Shown here: one piece after another, positions 1 to 64,000 of the stretch
Layout of the letters: the number at the start of each line of letters is the position of its first letter
Numbering within the stretch: position 1 is the first letter of the stretch
Assembly (NCBI GenBank): GCA_018401745.1
Contig: JAGYJY010000021.1
Location: 1 to 64,000, forward strand
DNA length: 64,000 nt
Direction of reading: 5' to 3'
Source of the DNA: Pirellulales bacterium
Lineage (GTDB): Bacteria; Planctomycetota; Planctomycetia; Pirellulales; UBA1268
Program-made: the position numbers and the translations under genes
The notes under the pieces: generated by a model
Told to the model about the DNA's origin: nothing
What the model saw: the letters and a program-made list of their open reading frames with translations, nothing else
The model's database searches: none

Positions 1-61
1 CCCACGCTCAACGAAATCCTCCGTTCCCCGGTGCTCCTCTATCTGCCGCCGGCTTCGCGGC

Positions 62-706
62 TCACTCGGCAGATGGGCAGAGGGGGGCGAGGGTGCAGCT
101 GCCGCAGCTGGGGCTGCGGGCGTGGCAGACGCGGCGGCCGTGGAGGATCAGGGCGTGGTGGAGGAAGGTCCACCGCTCCTGTGGGAAGAGCGACATCAGG
201 TCTTGCTCGACCTTGTTGGGGTCGTCGTGGCGGCTGAACTTCAGCCGCCGAGCGAGCCGGCCGACGTGCGTGTCGACCGCGATCGCCGGCCTGCCGAAGG
301 CGTTGCTGGCGACGACGTTGGCCGTCTTGCGGCCGACGCCGGGCAGGGCGAGCAGCGCGTCGTAGTCGTCGGGCACCTCGCCGCCGTGGAGCTCCACAAT
401 CCTTTTGGCAGCGGCGACGATATTTTTCGCCTTGTTGCGAAACAGGCCGATCGTCTTGATGAAGGGCTCCACCTGCTCGGGCGTGGCCGCCGCCAGGGCG
501 GGAGCGTCGGGATACTTCTGGAAGAGCGCGGGCGTGGCGGCGTTGACGCTCACGTCGGTCGCCTGCGCGGAGAGGATCGTGGCCACGAGCAGCTCAAACG
601 GTGCGGTGAAGTCGAGCTCGGTGGCGGCGTCGGGGTAGCCACGGTCGAGCTCGGCGAGCACCTGCTCGGCGCGGTGGCGTTTGTCGGCGTTGCGTTCGCG
701 GGGCAT
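62..706 (-). CDS. nth: Endonuclease III (DNA glycosylase/AP lyase)
   Basis: Base-excision repair enzyme that removes oxidised pyrimidines and nicks the abasic site. The 214-residue length is normal for the family. Visible are the helix-hairpin-helix LPGVGRKTANVV with its catalytic Lys, the catalytic Asp in VDTHVGRLARRL, and the C-terminal [4Fe-4S] loop with spacing C-x6-C-x2-C-x5-C (CHARSPSC, CGSC, CTLAPLC). The start MPRERNADK is the first Met of the frame. It is transcribed away from the esterase remnant at 789. The call rests on complete motifs and is firm. Confidence 0.96.
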   Translation of the reverse strand: MPRERNADKRHRAEQVLAELDRGYPDAATELDFTAPFELLVATILSAQATDVSVNAATPALFQKYPDAPALAAATPEQVEPFIKTIGLFRNKAKNIVAAAKRIVELHGGEVPDDYDALLALPGVGRKTANVVASNAFGRPAIAVDTHVGRLARRLKFSRHDDPNKVEQDLMSLFPQERWTFLHHALILHGRRVCHARSPSCGSCTLAPLCPSAE

Positions 707-788
707 CGGGTTCTCGTGCGGGCGGGCCTGGATGTCGTATCCTGCTGGCGGGTTTTCAGCGTCCGTTTTATAAGCTCAGGGGTGTGCG

Positions 789-1200
789 ATGCAGAGAGAT
801 GCCCTTCTGGCCGCCGTGGTTCTCAGCATCGCGTGGTGTGGCCTGATAGCGACCACAGCCGTCGCGCAGCCGGCTGACCTGCGTGGTGGATGAGTTTGGG
901 CCGGCGAACCTGCTGACAATGGGCGACGTTCCCAGCAGCATCGACCACAATGCGGCCAGCTCACCAGAGTCGAAGCTGCTCGGCGGCGCGGTGCAGGAGC
1001 AGGCGGATCGGGCGAAAGAAGCCTCGCCACAGACGCACGTGACCAGCGACGACGCCCCGTTTTTGATCCTTCACGGCACCGAGGACATGGTGGTTCCCTA
1101 TGACCAGTCGGTGCAGTTCGTCATGGCGCTGCGGGCCGCTGGCGTGGAGTCGCTGTTGATCCCGATTGAAGGTGGCGGGCATGGCGGGTTTGGGAGCCCG
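789..1200 (+). pseudogene. Collapsed secreted alpha/beta-hydrolase (BD-FAE/Aes-like esterase) remnant
   Basis: An ATG at 789 opens a clear signal peptide (MQRDALLAAVVLSIAW then CGLIATTAVAQ) that hits a stop at 891-893. From about 883, in another frame, the sequence resumes with VVDEFGPANLL, then FLILHGTEDMVVPYDQS and IEGGGHGGF. This is the C-terminal part of a BD-FAE type hydrolase, with the Asp and His of the triad but without the oxyanion HGG and nucleophile GxSxG regions. The middle of the gene is therefore deleted. The homologous part ends near 1200, where it meets the 3' end of the gene on the other strand. Seen: both ends. Inferred: internal deletion of an ancestral gene. Confidence 0.7.
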
Positions 1201-1719
1201 CTCGCTGTGGCGAATGATGTCGGCTGCGACAGCGGGCTGCGGGGCTCGGCCCGGATACATCGCGAAGGCCATGCAGACGATGTAGATGCTGTAAAAGACC
1301 AGCAGGCCGATCAGCGACTCACGGTCTTTGAACGCGCCCGGCGGCATCACCAGCCGCAGGATCTGCAGGGTGTCGATGATCAGCAGCAGAAACAGGCCGG
1401 CCCACAGCGAGATCCCCTGCAGGCCCCGGAAGATTCTGCCGCAGTGGTTGCTGCGAATCGCTCGCACACCGACAAAAAAGCGAATCAAAAAGGCAGTGAT
1501 CGGCAGGACCACGCCGAGCAGCTCCACCGGCCCCCGGCGGCCTGGCAGGAGCTGCATCGCCACCAGCGGCAGCGACCACACAACCGCCGGCAGCATGCCA
1601 TCCCAGGCAGCCAGCCGCAGCAGCCAGCGGGCGAGTGCCCAGGCCCTCGGGGGAAGCTCGCCGCCGTCCTCGTCGGGCTCCAGGCTCTCGTAGGCTCTGC
1701 TTGGGTGTGACTGTGGCAT
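961..1719 (-). CDS. Hypothetical four-TM membrane protein with read-through tail
   Basis: Start chosen at MPQSHPSRAY, because the upstream part of the frame is the intergenic repeat at 1761-1876. About 165 residues look genuine, with four hydrophobic segments: WDGMLPAVVWSLPLVAMQL, LLGVVLPITAFLIRFF, SLWAGLFLLLIIDTLQIL and LIGLLVFYSIYIVCMAFAM. After MYPGRAPQPA the frame runs without a stop into the antisense of the esterase remnant, so the last 80 or so residues are probably not original. I recognise no family. Its neighbours suggest nothing about function. Confidence 0.55.
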   Translation of the reverse strand: MPQSHPSRAYESLEPDEDGGELPPRAWALARWLLRLAAWDGMLPAVVWSLPLVAMQLLPGRRGPVELLGVVLPITAFLIRFFVGVRAIRSNHCGRIFRGLQGISLWAGLFLLLIIDTLQILRLVMPPGAFKDRESLIGLLVFYSIYIVCMAFAMYPGRAPQPAVAADIIRHSERAPKPAMPATFNRDQQRLHASGPQRHDELHRLVIGNHHVLGAVKDQKRGVVAGHVRLWRGFFRPIRLLLHRAAEQLRLW

Positions 1720-1760
1720 AGGGCATAGATAGATCAAAAGCGGCTGGACGATTTTTCGCT

Positions 1761-1876
1761 GTCCTTGGAAAAAGCCCTCTGTGGCCTTTTGCCACGCAAG
1801 CGACGCGGCACAGAGCCGAGGTTTTTGGAGGTTGCCGATCGCCGCATCCCGCGGCGTCAGGCGTGCGGCACAGTCT
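1761..1876 (-). repeat. Dispersed structured intergenic element, copy 1 (post-stop element)
   Basis: On the minus strand the element begins directly after the TAG stop of the zinc-ribbon gene (1877-1879) and ends about 40 bases before the next gene start. It is about 80% identical by eye to 15322-15436, which also begins next to a TAG stop. It contains the hairpin CGCCGC-GGGAT-GCGGCG, a second stem GCGAT/GTCGC continued by CGGCA/TGCCG, and a small hairpin GTGGC-AAAAG-GCCAC followed by GGGCTTTTTCC. It could be a terminator or an mRNA-processing element. Confidence 0.65.
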
Positions 1877-2407
1877 CTACGTGAGCGCTTTGCCGCAGCT
1901 GTCGCAGAAGCGGGCGTCGGCAGCCGCCTGATCACCGCAGTGGCTGCACGATCGCGGAGCCAGCGAGGCCCCGCAGGCTTTGCAGAACCGCGCGTCAGGC
2001 TCGTTCTCCGCGCTGCAGGCCGGGCAGGCGATCGCTGTCGCAGCTCCTGGCAGGTCGGTGCCGTCGCGGAGCCCTGAGCCCACGGCCGCGGCGAGGTCTC
2101 GGAATGAGCCCTTCGTGTCGCGGACGACCGTGTTCAACACGTCGGTGCCGACTGGTGTGACCTCATTGGCCATGTAGCGGGTGACGGATCCGAGAAAGCC
2201 AAACTTCGACAGGCTGCCGCCCACTCCCATCAGCGGCAGGCCGACGAAGGCGCACCAGAAATAGCGAGGTGGCTGAAAACTGCCAAACGAAGAGAAAAAG
2301 CTGATGAAACCGATTGCCGTCATGATCAGCCCGGCAGCAAACACGAGCGGGCCGATGGTGCGAAGAAAATCCCGTATCTGTTCGTGCTCACGACGGCGAC
2401 GGGGCAT
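1877..2407 (-). CDS. Zinc-ribbon membrane protein
   Basis: 176 residues from MPRRRREHEQ, preceded by GGAGG about 10 bases upstream. Two hydrophobic segments lie near residues 17-40 (IGPLVFAAGLIMTAIGFISF) and 48-62 (PPRYFWCAFVGLPLMGVGG). The C-terminus has two double-Cys zinc ribbons, CPACSAENEPDARFCKACG and CSHCGDQAAADARFCDSCG. This is a common bacterial layout for a membrane protein with cytoplasmic zinc ribbons. The precise role is unknown. The gene is followed immediately by the intergenic repeat. Confidence 0.75.
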   Translation of the reverse strand: MPRRRREHEQIRDFLRTIGPLVFAAGLIMTAIGFISFFSSFGSFQPPRYFWCAFVGLPLMGVGGSLSKFGFLGSVTRYMANEVTPVGTDVLNTVVRDTKGSFRDLAAAVGSGLRDGTDLPGAATAIACPACSAENEPDARFCKACGASLAPRSCSHCGDQAAADARFCDSCGKALT

Positions 2408-2550
2408 GGCAGAAACCTCCACGGCGAGGCCACATCCTTGGGGGCAGTGGTTCCCAGATCCAGTTTCAGAGTATCCGATTTCTTCCAGAGGTGAGTCAAC
2501 GCATGGCCGCACTCCAAGCGGGCCGCGAGCAGCACGTGGCGGGAGGCGGA

Positions 2551-5452
2551 TCACCGCACGGTGATGAACTCGCTGGCGTTGTAGAGGCTGCGGCAGAGCA
2601 GCGTGAGGCCATGCTGCTGGACCAGGGCGATCGCCGCGGCGCGTTCGGCAGCGGCCGGCGGCCGTCCAAAGGCAAGGGCAAACGCCAGGTCGACCTGGGC
2701 CGCTGGATCGCTGCCAGCTTCGCTGCGAAGCCGCATGGCAAACCGCTCAGCCTGCTCGATGAGGAAGGCCCCGTTGAGCATGTTGAGGGCCTGCAGGGGC
2801 GTGGTGCTGACGGTGCGTGCGGGCTGGGCCTGCGCCGCGTCGGGGCAGTCAAACGCCCCGAAGAAGGTGTCGAGTTCGCTCCGTGGCTTCGACTGATACA
2901 CCATGCGGCGGAAGTCGTCGTCGGTGAAGCTGGTCTTCGTCTCATAGACCTTCACGTAGTTGCTGTTGGCGACGAAGAGATCAAACCCAGGGCCGCCCAT
3001 CGTGAAGTTGAGGCTGCCGCTGACAGCCAGGATCGCATCGCGGAGGGCTTCTGCTTCAAGCCGCTGTGGTGGAAACCGCCAGAGCAGCCGGCTGCCTGCG
3101 TCGAGAGCCAGCCCCTTCTCAGTCGCAGCTGACGACTGACGGTAGCTGCGGCTGGTGACGATCAGCCGGTGCAGTCGCTTGAGCCGCCAGCGGTCGGCTG
3201 CGGGATCGGCAGTCTGGCTCGTCGGCTCGATGAGTTCGCTGGCGAGCCAGTCGAGGAGCTGCGGATGGCTGGGCATGCCCCCGTTGATGCCCAGGTCGCT
3301 CGGCGTGTCGACCAAGCCGGTGCCGAAGTGATAGTGCCAGAGCCGATTGACGATCACCCGCGCTGTCAGCGGGTTGGCCGGTGAGGTGATCCAGCCGGCC
3401 AGGGCCTTCCGCCGCTCCTGCTCGGGGGCGTTGTCGTCGAGCTGCCAGGCGGCCTCGCCCACGCAGGTGAGGCTGCCCGGGGCCACTTCCTCGCGGGGCT
3501 GCATGGCGTCGCCACGGAAGAGGCGGTGGGTCGGGCCCGGCTGGCTGAAGCTGCCGGCGTAGGCCATCGGGGGTCGTGAGCGCGGTGAGCTGCCCCTGCA
3601 GCTGAGCGGCCTGCTGGCTGAGGCTCGCAACCGCCGCGGCCTGTTCGGGTGGAAGACCGCGGGCGGCCACCGCCGGCTTGCCTGCGGCGGCTGCGTCGAA
3701 GGGGAGCCGGTCGGCATGCGTGGCCACGGTCTGCCAGTGGGTGCCGTCAGCCGAGACGGCGATCTCGTAGGCGGTGGCCAGACGGTCGCTGTACTGCGGC
3801 ACCGGGCTGCGGTCGCGGCTCCAGACCACGCGGCTGATCTCCAACGGCTCGGCAAACTCCAGCTGCACCCAGCCGCCGCCAGCCTCGCTGGAGATCCACG
3901 ACCGCGCGTTGCCGTAGCGGCCATCGTTGATGTGCTCAAGCTTGTGAAACTCGCTGCTGGGGTAGCTGCCGGAAGCCGACGGTGTGGCCTCGCGGGCCAC
4001 GTTGCGGCCGTCGATGGCAAACACCTCCAGCTCGTCAATGCAGGGCTCAGCACCCGAGGTCGCCAGCACGGTCATGCGGAGCAAGCGGGCGGTGACCGGA
4101 GCAAAGGCGTCGACCGTGGTGCCCGTGACAACCGCCGCTCGCTGGACGACCGCCGTCGGCTCCTCGGCCGTCGGCACAAAGGCGAGCGGCTCAAGGGCGA
4201 CCAGCTGCGTGGAGACCTCAGCCAGCTGCTGCTCAAGCTCCGCAATCTGCTGGGTGCGGTCTGGCTCACTGGACTGTTGGATCGGCCGCTCGCCATGCTG
4301 CACGCCGGCAAAGACGGCTGTGAGCTGGTAGTAGTCGCGCTGCGGCACGGGGTCAAACTTGTGGTCGTGGCAGCGGGCACAGCCAACCGTGAGACCAAGA
4401 AAGGCCGAGCTGGTCGTGCTCACCATGTCGTGCAGCTCATCAGCCCGCTGCGTTGCCGTGAGCACAGGGTCAGGCGACTTCACCTGATCCCACGGCCCTG
4501 CCACGAGGAAGCCGGTCGCCTCGTCGTGGCCCTCAGCGTCTCCGGCGATCTGCCGGCGGACAAACGCGTCGTAGGGCATGTCACTGTTGAGGGCATCGAT
4601 CACCCAGTCGCGATACGGCCAGGCATTGGGCCGCATCTGATTCATCTCAAAGCCATGGCTCTCGGCAAACCGCACGACATCGAGCCAGTGCCGCGCCCAC
4701 CGCTCGCCATACCGCGGCGAGGCGAGCAGCTGGTCGACCAGATCGCGGTAGGGCTGCTCGCTCGAGCCGGCTTGGCCGCAGGCTGCGAGAAAGGCGTCGA
4801 CCTCCTCGGGCGTTGGGGGCAGGCCGATCAGATCAAAGGTCACGCGGCGGATCAGGGCTCGCGGATCGGCCTCGGGATTGAACGCCAGGCCATGCTCGCC
4901 AAGCGTGGCGGCAAGAAAGGCATCGATGGGGTGTGACGTGTCGCCATCGGCGGCTGGCACCTCGGGCCGCGTAACAGGCTGAAAGGCCCAGTGCTCAGCC
5001 GCGGGATCGGGCTGCGGCTCTCCCGCAGGCAGCATCGCTTCCAGCGACACCAGGTCGTCCGGCCATGCGGCTCCTGCTGCGATCCAGTCATGGAGCAGCT
5101 GCTGTTCGGCGGCCGTGAGCAGTTCGCCGTTGGCGGGCATCCGCAGGTCGTCATCGTCGCTGGTGATCCGCACGAAGAGTTCGCTGGCGGCAGCGTCGCC
5201 GGGGACGATGCCCGCGATGCCAGAGTCGCCACCGGCCATTGCTTGTTCTCGAAGGTCGATGCGGTAGCCGCTCTCCGCAGATTGAGGCCCGTGGCAGCCG
5301 CCGCAGGCTTTGGCGAGCAGAGGGGCGATGTCGGTGCGGAAGCTGTCGGCTGGAGAGGCTGCCGCAGTGGCTGCGGCGAGCAGCAGGACGGCGGCGGACA
5401 GCAGCAACGTCGCTGCGGCAGCTGGTGCCGCACGGACTTGTAGCGATGGCAT
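2551..5452 (-). CDS. PSD1 protein: cytochrome-like PSCyt1 + DUF1549 + discoidin + DUF1553 (frameshifted)
   Basis: Large secreted planctomycete protein of about 966 residues once one frameshift is corrected. A signal peptide (residues 1-33) precedes a haem-binding CGGCH at 50-54 (PSCyt1), DUF1549 at about 170-370 with a second CARCHDHKFDP at 358, a discoidin/F5-8C-like segment (DELEVFAIDGRNVAREA, WVQLEFAEPLEISRVVWS) and DUF1553 at the C-terminus (QPREEVAPGSLTC, NRLWHYHFGTGLVDTPSD, ending SLYNASEFITVR). The frame breaks at the G5 run 3569-3573: removing one base joins LTALTTP to MAYAGSFSQPGP. RBS GGGAGG precedes the start. Family function is not established; a periplasmic role in polymer or sugar oxidation is only a guess. 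Confidence 0.88.
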
Positions 5453-5520
5453 GTGGTGGCCTCCCGGTTGGATGCCAGATGGCGTTGTTCGTTGTTGAGT
5501 TTACTCAGTGTGGGTCGCTC

Positions 5521-5658
5521 GGGGTGAGCCCGGGGCTGCCCCTCCGGACGCTCACTGCGGGCCATCCAGGCCCTCGCTCGCTCGGATATCCGCTTCGCTT
5601 TGGCCCTCCGGGCGTCGCTCGCTCCTATACGCCGGAGGGTCAGCCCCGGGCTCACCCC
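5521..5658. repeat. Palindromic dispersed element, copy A (MITE/REP-like)
   Basis: The ends are 27-bp inverted repeats with one mismatch (5521-5547 and 5632-5658): GGGGTGAGCCCGGGGCTG on the left, CAGCCCCGGGCTCACCCC on the right. The interior, about 84 bp, is rich in CGCTCGCT/CTTCGCTT words. A diverged but clearly alignable copy lies at 30325-30452, with a compensatory base change in the stem. It has no coding capacity for a transposase. Confidence 0.75.
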
Positions 5659-5736
5659 TCGCTTGCGGTTTGAGGACGGCCTGTCCGCCGCCTTCGGCGT
5701 CGGTCTGCGGCCGGGGTGGGGACGAGGGCCGACGTG

Positions 5737-5970
5737 CAAGCGGGACGGGTCCATCGGGTGCCGGAGGACGTGCAAGCGGGACGGGTCCACGGGTGCCGAA
5801 GGCACCTCGGCTGTGCCGAGGCCGCTCCGCGGCCCGCGGACCGTCCCGTTCAGCCCGCGGCCCGCGGACCCGTCCCGTTCAAGCCGCTCCGCGGCCCGCG
5901 GACCCGTCCCGTTCAAGCCGCCGCGGCCCGCGGACCCGTCCCGGTCAGGTCGCTCCGTTCCGTTCCGTTC
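5737..5970. repeat. Cloverleaf-forming GC-rich repeat with amplified arms
   Basis: Left arms (GCGGGACGGGTCCA type) occur twice, at about 5740 and 5776. Right arms (CCCGCGGACCCGTCCCG type) occur four times, beginning at 5833, 5861, 5895 and 5927. Between 5776-5792 and 5833-5849, which pair with each other, lie three back-to-back perfect hairpins with three-base loops: GTGCC-GAA-GGCAC (5793-5805), CTCGGC-TGT-GCCGAG (5806-5820) and GGCCGC-TCC-GCGGCC (5820-5834). A related element sits at 25351-25417. Confidence 0.7.
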
Positions 5971-6019
5971 ACACCAGTTGGGGGGCTGCGGGGCATTTGG
6001 TGGCGCGTGAAATGGGATA

Positions 6020-6302
6020 GGCTGCATGGGAGCCCGGGCTCTCGCCGCTGGCCGCAGCCTGGCTTGCCCAGGAGCGGTCGATCAAGGCAGTCGGCATCGA
6101 CACCGCCAGCATCGACTACGGGCCATCGACCCACTTCGAGACGCACGTGGTTCTCTGCACAGCCAACATCCCGATCTTTGAAAACGTCGCCTCGCTCGAG
6201 CAGCTGCCGGCTGCAGGCGGCTTCGTGACGGCACTTCCCATGAAGATCGACGGAGGCAGCGGCGGCCCCTTGCGGATCATTGCCGAGCTGCCGCACGAGT
6301 GA
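6020..6302 (+). pseudogene. 3' fragment of a cyclase-family (kynurenine formamidase-like) gene
   Basis: Only the C-terminal 90 or so residues remain: AAAWLAQERSIKAVGIDTAS, IDYGPSTHFETHVVLCTANI, PIFENVASLEQLPAAGGFVT, ALPMKIDGGSGGPLRIIAEL, ending PHE and a stop at 6300-6302. This matches the conserved C-terminal half of cyclase/KynB-like hydrolases, including the SxDYG and ALPMKIxGGSGGPxR motifs. No start or N-terminal metal-binding motif (HxGTHxD) is present upstream, where the sequence is structured repeats. It is a truncated remnant, probably broken by the repeat array. Confidence 0.8.
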
Positions 6303-6322
6303 GGCTTTTCAGAGGACCACAC

Positions 6323-7510
6323 ATGCAACACCGCCCGACTCGACCAGACGCGATCGCGTTTTTCCTGGCTCTGCTCTCGTTTGCGTTGGTGCCGTCTGCC
6401 CATGCCGCGGAGGTGCGGGTGGCGAGCGACGCTGCGTTGCGGGAGGCCCTCGCTGCGGCCTCTGCCGGCACAACGATCCTGATCGCCCCCGGAACCTACC
6501 GTGGCAGCCTTGCCCGCTCGAACCTGCACGGCACCGCCGATGAGCCTGTGCTGATCGCTGGGGCTGATCCGGCCAATCCTCCGGAGCTGGTGGGCGAGGC
6601 CGCAGGCGGTCACGGAACCGTGTCGATCCATCTCTCGGATGTCGGCTATGTCACGCTTCGCGACATGGTCGTGCGAGGCTTTCCTGGCAACGGCCTCAAC
6701 ATCGACGACGGCGGGTCTGCGGAGAGCCCGTCGCATCATGTCCGGATCGAACGACTGACCGTTCAAGAGACCGGCCCGCAGGGGAATCACGATGGACTGA
6801 AGATGTCGGGTGTTGACGCATTCGTGATTGCCGACTGCATGTTTCGCGGCTGGGGTGGCTCGGCGATCGACTTCGTTGGCTGCCACGATGGCCGCGTTGA
6901 ACGATGCCGCTTTGAGGGGGCCGAGGGCTTCTCGCAGTCCAATGCCGTGCAGATCAAAGGGGGATCCCGCAGCATCCGTGTGCTGGAGAGCCTGTTTGTC
7001 GATGTGGGCGAACGGGCGATCAATCTCGGCGGGAGCACGGGGCTTGCGTATTTTCGGCCCGCGGTTGGCGACAGTGAGGCGGCCGACGTCGAGGTGGCGG
7101 GCAACCGCTTTGTCGGTGGCACCGCGGCCGTCGCCTGGGTCACGGCCGATGGCGGGCATGTGCACCACAACACGTTTGTTGGTCAGACGAAGTGGGTGCT
7201 GCGAATCCTGCAGGAGAACCAAGACCCCCGGATGCGGCCGTGCCACGACGGCCTGTTTGAAGACAACCTCGTTGTGGTCGACGACCGCGTGCGGGTCTGG
7301 CTCAACGTCGGCCCCGGCACCGCACCGGAGAGCTTTCACTTCCGTCGCAACGCCTGGTATGCCAGCGACGGCCGGCGTCCCCAGCTGCCAACCGTGGACG
7401 AAGACCCGATCTACGGCCAGGGGCAGCCGCTGACAGAACCGAGGAGCGAAGCGAGCCGACCGCAGGCCACGGATGGCCCGATCGGGGACCGCGGTGCGCA
7501 TGCCTACTGA
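6323..7510 (+). CDS. Secreted right-handed parallel beta-helix protein
   Basis: 395 residues from MQHRPTRPD; the ATG at 6323 is 20 bases after the cyclase stop. A signal peptide ends near SAHAAEVRV. A repetitive beta-helix follows, with stacked turns such as HVRIERLTVQETGPQGNHDG, AFVIADCMFRGWGGSAIDFV, GRVERCRFEGAEG and IRVLESLFVDVGERAINLGG. Such folds bind or cleave polysaccharides (pectate-lyase-like), but no catalytic residues can be assigned from sequence alone. A 78-bp internal piece and a 29-bp 3' piece of this gene are found again, fused, at 8608-8709. Confidence 0.8.
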   Translation: MQHRPTRPDAIAFFLALLSFALVPSAHAAEVRVASDAALREALAAASAGTTILIAPGTYRGSLARSNLHGTADEPVLIAGADPANPPELVGEAAGGHGTVSIHLSDVGYVTLRDMVVRGFPGNGLNIDDGGSAESPSHHVRIERLTVQETGPQGNHDGLKMSGVDAFVIADCMFRGWGGSAIDFVGCHDGRVERCRFEGAEGFSQSNAVQIKGGSRSIRVLESLFVDVGERAINLGGSTGLAYFRPAVGDSEAADVEVAGNRFVGGTAAVAWVTADGGHVHHNTFVGQTKWVLRILQENQDPRMRPCHDGLFEDNLVVVDDRVRVWLNVGPGTAPESFHFRRNAWYASDGRRPQLPTVDEDPIYGQGQPLTEPRSEASRPQATDGPIGDRGAHAY

Positions 7511-7621
7511 TGCCAATGACGTGCAGGCAACACGGCGAACCGCCTCCAGACGGCCGCAACGCCCAACCTCGCTCGCTGCCCGAGAGCGGTCCGGCAGCCG
7601 GAAGACCGTTGCGGAAGTGCC

Positions 7622-7927
7622 ATTGACCGGGCTATCCTCCTCTATGTCTGCGACGCCGCCCCTGCCAACAAATATTTGCTCGGCAGCCACATTCCCATCC
7701 GCCCGCCCGCCGCTCCGCGCGATGAGCCACCGGATGAGATAACAATCCTGCCTTGGAATATTGCTGAGGAGGTCAGGGCGCAGTTGGATGATCTCGCCGA
7801 GCAGAGCGTGCGGTTTGTGACCGCCGTCCCTTCACTCACAATCGGCCAGCAGTTTGACATTGAAAGTCATTCCGCCGACCTCAAGAATCTCAACAAAAGG
7901 GGTATCCATGCGAGCCATAGAATTTGA
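7622..7927 (+). pseudogene. C-terminal fragment resembling a class I SAM-dependent C-methyltransferase
   Basis: An open frame without a start reads IDRAILLYVCDAAPANKYLL, GSHIPIRPP, then DEITILPWNIAEEVRAQL and VRFVTAVPSL. The YVCD-x-xPxK, G-x-x-IP and ILPWN-x-xEE-x-x-QL pattern is that of the C-terminal domain of C-methyltransferases acting in sugar biosynthesis. The N-terminal zinc and SAM-binding domains are absent. The last residues, after PSLTI, read into the antitoxin leader. Remnant status is inferred. Confidence 0.5.
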
Positions 7928-8147
7928 GACCACGGCTCAGCACCAAGTCATCCAGCTTCCGCCGGGCGTGCCGGATGGCGTGAATTTGCGAGTCTTGGTT
8001 TTGCTGGAAGACACACCTGCAACCGAGACCGCAGGCGTTCACAGGGAACCCAATCGACCCGCACGACAGCTCGCCGGATCAGTCAAGATGATGGATGATC
8101 TCATCGAACCTGCTGTTCCTGAGAGTGACTGGAATGCGCTGCAATGA
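7908..8147 (+). CDS. Antitoxin of a PIN-domain toxin-antitoxin pair
   Basis: 79 residues from MRAIEFETTAQHQ; the purine-rich AAAAGGGG lies upstream of the ATG at 7908. The stop overlaps the toxin start (ATGATGATG), so translation is coupled. The N-terminal half (VIQLPPGVPDGVNLRVLVLL) resembles short VapB/DUF2281-like beta-strand segments. The C-terminal MMDDLIEPAVPESDW is the acidic tail expected to occupy the toxin active site. The antitoxin assignment depends mostly on position. Confidence 0.7.
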   Translation: MRAIEFETTAQHQVIQLPPGVPDGVNLRVLVLLEDTPATETAGVHREPNRPARQLAGSVKMMDDLIEPAVPESDWNALQ

Positions 8148-8539
8148 TGATGGTGCTCGACACCCACATCTGGGTTCGATGGGTCGATCCTGAGGTCAAC
8201 CCTTTACCATCCCGAATCCTCTCACACATTTCGGGTGCCGATCAGCTTGCCATCAGCGCCATGACCTGCTGGGAGGTCGCCTGGCTTGAAAGACGTGGCC
8301 GATTGCAGCTCCAACCCACGCTCAACGATTGGCTGGCACTCGCGCTGGCTGACTCTTGTGTGCGTTGTCTGCCGGTCGACCGCGCAGTCGCTGTGCGTGC
8401 GGCTCAACTGCCAGAACATCACCGTGATCCCGCTGACCGTGTGATTCTTGCGACCGCCATCGAACAACAAGCGGCATTGGTAAGTCTGGACGCCGCCTTC
8501 GGTGCTTACAAAGAACAGCTGAGAATGCTGATCCAATAA
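8144..8539 (+). CDS. vapC: PIN-domain toxin (VapC-like ribonuclease)
   Basis: 131 residues. The PIN acidic residues are visible: Asp in VLDTHIWVRW, Glu in AMTCWEVAWL, Asp in HHRDPADRVILATA and Asp in LVSLDAAF. VapC toxins cut tRNA or rRNA and are held inactive by the preceding antitoxin. The gene overlaps its partner by four bases. The pair lies between an intact beta-helix gene and a decayed duplicate piece of it. Confidence 0.88.
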   Translation: MMMVLDTHIWVRWVDPEVNPLPSRILSHISGADQLAISAMTCWEVAWLERRGRLQLQPTLNDWLALALADSCVRCLPVDRAVAVRAAQLPEHHRDPADRVILATAIEQQAALVSLDAAFGAYKEQLRMLIQ

Positions 8540-8607
8540 ACAAGATGGAGCCCCAACCCTCTGACACCCAACCCTCTCTCACCGCCTTGGAGGTGCGCTA
8601 CGCCACC

Positions 8608-8709
8608 GATGCGGGCGAACGGGCGATCAATCTCGGCGGGAGCACGGGGCTCGCGTATTTTCGGCCCACGGTTGGCGACAGCGAGCCGACCGCAGGCCAC
8701 GGATGGCCC
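8608..8709 (+). repeat. Partial duplicate of the beta-helix gene with internal deletion
   Basis: Bases 8608-8685 match 7001-7078 with four mismatches. Bases 8681-8709 match 7451-7479 exactly. The copy thus joins two parts of the beta-helix gene that are 372 bases apart in the intact copy, at the shared word GCGAG/GTGAG. It translates as GERAINLGGSTGLAYFRP then PTAGHGWP, but forms no full gene. Confidence 0.85.
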
Positions 8710-8771
8710 AGTTCAGCGGCGTGGGGCCCACGCCTGGCGGCCCTGACGCCACCCGAAGCGAGAGCGAAGCA

Positions 8772-9660
8772 ATGAAGCAACGGATCGTAGGCCTCGGTGA
8801 AATCCTCTGGGACGTGTTTCCCGACGGTCCGCGGTTTGGCGGCGCGCCGGCCAATGCGGCCTGCAGCACCGCAGAGCTTGCCGGCGAGGCCGCTCGCGTG
8901 GCCATGGTCAGCGGCGTCGGCCTGGATTCGCTTGGCAGCGAGGCACTCACGGCCCTGCAGTCGCATCGAGTCGACGTGGGGGCGGTGCAGCGGAACCGCT
9001 GGAGCACGGGCCGCGTGGATGTAGAGGTCGACGCGGCGGGGCTAGCGAGCTACCGCTTCGCGGAGGATTCCGCCTGGGATCACCTCACCTGGAACGACGA
9101 GCTTGCCGAGCTTGCAGCACAGGTCTCGGCCGTCTGCTTCGGCACCCTCGGCCAGCGTCGGCCCGCGTCACGAGCCGTTCTTCGACAGTTTGTGGCCGCC
9201 GTGCCGGCATCCGCGCTGCGGGTGCTCGATGTCAACCTGCGGCCTCCTTACGACGACGATCAGGTGATCCTTGAGTCGCTCGAACTGTGCAACGTGCTCA
9301 AGCTCAACGACGACGAGCTGCCCCGCGTGGCGAGGCTCTGCGGCTGCCAGGGAGACGCGGCGGAGGTGGTGCGGCAAACTTGCCGATCGCTTTCAGCTCA
9401 AGGCCGTCGCCCTCACGCGTTCATCCCAGGGGGCGATGCTGCTCGTTGACGGGCAGTTCAGTGACCGCGAAGGGCAGGCAGTCGCTGTTGCCGATACGGT
9501 GGGCGCTGGCGATGCCTACACGGCGGCCATGATGCTCGGCCTGCTGGCAGGCCACGATGCCGACAGGATCAACGCCTGGGCGATCCAGGTCGCCTCCCAT
9601 GCCTGCAGCGTCGCTGGCGGCACGATGCAGTTTCCCGCGTCGCTCCACTTCCAGCCATGA
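8772..9660 (+). CDS. PfkB-family carbohydrate kinase, probable fructokinase (frameshifted)
   Basis: Phosphorylates a sugar using ATP. The N-terminus MKQRIVGLGEILWDVFPDG and FGGAPANAA is typical of PfkB fructokinases. Further on are LDVNLRPPY, LKLNDDELP and, near the C-terminus, ADTVGAGDAY with the catalytic Asp of the GAGD anion hole. One extra base in the A3 run at 9376-9378 breaks the frame: VVRQ must be joined to LADRFQLKAVAL. Corrected length is about 295 residues, normal for the family. It lies upstream of the GH32 gene, which fits fructose or fructan use. Confidence 0.85.
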
Positions 9661-9971
9661 GCCTTCCGGCCGTGAGTCCCTTTCATCTCGGAGCGATCGC
9701 ATCGTTTCCACCTGCTCCAAGCCGGTGATGGACGGGGTTGCCGGTTCTGGCCGGCACGCTATCGCAGCCACGGCCCTAGGGTCTGCAGCGGCGACGGCTT
9801 CGGAGTACAAAGGGGCACCGCACGACCGAGGCCTCTGCCCACGCGGAAGGCCCGCGCTGATCCGCGTGAGGAAGACACGCGGGTTTTGTTTGACTGCCGA
9901 CAGGAGAATCCGCCGCACCATGCTGGGGCTGTTTGACGAGTGGCACAGCCGCATCGTCGCCGACTACACCG
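9661..9971. other. Gap without a recognisable gene
   Basis: No frame here resembles a protein I know. It contains one possible terminator (9862-9890). The missing N-terminal half of the FAD oxidoreductase that follows is not found in it. Confidence 0.5.
9862..9890 (+). terminator. Possible Rho-independent terminator
   Basis: A perfect stem CCGCGTG/CACGCGG with loop AGGAAGA is followed by GTTTTGTTTG. It lies 200 bases after the PfkB stop. Confidence 0.4.
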
Positions 9972-10882
9972 GTTGTGGCCTCCCGGCTCTGCCTGACCGA
10001 TCAGCCCGCCAATCGGGTGCCGATTCCAAAGCCAGCCGCGTACGATCCGGGGCGTTTTGAAGTGGTGCGTCGCTGCCTTGCTGCTGGGGAGAAGCGTGTA
10101 GGCTTCGACCTCTATCCACTGCCAGGAAAAAGTTTGATGGCAACAACTCCATCGGTGGGCAGTTCTCCATCGGCCTCGTCGGAGGGAGTGTGCACTGGCA
10201 CGCTGCCGATGAGGCTGAGCGTGCGAGGATCTGGGAAGCCCACAAGCAGTACACGCTGGAGTTTCTCCATTTCTTAGTCACCGACCCGGCGGTGCCGCGG
10301 GCCACACGCGAGCGGTTTGCACGGCTCGGCTTCTGCAAGGATGAGTTCGCAGCCACGGATCACTTCTCTCCTGCCCTCTACGTGCGCGAGTCGCGGCGGA
10401 TGCAGGGGCTCTTCGTGATCAGCCAAAAGGACATCCTCGAGTCGCCCGAGAAGCCTGATGCGATCGCGATCTCGTCGTTTCCCATCGACTCCCACGACTG
10501 CCAGCGGATCGCCCTCCCAGGCGGTGGCGTGATCAACGAAGGGACGATTTTCCCGGTGCGACGCACCAGCCCGAAGCAGGGATACGCCTACCACGTCCCG
10601 TATCGGGCGATCCTGCCCAAGCCCGAGCAGTGCGACAACCTGATCGTGCCTGTGGCCCTCTCGTGCACCCACGTGGGGATGTCGTCGCTGCGGATTGAGG
10701 CCGCCTGGATGACGATCGGCCAGAGTGCGGGGGTTGCCGCCGCGATCGCTGCCGCAGCGGACGTGCCGGTGCAGGCGGTTCCCTATCAAAACCTGCGAGC
10801 GCGACTCGTGGCACACAAGCAGGTACTCGACCTGCCCGATGGTGGCGACTCAGCATCGGCACCGGACCGAGCCCCTCAATAA
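9972..10882 (+). pseudogene. C-terminal half of a secreted-type FAD-dependent oxidoreductase
   Basis: The sequence resembles the C-terminal half of planctomycete FAD-dependent oxidoreductases (PF12831-like): CLTDQPANRVPIPKPAAYDP, YVRESRRMQGLFVISQKDIL, SFPIDSHDCQRIA, YHVPYRAILPKPEQCDNLIV and MTIGQSAGVAAAIA. The N-terminal GxGxxG nucleotide-binding domain is missing, so the gene is truncated. In addition one base is missing in the A5 run 10127-10131: adding one A restores PGKKFDGNNSIGGQFSIGLV. It is related to the intact paralogue at 15438-17780 by family only. Confidence 0.82.
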
Positions 10883-10996
10883 AGTGCTGGGAAGTACTGG
10901 GAAGTGCTGGCGAATACATGACCCTGCGTGTGGCCGCTCCGTGCAGCCTTCGACACCCAGCGGCCAACTGGGCCGCAAAGGAGACCTTTCGTGGCG

Positions 10997-12625
10997 ATGA
11001 AACTTCTCGTGACGGTTATGGTGCTGTGTCCTGTTGCGCTGCTCAGGGCCGATGAGCCTGAGGGCGACGGCTCGCCGCCGCGATTTGACATCGCCGAGCA
11101 GGTGGAGGCCTACCGGAGTGGACCGCACGCCTTCGACGAGCCCCTGCGGCCGCAGTTTCATTTCACGCCGCCCATCAACTGGATGAACGATCCCAATGGG
11201 CTGGTGTTTCACGATGGTGAATACCACCTCTTCTACCAGTACAACCCTGCGGGCAATGAGTGGGGGCATATGAGCTGGGGGCATGCGGTCAGCCCAGATC
11301 TCGTGCACTGGCAGCATCTGCCCCTGGCGATTCCCGAGACCGACACCGAAATGGCCTTCAGCGGCTGCTGCGTCGTTGACCATGCCAACACATCGGGGCT
11401 CGGCAGCGACGGGCAGGCTCCGATGGTGGCGATCTACACCGGCCATGCCCCGGGACGGCAGGTGCAGAACATTGCCTTCAGCCTCGACCGTGGCCGCAGC
11501 TGGAAGCCGTATGCGGGCAACCCGGTGCTCGATGAAGGGCTTGCCGACTTTCGCGATCCAAAGGTGTTTTGGCACGAGCCGACGCAGCGGTGGGTGATGG
11601 TGGTCTCGCGAGCGATTGAGCGGGTGCTGGTGTTGTACGGCTCGCACAACCTCACCGAATGGACGGAGCTCAGCCGGTTTGGGCCCGCGGGAGCTCTCAA
11701 CAAGCCCAACTGGGAGTGCCCCGACCTGTTTGAGCTGCCGCTGCTCGATGAGCAGGGCAAGGCGATTGCTGGTGAGTCGCGGTGGGTGCTTGAAGTGGAT
11801 ATCGGCGGCGGTGCGATCGCTGGTGGAAGCGGGAGCGAATACTTTGTGGGCCACTTCGATGGCGAGCAGTTTCAGGCGGAGCAGGCAGCCCGCTGGGTCG
11901 ACTATGGCCGCGACTTCTATGCGCCTGTCAGCTGGGACAACATCCCGGCCGACGATGGAAGGCGGATCTGGATCGGCTGGATGAACAACTGGGAGACGTC
12001 GCTTGTGCCCACATCGCCCTGGCGTGGGGCGATGACGGTGCCCCGCAGCCTGGCCCTCAAGCGGGTGGCCTTCAACACGGAAGAGCCCGCGGTGATCACG
12101 CTGATCCAGCAGCCGGTCGAGGAGCTCCGTCTGCTGGAGTTGTGGAGCCGCACGCTGGAGCCCGCCTCCGGCTGGCCGCCAGCCGCTCTCACCAGGCCTG
12201 GCGAGCTGGACGACATGACGTTTGTGCTCGAGGTGGAGATCGAGCCTGCCGATGCCCGCTCGGCTGGCGTGCGGATTCGAACCGGCGACGACGAATACAC
12301 CGAGATCGGCTTCGACCGGTTTGATGCCGCGGTGTATGTCGACCGCACGAAATCTGGCAACGTGGGCTTTCACCCGGCCTTCCCCGGACGCCATCGGGCG
12401 CCGGCACGGCTGATCGACGGCTCGGTCAGGCTCCGGATTCTCGTCGATCGGTCGTCGGTTGAGGTGTTTGTCAATGATGGTGAGGCCGTGATCACCGATC
12501 GCATCTTTCCCACCCGCCGCGAGCCGGTTGTTGAAGGCTTTGCGGGCTCGGAAGAGGCCGAGGTGCGGGCCACGCTCGTGCGGCTGTCGGGCATCTATCG
12601 CGTGGAGCCGCAGCAGCCTGAGTGA
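10997..12625 (+). CDS. Glycoside hydrolase family 32 (levanase/inulinase/invertase type)
   Basis: Secreted beta-fructosidase that releases fructose from fructans or sucrose. Start at MKLLVTVMVL, with a signal peptide ending near LLRADEP. The five-bladed propeller motifs are present in order: WMNDPNG (nucleophile Asp, about residue 65), FRDPKVFWHEP (transition-state Asp), and WECPDLFELP (acid/base Glu). A C-terminal beta-sandwich follows, with VRLRILVDRSSVEVFVNDGE and RIFP. At 542 residues it is a normal GH32. With the upstream PfkB kinase it would form a short fructan-use path. It converges with apbE. Confidence 0.95.
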   Translation: MKLLVTVMVLCPVALLRADEPEGDGSPPRFDIAEQVEAYRSGPHAFDEPLRPQFHFTPPINWMNDPNGLVFHDGEYHLFYQYNPAGNEWGHMSWGHAVSPDLVHWQHLPLAIPETDTEMAFSGCCVVDHANTSGLGSDGQAPMVAIYTGHAPGRQVQNIAFSLDRGRSWKPYAGNPVLDEGLADFRDPKVFWHEPTQRWVMVVSRAIERVLVLYGSHNLTEWTELSRFGPAGALNKPNWECPDLFELPLLDEQGKAIAGESRWVLEVDIGGGAIAGGSGSEYFVGHFDGEQFQAEQAARWVDYGRDFYAPVSWDNIPADDGRRIWIGWMNNWETSLVPTSPWRGAMTVPRSLALKRVAFNTEEPAVITLIQQPVEELRLLELWSRTLEPASGWPPAALTRPGELDDMTFVLEVEIEPADARSAGVRIRTGDDEYTEIGFDRFDAAVYVDRTKSGNVGFHPAFPGRHRAPARLIDGSVRLRILVDRSSVEVFVNDGEAVITDRIFPTRREPVVEGFAGSEEAEVRATLVRLSGIYRVEPQQPE

Positions 12626-12662
12626 TGCAGCGTGCTGGGATCGACTGGTGCGACGCTCCGTG

Positions 12663-13580
12663 TCATCGCGGCTGTGCACCCACCGCGGCCGCGACGGCGA
12701 GGGCGTCGGCCCGGCTGCAGCTGGTGCTGCGAACCATCACTGGGCGGGGCTCTGCGGCGACCGGCTGACCGGTGCGAGGATCGATGGGCGATCGGCCAGG
12801 TCTGGGGGTGGCAAAGGCGATCGCTTCCCCCGGGCTCAGCGGGAGGGTCGCGGGAGCGGCGCCGGCGGTCTGGGGAACGACCACCTGCCATCGCTCGCCA
12901 CTGGCCTGCCGGCCCCACGCGCGGGCCTCGCCGCCGAGCACGACGAGATGATCCGGCGAGCCGAGCTCCACGAGCCGCTCGCCGAGGCAGTCGACCGCAT
13001 AGCCCGGGCCGATGCCGCCGAGATCCAGAGCCACGCCTGGCTTTCGCTTTCGCAGCGCAGCAGACCCTGCCGGCGGCTGGCGGTGTTCGATCAGCGAGAG
13101 CCCGACGAGCTCGGCGGCAGCCGCGAGGGCATCGGGCTGTGGTGGCTTCCGCCGCTCGCTCGCCTGTCTCCAGAGTGCGACCAGCGGGCCGACGGTGGGG
13201 TCGAAGGCCCCGGCCGTCTCGGCATGCACCTCGCGGGCGATGGAGAGGATGGCGGACAGGTCGTCGCCAACCTCCACCCACTCGCCGGCAGCCGCCCGGT
13301 TGAAGCGGCTCACATCGGAGTCGGGCCGCCAGCTGCTCGCCCCGCGGTCGATGCGGGCGAGCACCGCCTCAAGCTCGCGGTGCACGTCACCGCGGCTGCG
13401 GCCTGGAACGGCCGCGGCGAGGGTGACGCGATAGGTCGTGCCCATCGCTGGGCCTGCGAGCACAACCGGCTCACCGGCGACGCCAGAGCCTGCAAAGAGG
13501 GCCGCGGCGGCCACGATCGCAGCAAAGGCGGCCATGACGCAGCGGGCAGGCAGGCCAGTCGGTCGTGCCAGGCGGCTCAT
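12663..13580 (-). CDS. apbE: FAD:protein FMN transferase (ApbE)
   Basis: Extracytoplasmic enzyme that attaches FMN from FAD to a Ser/Thr in a partner protein. It has 305 residues with an N-terminal hydrophobic export segment (AAFAAIVAAAALFAG). Motifs: GPAMGTTYRVTL, FDPTVGPLVALWR, VALDLGGIGPGYAVD and HLVVLGGEARAWG, and the C-terminal DALAVAAAVGA region. The C-terminus ends about 30 residues earlier than many homologues. Its ATG overlaps the stop of the upstream FMN-binding protein gene by four bases (ATGA), so the two are translationally coupled and probably enzyme and substrate. Confidence 0.93.
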   Translation of the reverse strand: MSRLARPTGLPARCVMAAFAAIVAAAALFAGSGVAGEPVVLAGPAMGTTYRVTLAAAVPGRSRGDVHRELEAVLARIDRGASSWRPDSDVSRFNRAAAGEWVEVGDDLSAILSIAREVHAETAGAFDPTVGPLVALWRQASERRKPPQPDALAAAAELVGLSLIEHRQPPAGSAALRKRKPGVALDLGGIGPGYAVDCLGERLVELGSPDHLVVLGGEARAWGRQASGERWQVVVPQTAGAAPATLPLSPGEAIAFATPRPGRSPIDPRTGQPVAAEPRPVMVRSTSCSRADALAVAAAVGAQPR

Positions 13581-15304
13581 AGCAGGCTCCCGTAGCGAAG
13601 CGCCGCAACCACGAGGCAGCCCAGCAGCACACCGTCTCGCCAGCTCACGCGGCCGCTGCCGCGGTTGAACCGCAGGTGATCGAGCAGGGCTCCGGTCGGG
13701 CAGCCGTAGCGGCAGTAGGCCATCGGCACAAACAGGCTGGCGACGAGGCTGGCGACAAAGATCGCCAGTGCTGCCACGCCCGCGATCTGCGGCAGGTAGC
13801 CGTCGAAGGGCTCGAGGTCGATAAGGCTCACCGGCAGCGGCAGGACGACGGCGAGCATCGCGAAGGCGAGCAGTGCAAAGGGGAGACGGGCCAGCCAGGG
13901 TCGCAGCCTCGCAGGCAGCGATCGCCTCGGTTTGACAGCCAGCTTGATCAGCTGCTGCGCCGCGCCGTGCGCGCAGAGATGCGAACAGTAGACGTTGCGT
14001 TTGGTGGTCACGGGCAGGGCCACAGCAATCGCTGTGAGCACCGTGAGCACACTCGCTGCCGGCGGCACGCCCGAAGCCACCCATCCGGCAAACTGCCCCA
14101 GCGACAGCAGGGCCCCAGCGCCAAGGCCGAGATACGCAAACACCACCACGGGCATCGCCAGGCGACCGAGCCACATGCCGCGAGCCCGGGTGAAGGCGGT
14201 GAGCACACCGAGGAGCATCACCACGATCGCCCCCCACTGCGGGCCTTCGATCCGGCGAAGCCACGAGCCCAGTGCGTCGGCCAGCGAGGTGGGCACGGCC
14301 TGCACCCGTCGCTCATTGTGGGCGTGGGCTGCCCGCACGATGCCCTCGGCGACCGCCTGGCTGGTCATCGTGGCGCCGCTGACGCCCTCGATCCCCGTTG
14401 CCTCAGGATCGACGCCAGCGAGCTGTTCGATGGTCATGCCGGCATAGATCTCGTCAAAGCGACGGTCGTCGCGGACGTAGCCGACGTATGGGTCGTTGTC
14501 GAACGAGGCGAGCACAAGCACGCCGGCGACCCGGTTTTCGGTGTCGAAGCCGACGATCGCATCGGTCGGCCCCTGGTAGCCGATCACGCCATCGGCCGCG
14601 GGGCTCGTGCGAAGGGCCCAGCCGAGCGGGATGCCATCGTTGCCCCGCACACGGATCACCGACGCATCGCCAGGATCTGCCTCGACCTCGGCAGCCTCGG
14701 GAAAGAGTCGCACGAGATCGGCGAGCGTGGGAGCCGCGTCGAACCGGCTGGCGGGGGCCGTGCCGCCGACGCGGAGGGCGAGGGCTGCGGCGATCGCTCG
14801 GCTGGTGAGCGTGGACCCTGCGACGGAACGCCGCCGCTGCGGTTCGGCAAGCTGCTCAAGCGGCATGCCGACGAACGACTCCCAGAAGCGGCCATCGTTT
14901 TTGATGGCCCGCACGTGATCCCGGGTGTCGCCGCTGGAGAGCACCGAGAGGCCTCGAATCGTGAGCTCGGCATCGCAGATCACCAGCAGATCGGTCGGCC
15001 CTGAGAAGCCGATTGCCGCATCACCCTGAGGGCTTGTGTGAAGCACGACACCAACGGCGGCCCCCCCGGCATCGAGCAGCTCGCGGCCGCCAGCCACCTG
15101 ACGGGCTCCTCCGCCGAGACTCGTCGCCTCCGGCAGATGCCGCTGAATCATCGCCAGCGGCACCGTGGCCAGGTCGCGGGTGGCCAGCTCCGCCTGCCGC
15201 TGCGCATGCGCTGCGTGCACGAGCCAGCCCACCGCGGCCACAAGGGTGAGCCGCACCGCGTGCCCCAGGAACATTCGACGTCGGTGTGCCCAAGACGGTG
15301 TCAT
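13577..15304 (-). CDS. Membrane FMN-binding electron-transfer protein with two flavinylation domains (NosR/NqrC-like)
   Basis: 575 residues from MTPSWAHRRRMF. A signal-anchor helix is followed by two tandem FMN_bind domains. Each carries an ApbE-type site: AGSTLTS with Thr near residue 165 and SGATMTS with Thr near 312. Then come about five or six TM helices and two cytoplasmic Cys motifs, CSHLCAHGA (440/444) and CRYGCPTGA (531/535), resembling the NosR/NapH cluster-binding ends but with fewer Cys than a polyferredoxin. The expected role is passing electrons across the membrane to extracytoplasmic flavins. The coupled downstream apbE supports covalent FMN on both domains. Confidence 0.88.
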   Translation of the reverse strand: MTPSWAHRRRMFLGHAVRLTLVAAVGWLVHAAHAQRQAELATRDLATVPLAMIQRHLPEATSLGGGARQVAGGRELLDAGGAAVGVVLHTSPQGDAAIGFSGPTDLLVICDAELTIRGLSVLSSGDTRDHVRAIKNDGRFWESFVGMPLEQLAEPQRRRSVAGSTLTSRAIAAALALRVGGTAPASRFDAAPTLADLVRLFPEAAEVEADPGDASVIRVRGNDGIPLGWALRTSPAADGVIGYQGPTDAIVGFDTENRVAGVLVLASFDNDPYVGYVRDDRRFDEIYAGMTIEQLAGVDPEATGIEGVSGATMTSQAVAEGIVRAAHAHNERRVQAVPTSLADALGSWLRRIEGPQWGAIVVMLLGVLTAFTRARGMWLGRLAMPVVVFAYLGLGAGALLSLGQFAGWVASGVPPAASVLTVLTAIAVALPVTTKRNVYCSHLCAHGAAQQLIKLAVKPRRSLPARLRPWLARLPFALLAFAMLAVVLPLPVSLIDLEPFDGYLPQIAGVAALAIFVASLVASLFVPMAYCRYGCPTGALLDHLRFNRGSGRVSWRDGVLLGCLVVAALRYGSLL

Positions 15305-15321
15305 GCCCGGCGAGTCTACCT

Positions 15322-15436
15322 GTCCGTGGAAAGAGCGATCCATGGCCTTTGTCCACTTAAGCGACGCCCCAAAAGCCAAGGTTTTTGGGGGTCGCCGGTC
15401 GCCGCATCCCGCGGCGGCAGACCTGTTCCACAGTCT
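15322..15436 (-). repeat. Dispersed structured intergenic element, copy 2 (post-stop element)
   Basis: On the minus strand it starts next to the TAG stop (15438-15440) of the FAD oxidoreductase and precedes the start of the FMN-binding protein. It repeats the hairpin CGCCGC-GGGAT-GCGGCG of the copy at 1761-1876. Its second stem is GCGAC then CCCCAAAA, loop ACCTTGGC, TTTTGGGG, a bulged C, and GTCGC. The outer stem is shared with copy 1 while the inner pairs differ in sequence. Confidence 0.7.
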
Positions 15437-15437
15437 G

Positions 15438-17780
<2,343 letters not shown>

Positions 17781-17949
17781 GACACCGTTCTCCTCGTGTG
17801 GGTTCCTCACAGGTTCTGGCCGGTGGCAACGCGGCGGTCAAGCGGGAGTGCCGGTCGAGAGCCGCACGATGCGAATCATTAGACGAAACCTTTGGAAGGC
17901 CGATCGGCACGCTTCGTCAGCGAGCCCAGTGATGCTTGCGGCAGTGAGC

Positions 17950-17977
17950 TTGACTCGCCCGACCGTATTTGTATACT
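17950..17977 (+). promoter_or_regulatory. Sigma-70-type promoter for the Uma2 gene
   Basis: TTGACT and TATACT are separated by 16 bases, about 50 bases before the chosen start of the Uma2 gene. This is the clearest -35/-10 pair I saw in the window. Confidence 0.6.
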
Positions 17978-18028
17978 TTTGGACAGTATTCTGACGAGGG
18001 CAGGTTGCACGCAGAGTTCACGCTATCC

Positions 18029-18625
18029 ATGGCCACATTTCCAGGTGTTGCTCCGTCCCGGCATCTCATGTCCGTCGATGCCTTTCATCGAATGGGAGAG
18101 GTCGGCATTCTCGGGCCCACCGAGCGGGTGGAGCTCATCGGTGGGGAAATCATCAACATGTCGCCGATCGGAGTGTTGCATGCTGCAATCGTTGCACGGT
18201 TGGCGAGTCATTTTGCCCGGCAGCTCGGTGAGGCGGCGGTTGTGTGGTGCCAAAACCCGCTCCGGCTCGACGATCTGAACGAGCCAGAGCCCGACCTTGC
18301 AATCCTGCGACTCCGAGACGACTTCTACATGAGCTCTCACCCCGGGCCGGACGACGTGCTGCTCGTCGTCGAGGTCTCCGATACAAGCCTTGCCTACGAT
18401 CTTGGCACGAAGGTGCCGCTCTACGCTCAACATGCGATCCCCGAGGTCTGGGTGATCGACGCGGTGACACAGCAGACACGGGTGTTTCGAAAGCCGATCG
18501 CAAGCGGCTATGCCCATGAGGAGAGCCGCAACCCAGATCAACCGCTGTGGTGCGAAGCCGTTACGGATTCTGCCACGGGTGGCCACGTGATCGTCGAGTT
18601 GCAGCGACTCCTGCCCCGACGGTGA
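18029..18625 (+). CDS. Uma2-family (DUF820) PD-(D/E)XK endonuclease-like protein
   Basis: 198 residues from MATFPGVAPSRH; the upstream promoter leaves the longer start at 17969 unlikely because it would lie inside the -10 region. Family features: FHRMGEVGILGPTERVELIG, GEIINMSPIG, the metal-binding PEPDLAILR and VVEVSDTSLAYDLGTKVPLY, then EVWVIDAV. The Asp and Glu-x-Lys-like residues of the nuclease core are present. Uma2 genes are numerous in cyanobacteria and planctomycetes; their biological role is not established. Confidence 0.88.
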   Translation: MATFPGVAPSRHLMSVDAFHRMGEVGILGPTERVELIGGEIINMSPIGVLHAAIVARLASHFARQLGEAAVVWCQNPLRLDDLNEPEPDLAILRLRDDFYMSSHPGPDDVLLVVEVSDTSLAYDLGTKVPLYAQHAIPEVWVIDAVTQQTRVFRKPIASGYAHEESRNPDQPLWCEAVTDSATGGHVIVELQRLLPRR

Positions 18626-18809
18626 CGCAGTTCGCTGCGGCTTTGCTCGCCACTGTGATGCTGAGGCACGGCCATGCATCGCAGTGTGTCCAGGCCATCA
18701 GGAATCCCGATGACGTCGGGAAGTGGCACAGTGTTCGCGAGCTCGTTTCCCGGGCTGAGGTGCGTTACGGAGCCGTGAGAGAGGCCTCTGCGATTGGGAA
18801 CTCAGCAGT

Positions 18810-20579
18810 CTATTGAGCCACACGGCTGGCCCGGTCGCTGAGGAGCGAGAGCACGGTGGCGTAGCATTCCGCGATCCCGGCCAGCGGTTGGTCCTCGACC
18901 GCCGGCGTGCCGAGGTGTGCGACGAGGGGGTGATCGGCCGGAAGCGGTGCTCGGTCGAGGAGCTCACCGAGCTGCTGCCAGAGGGCTGCGAGTGGTGCGG
19001 TGGGCTCGGTGACGCTCGGCAGCAGCGGGTCGTGGTCTTCGGGGCGGAGCGTGCCGAGGAGGGCATCGATGCCATGTGGCGACGCGGGATCTGCAAGCAG
19101 CCCCACGGCTGCGGTCAGGCTCAGCCGCAGCAGGAGCACGGCCAGTGTTCGCGATGCGGGCGTGTCGTGAAGGGCCTGCACCGCGTGCGGGTGGGTGCTG
19201 TGGCACCGCTCGAGTGTTTCAATCGCAGCATCGAGCGGCCCGCTGCCATGGTCGCGTCGATACCGGCCCACAGCAAAGGTGAGCACGGCATGCTCGCCCT
19301 CGCCCTCAAGGCTCGCGTAGGGCTGCATCCCCGGCTGGCTGACAAGCGACCGCAGCCGAGGGTCGCTGCGGTCGACCTCGGTGATCGCCAGCAGGCTCTC
19401 GGTGGGGATCGCAGCCTCGCGGAGGATCAGCGAACGCTGGTGACTCACCGCGGGAAACCGCAGGACGAAGAGCACACGCTCGTCGGCAGCCAGCGGCAGC
19501 GGATCGTCATCAAGGCTGGGAAACCACTTCCTGCGGCCGACGCCAAACACGCGGCTCGGCCTGGCTCGCTCGACGATCGATGCAACCGTGGAAAACCCAG
19601 GGCCGCGGTCGCCGGCCTCAGTGGATGCGGTGGGCCTCCCTGCCGCAGGGAGCGGTGCCTCGGCTGCTGGCTGGTCGAGCCGCAGCTCCGCGGCGAGCGA
19701 CCGCTGGGAGGAGGGCTGAGGTGCCACGTCCTCCGCCGGCGTTGAGCTCATCGGTGGCGGCAGCAGACGGCCTCTGTGGAGATCATCCCAGAGCGCCTTA
19801 TCGAGCGCTGTGTAGGCGGCAATCCGTTCCTCGGCCGCGTCGTCGGTGCGGAGAATGTCGTCGGGCACGGGCTGCGACTGATGCACGCGAGCGAGCTCGG
19901 CCACGGGCTCGGCCCAGCCGTAGGCGTCGGCGAGCACTCGCAGCGTGTCGCTGCAGCTGGAGGTGGTTCCCACCAGGTCGTAGCTGGCGAGGTTGGCTCG
20001 GGCGTGTTCCAGCAGCTCGTCCGCGTGGAGCTTGCGGGAGAGATTCAAGCCAGCCAGCAGGCGGGCCTGGAGGTTGTCGAGCGTGCTCACCACGACGGGG
20101 TTGTCGGAGTGGAGAAACTCGGAGAACGACCTCGTGCGGGCGGTGAGGATCGCCTCCTGCACATGGCCGCGAGCCGCCTGCATATGTTCATCAGGGGTGC
20201 TCCGCCACTCCTTGTAGCGGCTGAGCAGTCGGGCCCGCGGCTCGCGAAGCACGGTGAGCAGAAACGGCGGAGCTTCTTCAACGAGGCCCCGCGCTAGGGC
20301 GGCTACCCGGTCGTGATCGAGGTGCATGCCCACGCCGAGGAGCTGCGAGCGGCGGGCGACCAGCGGCCAGATCGGGTGCGAGCGGTGAAAGTTGGCCTGC
20401 AGCTGCGGCATCACTTCGTCGTCGGCAAACTGCTGCCGCAGGAATGAGGTGATCGCCGTGCCGGCGGTCTTGGGAATGTGCAGGAAGATCAGCCGCCTGC
20501 CAGTGGCGTGCCCTTTCCAGAGGAACTCAACGCTCCGACAGCGTGGAACGGCGGGCGATGAACTGGAGGACGGTTCCAT
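18810..20579 (-). CDS. Sulfotransferase-family protein with long C-terminal extension
   Basis: 589 residues. The N-terminal third is a Sulfotransfer_2-like domain: the 5'-phosphosulfate loop LIFLHIPKTAGTAITSFLRQ (about 29-48), and the 3'-phosphate region LTVLREPRARLLSRYKEW. PAPS-dependent sulfation of a glycan or lipid is the family role. The C-terminal 300 residues (after PPPMSSTP) are not recognisable, are Leu/Ala-rich and may be helical. It lies downstream of a second sulfotransferase on the same strand with a 48-base gap, so the two are probably co-transcribed. Confidence 0.82.
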   Translation of the reverse strand: MEPSSSSSPAVPRCRSVEFLWKGHATGRRLIFLHIPKTAGTAITSFLRQQFADDEVMPQLQANFHRSHPIWPLVARRSQLLGVGMHLDHDRVAALARGLVEEAPPFLLTVLREPRARLLSRYKEWRSTPDEHMQAARGHVQEAILTARTRSFSEFLHSDNPVVVSTLDNLQARLLAGLNLSRKLHADELLEHARANLASYDLVGTTSSCSDTLRVLADAYGWAEPVAELARVHQSQPVPDDILRTDDAAEERIAAYTALDKALWDDLHRGRLLPPPMSSTPAEDVAPQPSSQRSLAAELRLDQPAAEAPLPAAGRPTASTEAGDRGPGFSTVASIVERARPSRVFGVGRRKWFPSLDDDPLPLAADERVLFVLRFPAVSHQRSLILREAAIPTESLLAITEVDRSDPRLRSLVSQPGMQPYASLEGEGEHAVLTFAVGRYRRDHGSGPLDAAIETLERCHSTHPHAVQALHDTPASRTLAVLLLRLSLTAAVGLLADPASPHGIDALLGTLRPEDHDPLLPSVTEPTAPLAALWQQLGELLDRAPLPADHPLVAHLGTPAVEDQPLAGIAECYATVLSLLSDRASRVAQ

Positions 20580-20627
20580 ATCACAGGGCCATAGGTGGAG
20601 GAGATCAGGAACACGGTGCCCGACAGG

Positions 20628-21992
20628 TCAGGCTGTCGGTGTGGGGACGACCCGAAGCTTTCGCAGGGCCATCGATTTCTGCCGGATGTCGCTGCCCAGG
20701 CCCTTGTCGCGATCCGAGGCCGTGAAAGGGGCGGTGATGCACAGCTCGACCGCCCCGCTGGCAGCGTCCTCGGGGGAAATCGCAAACGTGGCCACGGTGC
20801 AGTTTTCTTCCACAGAACAGACCGGTGCGGCAGCGACGCCGTTGATCCGGTAGGTCACCCCGAGAAACACATCAGGATCGATGAAGGCGGCGATGAACAC
20901 CGACAGCTGCTGGGCGACCCCTGGGCGGACCGGAACAAAGAGCCGCGAGGTCGGTTCAGGCCCCATCCAGCGGAAGATGCTCGGCGGCGCTCCCTCGCGG
21001 CCATGGAAGTTGGTCCCGTGGAGTGGCCCCTCAAAGCCCAGCTCCCAGGTGTCGCCCTCGGGCCGGGCGAGCTCGCCACGGGAGTGCTGTTGCCACCGAT
21101 CGATCGCCGCGGTTTCCAGCACTCGCTGCTTCCAGGATCGATACTTGGCCTTGGCGGCCTCATAGAGAATCAGGTCGAGGTCGACCATCGCCTCGGGAAC
21201 CTCATCGGCAAGGTCCTGGGTTTCTGACCGCGGGTGCTTTCCCGGATTGAGCACACTCATGCGACCCGGCGGCAGCCAGCCGTTGGCCAGGCTGACCAGC
21301 TGGGCAAACTCATCGAGGTCGTCGATGTCGGCCACGAAGTCGGCCCGCTCCAGATTGGCCAGGGCGTTGTCGAGGAAGGCCTGCTTGTCGCACTGTTCGT
21401 AAAGAACGCGGCTGACGATCTGGCTGCTCATCGTGCGGGTCTGCCGGTTGAACACGGTCGACCAGATGTCGGGCCGTTCGAGTGTGCGGCAAAACTCCGC
21501 CAGCGACGCTTCTTTGGCGAAGCCATAGAGCTCTCGGCCCTCCGGGGCGAGTTCGTGGGCTGTCTCCACAGGAATACGGCGGAGATGGAGGTAGTGGGAG
21601 GCAACCCGCTCGCGGGGCTCACGCACCACGACATAGGTGGTCAGCGGCCGGTGCTGTGCGAGCAGTTCGGCGATGTCCCAGGTGTAGTGGTTTTCAATCA
21701 CCAGGTCGTGCTGCCGCATGCCGTCGATGAACCGCCGACGGAGCAGAGCGCCTTTGTTTTCCCGCGAGAGCTGTTCGGCTCGGGCGGCGATGTCTCGGCG
21801 ATGGTCTTCCCAGGCAGCGGTCGACTTCTCGGCGGTGTAGATCTTCTCCAGCGGAAACTGCCTGGCGAGAAAGTCGGAGAAGGTGTTGCCGCCACACTTC
21901 GGGATGTGCACGAAGAAGTGCACCGGCGCTTGCTCGCCGTGATCTCCACCATCTGCCTGCTCTGCCATCACCTGCTCCATCGCGCGAATCAC
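20628..21992 (-). CDS. Sulfotransferase-family protein
   Basis: 454 residues using the GTG at 21992, which overlaps the stop of an upstream gene remnant as GTGA; an ATG at 21980 is also possible. The 5'PSB loop is VHFFVHIPKCGGNTFSDFLA and the 3'PB segment is TYVVVREPRERVASHYLHLR. A C-terminal beta domain (LSVFIAAFIDPDVFLGVTYR and further) is not a known module to me. It pairs with the sulfotransferase downstream; the substrates are unknown. Confidence 0.85.
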   Translation of the reverse strand: MIRAMEQVMAEQADGGDHGEQAPVHFFVHIPKCGGNTFSDFLARQFPLEKIYTAEKSTAAWEDHRRDIAARAEQLSRENKGALLRRRFIDGMRQHDLVIENHYTWDIAELLAQHRPLTTYVVVREPRERVASHYLHLRRIPVETAHELAPEGRELYGFAKEASLAEFCRTLERPDIWSTVFNRQTRTMSSQIVSRVLYEQCDKQAFLDNALANLERADFVADIDDLDEFAQLVSLANGWLPPGRMSVLNPGKHPRSETQDLADEVPEAMVDLDLILYEAAKAKYRSWKQRVLETAAIDRWQQHSRGELARPEGDTWELGFEGPLHGTNFHGREGAPPSIFRWMGPEPTSRLFVPVRPGVAQQLSVFIAAFIDPDVFLGVTYRINGVAAAPVCSVEENCTVATFAISPEDAASGAVELCITAPFTASDRDKGLGSDIRQKSMALRKLRVVPTPTA

Positions 21993-22140
21993 CCGAGTGC
22001 TCGCCGAGCGTAGCGAATCTGGGCCGTGTTGGGCGATGGCGGAAAAGTCTGCTTCGGGTTAGCGCGGGCCAGGTGTGCCAGCTGCCACCACAGTTTTCGG
22101 ATGGCATTTTCGTGCAAGGGTCGTTGGTCTGCACGCAACG
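21989..22140 (-). pseudogene. 3' remnant of a gene cut off by the AbiE module
   Basis: An open frame without its own start encodes about 48 plausible residues, among them RPLHENAIRKLWWQLAHLAR and TFPPSPNTAQIRYARRALG, and ends in a stop that overlaps the sulfotransferase GTG start (GGGTGA). Such overlap is usual for genuine operon partners. The upstream part is replaced by the end of abiEii. The family is not recognised. Confidence 0.45.
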
Positions 22141-23058
22141 CTACCGCCAACCCGAAGCCGGGTTCCAGTGCCCGGGTGTCGGGCCAGTCCCCGCCGCGGC
22201 ATTGACCGCCGGCAGCACGAACGTCTGGGTTTTCATGATCACCTCGGGGAGCGACGTCGGCATGTCGTCGATACTCATCCGCGTCAGATAGGCGTTCCAC
22301 TGCCGCCGCTTCTCATCGTCGCAGCCGAACTCCTCGGAGAGGCCAGTTGGCGTGCCGGCCGGGAGGCGGGTGTTCCTTCTGTGAAACGTCGCGTGGAGAG
22401 CGCGGGCGAGCGTCTCGCCGCTGAACTCGAAGCGTCGGCTGATCATGATCAGGTCGTGGTAGTCCTTCATTCGGCTATTGATGATGCCAAGCTTGCACAT
22501 CGCTTCGACCTTCTCGGCGACACTCGTCTCCGGAGGGTACGCAAGGATGCTCGGCGCATCGTGACCGAGCAACGTCGGGAACAGACGCTCTGCCGCTCGC
22601 GGCGTCACAACGTCTCCGAATCCAACGTCGATGCGGACCGTGATTGGCACGTGCGAGAGGTACGCCATAACGGTGACGCGGACGCCATCGTAGTCCTGCT
22701 CCTCCCGGATCTCCTTCACGGAGATGCTTTCGGTGGCGAACCGAAGACCGTCATCGGCCGCGACCGAGACGATGGCACGAAACGCGTCGGAGACGACCGC
22801 CGGCGACGGGTCGCCGCGGCCGAGGAAGTCGACGTCTCTGGTCGGTCGGTGCAGTTCACTCGTCCAGACCCGGAAGAGCATGGCGCCTTTGAGCACGAAC
22901 CGCGGCGACTCGGCCGACTTGGAGAGCCGGTCGATCAGTCGCTCGATGGCGTACTGAGCCAAAATCGCGTTAAAGTCCGCCTTACGCTCGCGTGCAATGG
23001 CCAGCAGGCCCCGATGCACCGCAGCGGGATCGCTGGGTGGCTGCGACGCGGCGGTCAT
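22141..23058 (-). CDS. abiEii: AbiEii/AbiGii-family nucleotidyltransferase toxin
   Basis: 305 residues. The nucleotidyltransferase core is visible as FVLKGAMLFRVW followed by RPTRDVDFLGRGDPSP, with the paired Asp residues that hold metal. Further family blocks are SVAEKVEAMCKLGIINSRMK, DYHDLIMISRRFEF and the terminal PGHWNPASGWR. AbiEii toxins modify tRNA or another target and cause abortive infection; the partner gene upstream represses and counteracts it. The start overlaps the antitoxin stop by four bases. Confidence 0.93.
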   Translation of the reverse strand: MTAASQPPSDPAAVHRGLLAIARERKADFNAILAQYAIERLIDRLSKSAESPRFVLKGAMLFRVWTSELHRPTRDVDFLGRGDPSPAVVSDAFRAIVSVAADDGLRFATESISVKEIREEQDYDGVRVTVMAYLSHVPITVRIDVGFGDVVTPRAAERLFPTLLGHDAPSILAYPPETSVAEKVEAMCKLGIINSRMKDYHDLIMISRRFEFSGETLARALHATFHRRNTRLPAGTPTGLSEEFGCDDEKRRQWNAYLTRMSIDDMPTSLPEVIMKTQTFVLPAVNAAAGTGPTPGHWNPASGWR

Positions 23059-23702
23059 ACCAGCGACTCCAGGTATGGCCGCATCACGGTCGCGACGCGG
23101 TCAATCTTGGCCGCGGCGATAATGGCCTCCACCGTAACCTTTTTCTGCCGCCAGGCATCGCGCAGCGCTTCGATAGCCACATCGACACCGACAGTGCTCC
23201 GATATTTGAAGCAATCGGCGACGGTCTTTGCGACCGTGGTGACGTTGATCTCAACGCCGTCGATTCGCATCGCCTTTACACCTCGGCTGAGAGCAAAGCC
23301 AGACGCCCGCACCACGCGGATGGGCGGGTAGGTCATTGAGGGCTTTCGAGCCTTGCGGTCGATCATGATCCAAACCTCGAACGGGTTCTGGGTTGTGAGC
23401 TGGTGCAGGCGGAGGGCAGTGAGCAGGCAGAGCGTCGCCCTCGGAACCCGGACGGCCACTTCGATGACGCTGTCGTGCTCACTCAGCCGCGGTTCGGCGG
23501 CCTCGTAGATGCCTCGGGAGCGCTGAACGAGGAGACCGCGGTCGACGAGCCGCTTCAGGTACATGCGGTGGACGCCGAGGCGATCGAGTTCGGTACCGCG
23601 CACGATCCCCCTCTGACGGACCAGTTCGAGCACGCGTTGGACTTGTGTGTTGGCAGCCATGGTCGTGACGGTTTGTCGGCTATTGTTGATTTCGACCGAC
23701 AT
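23055..23702 (-). CDS. abiEi: AbiEi-type antitoxin (winged-helix regulator)
   Basis: 215 residues. The N-terminal winged-helix (RVLELVRQRGIVRGTELDRL, RMYLKRLVDRGLLVQRSRGI) is the AbiEi_4-like DNA-binding domain. The C-terminal domain has TLCLLTALRLHQLTTQNPFE, then GVEINVTTVAKTVADCFKYR. Together with the overlapping abiEii it makes a type IV toxin-antitoxin / abortive-infection pair. A shorter start at MAANTQVQR is possible. The pair separates a gene remnant from its operon, which suggests a recent arrival. Confidence 0.9.
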   Translation of the reverse strand: MSVEINNSRQTVTTMAANTQVQRVLELVRQRGIVRGTELDRLGVHRMYLKRLVDRGLLVQRSRGIYEAAEPRLSEHDSVIEVAVRVPRATLCLLTALRLHQLTTQNPFEVWIMIDRKARKPSMTYPPIRVVRASGFALSRGVKAMRIDGVEINVTTVAKTVADCFKYRSTVGVDVAIEALRDAWRQKKVTVEAIIAAAKIDRVATVMRPYLESLV

Positions 23703-23782
23703 CTTATCACGCTCCTGGGAGCCGCTCGCTCCTCAGGCCGGTCGTCGCCGGTGGCATCCTGGACTGCTCCATCCCCGGCACC

Positions 23783-25262
23783 TCAGGCGAGGATGCCGTC
23801 GATCGCATGGCCGTGCACGTCGGTCAGTCGGCGATCGATCCCGTTGTGCCGCCAGGTGAGCGCGGTGTGCTCGATGCCGAGGAGTTTGAGCACAGTGGCA
23901 TGCACATCGTGGACGGTCGTGGGGTTGTCGCGGTCGAGGGGCTTGTAGCCCCACTGGTCGCTCTCGCCGTGGGTGATGCCTCCCTTGATGCCGCGCGCCG
24001 CAGAGCCAGTTGGTAAACACGAAGGGGTTGTGGTCGCGGCCGCGTCCACCCTGGGTGCTGGGCATCCGGCCAAACTCCGTGGTCCAGAGCACGAGCGTGT
24101 CGTCGAGCAGGCCTCGCTGATCAAGATCCTTGATCAACGCCGCCGCTCCATGGGCCATGCCGGCTGCGAGGGGCCCATGGTCGCGCTCGACGTCTTCATG
24201 GGAATCCCAGTTGCGGCGGGGGAACCCGTTGTCGTTGCCGCTGAAGACCTGCACAAAACGCACGCCCCGCTCGAGCAGCCGTCGGGCGGTGAGGCACTTG
24301 AGGCCGAAGTGATGGATCTCCTCCTCCGCATTGATCTCGCTGGGCCAGCTGCCGCGGCCTGGCTGGACGCCATACATCCGCAGCACATGCTCAGGCTCGT
24401 CGGCAAGGCTCAGGGCTTCCGGAGCGGCCGCCTGCATGCGGGCGGCGAGCTCGTAGCTTTCGATGCGGCCCTCCAGCCGCGTGTCAGACGCACGGCTGGC
24501 GAGATGCCGCCGGTTGAGCTGTGCCAGCACCTGGCGGACCGCAGCATCGGAGGAGGCCGTCACGAAGTCGCCGGCAGGATGGGGGCGGAGGTCGGCGATC
24601 GGGTCGGCCGCGCCAGGCTGGATCACCGTGCCGCTCAACCGCGAGGGGAGAAACCCGGCATCCCAGTTCTTCACACCGTTGGAGGCGTAGCCGCGGTGGT
24701 CCGGCAGCACGACGAAGGTGGGCAGGTCCTCGTTGAGCGATCCGAGGGCGTAGTTCACCCAGCAGCCCGCGCCGGGAAACCCGGGCAGCACAAACCCGGT
24801 TGTCTGATGCAGCGTGGCGGCAGAATGCACACCGGAAGGGCTGACCATGTTGTGGATGAAGGCCAGCTGGTCGGCGACCTCGCCGAGTGGCGAGACCACA
24901 TCAGCAAGTAGCTTGCCGCAGCCTCCATAAGGCTTGAAGGGCCAGATCGGCGCAAGCCAGGGGCCCAGCCCGTTCTGAAAGGCTTCGACCGGTTCGCCAA
25001 AGTCGCTCGGCTTGCCGGCGTGCGTGATCAGGGCAGGCTTGTGGTCGAACAGGTCGATGTGGCTGGCGGCTCCCGCCATGAACAGCTGCACGACTCGCTT
25101 CGCCTTGGCGGGATAGATGCAGGCGGGGTGCGCGGCAGTTGAGTCGGAGTTTGCCGCAGCGGCGTCACGCTCTTCGGCGAGCATCGTGGCCAGGGCAATC
25201 GAGCCGAGGCCGCCGGCGGTGGAGGTGAGCCAGTGGCGGCGGGTGGAGGGCGTTGTGGGCAT
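23783..25262 (-). CDS. DUF1501 protein (frameshifted)
   Basis: Alkaline-phosphatase-superfamily protein of unknown activity, about 493 residues after correction. N-terminal MPTTPSTRRHWLTSTAGGLG is a twin-arginine-like signal variant. Family blocks: LFMAGAASHIDLFDHKPALI, IHNMVSPSGVHSAATLHQTT, VQVFSGNDNGFPRRNWDSHE, LWTTEFGRMPSTQGGRGRDH. After FTNWLCGA the frame must shift by one base (about 23985-24000, a GCGCGC stretch) to GIKGGITHGESDQWGYKPLD and continue to HGHAIDGILA. It follows the PSD1 gene at 25490-28551 on the same strand, the usual pairing in planctomycetes. Confidence 0.88.
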
Positions 25263-25350
25263 GGGTGGCGTCCGGGTGTGTTACCTGGTTGGTGCGGGGA
25301 GGGGTGGGCCCGTCGCCCTTTCGCTTGAAGTTTGTGGTGACCGCATTGAA

Positions 25351-25417
25351 CGGGACGGGATTCGGGGGGCCGGAGGCCCCTCGGAGAGGCCGCTGTGCGG
25401 CCCCGAGTCCCGTCCCG
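25351..25417. repeat. Cloverleaf-type GC-rich element, second locus
   Basis: Outer arms CGGGACGGGATTCGGGG (25351-25367) and CCCCGAGTCCCGTCCCG (25401-25417) pair over 17 positions with one G-T pair. Inside are GGCC-GGA-GGCC (25368-25378) and GGCCGC-TGT-GCGGCC (25388-25402). It shares the GGGACGGG arms and the TGT-loop hairpin with 5776-5850. It lies between the PSD1 and DUF1501 genes of one transcription unit. Confidence 0.7.
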
Positions 25418-25489
25418 CTTGCCTCTCAACTCTGCTGCGCTTGCTTCCACCGCTCAAGGGCCATGGGCTTACCCCTCCTGACACGCTTT

Positions 25490-28400
25490 TCAGTCGATGT
25501 AGGCAAACTCGTTGAGGTTGAGGATCACGCGGGCTGCGCTCGCCAGGCCGTGGGCGTTGGCCAGTTCCACGAGGGCGTCGCGCTCGATGTCGTCGGGTCG
25601 GCGGCCGAGGGCCAGCTCAAAGGCCCGCTCGATCTGGGCGGCCCGGTCATCGCCGACATCGTGCTTGAGCCGCTGGGCCAGTTCCTCGGCCTGCACGAGC
25701 ATGAAGCCGTTGTTGAGCAGAGCGAGCGCCTGCAGGGCCGACACGCTCTCGTTTCGCTTTGCCACCCGCATCGAGGGATCCGCGCAGTCGAGGCAGGTCA
25801 TGAAGGGCTGCGTTTGGCTACGGACAATGAAGCGATAGACGCCTCGCCGCCAGCTGCTCGCGTCGCGTGGGTCGGCGAGATCGTAGCGGTAGTGGGGAGA
25901 GTGCTCGGGATGCTCGATCACAAAGTCTTGCCAGCCCGGGCCGCCCATCGACAGGTCGAGCGTGCCCGCCGCGGCGAGCACGGCATCGCGGATCGCCTCA
26001 GCCTCCAGCCGCCGCCGGTTCTGCCGCCAGAGGAGGCGGTTGTCGGCGTCGATCTCGGTGGCATCCTCGCGGGATGTCGAAACCTGCCGGTAGGTGCTGC
26101 TGGTCACGATCAGCCGGTGCAGATCTTTGAGCGATCCACCGCCATCACGAAACGCACCGGCCAGCCAGTCGAGGAGCTGCTGGGTGCGACGGCTCGCCCC
26201 CCATCCGGCCGAAGTCGTTGGGAGTGTCGACGAGCCCACGTCCGAAGTGGTAGTGCCAGACGCGGTTGACGATGCTCCGCCAAATCAGCGGATTGGCTGA
26301 GTTGGTGAGCCAGCGGGCGAGCGCTGCTCGGCGGTCGCCCTCGGCATGATCGGCCGGCAGGTCAAAGCGGCTCTCCAGGCTCTCGATCAAAGACAGCGTC
26401 CCTGGCACGACCTCGCGAGTGGGGGCCAGCACGTTGCCGCGTGAGAGCAGGTGAATCGTGCGGGGCTCGCCGTGGCGAACGAGTGATCCCCCGGCATACA
26501 CCGTGGCCTGCTCGGGAAGGGTGGCAAGGCCGGCGTCTGCTTCCTGGATTCCCCGCTGGGCCTCGGCGATGCGGGCGGCCTGCTCGGGGGTGCGGGCGGC
26601 TGCCAGCACGGCCTCACGCTCAGCTTCCAGCCTGGTCCGCTCATCACCTTTTGCCGAAGGGCTCTGGCCATCCACGAGGTTTCCGCGACCCCAGCGTGGA
26701 GGGGCCTCGATCGAACTGAGAGATGTCACCGCTCCGCCGAGAGCAAGGTTGGCCGCCGTCTCGTTTTCGGCGGGCCTGCTGAGTGCTTCGAGTTCGGCGA
26801 GGGCAAAGATGTAGTCGTTGGCCCGCGTGGCCAGGCGGGAGGCGGTGATCCGCACGTAGCGGGCGGTGCCATCAAATGGATGCCGCACGGCCGACACACC
26901 AGGGTTGTCGACGTCGGCATCCTCGCGCGAGGCAACGAGCGTGACGCCCTTGAGAAACTCGGGATCGTCGCTGACCTCCACCCGATACCGCAGCGGGAAG
27001 CCGAAGCCGGCACCGATGCTGTTAAAGGTGTCGTGGCAGGGCCGCAGCACGATCTCGCTCAGCGGCAGCGACCCGCCCAGGTCGACCTGCACCCATGTCT
27101 CGGTGTCGGGAGTGGGGGAGATCTCACTGTGCCAGCCGTAGGCGGGGCCCGGATTGGCCTCACCGACCGGAATCGCCTCGATCGCCGCAGTGAGTGCAAC
27201 GAGCCGCTCGCCAGCCGCGGCAGCGATCGCCTCTTCGAGGGCCTGCTTGCTGCTCGCATGCGCCACCTTCTGCTGCGTGAGCTGCCGCCGCTTCGCGGCG
27301 ACGTCAGCATCGGCGTCGAAGCGAATGATCGTCGCGGTCGATCGCGGCAAACACAGCCTGCAGCGAGTAGTAGTCTTCCTGGCTGACCGGGTCGAACTTG
27401 TGGGCATGGCACTGGGCGCACTGCACGGTGACGCTGGCAAAGCTGCCGATCGTGTTGGCCACCATGTCGTCGCGATCGAGATGACGGGCAATCTTGCCGT
27501 CGGTTTTTGTTTCCGGAACCTCGCGATGGCCGATGAAGTCCCAGGGGCCTGCGGCGATGAAACCGATCGCCTCGTGGCCGTCGCGGGTGTCGCCAAAGAG
27601 CACATCGCCAGCGATCTGTTCTTCAACGAAGCGGGCGTAGGGCTTGTCGTCGTTGAAACTCCGGATCACGTAGTCGCGGTAGGGCCAGGCGTTGGGCCGG
27701 GGCTTGTCTTTGTCGTAGCCATGGGTGTCGCCGTAGTGGACGACGTCGAGCCAGTGGCGGGCCCAGCGTTCGCCGTACCGCGGGGAAGCGAGCAGCCGGT
27801 CGACCAGCTGCTCGTAGGCATCGGGAGCGGGGTCGCGGAGAAAAGCGTCGATTTCCTCAGCCGCGGGCGGCAGGCCGGTGAGATCAAACGAGAGCCGCCG
27901 AATCAGCACGCGGCGATCGGCAGCTGGTGACGGGGCGAGGCCTGCCTCGACAAGCCGGCTGCGGACAAACTGGTCGATCGGAGTGCGGGCGGGCTCAACG
28001 CCGTCGCGGCCCGCGAAGGCATCTCCTGTGTCGGGCACAGCCGGCTCTGTGAGCGGCTGCCAGGCCCAGTGGTCCAGCCGCTCGTCGCGTGGTTCCACCA
28101 TCGCCACGTCTTCAGATCCAGGCCACGGAGCACCCGCGTCGATCCAGGCACTCAGGGCAGCGACGTCGTCTGCGGAGAGCGGGTCTTCATCGGGGGGCAT
28201 CCGCTCGTCGTCGGCGGTCGAACGAACCCGGCGAACGAGCTCGCTCGTGGCCCCACTGCCCGCAACCACCGCCGGACCAAAGTCTCCCCCTTTGAGCAAA
28301 CCAGCCCGCGAATCGAGCCGCAGGCCCGACTCCGCGGCGTCGGCACCGTGGCAGGTCGCACAGCGAGCAAGCACGAGTTCGCGAGCGGCCGTATGGGGAT

Positions 28401-28551
28401 CCTGGGAGTTGGCTGGGGCTGCTTCAGCCGCCGCTGCCGGCCAGCCGGCCGAGAGGATCAGCAGGGCGATGCCAGAGGCGACCGCCCAACCACGAACGCA
28501 ACCGGAATCCGACAAAGGCCGTGAGCCATTCGCTGGTGTGCATTGTTTCAT
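25490..28551 (-). CDS. PSD1 protein: PSCyt1 + DUF1549 + discoidin-like + DUF1553 (two frameshifts)
   Basis: About 1,020 residues after correction. A signal peptide (to AAAAEAAPA) is followed by the haem site CATCHG, DUF1549 (LIRRLSFDLTGLPPAAEEID, YGERWARHWLDVVHYGDTHG), a second CAQCHAHKFDP, a discoidin-like segment (WVQVDLGGSLPLSEIVLRPC) and DUF1553 (NRVWHYHFGRGLVDTPNDFG, ending LNLNEFAYID). Frame breaks: near 27325, where AAIDRDD must join RFDADADVAAKRR, and near 26181, where GEPSHP must join QLLDWLAGAFRDG; each fits one extra base. It is paired with DUF1501 downstream. Function is unknown beyond the family. Confidence 0.87.
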
Positions 28552-28937
28552 GGCTTCTCTCGGTCGGATCCCGATCAGGCGACCAGCGGGGCCACTTCTC
28601 TATTGTGGCATGAATCGGACGCAGGATGCACGCTGGCGGCCTCGTGGCCATCCGCATTGGTTCGCCGGCAGTGCCATGCTCGTCATCGGGGAACTTTGCC
28701 GAGCGGACATTGAAGAATGGTCGACAGACTGTTAGAGTTTATTGAGTCAGGGATCGGGGGATCTCAGCTCTTCGCGGAGGACGTTTTCGACAGAGGTATT
28801 CCGCGTTTTTTGACTGCGGCTGCCTGCGCTGGCTCATGCAACGCATGTCGAAGGGTCATGAGCGGCTTCTGGGCCTTGTCCTCTGAGTTTTGTTTACTGT
28901 CTTTTCACATTTCCTTGCATCCAAGGGGACGTTTCCC
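28552..28937. other. Divergent intergenic region, PSD1 / DUF1559
   Basis: No gene is supported. It separates divergent start codons and must hold promoters for both sides; one candidate is listed at 28710-28738. Confidence 0.5.
28710..28738 (+). promoter_or_regulatory. Candidate promoter for DUF1559 gene 1
   Basis: TTGAAG and TAGAGT are spaced by 17 bases, 200 bases upstream of the DUF1559 start. The match to consensus is moderate, and a long leader would follow. Confidence 0.3.
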
Positions 28938-29957
28938 ATGTCGAAGTCACACAGATTTTCATCGCGTGTCGGTCGGCGTTTGCGTGGTTTCACGCTTGTG
29001 GAACTGCTGGTCGTGATCGCCATCATCGGCGTGCTCGTCGGGCTGCTGCTGCCCGCGGTTCAGTCGGCTCGTGAGGCCGCTCGCCGGTCGAGTTGCATGA
29101 ACAACATGAAGCAGATTGGACTCGCGTTGCACAACTATCACGATACTCAAAAGACTTTTCCAGCTGTTGCGAAGTTCGGCCAAGATGGGCCAGGAAAACC
29201 CGGTCCACAGCAGGCTGCCCACCACACCTGGTGCACCTACATCCTGCCCTTCATGGAGGAAACCGCCCTGTTTGATTCGGTCGATCTGAGACTTCCAGCC
29301 TGGGGCCAGCCGATCGTGGGCCAGACCGTGAACGTGCTGCTCTGTCCTTCGGATGGAGGCTTCCGTAAGCCCCAAGAAACCCACGGCATCGGTGTGACCC
29401 ACTATCTCGCCAACGGCGGCTGGCACTGGTGGGAAGGGTCGGTCGCTCCGGGCGCACCATTGCTGCCGGGCGTTGACTATATGGGGGCCTTTCCTGGCGG
29501 TGATGCCTTGAACATGCGCGACTTCCTGGATGGCACCTCCAAGACCATCCTGATCGCCGAAGGCAACTCGACCGGCTACAAGCCGCTCTCAGATGCCTGG
29601 ATGAAGAACGGCGTCGGTGTGCCGCGTCTGGCAAACGGCGAAGGTGTCTTCCACTCGGCCTTCGTGTTTACCGGCATGGGCGGCCGGTGCTGCGAGTCGG
29701 GGCAGTATCATGAAGTCGATGATTCGGGAGTGAAGGCAGCATGGAACTGGTTCCGTGCCGGTCCGCACTCCTACATGCCGAGCTACATCAATGCCTGGGG
29801 GCTCAATAGCGAGTGGCCTGGGCCCGGCAGCATTCATCCGGGGCTCGAGGGCTGCCTGATGGCTGACGGCTCGGTGACCTTCGTCAGCAGCGAGATCGAT
29901 TATCCGTCGTGGTGTGCTCTCAATGGTATCGGCGACAAGCAGCGGCCCGAGTATTGA
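28938..29957 (+). CDS. DUF1559 protein with type IV pilin-like N-terminus
   Basis: 339 residues from MSKSHRFSS, with AAGGGG upstream. The prepilin cleavage/methylation motif GFTLVELLVVIAIIGVLVGL is followed by the DUF1559 signature LPAVQSAREAARRSSCMNNM, KQIGLALHNYHDTQKTFP. C-terminal family elements: TWCTYILPFMEETALFD, DGTSKTILIAEGN and LMADGSVTFVSSEIDY. These proteins are secreted by a type II/IV-pilin-like route and are greatly expanded in planctomycetes. The specific role is unknown. It is followed by a strong terminator and a small lipoprotein gene. Confidence 0.95.
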   Translation: MSKSHRFSSRVGRRLRGFTLVELLVVIAIIGVLVGLLLPAVQSAREAARRSSCMNNMKQIGLALHNYHDTQKTFPAVAKFGQDGPGKPGPQQAAHHTWCTYILPFMEETALFDSVDLRLPAWGQPIVGQTVNVLLCPSDGGFRKPQETHGIGVTHYLANGGWHWWEGSVAPGAPLLPGVDYMGAFPGGDALNMRDFLDGTSKTILIAEGNSTGYKPLSDAWMKNGVGVPRLANGEGVFHSAFVFTGMGGRCCESGQYHEVDDSGVKAAWNWFRAGPHSYMPSYINAWGLNSEWPGPGSIHPGLEGCLMADGSVTFVSSEIDYPSWCALNGIGDKQRPEY

Positions 29958-30003
29958 GCCACCGTCTGATGGCCCTGTCGCTGACAGGGTGAGCATTCAT
30001 GGT

Positions 30004-30039
30004 GCGAAGGCTCCGGGCCGTTCCGGAGCCTTCGCTGTT
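30004..30039 (+). terminator. Strong hairpin after DUF1559 gene 1
   Basis: Perfect 13-bp stem GCGAAGGCTCCGG/CCGGAGCCTTCGC with loop GCCGTT, followed by TGTT. The T-tract is poor, so it may act partly as an mRNA-stabilising hairpin between the DUF1559 and lipoprotein genes. Confidence 0.6.
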
Positions 30040-30076
30040 GCAGCAGGAGCCATTTCACCTTTGAGGAGTTTCTTTC

Positions 30077-30255
30077 ATGCGTTTTGTCTTGTGTGTCTGT
30101 CTGTTTTCGATCGTCATGGCGGTCGGTTGCTCCGGGCCAAAGCAGCCTGAAGCGGATCCCAACTTCAAGCCCACCACGAATCCCAGCGACATCACGATCC
30201 CTGATCAGATGAAGCAGAACGCGCCTCTGGCGGCTGATCTCATCGCATGGAATAA
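30077..30255 (+). CDS. Small secreted lipoprotein (stop codon lost by probable indel)
   Basis: Begins MRFVLCVCLFSIVMAVGCSG, a lipoprotein signal with lipidated Cys in AVGC, then DPNFKPTTNPSDITIPDQMK. Small lipoproteins with a TDP-x-x-ITIPDQMK-like tail commonly follow DUF1559 genes in planctomycetes. In the sequence as given the frame stays open to 31048, through a terminator and a palindromic repeat. A single missing base would instead give a stop at 30253-30255, eight bases before the terminator stem, and this is the end used here. Confidence 0.65.
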
Positions 30256-30262
30256 CGTCATC

Positions 30263-30300
30263 AGCGGGCCACTGGTACGAGGTGCCAGTGGCCCGCTCTT
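30263..30300 (+). terminator. Rho-independent-type terminator of the lipoprotein gene
   Basis: Perfect 13-bp stem AGCGGGCCACTGG (30263-30275) / CCAGTGGCCCGCT (30285-30297), followed by CTTTG. Its position supports a lipoprotein stop close to 30255. Confidence 0.7.
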
Positions 30301-30324
30301 TGCGCTGGCGGCCTTCCGCTCAGG

Positions 30325-30452
30325 GAAGCCCGGTGCTGCCCCTCCGGCCGCTCGCCTCGGCCCTCCCTGGCCTCGGGTCGCTCTCGTTCCACTCGCTTTC
30401 GCCCTCCAGGCTTCGCTCGTTCCACTACGCCGGCTGGTCAGCACCGGGCTTC
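30325..30452. repeat. Palindromic dispersed element, copy B
   Basis: Terminal inverted repeats GAAGCCCGGTGCTG and CAGCACCGGGCTTC are perfect. Against copy A (5521-5658) the ninth base of the left arm is T instead of G and its partner on the right is A instead of C, a compensatory change. The interior aligns with copy A throughout, for example CCCCTCCGG on the left and CTTCGCTCGTTCC on the right. It lies between a terminator and the next gene. Confidence 0.75.
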
Positions 30453-30472
30453 GCCGGGCTGACGCTTTCTTC

Positions 30473-31586
30473 GTGTTGAGGAGATGTCTGAGCCGGGAGG
30501 ATGTCACCTATCTCAACACCGCAGCCGAGGGGATTCCGCCGCCGTGTGTGGCGGAGGCGCTGGCAGCCTATGCGGCCGACAAACAGCTCGGGATGGATGG
30601 CCGGCTGCGGCATGAAGCGGAGTGGGATGGGCTGCGAGCAGGCGGCGGGCGGCCTGTTTGGCCTGACGGCGGAAGAGATCGGGATCTGCTCCTGCGCTTC
30701 CGAAGCCTTCAACCTTGCCGCGATGGCCTTACGGCTGCAGGAAGGCGACGAGGTTGTGATCACCGACCTCGACTTCCCCGCCGGCGCCACCCCTTGGCTC
30801 CAGGATGTCTGCCCGGCGACCGTCAGGCTCTGGAAGGCGCGGGAAGGTGGGCTTCGCGTCGACGACCTCGTGCCGCTCGTGGGACCAAAGACACGGCTGG
30901 TGACAGTGTCGCTGGTGAGCTTCTTCAACGGCTTCATGCTGCCGCTCTCCGAGGTGATCGAGGCGGTGCGGCAAGGCAGCGACGCGCTTGTGGCGGTGGA
31001 TGTCACGCAGGCGGCGGGGCGGGTTCCGCTCTCGCTTGCGGGCGTTGATCTCGTCGTCAGCAGCACGCACAAGTGGCTGCTGGGGAGCCATGGCATTGGC
31101 CTGGTTGGTGTGCCGTCGGCTCGCGCGGAGGAGTGGACAGTGCCGGCCGGCGGCTGGTTCAACCTGGCCAACGCCTTTGAGGCTGATCGCTTTGAGCGAG
31201 CCATCACCAAGCCAGGGGCCGCAAGCTTTTCGGTGGGCATGCCCAACTACCCGGCGGTGTATGCCGTCAACGCAGCGGTGCGGTATGTGCGAGCGATTGG
31301 CGTGGAGGCGATCCAGGCCCATGCTCAGCCGCTGACAGAGGCCTGCCTGGAGGCTGTGGCGGCCGAAGACGTCGACCTGCTCACGCCCCGCGAGCCCAAA
31401 CATCTCGCCGGCATCCTCGCCTTCCGGCATCCCAAGGCCGAAGCACTCCACCGCTTCCTGCACGACCGCGACATCCACATCATGGCCCATGCCGGCCGCC
31501 TGCGGGTGGCGATCCACGGCTACAACACCGCGGCAGACATTGAGCGATTTCTGACCGTGCTCCGCGAAGCGGTTGCCACTGTCTGA
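30473..31586 (+). CDS. Class V aminotransferase / cysteine desulfurase-like PLP enzyme (frameshifted)
   Basis: About 370 residues after correction. The N-terminal part, in one frame, reads YLNTAAEGIPPPCVAEALAA, YAADKQLGMDG, RHEAEWD. The rest, in the next frame, reads EQAAGGLFGLTAEEI, then SEAFNLAAMAL, VAVDVTQAAGRVPLSL and the PLP-lysine motif VVSSTHKWLLGSHGIG. One extra base near 30635-30645 explains the break. No ATG is available in the first frame; GTG (30473) or TTG (30476) are candidates, and an ATG at 30483 would need another indel. The substrate is unknown; members include desulfurases and isopenicillin-epimerase-like enzymes. Confidence 0.82.
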
Positions 31587-31598
31587 ACTCGGCGTGCG

Positions 31599-34431
31599 TT
31601 ACGGCAGCACCTCGATCACCACCGGCAGCGAGCACTGGCCGCCGTCGTCGTTGGCTCGCAGATGGAAGAGCCGGCGACCTGGCCGGGCAACGGGCGAGGC
31701 GGTGATGAAAAACTCACGCTCGGTCTGCCCCTCGACGATCATCAGGCCGTTGAGGCCGATGTTGTCGACAAACACGCCGTAGGGCAGGTTGCGGCCAGAG
31801 TCTTCGGTGCCAAAGGAGATCCGCCCGCCGAAGTCATGACGCTCGGCGACCACGCGGGCTGTGAGGGTCTCGCCCGGGTGAATCGTGAAGTGGGGAACGC
31901 TCTGCCTGGCCTCGGCAACGGGTGCCGTGCTGCCCGTCTCGGTGATAGCGACGGTCAGCTTCGCAGCAGGCCCGAGCTGGAGGTTGCCCAGCGTGCCCAG
32001 CTCGACCGCGGCAGGAGCAGCCGTTTCGTCTGGGGCAACCGCCGTGGCGACCACCCGCACAGCCTTGTCGGCTTCGTCACTGGGATCGGCCGCATCCGCT
32101 GCTGCCGAGAGAACCCCGAAGGCCCGCAGCTGCCCCTCTTCGATCACGACGGGCCCGTGGAAGGTGAAGCCCGCCGGCAGGTTCTCGACGTTGATCTCGA
32201 TCGCCCCCTCGAAGCCCTCGAGCCTCGTGGCGGTGAACGTGAGCTCGCGTCCGCTGCCGGGGCTGACCTGCGGATTCTTGCCGCCGACGGCCACGCTGAA
32301 GGCAGGAACCGGGCTGCGGATCGTCAGCGTGTAGCGGAAGTCGTCGGGACGGGATGCGGAACCAAAGCCACGGGTGTCGCGGAGACGAACGACATACGCA
32401 CCGTCAGCCGGAATCTCAACGATCAGCTGTGAATCGCGGCCCAGCCTGCCCTGCGGGTCGTCGTCGTTCTCATAGGGAATGTCGAAGACCGGCAGGCCGT
32501 TGGCCTCGGCCGCCGCACCCGGCGGCAACGGTTTCACAATCCAGGCTGGCTCACCAAGGGCATGGGTCACCGCCGTGGTGCCGAAGAAAGTGTGCCGCTG
32601 GCCGAAGCCGGGGTAGACGAGAAACCCCGAGTCGGGTCCTCGTGGGTAGAGCCAGAGCCGGCTGACCTCACCGCCCGCGTAGAGGTATTCGTCAAGCTCC
32701 ATCTCACGCCAGTTGTGCAGCCGGAAGTCGCCCGACTGCGTGGAGTCTTTCCCTCGGAAGGTGAACCAGGAATCGCGGACCGCCTGCAGGCGGACCCGGG
32801 GCACAGGCTCACCATTGGCGTGCAGCAGTTCGAGCCGTGAGTCGAGCTGCGACTTCGACCGGGCAGCATCCACGTCGAGCAGCAGCACCTGCCCGGCCGC
32901 AGCGGTGAAGCGGAAACAGTCGGCATCCCCTTCGCGGTTCATCGAGCCTGTGATGGATACCGGGAGCTCGACGTTTTCTGCGTCTGCTGGCGTGTCGTTG
33001 GGCTCGGCCTCGGCATGGGCAATCGGCGCACCGGTGAGCAGTTCGGCTGGGGGAACGTCCTCCAGCTGCGCAACGGAGGTGGCAGCCTCGCCGACCGCTC
33101 CGCCTGCCTGGAAGACCTCCAGCGAACCGTCCATGCGGCCCGCGAGAAAGCATGGCTCCTTCCAGGCAGCCAGCGACGAAAGCATGTCGGGCTGCGTTGC
33201 GAGCGTTGCAGCATGCTCAAGCGACGGCAGCGTCCACACGCTCAGCGAGGCGTCTTCCGCTGACGAGATCAGCTGGGATCCATCGTGGGAGAGTGCCAGC
33301 GCCGTGATCGGGCTCTCGTGGGCGAAGCGGGCATGCAGCTGCGGGTTGATCGTCGGCTCGGTGAGCGAGGCAAGCTGCCAGACATGAATCCGCTTGTCGC
33401 GGCCGGCAGCGATCACCCGCGAGCCGTCGGGGGTGAAGAGCACGGTGTAAACGTCGCCCTGCGGCTGGCTGAGGGTGTCGAGCCGTTGGCCGTCAGCGAC
33501 CCTCCAGAGCTTGACGGTCTCATCGCCGCTCGCTGAGGCGAGCATGCCGCCGTCGGGATGCCAGGCGAGATCGAAGACGGCGGCGTTGTGGACGTCGATC
33601 TCCCGGAGGAGCGAGCCGTCGGCAACGTTCCAGAGCCGGATCGTGCGGTCGTAGCCCGCCGTCGCCAGCGAGGGAGCCGTCGGGCGAGAGTTCGGCGTCG
33701 TAGAGCAGGTCGCGGTGGCCGGCAAAAGCCATCAGCAGCCTGCCTGAGACGGCATCTCTGAGCTCTGCCTGCCCGCTGAGCCCCGGCGTGCCGCCAGCGA
33801 GCACGAGCCGCTGGCCATCACTGGCAAAGTGCACCGCCATAACCTTGCCCGGAAGGTCGCCAAGCGAGACCACGCCGTCGGCATCGGAGGCAACCGGCAG
33901 GCCATCAGGGCCCACCGGGGCGATCTCGAGGGAGCGGCCACGGGCCACGGCGAGTCGGCTGCGGTCAGGCGAGTAGGCCAGGGCGGTGACCGGCTGGGGG
34001 CCACTGGAGCCGGGCAGGTCGGGCACGACCAGGCCCATCGAGAGCGGGTGGTCTTCAGCCGGAGGCACGGCGCCTGCCGCGATCCAGTCTCGCAGGTGTT
34101 GCACCTCGGCTGCGCTCGGCTGTGGATGATTCATCGGCGGCATGTGGTCGTCGCCCGTGCTCTCCATCCGCTGGAGCAGCACGGAGGCCGCGGGATTGCC
34201 CGGCACGACCGTATCGCCCTGGCCATCACCACCCCGCCGCAGGCTGGCGAAGGTCTCCACAGAAAAGCCGCTCTCCGGCTCGGCGTCGTTGTGGCAGCCG
34301 ACGCAGGAACCCCGCAGGAGTGGCAGCACAGCCTCTTCGTAGCTGGGGCCAGCTTCGGCGGCCGACACCTTAGCCGGGGTAACGGGGGCGACGGTGAGTG
34401 CCAACAGAAAGAGAGCAAGCGGCATTCGCAT
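31599..34431 (-). CDS. Cytochrome-like + WD40 propeller + pre-peptidase C-terminal domain protein (frameshifted)
   Basis: About 943 residues. Signal peptide MRMPLALFLLALTVAPVTPA, a PSCyt-like haem motif GSCVGCHNDAEPESGF, then WD40 repeats (VTALAYSPDRSRLAVARG, DRTIRLWNVADGSLLREI, VFDLAWHPDGGMLASASGDE, SVWTLPSLEHA). A PPC-type domain follows (AEPNDTPADAENVELPVSIT). The frame breaks in the G3 run 33672-33674: dropping one base joins LYDAELSPDGS to SLATAGYDRTIRLW. Last gene of a DUF1501-PSD1-WD40 unit. Likely secreted; exact function unknown. Confidence 0.85.
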
Positions 34432-34476
34432 CAGTCGGTTCTCGCAGGCGGCGGACGGCGGCAGCGGGGGAGGGAA

Positions 34477-36738
34477 TCAATGGCGGAAGAGAAACTCGCG
34501 GCTCGTGAGCAGCGACCAGTAGAGGTCTTCGACAACGGCGCGTTTCTCCTCAGGAGTCGCGTCGGCGAGCATGGTGAGAAACGGCTGCTTCTCTTCGTCG
34601 GTCGGGTAGCGGGAGAGGGTTCGCAGCCAGGCGTCCTCAATGATGGCCTCGTTCGTCGGCTCCGTGGCGAGCATCCGCGTGATGGAGCCATGCTTCGAGG
34701 CCAGCTTGTCGTTGAGGGTGGAGCCGTTGGAGAGATGCAGCACCTGCACCAGGCTCGGCTGGTTCGACCGCTCACACTCGCAGGTGATCTCGCGATCGTT
34801 GCGGCCGAAGGTCTCCAGGAAGTAGTTCTTCACGGCGGAGTCGGAGAGCTCCAAGGCTCGGGTGCCCGCCCCGTAGGCATCGACCTTCTGAGTGGAGCCA
34901 TCGTTGAGGGCGATCTCCGTGTACGTGTCGCGAACACCCGTGACGTCGGAGATCGCGTCGCTGAGCACCTCGGCCATCAGCCGGGTGGGATAGGCACGGG
35001 CAAACCAGAGCCGATCGCCCTTATTTTCCGGCAGCACCTGGCTGCCGCGACGGTAGGTCTCTGAAAGCAGAATCAGCCGCATCAGGGCCTTGAGGTCGTA
35101 GCCCTGCTCGGCGGTAAACGCTGCCAGGGCCGTCAGCAGCGTGTCGTTGCTCGCCGGGTTGGTGGCGCGGAGATCATCGACGGGGTTGACCAGGCCGATG
35201 CCGAAGAAGTTGGCCCACACACGATTGGCGATCGCTCGGGCAAAGTAGGGATTGTCTGGCGAGGTCAGCCAGGCAGCGAGGGCCTCGCGGCGGTCGGTGG
35301 GGCTTTCGGGATCGAGGGGTTCGCCGTCGAGCGGGGCGGGCGGCAGGGGGCGGCCGGTCCGCGGCTGGAGGAGGTCGCCGCGGGGCTCCACGTAAAGAGT
35401 GCGGACGCCATCGCCGCTGCGGGCATCGCCTCCCCAGCCTTTGGCCCGCACCCTCGCGAAGAGATTGGCGAAGGCGTAGTACTGGTCGTTGGTCCATTTC
35501 TCCAGCGGGTGGTTGTGGCACTTAGCGCACCCGATCGAGAGGGAGAGGAAGGCTTGGCTCGTGTTCTCCGCCATCGTCTCAGGATCCTGATGGACGGCGA
35601 AGAAGTTGGTCGCCCCGTTCTCCACGCTCGAGCCCGTGGCGGTGATTGCCTGACGAACCAGCTCGTCCCAGGGCATGTTTTCCGCCACACGATCGCGGAT
35701 CCACGACGCATAGGCTTCCACCGCAGCCGGCCGCAGGGCCGATCCGGTCACGAGAAAGATGTCAGCCCACTTGTAGCTCCAGTAATCGATGAACTCAGGG
35801 CGGGCCAGCAGGAGGTCGACGAGCCGCTCCCGCTTCTTCGGCGCGGTGTCGCTGAGAAAACCGCGAACCTCTTCGGGCGTTGGCAGCCGGCCGATCGTGT
35901 CGAGAAAGGCCCGACGAAGAAAGGTCGCATCGTCGCAAGGGGGCGAGGGGGCCAGGTGCAGCCGCTGGAGCTGCTCGAGGACAAGCTCGTCGATCAGGTT
36001 GGCCCTGGGCGCCGCCGCGAAGGTCTCGGGGGGAATCGCATGGGGGAAGGCTGAGGTCACCCTGCCGACGGCAATCTGTGAGGAAAACCAGGCGGTGATC
36101 GCGCCGCTGCCATGCCCGAGCGCCGTGGCGAGGCCATCGCCGGAAACGCTTGCCACGGTCGCGTCGGTGGAGGTGAAGCGGGCCCAGCGGGTGACATCGC
36201 GGCTGGAGCCATCGCTGTAGCGGGCCGTGACCTGAAAAGCCACCTCGTCACCCGGAGCGAGCAGCGCCTCAGCAGGCTCAATGCTGATCGACGCAAGCGA
36301 TCGCTCGCCAGCCTGGGGCCCAGGGCAGCCGGCGGCAATCCAGGATGCCAGCAGCTGGTAGTCGTCGCTGCCCACGTCGAGCCGCTTCCCGCCTTTGTGG
36401 GGCACGGCCATTGTGGGCTTGGTCAGCAGCAGGCTCGTGGCGGGCTTGGCCAGATCGACGCGGCGGCCGAGGGCCTCCCGCGTGATGGCGAGGTGGTCGC
36501 TGGCCGGATCGTAGCCAAAGAGCGAGAGCCGGAAGCCAGCCTTGCCAGCGAGCGCTCCATGGCAGCCGCCACCGTTGCAGCCGGCTTTGGAGAGGATCGG
36601 GACGATGTCGTTGGTGAAGCTGACATCGGCCGCAGGCTCATCCCCCCGAGCGGCAGCGGACGCGCCGATCAGCAGCAGGGAGAGCAGCAGCGGCCATGAA
36701 CGCGGCAGCGGTCGATGGTCACGGGCGACGCGGTCCAT
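34477..36738 (-). CDS. PSD1 protein with BIG2 domain (DUF1549/DUF1553)
   Basis: 753 residues, intact. A signal peptide is followed by a CNGGGCHG haem-like motif (ILSKAGCNGGGCHGALAGKA), a BIG2 Ig-like domain (EVAFQVTARYSDGSSRDVTR, VASVSGDGLATALG), DUF1549 (DDATFLRRAFLDTIGRLPTP), CAKCHNHPLEKWTNDQYY and DUF1553 (NRVWANFFGIGLVNPVDDLR, ending TSREFLFRH). This is a distinct sub-architecture from the other two PSD1 genes here, which have discoidin segments. It sits between DUF1501 upstream and WD40 downstream on one strand. Confidence 0.93.
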   Translation of the reverse strand: MDRVARDHRPLPRSWPLLLSLLLIGASAAARGDEPAADVSFTNDIVPILSKAGCNGGGCHGALAGKAGFRLSLFGYDPASDHLAITREALGRRVDLAKPATSLLLTKPTMAVPHKGGKRLDVGSDDYQLLASWIAAGCPGPQAGERSLASISIEPAEALLAPGDEVAFQVTARYSDGSSRDVTRWARFTSTDATVASVSGDGLATALGHGSGAITAWFSSQIAVGRVTSAFPHAIPPETFAAAPRANLIDELVLEQLQRLHLAPSPPCDDATFLRRAFLDTIGRLPTPEEVRGFLSDTAPKKRERLVDLLLARPEFIDYWSYKWADIFLVTGSALRPAAVEAYASWIRDRVAENMPWDELVRQAITATGSSVENGATNFFAVHQDPETMAENTSQAFLSLSIGCAKCHNHPLEKWTNDQYYAFANLFARVRAKGWGGDARSGDGVRTLYVEPRGDLLQPRTGRPLPPAPLDGEPLDPESPTDRREALAAWLTSPDNPYFARAIANRVWANFFGIGLVNPVDDLRATNPASNDTLLTALAAFTAEQGYDLKALMRLILLSETYRRGSQVLPENKGDRLWFARAYPTRLMAEVLSDAISDVTGVRDTYTEIALNDGSTQKVDAYGAGTRALELSDSAVKNYFLETFGRNDREITCECERSNQPSLVQVLHLSNGSTLNDKLASKHGSITRMLATEPTNEAIIEDAWLRTLSRYPTDEEKQPFLTMLADATPEEKRAVVEDLYWSLLTSREFLFRH

Positions 36739-36838
36739 GAAGAATCTCCATCAAAGAAGGCAGAGCGAGTTGTGGTGGTGGAGCGGGTGGCTCGTACATG
36801 ATCTGGCGGTCGCGCTCGCCACAGGGGCCACGCGGTCC

Positions 36839-38224
36839 TCACGCGAACAGCTCACGGATCGGCTCGGTGCCGAAGTCGGTCAGGGCGAACGGCCGGCCGG
36901 CCGGTCCGTCGAGGTGGCTGGTGTGGTTGAGACCGAGGCTTTCAAAGATCGTGGCCACGATGTCGCCAGGCCCGACGGGCCGCTCTGCAGGGAAGCCACC
37001 CACGGTGTCGCTGGCGCCGACCACGCGGCCGCCTGCCACGCCGCCGCCAGCGAAGCTGCAGCTGAAGCACTGCGGCCAATGGTCACGGCCGCCGGCCGGG
37101 TTGACCTTCGGTGTGCGGCCAAACTCGCAGAGCGTGGTCACGAGCGTGTCGTCGAGCATGCCGCGGCCCACGAGGTCTTCCAGCAGCGCTGAGTAGGCCT
37201 GGTCGTACATCGGGCAGACGATGTCTTTCATGCCCTCGATCGAGGTGAACGGCTTGGAGCCGTGGATATCCCAGGTGATCTCGTCGAACACCGTGAGGAA
37301 GGTGTTGACCGTCACGAACCGCACGCCGTTTTCCACCAGCCGCCTTGCAAGCAGGCAGCACTGCCCGAAGCGATTCATGCCATACCGCTCACGGACATGC
37401 GTCGGCTCCTTGGAGAGATCGAAGGCTTCGCGGGCCTGGGTGCTCGTCATCAGCCGGTAGGCAGTCTGAAAGTTTTCGTCGAGCAGCCGCGCGTCTTCGC
37501 TGGCCTCAAACTCGTCGGCCGCCTGCTCCACGATGCTCCGCATGGAACGCCGCCGCTCAAGCCTGGCCATGCCGATCTGGTCTGGAGGCAGCAGGTCCGG
37601 CACGCGGAAGTCGGGCTTGGAGGGATCGGCCATCAGCGCGAAAGGGTCGTGGGCCTTGCCCAGGAAGCCTCCGGCCTGTCCGTTGGGGAGGTTGCCGCCG
37701 CCGCGGCCCATCAGCTCCGGCAGCACGACAAAGGGGGGCAGGTCGGTGCGGCGGCCGAGCAGATACGACGCGACGCTGCCGACGTGGGGAGTGTGGATGC
37801 CTCCCGTAAACCGCCGGCCCGTCTGCAGCATCTGCCAGCCGGCATCGTGGACGGCCGCCCCGGCGTGGTGGCAGCTTCGCACCAGGGAGAAGCGATCGGC
37901 GACGGCCGCATGCTTGGGCAGCAGTTCGGAAATCTCGAAGGCATCGGTCGCTGTGCGGATCGGCTTGAACGGGCCGCGAATCTCCGCAGGCGCCTCCGGC
38001 TTCATGTCCCAGAGGTCGAGATGGCTCGGCCCGCCGAGGTTGAAAATCATGATGCAGGAGCGGTTCTCATGCCCCGGGCGAACCTGGCCTTCAGCTGCAG
38101 CCCGGGCATACTGCGGCAGCGAAAGCCCGACCGCCGACAGAGCCCCCACGTGTAGGAAATCACGACGCGTGGGGCCACCACCGCACAGCAGGGCACGCGG
38201 GCGTGGCGCGAGAAAACTGAACAT
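36839..38224 (-). CDS. DUF1501 protein, Tat-exported
   Basis: 461 residues from MFSFLAPRPRALLCGGGP, with a twin-arginine signal TRRDFLHVGALSAVGLSL. Family blocks: SCIMIFNLGGPSHLDLWDMK, FSLVRSCHHAGAAVHDAGWQ, TGRRFTGGIHTPHVGSVASY, FVTVNTFLTVFDEITWDIHG, TLCEFGRTPKVNPAGGRDHW. It is the first gene of the unit DUF1501-PSD1-WD40. The family is related to alkaline phosphatase/sulfatase folds but no activity has been firmly assigned. Confidence 0.93.
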   Translation of the reverse strand: MFSFLAPRPRALLCGGGPTRRDFLHVGALSAVGLSLPQYARAAAEGQVRPGHENRSCIMIFNLGGPSHLDLWDMKPEAPAEIRGPFKPIRTATDAFEISELLPKHAAVADRFSLVRSCHHAGAAVHDAGWQMLQTGRRFTGGIHTPHVGSVASYLLGRRTDLPPFVVLPELMGRGGGNLPNGQAGGFLGKAHDPFALMADPSKPDFRVPDLLPPDQIGMARLERRRSMRSIVEQAADEFEASEDARLLDENFQTAYRLMTSTQAREAFDLSKEPTHVRERYGMNRFGQCCLLARRLVENGVRFVTVNTFLTVFDEITWDIHGSKPFTSIEGMKDIVCPMYDQAYSALLEDLVGRGMLDDTLVTTLCEFGRTPKVNPAGGRDHWPQCFSCSFAGGGVAGGRVVGASDTVGGFPAERPVGPGDIVATIFESLGLNHTSHLDGPAGRPFALTDFGTEPIRELFA

Positions 38225-38286
38225 TCCTAACCTCCGCCTGTTGGAGTTCTCACGGCGGGATTCGATCCCCTGGCATCCTGTCGATG

Positions 38287-38323
38287 CAGGCTCTGCCCAC
38301 CAAAAGCCCAGGCTCTGCCCACC
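38287..38323. repeat. Tandem 15-bp repeat upstream of DUF1501
   Basis: CAGGCTCTGCCCACC occurs at 38287-38301 and again at 38309-38323, a 22-base period, within the divergent region between DUF1501 and the TIM-barrel gene. The phrase CAAAAGCCCAGG between them resembles CAAAAGCCAAGG of the post-stop element, but the match is too short to call a third copy. Confidence 0.5.
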
Positions 38324-38447
38324 CACAGCCTTGTCGACTCCTGGGCTCCCACGGCAGACTCTGCCAACCTGGTAGTCTACCCGCTCGTTGTGGCGTTCGC
38401 ACTCCGCGGCACCTCACGACAACCGGCAGCTCGGAGGCAAGCAAGCG

Positions 38448-39269
38448 ATGCGGCTTGGGCTGATCAACTCGGCGTTTGCCCAGGCGGGCCGCGACACCCG
38501 CTTCGGCCTGGAAAAGACGAAGCAGCTCGGCTTCGACACGGTCGACATCTTCACCGACCCGCTCGACATCGATGCCGATGAGCGGCGGCTGCTGCGAGAT
38601 GTGTGCGACGAGCTCGAGCTGCCGATCGTGAGCCTGTGCTGCGTGGCGCTCGGCCTGGTCGACTTCAATCCGTCGGTGCGTCGCTTCCACATCGACCGCT
38701 GCCGCAGGTTTCTCGATCTGACGGCCGAGCTTGGCGGCAGCAACCTGCTGCTGGTGCTCGGCGAGTATGTCTGGCAGCAGGAGGTGATCCCGCCGCGTGA
38801 GCAGTGGCGGCTTGGCGTGGAGAGCGTGCAGCAGCTTGGCAGCCATGCGGCGTCGCTGGGCCTGAAGATCGCGATCGAGCTGGAGCCGTTTCGTCTCTCG
38901 ATCGTCAACTCGATCGACACGATGCTGCAGTTTCTCGGCGACGTTGGCCAGGCTGATGTCGTGCGGGCCAACTGCGACATCTCCCACCTGCACCTGGTGC
39001 ACACACCACCAGCCGATGTCGCCCGGCTTGCTGGTGTGATCGAACATGTGCACCTCTCTGATTGTGATGGCACCGTGCATGGTGATCTGCCTCCCGGCCG
39101 TGGCGTGACGCCGATTGCCGACTACCTCGCCGCCATTCGCGACACCGGCTACGACGGCGTGGTCAGCCTCGAGCTCGAGTATTCGCCCGAGCCAGAAAGA
39201 ATCGTGGAGTGGGTGGCGGAGGCCCACGACGCCACGGCTGCAATCATGCGAGACCTCGGCTGTCGATGA
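38448..39269 (+). CDS. Xylose isomerase-like TIM-barrel protein (sugar phosphate isomerase/epimerase)
   Basis: 273 residues from MRLGLINSAFAQAGRD, with GGAGG 13 bases upstream. AP_endonuc_2-type barrel: FGLEKTKQLGFDTVDIFTDP, then ELGGSNLLLVLGEYVW, ASLGLKIAIELEPFRLS, VRANCDISHLHLVH, IEHVHLSDCDGTVHGDLPPG and DGVVSLELEYSPEPERIVEW. The metal-ligand residues Glu, Asp-x-x-His, His and Glu appear in the expected strands. The substrate is unknown. It is followed after 19 bases by a hydrolase gene, so the two may act on related sugars. Confidence 0.88.
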   Translation: MRLGLINSAFAQAGRDTRFGLEKTKQLGFDTVDIFTDPLDIDADERRLLRDVCDELELPIVSLCCVALGLVDFNPSVRRFHIDRCRRFLDLTAELGGSNLLLVLGEYVWQQEVIPPREQWRLGVESVQQLGSHAASLGLKIAIELEPFRLSIVNSIDTMLQFLGDVGQADVVRANCDISHLHLVHTPPADVARLAGVIEHVHLSDCDGTVHGDLPPGRGVTPIADYLAAIRDTGYDGVVSLELEYSPEPERIVEWVAEAHDATAAIMRDLGCR

Positions 39270-39288
39270 CCTGATCGGGAGAGCTGCG

Positions 39289-41613
39289 ATGAAGCGTGCA
39301 TGCCTGCGACTGTTGCTCGGCGGCTGGCTGGCTGGTGGGCTGGTAGCCGTGGAGGCGGAGCCGCCGGAGCAGCTGCCAGGGACGGAGGCCTTCGCTGCAG
39401 GCGTAGACCTTTCTGCCGATGCGTTGGCGTCGCAGCTGGTCGACGGTGTGGATCGCTTCCTCCTCGGTGAGATCGACGCTGCCCGAGAGGAGCGGAGGCG
39501 GGCGTGGCGCGCCGATCACACGACCCGCGAGCATGCCCAGGCTGCCGATGCTGCCCGCCGAGAGCGGCTGGCCCGCATCCTCGGGCTGCGAGATCCGCGG
39601 CCTGCGTTTGCAGCTCCGCAGCTGCTGGCCACGCCTGAGCGATCGGCCGTCGTGGGCCGCGGCATGGGATATGAGATTCTTGCTGTCCGCTGGCCGGCCG
39701 TTGAGGGCGTCCACGGCGAGGGCCTGCTGCTGGTGCCGAGCGGGGAGGCTGTGGCGAGTGTGGTGGTGATCCCCGACGCGGAGCTCACGCCAGAGCAGTA
39801 TGTCGGGCTTTCTGCGGGGGTGCCGATGCAGGGGCAGCTGCCGAGGCTGCTGGCGGAACGTGGATGCCGTGTGCTCGTGCCTGTGCTGATCGATCGGCAT
39901 CGTGAGAAGCGGAACGGTCGGGCGATGCTCACGTCGCGGGAGTATCTCTACCGCAGCGCCTTTGAGTTGGGCCGGCACATCGTCGGCTATGAGCTGCAGA
40001 AGGTGTTCGCCGCGGTCGACTGGTTTCAGGCGGGCAGCGGCACGCAGGCGATCGGCGTCGTCGGGTTTGGCGAGGGGGGCATGCTCGCGCTGTATGCCGC
40101 CGCTCTCGATCCGCGGATTGAGCTGGCCGGCGTGTGCGGCTTCTTTGGCGATCGCGACCGGCTCTGGGAGCAGCCGATCGATCGCAACGTGTTCGGTCTG
40201 CTCTCGCACTTCGGTGATGCCGAGCTCGCCGCGATGGTGCTGCCGCGGAAGCTCGTGATCGAAAACAGCCGCGGGCCGGAGCGGGTGATTCCAGGGGATG
40301 GCGGTGCGCCGGCGGTGCTGCGGTCTCCCGAAGGGGTGGCGGCGGAGCTCGCCCGCGTGCGAGCGCTTGCGGCTGCTGATGCAACGACGCAGCTGATTGT
40401 CGTGGGGGAGGATGGCGGGGCCGTCGAGCATGGGGCGGCTGTCGATGCTCTTGCCGACGCGCTTGGTGCCGCGGCAGCCTCCGCCTCAGGCGAGCCGGAG
40501 ATCGTCGGCCTGGCGGTCGATAGCGAGGATCGTCAGCGGCGGCAGATTGCCGAGATTGACCGCTTCACGCAGCGGCTGCTGGCGACCTGTGCCGACACTC
40601 GCCGCGACTTCCTGCCGATCGCAGACCAGCTCGGACAGGCCCCGCATCAGCCGCTCGACTTCACCTCGCCCGCGGCCTACGAGCGGTCGATTGAGCCGTT
40701 TCGCGAGCAGTTTGCCACGGAGGTGATCGGTCGCTTTGACCACGACCTGCTCCCGCCGCGGCCTCGGTCGCAGCTGATCGCTCGAGCTGATGGTGTGGCG
40801 ACCTACCGCGTGGTGCTCGATGTGTTTCCAGACGTGATGGCCACGGGGCTGCTCCTGCTGCCAGACGATGTGCAGCCGGGGGAGCGGCGGCCGGTCGTTG
40901 TCTGCCAGCACGGGCTGGAAGGTCGGCCCGACGACCTGCTTGCCGGTGCGGACAAGGAATCGATCTACAAGGGAATGGCCACCAGGCTCGCCCAGCGGGG
41001 CTTCATCACGTTTGCGCCGCAGAATCTCTACCTCTACGGCGACCGTTTTCGCACGCTGCAACGGAAGGCGAATCCCCTTGGCAAAACCCTCTTCTCGGTG
41101 ATCGTGCCCCAGCACCGGCAGATCGTCCGCTGGCTGGCGACGCTGCCGCAGGTCGACGCCGAGAGGATTGCGTTTTATGGGCTCAGCTACGGCGGGAAGT
41201 CGGCGATGCGGATTCCTGCCCTGGTTGACGAATACTGTCTTTCAATCTGCTCGGCCGATTTCAACGACTGGGTCTGGAAGAACGCGTCGACTTCGGCTCC
41301 CTACAGCTATGTCTGGACGGGCGAGTATGAGATCTTCGAGTTTGACCTCGGGAGCACCTTCAACTACGCCGAGATGGCAGCCCTGATTGCGCCGCGGCCC
41401 TTTCTGGTCGAGCGAGGCCACTTCGACACGGTCGGCTCAGACGAGCGGGTGGCCCTGGAGTTTGCCAAGGTGCGGTTTCTCTACGAGGCGAGGCTGGGGC
41501 TGCCAGGGCGGGCCGCGATTGAGTGGTTCGTGGGGCCGCACGCGATTCACGGGGAGGGCAGCTATGCCTTCCTCCACCACCATCTCGACTGGCCGTTGCC
41601 GGCGTCTAAGTAG
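39289..41613 (+). CDS. Secreted two-domain alpha/beta-hydrolase (acetyl-esterase-like)
   Basis: 774 residues from MKRACLRLLLGGWLAGG, a signal peptide. The C-terminal domain is a planctomycete-type hydrolase with nucleophile elbow GLSYGGKSAMRIP, acid region RPFLVERGHFDTVG and His in GPHAIHGEGSYAFLHHHLDW. The N-terminal domain also looks like an alpha/beta-hydrolase, but its elbow reads GFGEGGMLALYAA, with Glu where Ser belongs, so it is probably inactive or altered. Esterase action on a sugar ester is a reasonable guess given the TIM-barrel partner. Stop at 41613. Confidence 0.85.
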   Translation: MKRACLRLLLGGWLAGGLVAVEAEPPEQLPGTEAFAAGVDLSADALASQLVDGVDRFLLGEIDAAREERRRAWRADHTTREHAQAADAARRERLARILGLRDPRPAFAAPQLLATPERSAVVGRGMGYEILAVRWPAVEGVHGEGLLLVPSGEAVASVVVIPDAELTPEQYVGLSAGVPMQGQLPRLLAERGCRVLVPVLIDRHREKRNGRAMLTSREYLYRSAFELGRHIVGYELQKVFAAVDWFQAGSGTQAIGVVGFGEGGMLALYAAALDPRIELAGVCGFFGDRDRLWEQPIDRNVFGLLSHFGDAELAAMVLPRKLVIENSRGPERVIPGDGGAPAVLRSPEGVAAELARVRALAAADATTQLIVVGEDGGAVEHGAAVDALADALGAAAASASGEPEIVGLAVDSEDRQRRQIAEIDRFTQRLLATCADTRRDFLPIADQLGQAPHQPLDFTSPAAYERSIEPFREQFATEVIGRFDHDLLPPRPRSQLIARADGVATYRVVLDVFPDVMATGLLLLPDDVQPGERRPVVVCQHGLEGRPDDLLAGADKESIYKGMATRLAQRGFITFAPQNLYLYGDRFRTLQRKANPLGKTLFSVIVPQHRQIVRWLATLPQVDAERIAFYGLSYGGKSAMRIPALVDEYCLSICSADFNDWVWKNASTSAPYSYVWTGEYEIFEFDLGSTFNYAEMAALIAPRPFLVERGHFDTVGSDERVALEFAKVRFLYEARLGLPGRAAIEWFVGPHAIHGEGSYAFLHHHLDWPLPASK

Positions 41614-41920
41614 CCTCGTTTTCCCGAAAAAACCTGGCTCACGGCCGTCATCGGGCTATACTTTTCCAAGCTGGTGCAATGCCAGTCGATTTTGTTGGGG
41701 CGTTGACGGCGAAACTTTTCCCGAGCCTCTGCGTTGAAGTTGTGGGGCGATGCATCCTTCCTCATCCGCTTCCAGGCTTTCAAAAACCTGTTCCCCAGAG
41801 GACATTTGGGGGGACATTTTGGGTCAGAAACTGCCCGCGAAGGCGTTGTTTCTGACAACGGTCCGAAACTCCCGCCTGCTCTCAGCCCACCAGCCGCTCT
41901 CTGCGATCTTGAGGTTTGCC
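41614..41920. other. Leader region of DUF1559 gene 2
   Basis: No gene is supported. It holds a TATACT box at 41657-41662 with a weak -35, and a perfect 9-bp inverted repeat GTCAGAAAC/GTTTCTGAC (41823-41831, 41848-41856) that could be an operator or hairpin in the leader. Confidence 0.45.
41823..41856. promoter_or_regulatory. Inverted repeat in the DUF1559 gene 2 leader
   Basis: GTCAGAAAC and GTTTCTGAC are perfect complements separated by 16 bases, about 65 bases before the start. Either a dimeric-regulator site or an mRNA hairpin. Confidence 0.35.
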
Positions 41921-42874
41921 ATGCGATCTTGTTCTCCACGTTCGATGCCCGGCAGGGCCACCCGTGTTCAGGCGGGTTTTACGCTCGTTGAGCTCCTCGT
42001 CGTGATCGCCATCATTGGCGTGCTCGTTGGCCTGCTGCTGCCGGCGGTGCAGTCGGCCCGCGAGGCGGCCCGGCGGATCTCGTGCACAAACAGTCTCAAG
42101 CAGGTCGGACTGGCCGTGCAGCTCTCCCACGACGTGCAGAACAAGTTTCCTTCCGGCCGGATGACGCGGGATCCCTATGACGTGTCGTGGGCCTTCCGTC
42201 TGCTGCCCTTCATGGAGGAGCAGGCGATCTACGACGCCCGCAATCCCGACACGACGGTGCCCTGTTGGGATCCGAGCAACGCCTTGGCCTTCCGCTCGCC
42301 AGTCGCCACGTATTTCTGCTCGAGCCGGCGGCCTCCCATTGCTGACCGCAACTTCGACAACAACAACAATGCTCCGCTGGTGACGGGCGTCGCTGCTGGC
42401 GGCGACTACGCGGCCAACCCCGGGACATACTTCAACTACGCCGTCACGCCCAATGCTCCCTTCGATCCCAAGCGAGGCGGTCCGATCCACACCTTCTCAA
42501 GCGTGACCATGGCCCAGGTGACCGACGGCCTGAGCAAAACGTTTGTCGTTGGTGAAAAACACATCCCGCCGGAAGACAGCTCCTACAGCACTGAGATGCA
42601 GCACTACATGCAGGGCGACACGGCGTTCTTCCCGTCCGACACCCCGCATACGCTGTTTCGGGACACCTACCGCGGCCTGGCCCAGAGCTACCGCGACATG
42701 AACAACCGCAAGTTTGGCAGCATGCACCCTTCGGTAACACAGTTCGTGTTTTGCGACGGCCATGTGGAGGCGATCTCCAACGACACCGGCCTCGACATCC
42801 TGCGGTGGTACTGTGCCGTCGGTGATGGCAACGACCCGACAACACCTCCCGATGGTGTCGACGTCGACTACTGA
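41921..42874 (+). CDS. DUF1559 protein with type IV pilin-like N-terminus
   Basis: 317 residues from MRSCSPRSMPGRATRVQAG; the longer frame upstream has no pilin logic. Motif GFTLVELLVVIAIIGVLVGL, then LPAVQSAREAARRISCTNSL. C-terminal H-x9-DG element: SMHPSVTQFVFCDGHVEAIS. The mature protein is shorter than DUF1559 gene 1 and diverged. It is followed after 56 bases by a small membrane-anchored protein rather than the usual lipoprotein. Confidence 0.93.
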   Translation: MRSCSPRSMPGRATRVQAGFTLVELLVVIAIIGVLVGLLLPAVQSAREAARRISCTNSLKQVGLAVQLSHDVQNKFPSGRMTRDPYDVSWAFRLLPFMEEQAIYDARNPDTTVPCWDPSNALAFRSPVATYFCSSRRPPIADRNFDNNNNAPLVTGVAAGGDYAANPGTYFNYAVTPNAPFDPKRGGPIHTFSSVTMAQVTDGLSKTFVVGEKHIPPEDSSYSTEMQHYMQGDTAFFPSDTPHTLFRDTYRGLAQSYRDMNNRKFGSMHPSVTQFVFCDGHVEAISNDTGLDILRWYCAVGDGNDPTTPPDGVDVDY

Positions 42875-42930
42875 GCGTCGCCGCGAGTGCCGTTTTTTCT
42901 CACACACATGTCCATGCTGGAGTCGCGTTT

Positions 42931-43561
42931 ATGAACAGATCTTCTCGCCCTCGGCGCGGGTTTTCCAAGACAGCGGTTGTGGCTGCTGTCGTTGTTGCCG
43001 TTGCCGCAGTCGGTGTCTGGTATCTGGCCTGGCCAGATCTTGCCGACAAGACGATCGCCATGCAGCGAGATCTCTTGGAGAGCGGTCTCGGCCCTGATGC
43101 GACCAAAGAGCAGATCGTGGCCATCACGAAGAACGTGGATCAGCTCAATGCCGACGACGCCGGTCGCGTGCGGCAGGCGCTCTTCGGCGACCTGCGGGGC
43201 ATGCAGCAGCGAAACATGACGCGTTATTTTGATGCGTCGGAGGCGGAGCGGCAGGCGGTGCTGGATGCCGACATCGCCCGGATCCAGCTGCTGGGAAAGC
43301 TCTTCGACGCGGTCAATCCCGGCAGCATGAGGCTGCCCACCGATGCCGAGCGGCAGCAGTGGGAGGAGCGGACGGAAAGCCCGCGAGGAGGGGCGTGAAG
43401 AGCCGCGGCCAGAACAGCGTCGCGACGACACCCCCAGGATCGATCGGGAGCAGGCCGAGGAATACATCACCGCACTGCGGGCTCGGGCTGAGGAGCAGGG
43501 CGTCGACCTTGGTCGCATGGGCGGCTTTGGCGGACGCGGAGGTCGCGGCCGTCGGGGCTGA
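42931..43561 (+). CDS. Membrane-anchored hypothetical protein with Gly/Arg-rich tail (frameshifted)
   Basis: One N-terminal TM helix (VVAAVVVAVAAVGVWYLAWP) follows a basic MNRSSRPRRG head. A charged helical domain comes next (NVDQLNADDAGRVRQALFGD, RYFDASEAERQAVLDADIAR). As given, it stops at 43398. Dropping one A from the A3 run 43376-43378 extends it through EEPRPEQRRDDTPRIDREQA, EEYITALRARAEEQGVDLGR to a GGFGGRGGRGRRG end, about 209 residues. It follows DUF1559 gene 2 closely. Family not recognised. Confidence 0.65.
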
Positions 43562-43605
43562 GTGCAACTGTGGCTGAGCGGCTGATCCGCTACGATTGAG
43601 GCATC

Positions 43606-46600
43606 GTGGCCACCTCCAAACCGCGCTCCCCCCGAGCAAAAGACGCGTCCGACGCAACCGCCGAGTCATCGCAGCGGCTGCTTTGTCTGGCGGAGTCGAT
43701 CGAAGATCACAGCGGGTTTGCCGACGTCATCGCCAGCCTCCGAGAGGGGCACGGCGGAACGATCGGCGGAACCTGGGGATCAGGCTGCGCGCTTGCGGTG
43801 GCCTCGCTGCAGCGGCTCCTCGCAGCCTCGGAAGAATCGGCTGGTCGCCGCACCGTGTCGAGTCGCACGCGTTCGACGGAGCGAGCGGGGAAGCCAAGAG
43901 CCGCGGCGAGCGGCCGTGGGGTGGTCGTGGCAGTCTTGCCGCACGCAGCCGACGTGGAGGCCTTCGCCGACGACCTTGCCATCTTCACCACCGCCGATGT
44001 CGTGGTGCTGCCGGCGGTGGAGACGATCGACGAAGACGACCTTGCTGGGAGCCCAGACGCCGCGGCTCGCCTCGCGGTTGTCAAACGGCTGACCCAGCCA
44101 AGTCACAAGGCCCGTCCGCAGATCGTCGTCACGAGCATGCAGGCGCTGCTCTCGCCCCTGGATGATCCCCGCGAGATCTCAGCGAGCACGCGGCTGCTTG
44201 AGGTGGGCGGCACGCTCGATCCTGCGGAACTGGCCGACTGGCTGGTGGCTCGCGGCTGGCAGGGCTACGACGCGATCGAGATGCCCGGGTCGTTTGCCCG
44301 CCGCGGTGGGATCATGGATCTCTTCGCGGCCGACTGGGACCGGCCGATTCGCGTCGAGCTCTTCGGCAACGAGATCGAGTCGCTCCGCACGTTCGACATT
44401 GTCAGCCAGCGGAGCGTGGATGATCTCGATCAGATCGAGGTCACGGCGCTGGCCCGCTCGCACGGCTCCACGCAGCTCACCGAGATTCTGCCGGAGGGCT
44501 CGGCGTTTGCGCTCGTCGAGCCGATGGAGCTCGCGGATGAAGCGGGCCGGTGCTTTGCCCGGCTGCATGGAAGCCTCGGCAACATTTCAGAGCCCGAGGA
44601 TGTTTTTGCGCGAATCTACCGCTGGCCGTCGGTGACGCTCTCGTGCGTGGCCACCGCGAGCCTCGAAGCCGCCGCTCAGCTTGCGATTGAGAGCGTGGAG
44701 CGGTTTACCGGTGTGCTCGACCGTGTCAGGGAAGAGCTCGAAAACGTCGGCCGGGATCAGGAGGTCTGGATCGTCTGCCCGACCGAAGCGGAGACCAGTC
44801 GGCTCGGTGAGCTGCTTGCCGAGAGCCGGCCCGCCCAGCAGGGGCGGCTGCACTTTGCCGTCGGCCATCTCTCGGCTGGCTTTCGACTGGTGCCGGAACG
44901 GCTTGTGTTGATCAGCGCTGCGGAGCTGTTTCGGCGTGAGGATGTGGTCCGCCGCACGCCCAAGCACAGGCTCTCCCGTGCGATCGACACCTTCCTTGAT
45001 CTGCAGGATGGTGACTACGTCGTGCATGTCTCGCACGGCATCGGCCGCTATCGCGGGCTGAAACTCCTGGAGAAACAGGATCGCACCGAGGAGTTTCTCG
45101 ACGTTGAGTTTGCCGAGGGCACCCGTGTGTATGTGCCGGCGGCCTGCATCGACCTCGTGCAGAAGTATGTCGGCGGCACCAAGCTCGCTCCCAAGCTCGC
45201 CAAGATCGGGGGGCGGGCTTGGGAGAAGCAGAAGCAGGCCGTCCGTGAGGCGGTGGCCGACATGGCGGCCGACATGCTCCGCCTGCAGGCTCGCCGCGAG
45301 AGCAGGCCAGGCGTGGCCTTCCCTGCCGACACGCAGTGGCAGGAAGACTTTGAGGCGGCCTTCCCCTACGACGAAACCCCCGACCAGCTCTCGGCCGTGC
45401 ATGCGATCCGCGATGACATGCAAAAGCCGCAGCCGATGGACCGGCTGCTCTGCGGCGATGTCGGCTTTGGCAAGACAGAACTCGCGATGCGGGCCGCCTT
45501 CAAGGCGGTCGACGCGGGGCATCAGGTGGCGGTGCTTGTGCCCACGACCGTGCTCGCCGAGCAGCACCGCCGCACGTTTGCCGCGAGGTTTGCGGAGTAT
45601 CCCTTTGAAATCCGCTCGCTCTCTCGGATGGCGAGCACGGCTGAGACCAGAGAGATCCTGGAAGGCCTCGCCGCGGGCACGATCGACATTGTGATCGGCA
45701 CCCACCGCGTGGCCGGGGCCGACGTCCACTTCGCTCGGCTCGGCCTGGTCGTGATCGACGAGGAGCAGCGGTTTGGCGTGGAGGTCAAGGAGCGGCTCAA
45801 GGCGGTGCGGGCAAGCGTGGACGTGCTCACGATGACCGCCACCCCGATTCCCCGCACGCTCCACATGGCGATGCTCGGCATCCGCGACATCTCCAGCCTG
45901 GCCACGCCTCCGACGAACCGGCAGCCGGTGGAAACGCGTGTGGCCCGCTGGGACGACGGACTGATTCGGCATGCGATCGAGCGGGAGCTGGCCCGCGGCG
46001 GTCAGGTTTTTGTCGTGCACAACCGAATCAAAGACATCCATCGCGTGCGGGAGAAGCTGGCCCGGATCGTGCCGGATGCCCGCGTGGTGATCGCCCACGG
46101 AAGGCTCAACGAGCATGAGCTCGAGGATGTGATGCTCACCTTCGTGCGGGGTGAGGCCGACATCCTGTTGGCGACCACGATCATCGAGAGCGGCCTCGAC
46201 ATTCCGCGGGCCAACACCATTTTCATCGATGAGGCCGACCACTACGGCCTGGCCGATCTGCATCAGCTGCGGGGCCGCGTGGGCCGCAGCCATCACCGTG
46301 CCTACTGCTACATGCTGATCGACCAGGGAACGCAGCTCACTGAGACCGCTGCCCGGCGGCTGCGGGCGATCCAGGAGTTTTCCAGCATGGGGGCGGGCTT
46401 CTCGCTCTCCATGAGAGATCTCGAGATCCGCGGTGCAGGCAACCTGCTGGGAACGCAGCAGAGCGGTCACATTGCGGCAGTTGGCTATGACCTCTACTGC
46501 AAGCTGCTGGAGCAGGCCGTGCGTGGCCTCAAGCATCTGCCACCCGCTGAGCCGCCGGCGGTGGCGATCGACCTGCCCGGCCGGGCCTTTTTGCCCCGCG

Positions 46601-47079
46601 ACTATATCCCCGATATCCGCAGCAAGATCGACGTCTACCGACGCCTTTCTCGGGCTGGCGAGGCGAGCCATATCGACGACATCCAGGCTGAGCTGGCTGA
46701 TCGTTTCGGGCCACTCCCTGATGAGGCGCGGCGGCTCTGCGAGGCGGCCCGCGTGCGGGTGGCGGCAGCCTCCTGGGGAATCGATGCGATCACACGGCAA
46801 GACGGCCTGCTCGTGTTCACCTTCCACGACATCTCCCGGCGTCGGTTGCTGAAGGATGCGATGGATGGGCTGCTGCGGATTGTCGACGAACGCACCGCGG
46901 CCTACCCGCTGGCCGCGCGGCATAACGCCGCTGAGATCGCGACCCCCGACGGCCTGCTGGCGGTGATGCGGCTGCTGCTGGAGCGACATGATGGCCGCCC
47001 GCAGGCCATCGCAGCCGAGCCACACGCAGGCCCACGGCGTCGCCGTCGTCGCCGAAAACCGCGTGCCGCGCAAGACTGA
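43606..47079 (+). CDS. mfd: Transcription-repair coupling factor Mfd
   Basis: 1,157 residues starting at GTG. Displaces stalled RNA polymerase and recruits UvrA. Order: UvrB-like N-terminal domains (YDAIEMPGSFARRGGIMDLF), the CarD-like RNA polymerase interaction domain (GDYVVHVSHGIGRYRGLKLL), RecG-like helicase with Walker A GDVGFGKTELAMRAA (about 617) and DEEQRFG (about 717), MTATPIPRTLHMA, TTIIESGLDIPRANTIFIDE, HQLRGRVGRSHHRAYCYM, RGAGNLLGTQQSGHIAAVGY, then the TRCF C-terminal domain. A complete housekeeping gene with no frameshift. Confidence 0.98.
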   Translation: MATSKPRSPRAKDASDATAESSQRLLCLAESIEDHSGFADVIASLREGHGGTIGGTWGSGCALAVASLQRLLAASEESAGRRTVSSRTRSTERAGKPRAAASGRGVVVAVLPHAADVEAFADDLAIFTTADVVVLPAVETIDEDDLAGSPDAAARLAVVKRLTQPSHKARPQIVVTSMQALLSPLDDPREISASTRLLEVGGTLDPAELADWLVARGWQGYDAIEMPGSFARRGGIMDLFAADWDRPIRVELFGNEIESLRTFDIVSQRSVDDLDQIEVTALARSHGSTQLTEILPEGSAFALVEPMELADEAGRCFARLHGSLGNISEPEDVFARIYRWPSVTLSCVATASLEAAAQLAIESVERFTGVLDRVREELENVGRDQEVWIVCPTEAETSRLGELLAESRPAQQGRLHFAVGHLSAGFRLVPERLVLISAAELFRREDVVRRTPKHRLSRAIDTFLDLQDGDYVVHVSHGIGRYRGLKLLEKQDRTEEFLDVEFAEGTRVYVPAACIDLVQKYVGGTKLAPKLAKIGGRAWEKQKQAVREAVADMAADMLRLQARRESRPGVAFPADTQWQEDFEAAFPYDETPDQLSAVHAIRDDMQKPQPMDRLLCGDVGFGKTELAMRAAFKAVDAGHQVAVLVPTTVLAEQHRRTFAARFAEYPFEIRSLSRMASTAETREILEGLAAGTIDIVIGTHRVAGADVHFARLGLVVIDEEQRFGVEVKERLKAVRASVDVLTMTATPIPRTLHMAMLGIRDISSLATPPTNRQPVETRVARWDDGLIRHAIERELARGGQVFVVHNRIKDIHRVREKLARIVPDARVVIAHGRLNEHELEDVMLTFVRGEADILLATTIIESGLDIPRANTIFIDEADHYGLADLHQLRGRVGRSHHRAYCYMLIDQGTQLTETAARRLRAIQEFSSMGAGFSLSMRDLEIRGAGNLLGTQQSGHIAAVGYDLYCKLLEQAVRGLKHLPPAEPPAVAIDLPGRAFLPRDYIPDIRSKIDVYRRLSRAGEASHIDDIQAELADRFGPLPDEARRLCEAARVRVAAASWGIDAITRQDGLLVFTFHDISRRRLLKDAMDGLLRIVDERTAAYPLAARHNAAEIATPDGLLAVMRLLLERHDGRPQAIAAEPHAGPRRRRRRRKPRAAQD

Positions 47080-47141
47080 GCAGGGCGACGAAGGCGGAAA
47101 ACTGGAGGAAAACGGCAGGCGAGTCCTTCGTGAAAACGCTG

Positions 47142-47171
47142 TTGCGACGGCTGCTCCGGGCCTCCTATAGT
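47142..47171 (+). promoter_or_regulatory. Candidate promoter for the SurA-like gene
   Basis: TTGCGA and TATAGT spaced by 18 bases, ending 33 bases before the GTG start. Confidence 0.5.
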
Positions 47172-47203
47172 CCGCCGCGATTCGTTTCCACGAGGAGCCC
47201 TCT

Positions 47204-48898
47204 GTGGCCGCAACTCGACACCGCCCTGCAGTTCTCGCGACCGCTCAGCCTGGCCTTTTCTGGTCGCGGAGTGGGCTTGCGGCATGCCTGGCCATGCTTG
47301 CTGTCGCAGGCCAGCCCGCCGCGGCACAGCGGATTGCCAATCAGTTCGATGAGCAGGCTGCCGGAGCGACCCGCGGTCCATCACAGGGCCTCGAACAGCA
47401 GCGGGGTGTGGATACGTCGGTTGCCCGCCCCCACGTGCCGAAGGCAACGAGCAGGCCGGCATCCTGGCCAACGGGGCAGGAAAACTCACAGGGAAATGTG
47501 GTTTCGAGCATTCGTCGCGATCCTGGAAGCCCGTTGGTTCCAGTCGATGGGCCGTCGCCCGTGTCGCAGGTCGTGCAGGCCTTGGCGGCGGTGCCGCTGA
47601 CGTCGTCGCCTGAGAATGAGCAGGCAACCGCTGCGGCGTCAGGCTCCGGTGTCGTGCAGGCGCAGTATGTCGAGCGGGCCACAGCCGTCTCGTCGTATCC
47701 CTCAACCGGCTACGCTCCAGCCACGATTCCACAAGCCCTGGCTCCCGGACATGATGCCAGCCTGCAGCCCACGCCCCCGCGGATTGCCGACGGTTTTTCG
47801 CAGGCACCTGCTGCAGGCAGCCCCTCTCCGGCCTCTGGCGATTCCGCCGCTCCCCAGGCAGGCGCCAGCGAGCAAAAGGAACCCCTGCTGAGCCACGCTC
47901 AGTCGCTGCAGACGGCGATGGTGGTGGCCCGGGTAGGGCCTGAGGTGGTGCTGGAGAGCGACCTGATCACACCGAGTGTGGCGGAGTGGCTCGAAAAAGT
48001 GACCCCCGGCCTCAAGCCGGAGCAGGTTCGCGAACTCAAGATGCAGGTGTATCGGCATCTGCTCACGCAGCACATCGAGTCGCTGATCGTGTTTGTCGAT
48101 GCCTGCCGCACGATTCCCGAAGAGGCCTTCCCCGAGATCGAGGTCAAGGTCAACCAGGCGTTCGATGCTGAGCAGCTGCCGAAGCTGATGCAGGCATCCA
48201 ACGTCGCCAACTCGCTCGAATACGAACAGCTGCTGCGGTCACGCGGTCAGTCGCTCGACCGGCTCAAGAAGGCGTTTTTTGAGAGGGCGATCGCTCAGCA
48301 GTGGATGCAGCAGGCCCTCGATGCCGAAGCGGGGGGCGAGATTCCCCATGCCGAGCTGATCTCCTACTACCAGGGGCACCTGAAAGACTACGAGTATCCT
48401 GCCAAGGCAACCTTTGAAGAGCTCTGTGTGCGGTTTGGCAGCAGCCGCTCGCGCGAACAGGCCTGGGGCATGCTCGCGGCCTTGGGCAACCGCGTGCTGG
48501 CTGGGGAGCCGTTTGCCGAGGTGGCCAAGCAGGCCTCGGAGGGGCCGACAGCCTCACAGGGCGGGGCCTACGACTGGACGACCCAGGGCAGCTTGCGATC
48601 GGACGTGATCGATGAGGCGATATTCAGCCTGCCTGTCGGCAAACTGAGCACGATTCTCGAAGACGGCACGGGGCTGCACATCATTCGCGTCACCGAGCGA
48701 ACCGACGCGGGCCGGACCTCCTTTCTCGATGCTCAGGTGGAGATCCGCGGGACCCTGCGGATGGAACGTCATCAGAAGGCGGTCGATGAGTATCTCGCCA
48801 AACTCCGTGATCGGACGCCGGTGTGGACGATCTTCGATGATGAGGGCGAGGGGCAGCAGTCGTCGTCGGTGGCCGGTCGCACTGCAGGCAGCCGCTGA
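47204..48898 (+). CDS. Periplasmic SurA/PpiC-like peptidyl-prolyl isomerase
   Basis: 564 residues from GTG, supported by GAGGAG six bases upstream. An N-terminal membrane/signal segment (LAACLAMLAVAGQPAAAQ) leads into about 190 residues of Ser/Pro/Ala-rich, probably disordered sequence. A SurA_N-like helical domain follows (VVARVGPEVVLESDLITPSV, YRHLLTQHIESLIVFVDACR), then a parvulin domain (ATFEELCVRFGSSRSREQAW, GGAYDWTTQGSLRSDVIDEA, IFSLPVGKLS, GTGLHIIRVTERTDAG). It likely assists outer-membrane or periplasmic folding. The long disordered linker is unusual for SurA. Confidence 0.85.
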   Translation: MAATRHRPAVLATAQPGLFWSRSGLAACLAMLAVAGQPAAAQRIANQFDEQAAGATRGPSQGLEQQRGVDTSVARPHVPKATSRPASWPTGQENSQGNVVSSIRRDPGSPLVPVDGPSPVSQVVQALAAVPLTSSPENEQATAAASGSGVVQAQYVERATAVSSYPSTGYAPATIPQALAPGHDASLQPTPPRIADGFSQAPAAGSPSPASGDSAAPQAGASEQKEPLLSHAQSLQTAMVVARVGPEVVLESDLITPSVAEWLEKVTPGLKPEQVRELKMQVYRHLLTQHIESLIVFVDACRTIPEEAFPEIEVKVNQAFDAEQLPKLMQASNVANSLEYEQLLRSRGQSLDRLKKAFFERAIAQQWMQQALDAEAGGEIPHAELISYYQGHLKDYEYPAKATFEELCVRFGSSRSREQAWGMLAALGNRVLAGEPFAEVAKQASEGPTASQGGAYDWTTQGSLRSDVIDEAIFSLPVGKLSTILEDGTGLHIIRVTERTDAGRTSFLDAQVEIRGTLRMERHQKAVDEYLAKLRDRTPVWTIFDDEGEGQQSSSVAGRTAGSR

Positions 48899-48994
48899 TG
48901 CGGCGTCGTTGCCGAGCATTCCCCACACCGATAAACTGCCCCTGTCGGTGGGTCGGCGGCTGTGATCCTGCCGTAAATGTTCCTTCCAGAGGCA

Positions 48995-50362
48995 ATGTCC
49001 CCTATGCCCCCACAGTCTTCCGCTTCAGATTCTGCAGACGTTGTTCCAACTTCCCCGCCCGCACCTCCCGCCTCAAGTGCAGGGACGGCGCAGCTTGTCT
49101 TCGACGGGACCACGGTCGACCTGCCTCTGCTGGCTGGAAGTGAAGGGGAGCGGGCGATCGACACCGCGAAGCTCCGGGGGAAGACCGGATTGGTCACCCT
49201 GGATGAGGGCTACGTCAACACGGGCTCGACGACCAGCGCGATCACCTTTCTTGACGGGGAAAAAGGTGTGCTGCGGTATCGCGGCTATCCGATCGAGGTG
49301 CTTGCCGAAAAGTGCGACTTCATCGAAGTCAGCTACCTGCTGATCTACGGCAAACTGCCCAGCACCGATGAGCTCGATGCCTTCCGCACGTCGCTCTCGC
49401 ACCACTCGATGATCCACGAGGACATGCGGAGCTTCTACAACGGTTTCCCTCGCGACGCCCACCCCATGGCGATCGTGGGCAGCGTGGTGGGAGCGCTCTC
49501 GACCTTCTACCAGGATTCGCTCGACGTGCGGGACCCGCGGCAGGTGGAGGTGAGCGTGCACCGGCTGCTTTCCAAGCTGCCGACGATCGCCGCCTACAGC
49601 TACAAAAAGTCGATCGGTCAGCCGCTGATGTATCCGCGGAACGACCTCTCCTACTGTGAGAACTTCCTGCAAATGATGTTTGCGGTGCCCTGCGAGGAGT
49701 ACCACTGCGATCCCGATTTTGCCGACGCCCTCGACATGCTGCTTGTCGTGCATGCCGACCATGAGCAGAACTGCTCCACCTCGACGGTGCGGATGGTGGG
49801 CTCAAGCGACGCGAATCTCTTTGCCAGCATCTCCGCTGGGATCTCCGCACTCTGGGGGCCGCTGCATGGCGGTGCCAACCAGGCGTGCGTTGAGATGCTG
49901 GAGCGGATCGTTGCCGATGGTGGCAACGTGCAGAAGTATGTCGACATGGCCAAAAACAAAGACTCTGGCTTCCGCCTGATGGGATTTGGTCACCGTGTCT
50001 ACAAGAACTACGACCCGCGTGCGACGCTGATCAAGGCAACCTGCGACCGTCTGCTGGCGAAGCTCTCGATCCGCGATCCGATCTTCGACATCGCTCAGAA
50101 GCTCGAAGAGGTGGCGCTCGCCGACGAGTATTTCATCGAGCGGAAGCTCTATCCCAACGTCGATTTCTATTCGGGCGTGATCTATCGTGCGATGGGCATC
50201 CCGGTGCAGATGTTTCCGGTGCTCTTTGCGATGGGGCGGCTGCCAGGCTGGATCGCCCACTGGGTCGAGATGCACCACTCGCCGACGAAGAAGATCTGCC
50301 GTCCGCGTCAGATCTACACGGGCGAAACCCTCCGCGAGTTTCCGGCGATCGGCCAGCGATAG
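48995..50362 (+). CDS. gltA: Citrate synthase
   Basis: Condenses oxaloacetate with acetyl-CoA, first step of the citric acid cycle. About 455 residues. The start MSPMPPQSS is chosen because AGAGG lies directly upstream. Catalytic elements: first His in [16 protein letters not shown], second His in [13 protein letters not shown], and Asp in [17 protein letters not shown]-terminal [29 protein letters not shown] is in line with the type I/long bacterial form. The preceding 30 residues are Ser/Pro-rich. Convergent with tadA. Confidence 0.97.
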
Positions 50363-50372
50363 CCACGAGGGC

Positions 50373-50860
50373 TCACCGCTTGCTGCGGAAAAATCGCTCA
50401 GCAGTCGCCCGCACTCATCGGCAAGCACGCCGCCGAGATGCTCGACGCGATGGTTGAGCCGTGGGTCGTTGAAGAGCTCATAGAGAGAGCAGACTGCGCC
50501 CGCCTTGGGGTCGGCCGCTCCCCAGACAACCGCCGGCACGCGGGCCTGCAGGATGCCGCCGGCGCACATCGGGCAGGGCTCAAGCGTGACGTAGAGGGTG
50601 CAGCCCTCCAGCCGCCAGCTGCCCAGGCTGGCAGCGGCCTGGGTCAGCGCGATCATTTCGGCATGGGCTGTCGGATCCTGCAGCTGCTCCCGTTGGTTGT
50701 GGCCGGAGGCGATCACGCGGCCGGCAGCCACCACGACCGCGCCCACCGGAACCTCATCCTCTTCCGCGGCCAGGCGGGCTTCTTCGAGAGCGAGCCGCAT
50801 CCACCGCTCATGCTGGCTGCTGGCAAAGAGTTCGTCGGGTGGGACGCCGATGTCGAGCAT
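50373..50860 (-). CDS. tadA: tRNA adenosine(34) deaminase TadA (terminal frameshift)
   Basis: Converts A34 to inosine in tRNA-Arg. Start at [15 protein letters not shown]. Deaminase motifs: [10 protein letters not shown] (zinc His and catalytic Glu) and [10 protein letters not shown] (zinc Cys pair); [17 protein letters not shown] is typical. In the sequence as given the frame runs on into antisense of citrate synthase. Adding one T to the T5 run (plus-strand A5, 50389-50393) gives the normal TadA ending DFFRSKR and a stop at 50373. About 162 residues, as expected. This essential gene argues that the indel is a sequencing error. Confidence 0.9.
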
Positions 50861-51022
50861 AGTGCGACGTTTTCTGGCCTGGCGGAGGAGGACGGCGGCT
50901 TTCGAGACAGGCCGAAAAACCACCCTATGATGAGGTAGAGTAGCATGGCCGTTTCACGCCACACGTGCCTGGCGGTTGAGCGAGGATCCTGCGACACAGC
51001 CGACGAGTTTGAGGAGAGATTC

Positions 51023-51586
51023 ATGCAGCCGGAGATCATGTCCCAACTCTATCTGGCAGCCCTCCGCTGGGCCCACATCCTCGCGGCGATCGTTGCCGTC
51101 GGGGGACTGTTTTTTGCCCGTTTCGGCCTGCTCCCGGCGATGCAGCTGCTTGATGAAGAGACCCGTGAGAAGCTCCACGAGGGGATTCGCAAACGCTGGC
51201 TGCCCTGGGTGATCGGGGCGATCACGCTCCTGCTGGCGAGCGGCTTGGCCAACTTCCTCCTCTTCAACGATGCGGCCCGGGCCTGGGACGATGGCACATG
51301 GATGAGGCAGACCAAGTATCACGCCCTGTTTGGCGTGAAGTTTCTGCTGGCGCTCGCCGTGTTTTACTTTGCCAGCGGTCTGGTGGGCCGGGGTGAGGGA
51401 ACCGCGTGGATTCGTGCCAATCGTGGCAAGTGGCTCTCCGTCACGCTGCTGCTGGCGGTGGGCGTGGTGATGATTTCCGGCTGGATGCGGGGCCTGCACA
51501 TGGGCCCCAATCAGCCGATGGATGAAGGGGCTGCCGGTGTGCAGCTGGAAGCCGCCGAGCTGCCGCCCGGCGAAGGGGAGGAGTGA
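51023..51586 (+). CDS. Four-TM CopD-like membrane protein
   Basis: 187 residues from MQPEIMSQLYLAALRWAHIL; GAGGAGAG lies upstream of this ATG, which rules out the earlier start at 50945. Four TM segments: ILAAIVAVGGLFFARFGLLP, WVIGAITLLLASGLANFLLF, KYHALFGVKFLLALAVFYFA and VTLLLAVGVVMISGWM. His residues in WAHI and KYHALFGVK match the pattern of CopD/DUF420-like integral membrane proteins. Role unknown. Its stop overlaps the next small gene (TGATG). Confidence 0.7.
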   Translation: MQPEIMSQLYLAALRWAHILAAIVAVGGLFFARFGLLPAMQLLDEETREKLHEGIRKRWLPWVIGAITLLLASGLANFLLFNDAARAWDDGTWMRQTKYHALFGVKFLLALAVFYFASGLVGRGEGTAWIRANRGKWLSVTLLLAVGVVMISGWMRGLHMGPNQPMDEGAAGVQLEAAELPPGEGEE

Positions 51587-51756
51587 TGGACAAAAAGCAG
51601 AAGAAGCGGCTGGAGGTGGTGCAGCAGAAGATTCAAAAGCTGCAGCAGCTGCTGTCGGCGGCCAAAAAACAGCCTGATGATCCGGCTGACGTTCCGCGGA
51701 TCGAGGGAGAGCTGGCAGTGCTGCATGAGGAGCTTGGCAAACTCAAGCAGTCGTGA
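51586..51756 (+). CDS. Small coiled-coil protein, 56 residues
   Basis: MDKKQKKRLEVVQQKIQKLQ begins a highly charged peptide ending HEELGKLKQS. It is helical, with heptad-like Leu/Val spacing. The ATG overlaps the preceding stop by one base (TGATG), a sign of translational coupling to the CopD-like protein. No family recognised. Confidence 0.7.
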   Translation: MDKKQKKRLEVVQQKIQKLQQLLSAAKKQPDDPADVPRIEGELAVLHEELGKLKQS

Positions 51757-51863
51757 GGATGGCCGAGCTCCCGGGAATCCCCGGCGGCTCCCTGCGGCCC
51801 TGCCTGGCTGGTGCCTGAGGGTATGATGGTAGGTGCCGGGGCACTGCTGGGAATCGCGGAATC

Positions 51864-52739
51864 ATGGGGCTACTCGACTCGCTGAAAAAGGCTTTCGCCG
51901 GCAATCCCCGCGTCGACCTTTCCACCCGCTTTGAGCGGCTGAAGGAAGCCGTCGCGGGGACGATGTCGAAGTTTTACAAAGCCCGGGACCTGACGTCGGG
52001 CTCAGTCGTGGGGCTGAAACTGCTCGATTCCAAGAAGCTCGACCCGATCGAGGCTCGCTATCGAGGCCTTGGGAAGCCGACCGAGGGGGAGATCGGGTTG
52101 CAGATCTCCGGCGAGAATATCGTGAAAACGCTCGAGTGGGGCGTGGCGCGAGATGGCACCAAGTATGTGGTGCAGGAATACATCGAAGGCCCTGGGCTGC
52201 ACACGCTGCTCGGCCGACGCACGGAAATGGATTCGGTCACACGGCTTGATCTCGTGCGGCAGGCAGCCAAGGCGCTCACCTCCGTGCATGCAGCGGGATT
52301 TGTGCACCGCGATATCTGCCCGCGAAACTTCCTGCTTGAGCCGAGCGGCAGGCTCGTGCTGATCGACTTTGGCCTGACCGTTCCCGACAAGCCGGCGTTT
52401 ATGCAGCCTGGCAACCGAGTGGGAACCCCCAGCTACATGGCTCCGGAGGTCGTCCGCCGCCGGCAGGCCGACCACCGGCTCGATATCTTCTCCTTCGGTG
52501 TCTCCGCCTACGAAATCCTCACCAACGAACCCCCGTGGCCCCGTGGGGGAAGCGGCCATGCCGCCATGCGGTCGTCGGAGCCGACCGATATTCGGGAGGT
52601 TTGGCCGGAAATCCCAGAAGCCCTGGCCAGGCTCGTGATGTCGTGCCTTTCGGCTGATCCCGACAAGCGTCCGGCGTCGATGGACACCATTGTGACGGCA
52701 CTTGAGGGGGTGCAGCTGTCGGCGGTCGGAGGGCCGTAG
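51864..52739 (+). CDS. Serine/threonine protein kinase
   Basis: 291 residues. Hanks-type kinase: catalytic Lys in VVGLKLLDSKKLDPIE, HRDICPRNFLLEPSGR (catalytic loop, Cys replacing the usual Lys before PxN, atypical), DFGLTVPDKPAF, GTPSYMAPEVVRRRQADHRL. There is no transmembrane or sensor domain, and the glycine loop is poor (AVAGTMSKFYKARD). A soluble, possibly low-activity kinase. Target unknown. Confidence 0.9.
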   Translation: MGLLDSLKKAFAGNPRVDLSTRFERLKEAVAGTMSKFYKARDLTSGSVVGLKLLDSKKLDPIEARYRGLGKPTEGEIGLQISGENIVKTLEWGVARDGTKYVVQEYIEGPGLHTLLGRRTEMDSVTRLDLVRQAAKALTSVHAAGFVHRDICPRNFLLEPSGRLVLIDFGLTVPDKPAFMQPGNRVGTPSYMAPEVVRRRQADHRLDIFSFGVSAYEILTNEPPWPRGGSGHAAMRSSEPTDIREVWPEIPEALARLVMSCLSADPDKRPASMDTIVTALEGVQLSAVGGP

Positions 52740-52766
52740 CCAGCGAAACCCGCCAAACTCGCGGCA

Positions 52767-52789
52767 GGCCTTGAAGCGGGTTTCAAGCC
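52767..52789. other. Hairpin after the kinase gene
   Basis: GGCCTTGAA and TTCAAGCC pair around GCGGGT with one bulge, 28 bases after the kinase stop. No T-tract follows, so a terminator is doubtful. Confidence 0.3.
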
Positions 52790-52868
52790 ACTTTACGATA
52801 CGAGGCCCACGAGATGGGGCACGAGATGTGCTCCTGCTACTTTCTTCAGGGATTGTTGAGGTTACGCC

Positions 52869-53093
52869 ATGACGATGGACAAGAGTCTCCGCGTTCGCAA
52901 GGGTTCTGCGGGATCCCGTGGCGTCCTCACCCGCGTTGAGCGGATTGCCAAGCTTGAGGAACTCGGCACCTGGCAGGAGGGGCAGCGGCCCCTCGGTCTG
53001 CCCAAGGTGCGGGTCTACAAGGTTGTGCTGAAGAAGAAGAAGACGAAGAAGGAAGAGCCTGCCGCCGAGACTGGTGGCAAGAAGAAGAAGTAG
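52869..53093 (+). CDS. Small basic protein (TIGR04137-like)
   Basis: 74 residues, MTMDKSLRVRKGSAGSRGVL then TRVERIAKLEELGTWQEGQR, PLGLPKVRVYK, ending in a Lys-rich KKKKTKKEEP and GGKKKK tail. This matches the short, highly basic protein family conserved in planctomycetes and relatives. Such proteins may bind nucleic acid; no function is established. Confidence 0.88.
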   Translation: MTMDKSLRVRKGSAGSRGVLTRVERIAKLEELGTWQEGQRPLGLPKVRVYKVVLKKKKTKKEEPAAETGGKKKK

Positions 53094-53103
53094 GAAGGCT
53101 GTG

Positions 53104-53130
53104 GCGGTGACTCACCGCTCAGTATTTTCC
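53104..53130 (+). terminator. Possible terminator after the small basic protein gene
   Basis: GCGGT-GACTC-ACCGC followed by TCAGTATTTTCC. The stem is short. Downstream, TTCGCAGCTTTC is repeated at 53143 and 53158. Confidence 0.35.
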
Positions 53131-53188
53131 TTTCTCAGTGCTTTCGCAGCTTTCTTTTTCGCAGCTTTCCTTTGCGGGGCTGGCTCCG

Positions 53189-54649
53189 TCAGTGTTCGAC
53201 CGTCTGCAGTGCCTGACGGGCTGCGGCTTGTCCGGATGCGATGACCTGGGGAATGCCCACGCCTTCAAGGCCAGCGCCCGCAAGACCGCATCCGGGGATG
53301 GTCTCCACCAGAGTCTTGATCCGGCCCACCCGCCCTAGGTGGCCAAGGTGATACTGAGGCATGGCGGCTTCCCACCGCTCGATGCGAGTGAGGGTGGGTG
53401 AGCCCGTGGCGCCGAGCAGCTCTGCGACTTCGTTCGTGGCCCGCTTGATGAGCGTGGCGTCGTCGAGCGTAGCTGCCTCGGGATCGAGGGCTCCGCCGAG
53501 AAACACTCGCATCAGCACGGAGCCGGCAGGGGCCCGCCTGGGGAACTTCGAGCTGGAGAAGCTCACCGCCAGGATCTTCCGCCGTTCCTGTCGGGGGATC
53601 ACCAGGCCGGCGGCATCGAGTGGGTGGGCTACGGCCGCTCGCGGATAGCCCAGGCAGACAACCGCCGAACCGGCGTAGTCAATGCCGGCGAGTTCGTCGG
53701 CAAGCGGTTGGCTGATCCCGCGGATCATCGCCGCCGCTCGCGGTGCAGGCGTGGTGAGAATCACGGCATCGGCTTCCAGGACGCTCGCCGATGGAGACTC
53801 AAAGCCTGTGTCGGCAGCGGGGCCCTGGGCGGGGGCAAGCACGATCCGAAACCGATCCGTCCGCTGGACAGCGGTGACCCGCGCATGCAGCTGGTGAACA
53901 CCGCTGCTGCGGAGGGCCTGGCACCAGCGGGTCGGCAGTGTGTCGAGGCCTGAGGTGAGGGTGGCGAAGTTGCCGTAGCGAGCGCCCGCTGTGCCCTCCA
54001 TGCCGCTGGCCGTGAGGAGCCGTGTTTTTTCTCCAGCCTGCAGGCTGCCCGACCGCTTCTCCATGGCGAGAAAGTCGGGCAGGGCGGCGGCCATGCTCAG
54101 CCTCGCTGGATCCGCGGTCCAGATGCCGGAAACCAGCGGCTGCACCAGCCTCTCAAAGGCCTCGCGACCGAGGCGACGCACGGCAAACGATTCGAGGCTC
54201 TCATCCGCCGCTGTCGAGGTGGGCACGAAACGCTCCAGCATCACCCGCAGCTTTCCCGCTGGCGTGAGGAGCGATGACTTCAGGATGCTGGAGAGGCGGC
54301 CGGGGACCATCAGGCGAAAGCCGGCCGGCACGGCATGCAGCCGACCGCGGCCAAGCACCAGGGCCCGCCGTGCACTGGCCTGCACAGGGAGAATCTCCGC
54401 GTCCAGCCCGAGCCGCCGCACGGTGTCGAGGGCTTCTGGCCGAGTGGTCAGGAAGTTGTCGGCTGATCGCTCCACCAGCCAGCCATCGTGGCGGACCGTT
54501 TCCACAACACCGCCGCCCCTCCCTGCGGCATCGACGATCGTGGTCTGCCAGCCCTCGCTGGCCATCAGTTCCGCGGCCGCGAGCCCCGACAACCCCGCCC
54601 CAATCACGACGCAGCGGGGAGCGTGGGAAGGATCTGGCGACGGCATCAC
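53189..54649 (-). CDS. hemG: Protoporphyrinogen/coproporphyrinogen III oxidase
   Basis: 486 residues, FAD-dependent (HemY/HemG type) haem-pathway oxidase. N-terminal dinucleotide fold CVVIGAGLSGLAAAELMASE followed by the GGGVVETVRHDGWLVERSAD signature, FVPTSTAADESLESFAVRRL and GREAFERLVQPLVSGIWTAD. C-terminal FAD motif TLVETIPGCGLAGAGLEGVG then IPQVIASGQAAA. Whether it acts on protoporphyrinogen or coproporphyrinogen cannot be told from sequence by eye. Haem supply fits the many cytochrome-like proteins in the window. Confidence 0.93.
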   Translation of the reverse strand: MMPSPDPSHAPRCVVIGAGLSGLAAAELMASEGWQTTIVDAAGRGGGVVETVRHDGWLVERSADNFLTTRPEALDTVRRLGLDAEILPVQASARRALVLGRGRLHAVPAGFRLMVPGRLSSILKSSLLTPAGKLRVMLERFVPTSTAADESLESFAVRRLGREAFERLVQPLVSGIWTADPARLSMAAALPDFLAMEKRSGSLQAGEKTRLLTASGMEGTAGARYGNFATLTSGLDTLPTRWCQALRSSGVHQLHARVTAVQRTDRFRIVLAPAQGPAADTGFESPSASVLEADAVILTTPAPRAAAMIRGISQPLADELAGIDYAGSAVVCLGYPRAAVAHPLDAAGLVIPRQERRKILAVSFSSSKFPRRAPAGSVLMRVFLGGALDPEAATLDDATLIKRATNEVAELLGATGSPTLTRIERWEAAMPQYHLGHLGRVGRIKTLVETIPGCGLAGAGLEGVGIPQVIASGQAAARQALQTVEH

Positions 54650-54886
54650 GGCGTGTCTCCTCAGGCAGATGGCGAATCCTCCACTTTACCTCATGCACGC
54701 AGCTTGACGGCTCTCTGCTGACGAGCGTCGGCGTGGGCGAGCGTTCCCCTGGGAAGACTCGAGAAACCACGGAATCTGGTCTGGACCGGCCCTGTTGGGA
54801 TACCTAGTGTCTTCGCCTAGAAAAAGATTCCCGGCCGACCGTGGAACCAGTGGGAATCGAGACACCGATCGTGGAGGGATCCTAAC

Positions 54887-57355
54887 GTGGCCACTCGCTT
54901 TGAGCGGAATGTGTGCGGGGTGCACTGTAAGCCCACCGCGACCGCACTGGTATCCATGGGCATGCTGACTCTCGGCCTGGCGCCGCTGGTCGTTTCTGGT
55001 GTGGCGGTCGCCGCCGAGCCCGACCCGGTGGTTGTCGCCGCCGAAGCAGGGGCACCTCCCCGTGCTCTGATGCGGGTGCCGGGATGGATTGAGTCGCTCG
55101 GCGCGAAGCGGGCCGCCCAGGGAGGAAAGCCGCTCCAGCTGGCCACGCAGTTTTCCGAGGTGACCGAGGCGGCAGGAGCGTCGGCCCTCGAGTCGTCCAC
55201 AACCGATCTGCCACCAGCTGGCGATCTACCAGCCGGCAGCAGCTTTCCCACAACCATCGAGCCGCCTGCCCGTCTGCAGGCATCCCCCGGTGGGCGGCTG
55301 CTGAGGAGTCATCAGGGGCAGCCTCAGTCGTTCGCGACGCTCACGAGCGGCTGGACGGAGATTGCCGAAGACGAGGCCGCCGAGGCCGCCGCCGCGGAGT
55401 CGCTCGGACCCGACAGCAGTGTGCTCCAGGCTGAAGCGACCGAGGCAGTCGCCGACGCGACGCCAGATGCCGAGGAAGCCACGCCTCAGGCCGACCCGCT
55501 TTCCTTCGCAGACCAGGCCGACGCGGCGGTCAGCGATGACGCCGCCGTGGCTGACGCGGTCGACTCAAGCCTCGTGGACACGGATGATTCCAGTGTCGAG
55601 CCGTTGGACGCCGTCGCTGCAGACGACGCGATCGAACTGCCCCCGCAGCCCGCTTTGCAAGATGCTGCACCGACCCTGGCCATCGATCCCGCAAGTTTCC
55701 GCGGCGTGCTGCCCGGCACCACGACACGCGAAGAGCTGCTCGAGTCGTGGGGTGAAGGCGAAGCCTTTGCTCGCGATGACGGGAGCGAAGGTCTGTTTTG
55801 GGAGATGCCGCCCTTCCAGCGTGTGGAGGTGGTGCTTGCCGACGACATCGTCAGCTCGATCTACATTCGGCTTGCCAAGGAGTCGACGGTAGACGCCCTG
55901 GCGCAGCAGCTCGAGATCGACGACCTCCGCACAGTCTCAGTGCTCGACGCCGAAGGCGTTGCTGTCGGCGAGGTGTTTCCCGAGCGGGGCGTGATCTTCA
56001 GCCTGACCCCCGGCACCCGCTCCGCGACGGCGGTGATGCTTGAGCCGCTCGATCCCGAGGCCTTTGTCTTGCGGGCGGAAGGCGAGCTCAACAGCAGCGT
56101 GGCGAATGCCGTCACCGACCTTCAGTATGCGATTGAAGTGGATCCAGAGTATCAGCGGGCCCATCGCCTGCTGCTGGTGCTGCTCTGTGATCAGGGGCAG
56201 TGGACGCAGGCCGCCGAGGTTGCAGCCGCAACGGAGGCCTTGGCTCCCGACGATTCCTGGACGCTCCTCAAGCACGGTGGCGTGATGCTGGCTCTGGGCC
56301 GCTTCGACGAGGCGATGACCAAGACGCAGCAGGTGCTTGAGAGTCCCAACGTTCCGCCGCTGGTGCTCGCCCAGGCCGAGCGTCAGATGGGTCGGATCGA
56401 ACTGGAACTGCCGTCGCCGAACTACCCGAAGGCGGTCAACCACTTCGCCGCGTCGATCAAGCATGCGGCCCCGCTCTCCGAGAATCCGACGATCCCCATT
56501 CGCCGGGCTTCAATCGACATCCAGTTCGACAGCCATCTGGGAACCGCCCTGGCGATCGCCAGCGGCACCTGGCAGCAGAAGGCCCGCGTGCTTCCCAAGT
56601 GGATCGCCCGTGCCGAAGGCTTGGCTCAGCAGCTCTCCGAAGACGAGGGTGGCAATCCCACGCTCGAACTGCGGCTCTGTCAGGGAGCCCTGGCGGTTTC
56701 GGCTGCCTCGGTTGATGGCGACAGCCCCATGCCCTGGATCAAGCGGCTGCTGACAGTGCGGTCGGCGATTGGGAGCGATGTGACCGACCCGTGGCGGCGG
56801 CGGCAGATCGACTGGGAGGTGGGCGAGGCACTCTCCGATGCCCTCACCGCTGCTCAGATCCGCGGTGACACCACCGACATGCTCGACAATGCCACGCTCA
56901 CGGCTGCCTATCTGGAGCGGGGAGGCCAGCAGCGGGATCTGACCCCCGACGAGCGACGGGAGTTTGGCGACCTGCTCTTCCGTATTGGCATCCTCTACAG
57001 CCTGCAGAAGGGCGATCACGACACGGCGGTCACCTGGTTTGACAAGGTGCTGCCGCTGTGGGAGCGGAACGACTCGTTTGCCTACCGTGGCGAGCTCGGA
57101 CGCCTCGGCGAGGCGTATGTGAGCATGGCGATCTCGTACTGGCAGGTGGACCGCCGCACCGAAGCGGTCGACCTCTCCAGCACTGGCGTTGACATGATGG
57201 TCACGGCGGTCGACGCCCAGCAGCTCGAGGAGCAGGCCCTGGCCGTTGCCTATGGCAACCTCTCCACGATGTATGCCGAGCAGGGCGATCCCGAACGCTC
57301 CGAGATGTATGCCGAGATGGCCAGCCGGGCCGAAGCGACCGGCACCCGGCAGTGA
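54887..57355 (+). CDS. Secreted/periplasmic TPR-repeat protein
   Basis: 822 residues from GTG. A signal-like segment (ALVSMGMLTLGLAPLVVSGV AVA) is followed by a long acidic, Ala-rich low-complexity stretch to about residue 260. A small domain follows (FRGVLPGTTTREELLESWGE), then several TPR-like helical repeats (LQYAIEVDPEYQRAHRLLLV, LAPDDSWTLLKHGGVMLALG, GDHDTAVTWFDKVLPLWERN). The sequence suggests a protein-protein interaction scaffold. No specific family recognised. Divergent from hemG, convergent with sppA. Confidence 0.75.
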   Translation: MATRFERNVCGVHCKPTATALVSMGMLTLGLAPLVVSGVAVAAEPDPVVVAAEAGAPPRALMRVPGWIESLGAKRAAQGGKPLQLATQFSEVTEAAGASALESSTTDLPPAGDLPAGSSFPTTIEPPARLQASPGGRLLRSHQGQPQSFATLTSGWTEIAEDEAAEAAAAESLGPDSSVLQAEATEAVADATPDAEEATPQADPLSFADQADAAVSDDAAVADAVDSSLVDTDDSSVEPLDAVAADDAIELPPQPALQDAAPTLAIDPASFRGVLPGTTTREELLESWGEGEAFARDDGSEGLFWEMPPFQRVEVVLADDIVSSIYIRLAKESTVDALAQQLEIDDLRTVSVLDAEGVAVGEVFPERGVIFSLTPGTRSATAVMLEPLDPEAFVLRAEGELNSSVANAVTDLQYAIEVDPEYQRAHRLLLVLLCDQGQWTQAAEVAAATEALAPDDSWTLLKHGGVMLALGRFDEAMTKTQQVLESPNVPPLVLAQAERQMGRIELELPSPNYPKAVNHFAASIKHAAPLSENPTIPIRRASIDIQFDSHLGTALAIASGTWQQKARVLPKWIARAEGLAQQLSEDEGGNPTLELRLCQGALAVSAASVDGDSPMPWIKRLLTVRSAIGSDVTDPWRRRQIDWEVGEALSDALTAAQIRGDTTDMLDNATLTAAYLERGGQQRDLTPDERREFGDLLFRIGILYSLQKGDHDTAVTWFDKVLPLWERNDSFAYRGELGRLGEAYVSMAISYWQVDRRTEAVDLSSTGVDMMVTAVDAQQLEEQALAVAYGNLSTMYAEQGDPERSEMYAEMASRAEATGTRQ

Positions 57356-57391
57356 GCCCATGCGGGCTCTGCTGAGACGCTTAGTAACGCA

Positions 57392-57430
57392 CGCGGGGCA
57401 GGCGATGAGAGTCGCCTGCCCCGCGGCTCT
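57392..57430. terminator. Bidirectional terminator between the TPR gene and sppA
   Basis: Perfect 14-bp stem CGCGGGGCAGGCGA (57392-57405) / TCGCCTGCCCCGCG (57412-57425) with loop TGAGAG, followed by GCTCTTTT on the plus strand. It sits between two convergent genes. Confidence 0.8.
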
Positions 57431-57431
57431 T

Positions 57432-58511
57432 TTAGCGGCTCACCACGGGCGGCAGCCAGCTGCAGAGATACCAGCAGCGGGGCGCGGTCCATTCGGCGAG
57501 GGCATCGAGTGAAAACGTCAGCCCCGAGGCATCCAGCCGGGCTGAGGCGGTTCCGGTGGAGCCGAGCACCTGATCGAGCAAGCCCGCCGGCCTGGCATAC
57601 TCGACGACCCGCACATTCTCATCAGCGAGGCCGGTCAGCTCGACCGCCCGGTCGACCGCGTCGTCGAGAAAGCCGATGCGATCAACCAGGCCCACGCCGA
57701 CCGCCTGCTCGGCGGTGAAGATGCGGCCGGTGCCGATCTCTTCAAACTGCTCGTCGGTGATCTTTGGACGGCCCTCGCGAACAATCGATGCGAAGCGGGC
57801 AAACATCTCATCGACCAGGCTCTGGAGCACCTCCCGCTGCCGCTCCTCAAGCTCGGGGGTCCGCGGCTTGGTGGGGCTGAGCATCTCCTTGAGCGGGCCG
57901 CTGGAGACGGTGGTGTCGGTGATGTCAAACCGCTGGAGCAGCTGCGAGAAGTCGTAGTTGGGGATCAGCACACCGACCGATCCGGTGAGGGTGGCAGGCT
58001 CGGCAAAGACCACGTCGTCCTCGCCCCCGCTGGCCATGGCGATGTAGTAGCCCCCGCTGGCACAGATGCCCCCCATGCTGACAACCACGGGCAGATTCCG
58101 CTCAGCTGCCAGCGTCGAGATCCGATGATGGATCTCGTCGGAGCCGCTCACCGTGCCGCCGGGCGAGTCGATCCGCAGCACGATCGCCCGCACGCTGTCG
58201 TCGTCTTCGATCTTGTCGATCTGCCGCCCGGCAAAGCCGTCGCCTCCGAGAATCGCGCCGGAGACGGTGACGATGGCCACCTTCGCTTCCGCTGCCGACG
58301 ATCGCGAATGAAACGTCTCGAGCACCCGCGAGTCGGTCTGGAAATAGGTCGCGTTGGCCCCCACGCTGGCGACGGCGACCATCACGGCGATGGCGGTGAT
58401 GATCCAGGCGAGCCTGCCGCCCCAGCGGCTGCGGGGCTGCTCCAGAATGACCCGCGTTGGGCCGCTGGCTCCGGCCTGCCGCGGGAGCGGGGAAAGGGTA
58501 TCGTCTGCCAT
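57432..58511 (-). CDS. sppA: Signal peptide peptidase SppA (S49 family)
   Basis: 359 residues from MADDTLSPLPRQ. One N-terminal TM helix (LAWIITAIAVMVAVASVG) anchors a periplasmic serine protease with a Ser/Lys dyad: Ser in MGGICASGGYYIAMASG, Lys region in VSSGPLKEMLSPTKPR. Core blocks are VRAIVLRIDSPGGTVSGSDE, SVGVLIPNYDFSQLL and EAVGVGLVD-like AVGVGLVDRIGFLDDAV. The short form typical of bacteria with one S49 domain. Degrades cleaved signal peptides. Confidence 0.93.
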   Translation of the reverse strand: MADDTLSPLPRQAGASGPTRVILEQPRSRWGGRLAWIITAIAVMVAVASVGANATYFQTDSRVLETFHSRSSAAEAKVAIVTVSGAILGGDGFAGRQIDKIEDDDSVRAIVLRIDSPGGTVSGSDEIHHRISTLAAERNLPVVVSMGGICASGGYYIAMASGGEDDVVFAEPATLTGSVGVLIPNYDFSQLLQRFDITDTTVSSGPLKEMLSPTKPRTPELEERQREVLQSLVDEMFARFASIVREGRPKITDEQFEEIGTGRIFTAEQAVGVGLVDRIGFLDDAVDRAVELTGLADENVRVVEYARPAGLLDQVLGSTGTASARLDASGLTFSLDALAEWTAPRCWYLCSWLPPVVSR

Positions 58512-58703
58512 AGGGGCTCCTCGCAGCATGAGACACGCTCGTGGCCATCAACGACGGCACAACCCCCGCTAGTTTATCCTTCCGGAGTTGCGACGGGTGG
58601 GGCTTTGGCGGTTTGTCGTGTTGCCAGAGAGAACGGCCCATCGCTACCCTGCGAGTTCGTGCCGATGTCGGCAGTCTTGGGTTCGTGAGGAAGGAGTGTG
58701 GCG

Positions 58704-59450
58704 GTGATCGTTTCGGCGAGCACGGAGTGTTTTCCCGATCTGTCTTTGTCGGAGGCACTTGAGCGACTGGCAGAGCTTGAGTTCACCGCAGTCGAGATCG
58801 ACGTCCACGAGGGCGGCCACCTCGAGCCGGCCAAGGTCGCGGCCGACGGCGAATGGGCTTTTGCCCAGTGCACCGACCTGCAGCGACTTCGCCCGGTTGC
58901 CGTCTCGTTTGCCTCGCCGGAAACACCAGACGTGTACGAGCGGTTTGAAGCCTGCTGCAAACTCGCCAAGGCGATCGGTGTTGTCATCCTCGTTGTGGAA
59001 TCCTCGGAACTCGGCACACCCTTCAACGGCGAGATCGAACGGCTCCGCAAGCTCGTCGCCATCGCCTCGGGAGCCGGCCAGGTCGTCGGCGTGAAAACCC
59101 AGAGCGACCGGATGACGCAGGATGCCGAAACCACGGCCTCACTCTGCCGCAACGTGCCGGGCCTCGGTGTCACTCTCGATCCGACCTACTTCATCTACGG
59201 CCACGGCAAGAAGCCGACGAGCTGGGATCCGATCCTGCAGTACGTCTGTCACGTCCATCTGCGTGACTCGAAGCCCGACGCCTTTCAGGTTCGCATCGGC
59301 CAGGGCAACATCGAATACGGCAAGCTTGTCGCCCAGCTGCAGCGGTTTAACTTCAACCGGGCGCTCTGTGCCCACATGTCGCCGTTGGAAGGTGTCGACC
59401 AGACGGGCGAGCTCCGCAAGATGCGGCTGTTGCTGGAGAGCCTGCTGTAA
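58704..59450 (+). CDS. Xylose isomerase-like TIM-barrel protein
   Basis: About 248 residues. AAGGAG at 58691-58696 suits GTG at 58704 (seven bases) better than GTG at 58698. Barrel signatures: AVEIDVHEGG HLEP region, AIGVVILVVESSELGTPFNG, GVTLDPTYFIYGHGKKP, YVCHVHLRDSKPDAFQVRIG and GQGNIEYGKLVAQL. Asp, His and Glu metal-ligand positions are in place. Belongs to AP_endonuc_2 sugar isomerases/epimerases; the substrate is unknown. Confidence 0.87.
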   Translation: MIVSASTECFPDLSLSEALERLAELEFTAVEIDVHEGGHLEPAKVAADGEWAFAQCTDLQRLRPVAVSFASPETPDVYERFEACCKLAKAIGVVILVVESSELGTPFNGEIERLRKLVAIASGAGQVVGVKTQSDRMTQDAETTASLCRNVPGLGVTLDPTYFIYGHGKKPTSWDPILQYVCHVHLRDSKPDAFQVRIGQGNIEYGKLVAQLQRFNFNRALCAHMSPLEGVDQTGELRKMRLLLESLL

Positions 59451-59453
59451 CGA

Positions 59454-62400
59454 TCACCTGCTTGCGTGATTGAGAGATCGTTTGCCGGCATTGGCGAGGC
59501 AGGCGAGGTCGGCAGGGGTGAGGTGACGGCCGCTGCTGCGGGCGAGGGCGAGGCGGCAGGCGGTTTCCGCTGCGGCGAGGGCGGGTGTGTCGCCCTGTGG
59601 GGCGATCACGCGGTCGGCGTGGTGGGCGACGGCGAGGATGGTCAGCTGCTCGCGAACGCGGGCCGCCAGGCTGCCCACGATCAGCTGCCGATCCGCGAGG
59701 CCTCGGCCATGGCGGCGGAGCATCCGCTCGATGTCGCGGCCGGCGGTGGCCAGGCCGCGCCGGGCCGCCGATGCAAACCCGCGGAAGCGGCTGTCGAGGA
59801 TCGAGCGGTCTTCCGCGGCTGACCGCCAGCGGCTGCAGAGACGGTCGGCCAGCAGCGGCAGCGAAGCGGCGATGCTGGATCGGCGGCCGGCGAGCGGATG
59901 CCGTTTGGCCAGGCCTTTGAAGAGCGCCAGCTCGAGCAGGCCGCTTTCACCCTCGTAGGTGTTGACGGCGAAGTGGTCGTGGAGGGCATCGCCCAGGGGA
60001 TGGCCCAGGAGGAAGCCACGGCCGCCATGGATGCCGTAGGCGTCGGCAGCGGCATCGCGGACCAGGCTGCTGGCGGTCACCTTGGCCGCGATCGCCTCCA
60101 GCTCTCCGCTGCCGCCGGCGTCGATCGTGTGGGCCGCCCAGCTGGCCATCGCTTCGCAGGTCACCGCCGCCGCAGCAATCCGGCCCACGCGGCCCTGGAT
60201 CAGTTCGCGGGAGGCGATCGGCTGCCCCCAGGTCTGCCGCGAGCGGGCGTGGGCAACGGCCTCATCGAGCATCAGCGACAGCGTGCCGACAGCCTGAGCA
60301 GCGAGGGTCACCCGGCCGCGATTGAGCCCATGCCAGACGATCTGCATCGCGTCGGGCTCACGGCCTGGCTTGGCCGGGGCCTGCAGGATGTCGGCGGGAT
60401 CCACCTCGAAGCGGTCAAAGAGGATCGCTTGGTTGTGGGCATGCTTGAGCGGATGCAGAGGGCATCGCTCGAGCCGCAGCTGCTCGGTGTCGTGCGGCGG
60501 CAGCCGTGCGAGGATCATCACCGGCTGCCCGCCGTGGTCCGCATCGCGGGCGAGCAGCTTCACCAGCCGGCCGTGCGTGGCTCCGGTGATGTACATCTTG
60601 TGCCCGGAGACCAGCAGCCGGCCATCGACCCGCTCGACCGTGGTGGAAATGCGACCGAGGTCGCAGCCCGCATCGGGTTCGGTGGCAGCGAAGATCGAGA
60701 GGGGAGCTCCGCGGGCGAGTGCTGGCAGGTGTCGCTGCTGCTGCTCAGCGGTGCCGAAATCGCGGAGGGCCCAGACCGCACCGATCGTCGAGTGCACCGA
60801 GAGCATGCCCGCCGTCGTGGGCGAAACGCAGCCCATGGCCGAGACGACACGGCAGAGCTGCTGCATGCCAGCGCCGCTGCCGCCATGCTCGACGGGCACC
60901 GCCAGGCCGAAGAGCCCGGTAGCGGCGATGGCAGCTTCGGCGTGGCTTGAGAGCCGGCCGGCATCGTCGAAGAGCGAGCCGTCGCTGCGCAGATGGCGAG
61001 CGGTCGTCAGGCTCTCCGCTTCGATTCCGCGGATCGCCTCGGGCAAGGCCGCCGCCGCTGCCTCAGCTGCCGCTGCAAAGCCACCCGTCGCTGTTGGCTG
61101 CCAGAGGCAGCTCGCGGCAGCCGCGGCCGGTGGTGCGGCAGAAGCCGCTTGCTTGATGGCAGCGACGCCAGGGGGAAGCCGGCGTGTCTCCTGCGAGCGG
61201 ATGGTCGCCATGGCGGTGGTCTCCTGAGTAAACCGGCGGGCGATCGCATGACGGCGGAGCTTCATCGACACCGTCACCTCGCCTGCCTGCGGATCAAAAC
61301 TGCGGCCCAGCAGCAGCAGGTGGCCGGCCTGCCAGCCTTGCGGGAGCTGCTGCTGCCTCCAGGCGATGCGGCGGGCCAGCCAGGCCAGCAGGCGTGGATG
61401 GCGGAGGGCCTGGCGTCGACTGGCCACCACCAGCCTCAGTCGTCGGACGGCCTCGCGGAGCAGATCGGGCTCCGGCACGACCACCGCCAACGGCCGTCGC
61501 AGCCCGTGGCCGATCAGACACACCTGGGCGATGGCAGGATCTTCAGCGAGAACAGCCTCGACGTCGGCCGGCGGAATCTTCTCGCCGTTGGCGAGCACGA
61601 GCACATCGACCGCGCGGCCTGCGATCCGCAGATGGCCATCCGGCTCGATCTCGCCACGGTCGCCAGTGGAGAGCCAGCCATCCGGAGCGATGGGGCGAAC
61701 CTCTCGTTCGCCAGCCTCGATCACCCCCAGCGCAAGCCCCGGGCTCTGCACCTCAAGCACCCCCGCTGGGCTTCGCCGCACGAGCACGCCGTCGATCGGA
61801 GGCCCGACGGTGCCGGCTCGCCAGGTGCGTGGGCTCGCCAGGCTGACGACCGGCCCCGCCTCAGCCAGGCCGTAGCCTTCGACCAGTGCAACCCCGGCGG
61901 CTGCGAAAGCCTCCGCCGTCCGCTGCCGCAGCGGAGCACCGCCCGATACACACACCCGCACCCGCCCGCCGAGGCTGGCCGGAAGGTCCTTGATCCGGCC
62001 GCTGGCCAGAGCTCGCTCCACCCGCTCAAAGAAGGCGGGCACCCCGAGGATCACCGTCGGCGACACCTCGCGGGCAGCCTCCAGCACCCGCAGGCGATCT
62101 TCCACAATCGCCAGGCATGCTCCCCGCACAAGCGCCGTGCCCAGGTCGCCCGTCCGCGCGAGTGAGTGGCTCAGCGGCAGCCAGGCCAGCCGCACGTCAG
62201 CCGGCTCTTCCAGAAACACGGCTGCGGCTGCTGCGGCATTGGCCGCCAGCGAGCGTTGCGAGTGGACGACTGCCCGGCCCCGGCCAGTGGTGCCCGACGA
62301 GAAGAGGATCACTGCCTCGGCGTCGGGATCACAGGCCGCCACACGACCTGCCAGCTGGCTGGCAAGCTGCTCGGCCGGCAGCGGCAGCCCCGCAGGCAGC

Positions 62401-62828
62401 AGGCCGGCGCTCGAGCCGGTCCGCCAATCGAGCAGCGGGCAGGGCATTGCTGGCAGCGGCTGGCGGTCACGGCCGGTGGCCAGCATCGCCTTCGCTCCAA
62501 GCCACCCGCACCACTGCCTTCGCTGCTCGGCCGCCATGTCGGCATGCAGCGGCGCATGCACGATGCCGGCGAGCAGGCAGGCGAGATCGGTCACCACCCA
62601 CTCCACAGCATGCGGGCCGCTGTGGACCAGACGGTCGCCTCGCCGGAGCCCCGCCGATTCCAGCCGCTCAGCGAGCGCGAGCGCCGCCGTCGCCAGCACC
62701 TGCCACGACCAGCCAGCGGGTGGCTGCTGCGGCGGACCGTTGCTGGAGGCCGCCGGCGTGTGCATCGCCAGGCGGTTGCCGTCGGTGGTCACCCGCGAGG
62801 CGAGCAGTTCGACCAGGGAGCAGGGCAT
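59454..62828 (-). CDS. Fused acyl-CoA synthetase (AMP-binding) / acyl-CoA dehydrogenase
   Basis: 1,124 residues in one unbroken frame. Residues about 1-520 form an ANL ligase: VILFSSGTTGRGRAVVHSQR (P-loop), VEGYGLAEAGPVVSLASP, WLSTGDRGEIEPDGHLRIAG, and the A10 Lys in GEVTVSMKLRRHAIAR. Residues about 560-1,124 form an acyl-CoA dehydrogenase: FGLAVPVEHGGSGAGM, SIFAATEPDAGCDLGRISTT, RQTWGQPIASRELIQGRVGR, and the TYEGESGLLELALFKGLAKR end with the catalytic-Glu region. The linker contains MATIRSQETRRLPPG, a possible former start. Three bases separate the upstream thiolase stop from this start, so the genes form an operon for acyl-CoA oxidation. Confidence 0.87.
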   Translation of the reverse strand: MPCSLVELLASRVTTDGNRLAMHTPAASSNGPPQQPPAGWSWQVLATAALALAERLESAGLRRGDRLVHSGPHAVEWVVTDLACLLAGIVHAPLHADMAAEQRRQWCGWLGAKAMLATGRDRQPLPAMPCPLLDWRTGSSAGLLPAGLPLPAEQLASQLAGRVAACDPDAEAVILFSSGTTGRGRAVVHSQRSLAANAAAAAAVFLEEPADVRLAWLPLSHSLARTGDLGTALVRGACLAIVEDRLRVLEAAREVSPTVILGVPAFFERVERALASGRIKDLPASLGGRVRVCVSGGAPLRQRTAEAFAAAGVALVEGYGLAEAGPVVSLASPRTWRAGTVGPPIDGVLVRRSPAGVLEVQSPGLALGVIEAGEREVRPIAPDGWLSTGDRGEIEPDGHLRIAGRAVDVLVLANGEKIPPADVEAVLAEDPAIAQVCLIGHGLRRPLAVVVPEPDLLREAVRRLRLVVASRRQALRHPRLLAWLARRIAWRQQQLPQGWQAGHLLLLGRSFDPQAGEVTVSMKLRRHAIARRFTQETTAMATIRSQETRRLPPGVAAIKQAASAAPPAAAAASCLWQPTATGGFAAAAEAAAAALPEAIRGIEAESLTTARHLRSDGSLFDDAGRLSSHAEAAIAATGLFGLAVPVEHGGSGAGMQQLCRVVSAMGCVSPTTAGMLSVHSTIGAVWALRDFGTAEQQQRHLPALARGAPLSIFAATEPDAGCDLGRISTTVERVDGRLLVSGHKMYITGATHGRLVKLLARDADHGGQPVMILARLPPHDTEQLRLERCPLHPLKHAHNQAILFDRFEVDPADILQAPAKPGREPDAMQIVWHGLNRGRVTLAAQAVGTLSLMLDEAVAHARSRQTWGQPIASRELIQGRVGRIAAAAVTCEAMASWAAHTIDAGGSGELEAIAAKVTASSLVRDAAADAYGIHGGRGFLLGHPLGDALHDHFAVNTYEGESGLLELALFKGLAKRHPLAGRRSSIAASLPLLADRLCSRWRSAAEDRSILDSRFRGFASAARRGLATAGRDIERMLRRHGRGLADRQLIVGSLAARVREQLTILAVAHHADRVIAPQGDTPALAAAETACRLALARSSGRHLTPADLACLANAGKRSLNHASR

Positions 62829-62831
62829 GCC

Positions 62832-64000
62832 TCACCTCGCCGGGCCTGAGTCGACCTCAAGAAGCATCGCCATCCCCTGGCCGAGGCCCACGCACATCGT
62901 GGCAAGACCCTAGGCCTCCACCGCGGCGACGGAGGGCATGCACGAGCGTCGTCACCAGGCGGGCTCCACTGGCACCGAGCGGATGGCCGATGGCGAGGCT
63001 GCCGCCATGAATGTTGACCCGAGCCGGATCGAGGCCAAGCTCGCGGATGTTGTGAATCGCCTGAACGGCAAACGCTTCGTTGAGCTCAATCAGATCGATC
63101 GCTGCCAGGGGCACCCCCGTCCGCGTGAGCAGCTTCGTGACCGCCGGCACTGGGCCTGTTCCCATCGCGGCTGGCGACACGCCCACGGCCGCTGAGCCGA
63201 GAACCCGCGCGAGCGGCTCCAGGCCCTGCCTCAGTGCGGTCTCTTCTGCCATCAGCACCACCGCTGCCGCTCCGTCGCTGATCGGCGAACTGGTGGCTGC
63301 GGTGATCGTGCCGACCTTGGGGAGAAACACGGGCTCAAGGCCTGCCATGGCCTCGAGCGAGGTGTCGCCGCGAATCGACTGGTCTCGCGTGATGCTGCTG
63401 GGGCACCCCTGCTCGTCGTGGCCGAGCACCGGCACGATCTCCTCGGCCAGCACGCCCGCGTCAGCCGCTGCGGCCGCCTTGCGGTGGCTCTCCACGGCGT
63501 AGCGTTCTTGTTGATCGCGAGCGATACCATGCTCGGCGGCGAGGTGCTCGGCCGTCAGGCCCATCGAGAGCGCAGCCCGGCTGGAGCGGGCAAACACCTG
63601 CGGGTGGATTTCGAGCTGCGACTCCATCGGCAGATGGTGCATGTGCTCCACGCCACCGGCGAGCTGGATGTCGGCCTCGCCGCTGCGGATTGCCTGGCTC
63701 GCGCGTGTGATCGCCTCAAGCCCCGAGCCGCAGAGCCGGTTGACCGTGCTTCCCGCCACAGAAAATGGCAGGCCGGCGAGCAGGGCGGCGTTGCGGGCCA
63801 CATTGCCGCCGAGCTCGCCGTGCTGCTTGGTTGCGCCGAGAAGCACATCGTCGATCACAGCAGGGTCGACGCCACTGCGACGCACCGCTGCCGAGATCGC
63901 GGCTGCAGCGAGCTCGTCGCCACGCACGTGGCGGAAGCAGCCGCGGGCGGCATGGGAGCGGCCGATCGCGGTGCGGCAGCAGGCGACGATGACGGGTTGG
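62832..64000 (-). CDS. Acetyl-CoA acetyltransferase / 3-ketoacyl-CoA thiolase (5' end outside window, frameshifted)
   Basis: Thiolase that cleaves 3-ketoacyl-CoA. The frame enters from the window edge (PVIVACCRTAIGR). Catalytic Cys in NRLCGSGLEAITRASQAIRS, then ELNEAFAVQAIHNI, GGSLAIGHPLGASGARLVTT with the catalytic His. After RRRGGGLG one extra base (about 62906-62911) must be removed to give LATMCVGLGQGMAMLLEVDS with the final CxG catalytic Cys, and the stop at 62832. About 390 residues are visible. It directly precedes the ligase/dehydrogenase fusion. Confidence 0.92.

Follow-up and report, generated by a model that had tools for sequence, protein, structure and literature searches.

A dispersed cloverleaf-forming palindromic repeat in a Pirellulales genome, probably maintained for its folded shape

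Between a DUF1549/PSCyt1 gene and a beta-helix gene, the window (the whole 64,000 nt stretch analysed, on contig C20 of G000, a 2.88-Mb, 74 %-complete planctomycete MAG) carries a short sequence that can be drawn as a cloverleaf. Is this structure an RNA, a mobile palindrome or a by-product of mutation, and is its shape under selection? We consider it likely that the cloverleaf is a non-coding, dispersed palindromic repeat of the REP/BIME/REPIN kind, which has spread by insertion and local duplication and is kept for its folded form.

The copy between these two genes (copy 1, positions 5778..5847, unstranded, 70 nt) consists of a 5′ arm (5778–5791), three leaves (5792–5806, 5807–5819 and 5820–5834) and a 3′ arm (5835–5847) with one base deleted. 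The leaves are, in order, GGTGCC-GAA-GGCACC, TCGGC-TGT-GCCGA and GGCCGC-TCC-GCGGCC, with zero unpaired bases between them. Folding confirmed the preliminary description of an outer stem enclosing GAA, TGT and TCC triloop hairpins; the outer stem (5776–5849) is imperfect, having one A-C mismatch in addition to the missing base of the 3′ arm. The RNA folding proposed there as a check gave z-scores of −4.2 on the plus strand and −6.2 on the minus strand, and DNA energies gave −4.2 and −5.7, respectively. None of 200 shuffles folded as well on either strand, with DNA or RNA parameters. With DNA energies the cloverleaf is formed on both strands, whereas with RNA energies a rod is preferred on the minus strand.

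A second copy (copy 2, positions 25352..25416, unstranded) lies between a DUF1553 gene and a DUF1501 gene and is a two-leaf variant that also folds. Its covariance model score is 69.4 bits (E 1.6e-11), compared with 82.3 bits (E 4.2e-14) for copy 1. Leaves at 25366–25380 and 25388–25402 are separated by 7 unpaired bases (25381–25387), and the middle TCGGC leaf is absent. The outer stem measures 15 bp (25351–25365 with 25403–25417), not the 17 bp originally given, and the TGT hairpin thought to be common to the two copies is shared in its loop letters only; in copy 2 this loop is borne by the GGCCGC leaf, the counterpart of the TCC leaf of copy 1, and in copy 1 by the TCGGC leaf. Beside copy 2, the DUF1553 (PSD1) domain at 25490–27626 is split across two overlapping reading frames, 26145–27626 covering profile positions 1–52 and 25490–26239 covering positions 50–243, which suggests a frameshift or an assembly error.

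The two copies are members of a family of about 100 that is scattered through the genome, and the cloverleaf layout is far above chance. The palindromic arm pattern occurs at 94 places in G000, compared with 2 for the reversed control. A covariance model built from 27 distinct copies retrieved about 100 copies in this genome with E down to 1e-15, in a list that enters many places on both strands. The inner hairpins are conserved among them, so that the genome-wide search suggested in the preliminary description came out in its favour. Analysis of G000 was carried out on the stretches surrounding the copies. Among 58 relatives the sole carrier is G001, a congener of G000 and the nearest to it of those sampled, with 55 matches (both strands counted); in the other 57 the cloverleaf was not detected by a scan with stricter filters, which weak or diverged copies may escape. 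Likewise, in a class-wide sample of 298 genomes the only positive was G000, few candidates being scored per genome under stricter filters that diverged copies may escape.

Similar arms were found in species outside CALCGM01 (G001), where they form long hairpins or rods of other sequence. As these arms do not enclose three leaves, the loci were judged to be a different element; a Y1 gene was not found beside them, except for one weak match (L181). Seven such loci (L142, L143, L147, L148, L156, L178 and L191) are from actinobacteria or acidobacteria and have GGGACGGGTC...GACCCGTCCC arms flanking unrelated long hairpins. Some of these genomes have several matches, and the loci look like separate palindromic repeat families. 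Carriage by phages was discarded, the number of viral contigs with the arm pattern being zero. No description of the element was found in the open-access literature on planctomycete palindromic repeats and on cloverleaf-shaped bacterial interspersed repeats.

The unit is approximately 71 nt long with ends GAAC...GCTTGC, and can be written GAAC-GGGACGGG...GCTTGC. An outer stem of approximately 14 pairs is joined by three triloop leaves at a four-way junction. When normalised by their ends, copies read GGGACGGGTC-(variable 2)-CG, three leaves, CG-(variable 2)-GACCCGTCCC. With respect to these ends the three inner hairpins may face either way; among copies in which both ends and the inner feature could be assigned, the CCGC leaf is first in 56 and last in 38. 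Besides the two leaves of copy 2, variants include a long third leaf (C21:193929 and C21:215612) and a rearranged longer copy (C22:22043).

Copy 1 sits within an array of partial units and other repeats. The array begins with module C (5516..5660, minus strand), a palindromic repeat of approximately 145 nt with near-identical inverted ends (I6), of the form GGGGTGAGCCC...GGGCTCACCCC and 99.3 % identical to the C2 query. It is followed by module B (5657..5716, minus strand), a second palindromic repeat of the GGCCGCAGACCGCCGC...GCGGCGGACAGGCCG type that is 90 % identical to the B query over 60 nt. A left half-unit (5731..5766, unstranded) then supplies a 5′ arm and the first half of a leaf, and its GACGTGCAAGC flank recurs at 5767, ahead of the full cloverleaf. 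Three right half-units (5855..5957, unstranded, starting at 5855, 5889 and 5921) close the array, each a half leaf plus a 3′ arm; they are 92–95 % alike and constitute direct-repeat family D3. The cloverleaf thus forms a mosaic together with modules B and C, both of them palindromic repeats as well. Module C is also multicopy in G003, in which no cloverleaf was detected, so the modules of the mosaic are separable. A diverged module C copy lies elsewhere in the window (30317–30450; 79 % identical to the C2 query over 138 nt) with no adjoining cloverleaf. More repeated modules occur within the intergenic mosaics of loci L067–L137, for example ACTCGCTTCACGCCTGCGAAGCC...GGCCGCAG and GGCCAAACGCTCCGCGAGCGTTCGCCGACCCGCCGAGCCTCC upstream of many copies.

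Half-units are strongly polarized about full copies. Of 96 copies, 15 have extra 5′ arms on their left side, 17 have extra 3′ arms on their right and 1 shows the reverse (32:1). Where inspected by eye, half-units end at or beside leaf loops; we infer that their breakpoints fit slippage or template switching there. The arrays, inversions and half-units point to template switching as a frequent event at the arms, and this raises the possibility of a purely mutational artefact, with stems that stay perfect, in the absence of selection, through template-switch correction of quasi-palindromes. Such correction restores pairing and not a particular sequence, however, and many double changes would therefore be expected. 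The stem sequence is instead nearly invariant among copies and double changes are few, and we regard the artefact as extremely unlikely.

Stems are nearly invariant across copies and the triloops vary. In 113 copies of 71 nt from G000 and G001, the nine loop positions have a mean diversity of 0.38 per site, and the stems, with four variable positions excluded, have 0.024. In the alignment 96.6 % of cells are paired, and six pairs show double changes, with compensatory replacements affecting leaf 2 (GC/CG) and leaf 3 (UA/GC) as well as the outer stem; double-change cells number 19, compared with 0–1 in slid controls. A strand bias for G-U over A-C positions was set aside, since only about three variants underlie it. 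Orthologous copies of the two genomes, a small sample of 8 pairs, differ at 7 of 72 loop positions and 3 of 464 stem positions, compared with 5.8 % in the flanks, and at 3 of 32 of the variable positions (11, 12, 60 and 61). For this divergence the Fisher p is 5e-5 and the binomial p is 1.6e-9, copies within one genome being non-independent. The pair L180/L069 was dropped from the set because the G001 copy sits inside module C, and for L136 just one flank was recovered in G001. Gene conversion would be expected to homogenize loops and stems equally, and quasi-palindrome correction would not be expected to preserve stem sequence; the pattern therefore argues for constraint on the stems. The early proposal of a non-coding structure, distinct from tRNA and under selection for its form, is accordingly supported by some 100 copies, by covariation and by stems that diverge less than loops and flanks.

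Reading the CCGC leaf first, leaf 1 has a GNA loop in 90 of 113 copies and leaf 3 has TNC, the complement of GNA, in 102 of 113, with leaf 2 mixed (57 of 113). In DNA, the C-GNA-G triloop forms a mini-hairpin of unusual stability. Some of these counts may be due to shared descent.

All copies are intergenic according to a home-made, unbenchmarked codon-model caller: none of 108 overlaps a called gene, and with the same caller 60 are between tandem genes, 26 between convergent and 16 between divergent genes, with 6 at contig edges. Clusters between tandem genes are nearer to the 3′ end of the upstream gene in 39 cases and to the start of the downstream gene in 11; the others comprise 22 convergent and 14 divergent clusters. 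The location of the copies, which had been left as something to check, is by this caller intergenic and near gene 3′ ends. At C18:27662 a T-tailed hairpin follows the gene in G002 and G003, and G000 has a cloverleaf and a half-unit instead. Judging from position and from this locus, the cloverleaf is probably kept for its folded form at transcript ends, although insertions may simply be tolerated near 3′ ends, which would explain this position without a function. A simple scan found no difference in the frequency of ordinary T-tailed terminators where a cloverleaf sits. In a simple scan of loci L067–L137, T-tailed hairpin terminators look rare in G000 generally (14 of 250 gene ends).

The stable RNA fold, the covariation and the triloop leaves could also belong to a structured RNA, regulatory or small, that many loci express. 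Identity with tRNA or an Rfam family is ruled out, as had been suspected for tRNA from the letters alone (ARAGORN, 0 tRNA genes; Rfam, 0 matches). Against an RNA of any other kind, both strands fold equally well, one subfamily is oriented 16:16 with respect to tandem genes and the other 14:6, and the element is confined to two of the genomes sampled. A small RNA is therefore very unlikely.

Close genomes differ in the presence of the repeat and in its copy number. At C23:83819, matched flanks of the same two genes are 24 bp apart in G002 and about 78 bp apart in G003; in G000 a cloverleaf is present and about 171–178 bp lie between those flanks. A target-site duplication, GGCCTGCGGTCGGGGGG on both sides of this copy, is not claimed because module B has similar letters. 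Two loci (L123 and L108) have two copies versus one between G000 and G001, and at two others (L187 and L180) a copy is present in G001 only, within module C and with identical junctions.

Such recent insertions would also be produced by a REPIN-like element that is purely selfish, has no host function and relies on a Y1 HUH transposase for its movement. Stem conservation would then arise because only copies that fold and are recognized get copied, by an enzyme that ignores the loops. Parallels with REPINs (hairpin-forming inverted halves, clusters and singlet-like halves; PMC3116915) favour this account, as does the reported occurrence in planctomycetes of a TnpA-Y1 class flanked by atypical structures in high copy number (PMC6006769). 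However, established copies still have stems more conserved than their loops, and a mobilizing gene linked to the repeat did not emerge. In G000, C17 carries the two Y1_Tnp (PF01797) matches, and both are bordered by the palindrome AAAAAGGTGTCAGGAACCTTTTT with no cloverleaf nearby; no Y1_Tnp was detected in G001–G003, which are incomplete genomes, though G001 is copy-rich and 82 % complete. The G000 RAYT was therefore rejected as the mobilizer. A class-3-like TnpA-Y1 motif was likewise not found in the loci examined. We hold a purely selfish element to be unlikely, with an appreciable chance nonetheless. The two Y1 transposase genes (overlapping loci L046 and L047; G000:C17:16380–18482) are near-identical and lie in a duplicated segment, surrounded by seven matches to AAAAAGGTGTCAGGAACCTTTTT, which was found in no other locus examined.

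For the favoured reading, a folded repeat spread by insertion and local duplication, three steps may be envisaged. A trans-acting enzyme handling the single-stranded folded form would seed new sites. Replication slippage or template switching at the leaves could then grow arrays, duplicating the flank, an arm and half a leaf on one side. Finally, folded copies close to the 3′ ends of genes would be retained because, whichever way they point, they act as a block at transcript ends, a stability element or a DNA-topology site.

More speculatively, the repeat might represent an undescribed class of mobile palindrome, a four-way-junction DNA cloverleaf read as a folded single strand by an enzyme or a junction-binding host protein, with interchangeable triloops, those of leaves 1 and 3 being mainly GNA when read on one strand; we think this unlikely. 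Repeats of this type are often regarded as junk. With constrained stems and free adjacent loops in the same copies of two close genomes, this one offers a clean natural setting in which to test whether the shape of a nucleic acid is under selection. Its four-armed form, with no linked RAYT found, also raises the question of which enzyme copies such planctomycete repeats.

Several known repeats resemble the cloverleaf in part. Class 3 TnpA-Y1 genes, which are mainly planctomycete, acidobacterial and proteobacterial, are associated with atypical high-copy flanking structures (PMC6006769); the phylum is partly shared, but those structures, compared here by description only, flank a class 3 gene, none of which was found at the cloverleaf loci examined, and have a CnGA foot. 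GTAG REPs are reported from the PVC superphylum, and CGTC REPs lack a dedicated transposase (Di Nocera et al. 2013, PMC3733652). Both are short palindromic repeats downstream of genes, and the cloverleaf resembles CGTC REPs in that no dedicated transposase was found for it. They have a single short stem (8–9 bp in CGTC REPs, or similar) with an unpaired tetranucleotide tag at one end, whereas the cloverleaf ends are without GTAG and its GACG/CGTC letters lie inside the paired outer stem.

The many dispersed intergenic palindromic copies (94 places versus 2 in the control; 0 of 108 in genes) are REP-like and BIME-like, and the intergenic mosaics, in which palindromic units are arrayed alongside further repeated modules, here B and C, recall BIMEs. 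In contrast to BIMEs, the unit is three-leaved, the module sequences differ and half-units are polarized about a full copy. REPINs, inverted REP doublets that form a hairpin (Bertels and Rainey 2011, PMC3116915), also have inverted halves with conserved outer parts that fold as one unit, and are extragenic, high in copy number, clustered and accompanied by leftover singlets; the cloverleaf is such an inverted doublet, its arms pairing around the leaves. A repeat-flanked Y1_Tnp gene of the REPIN/RAYT kind, linked to the cloverleaf, was not found in the incomplete genomes G000–G003. Unlike in REPINs, each half of the cloverleaf terminates with a leaf of its own and a further leaf forms the spacer, and the result is a four-armed unit of unusual shape among REP-type repeats.
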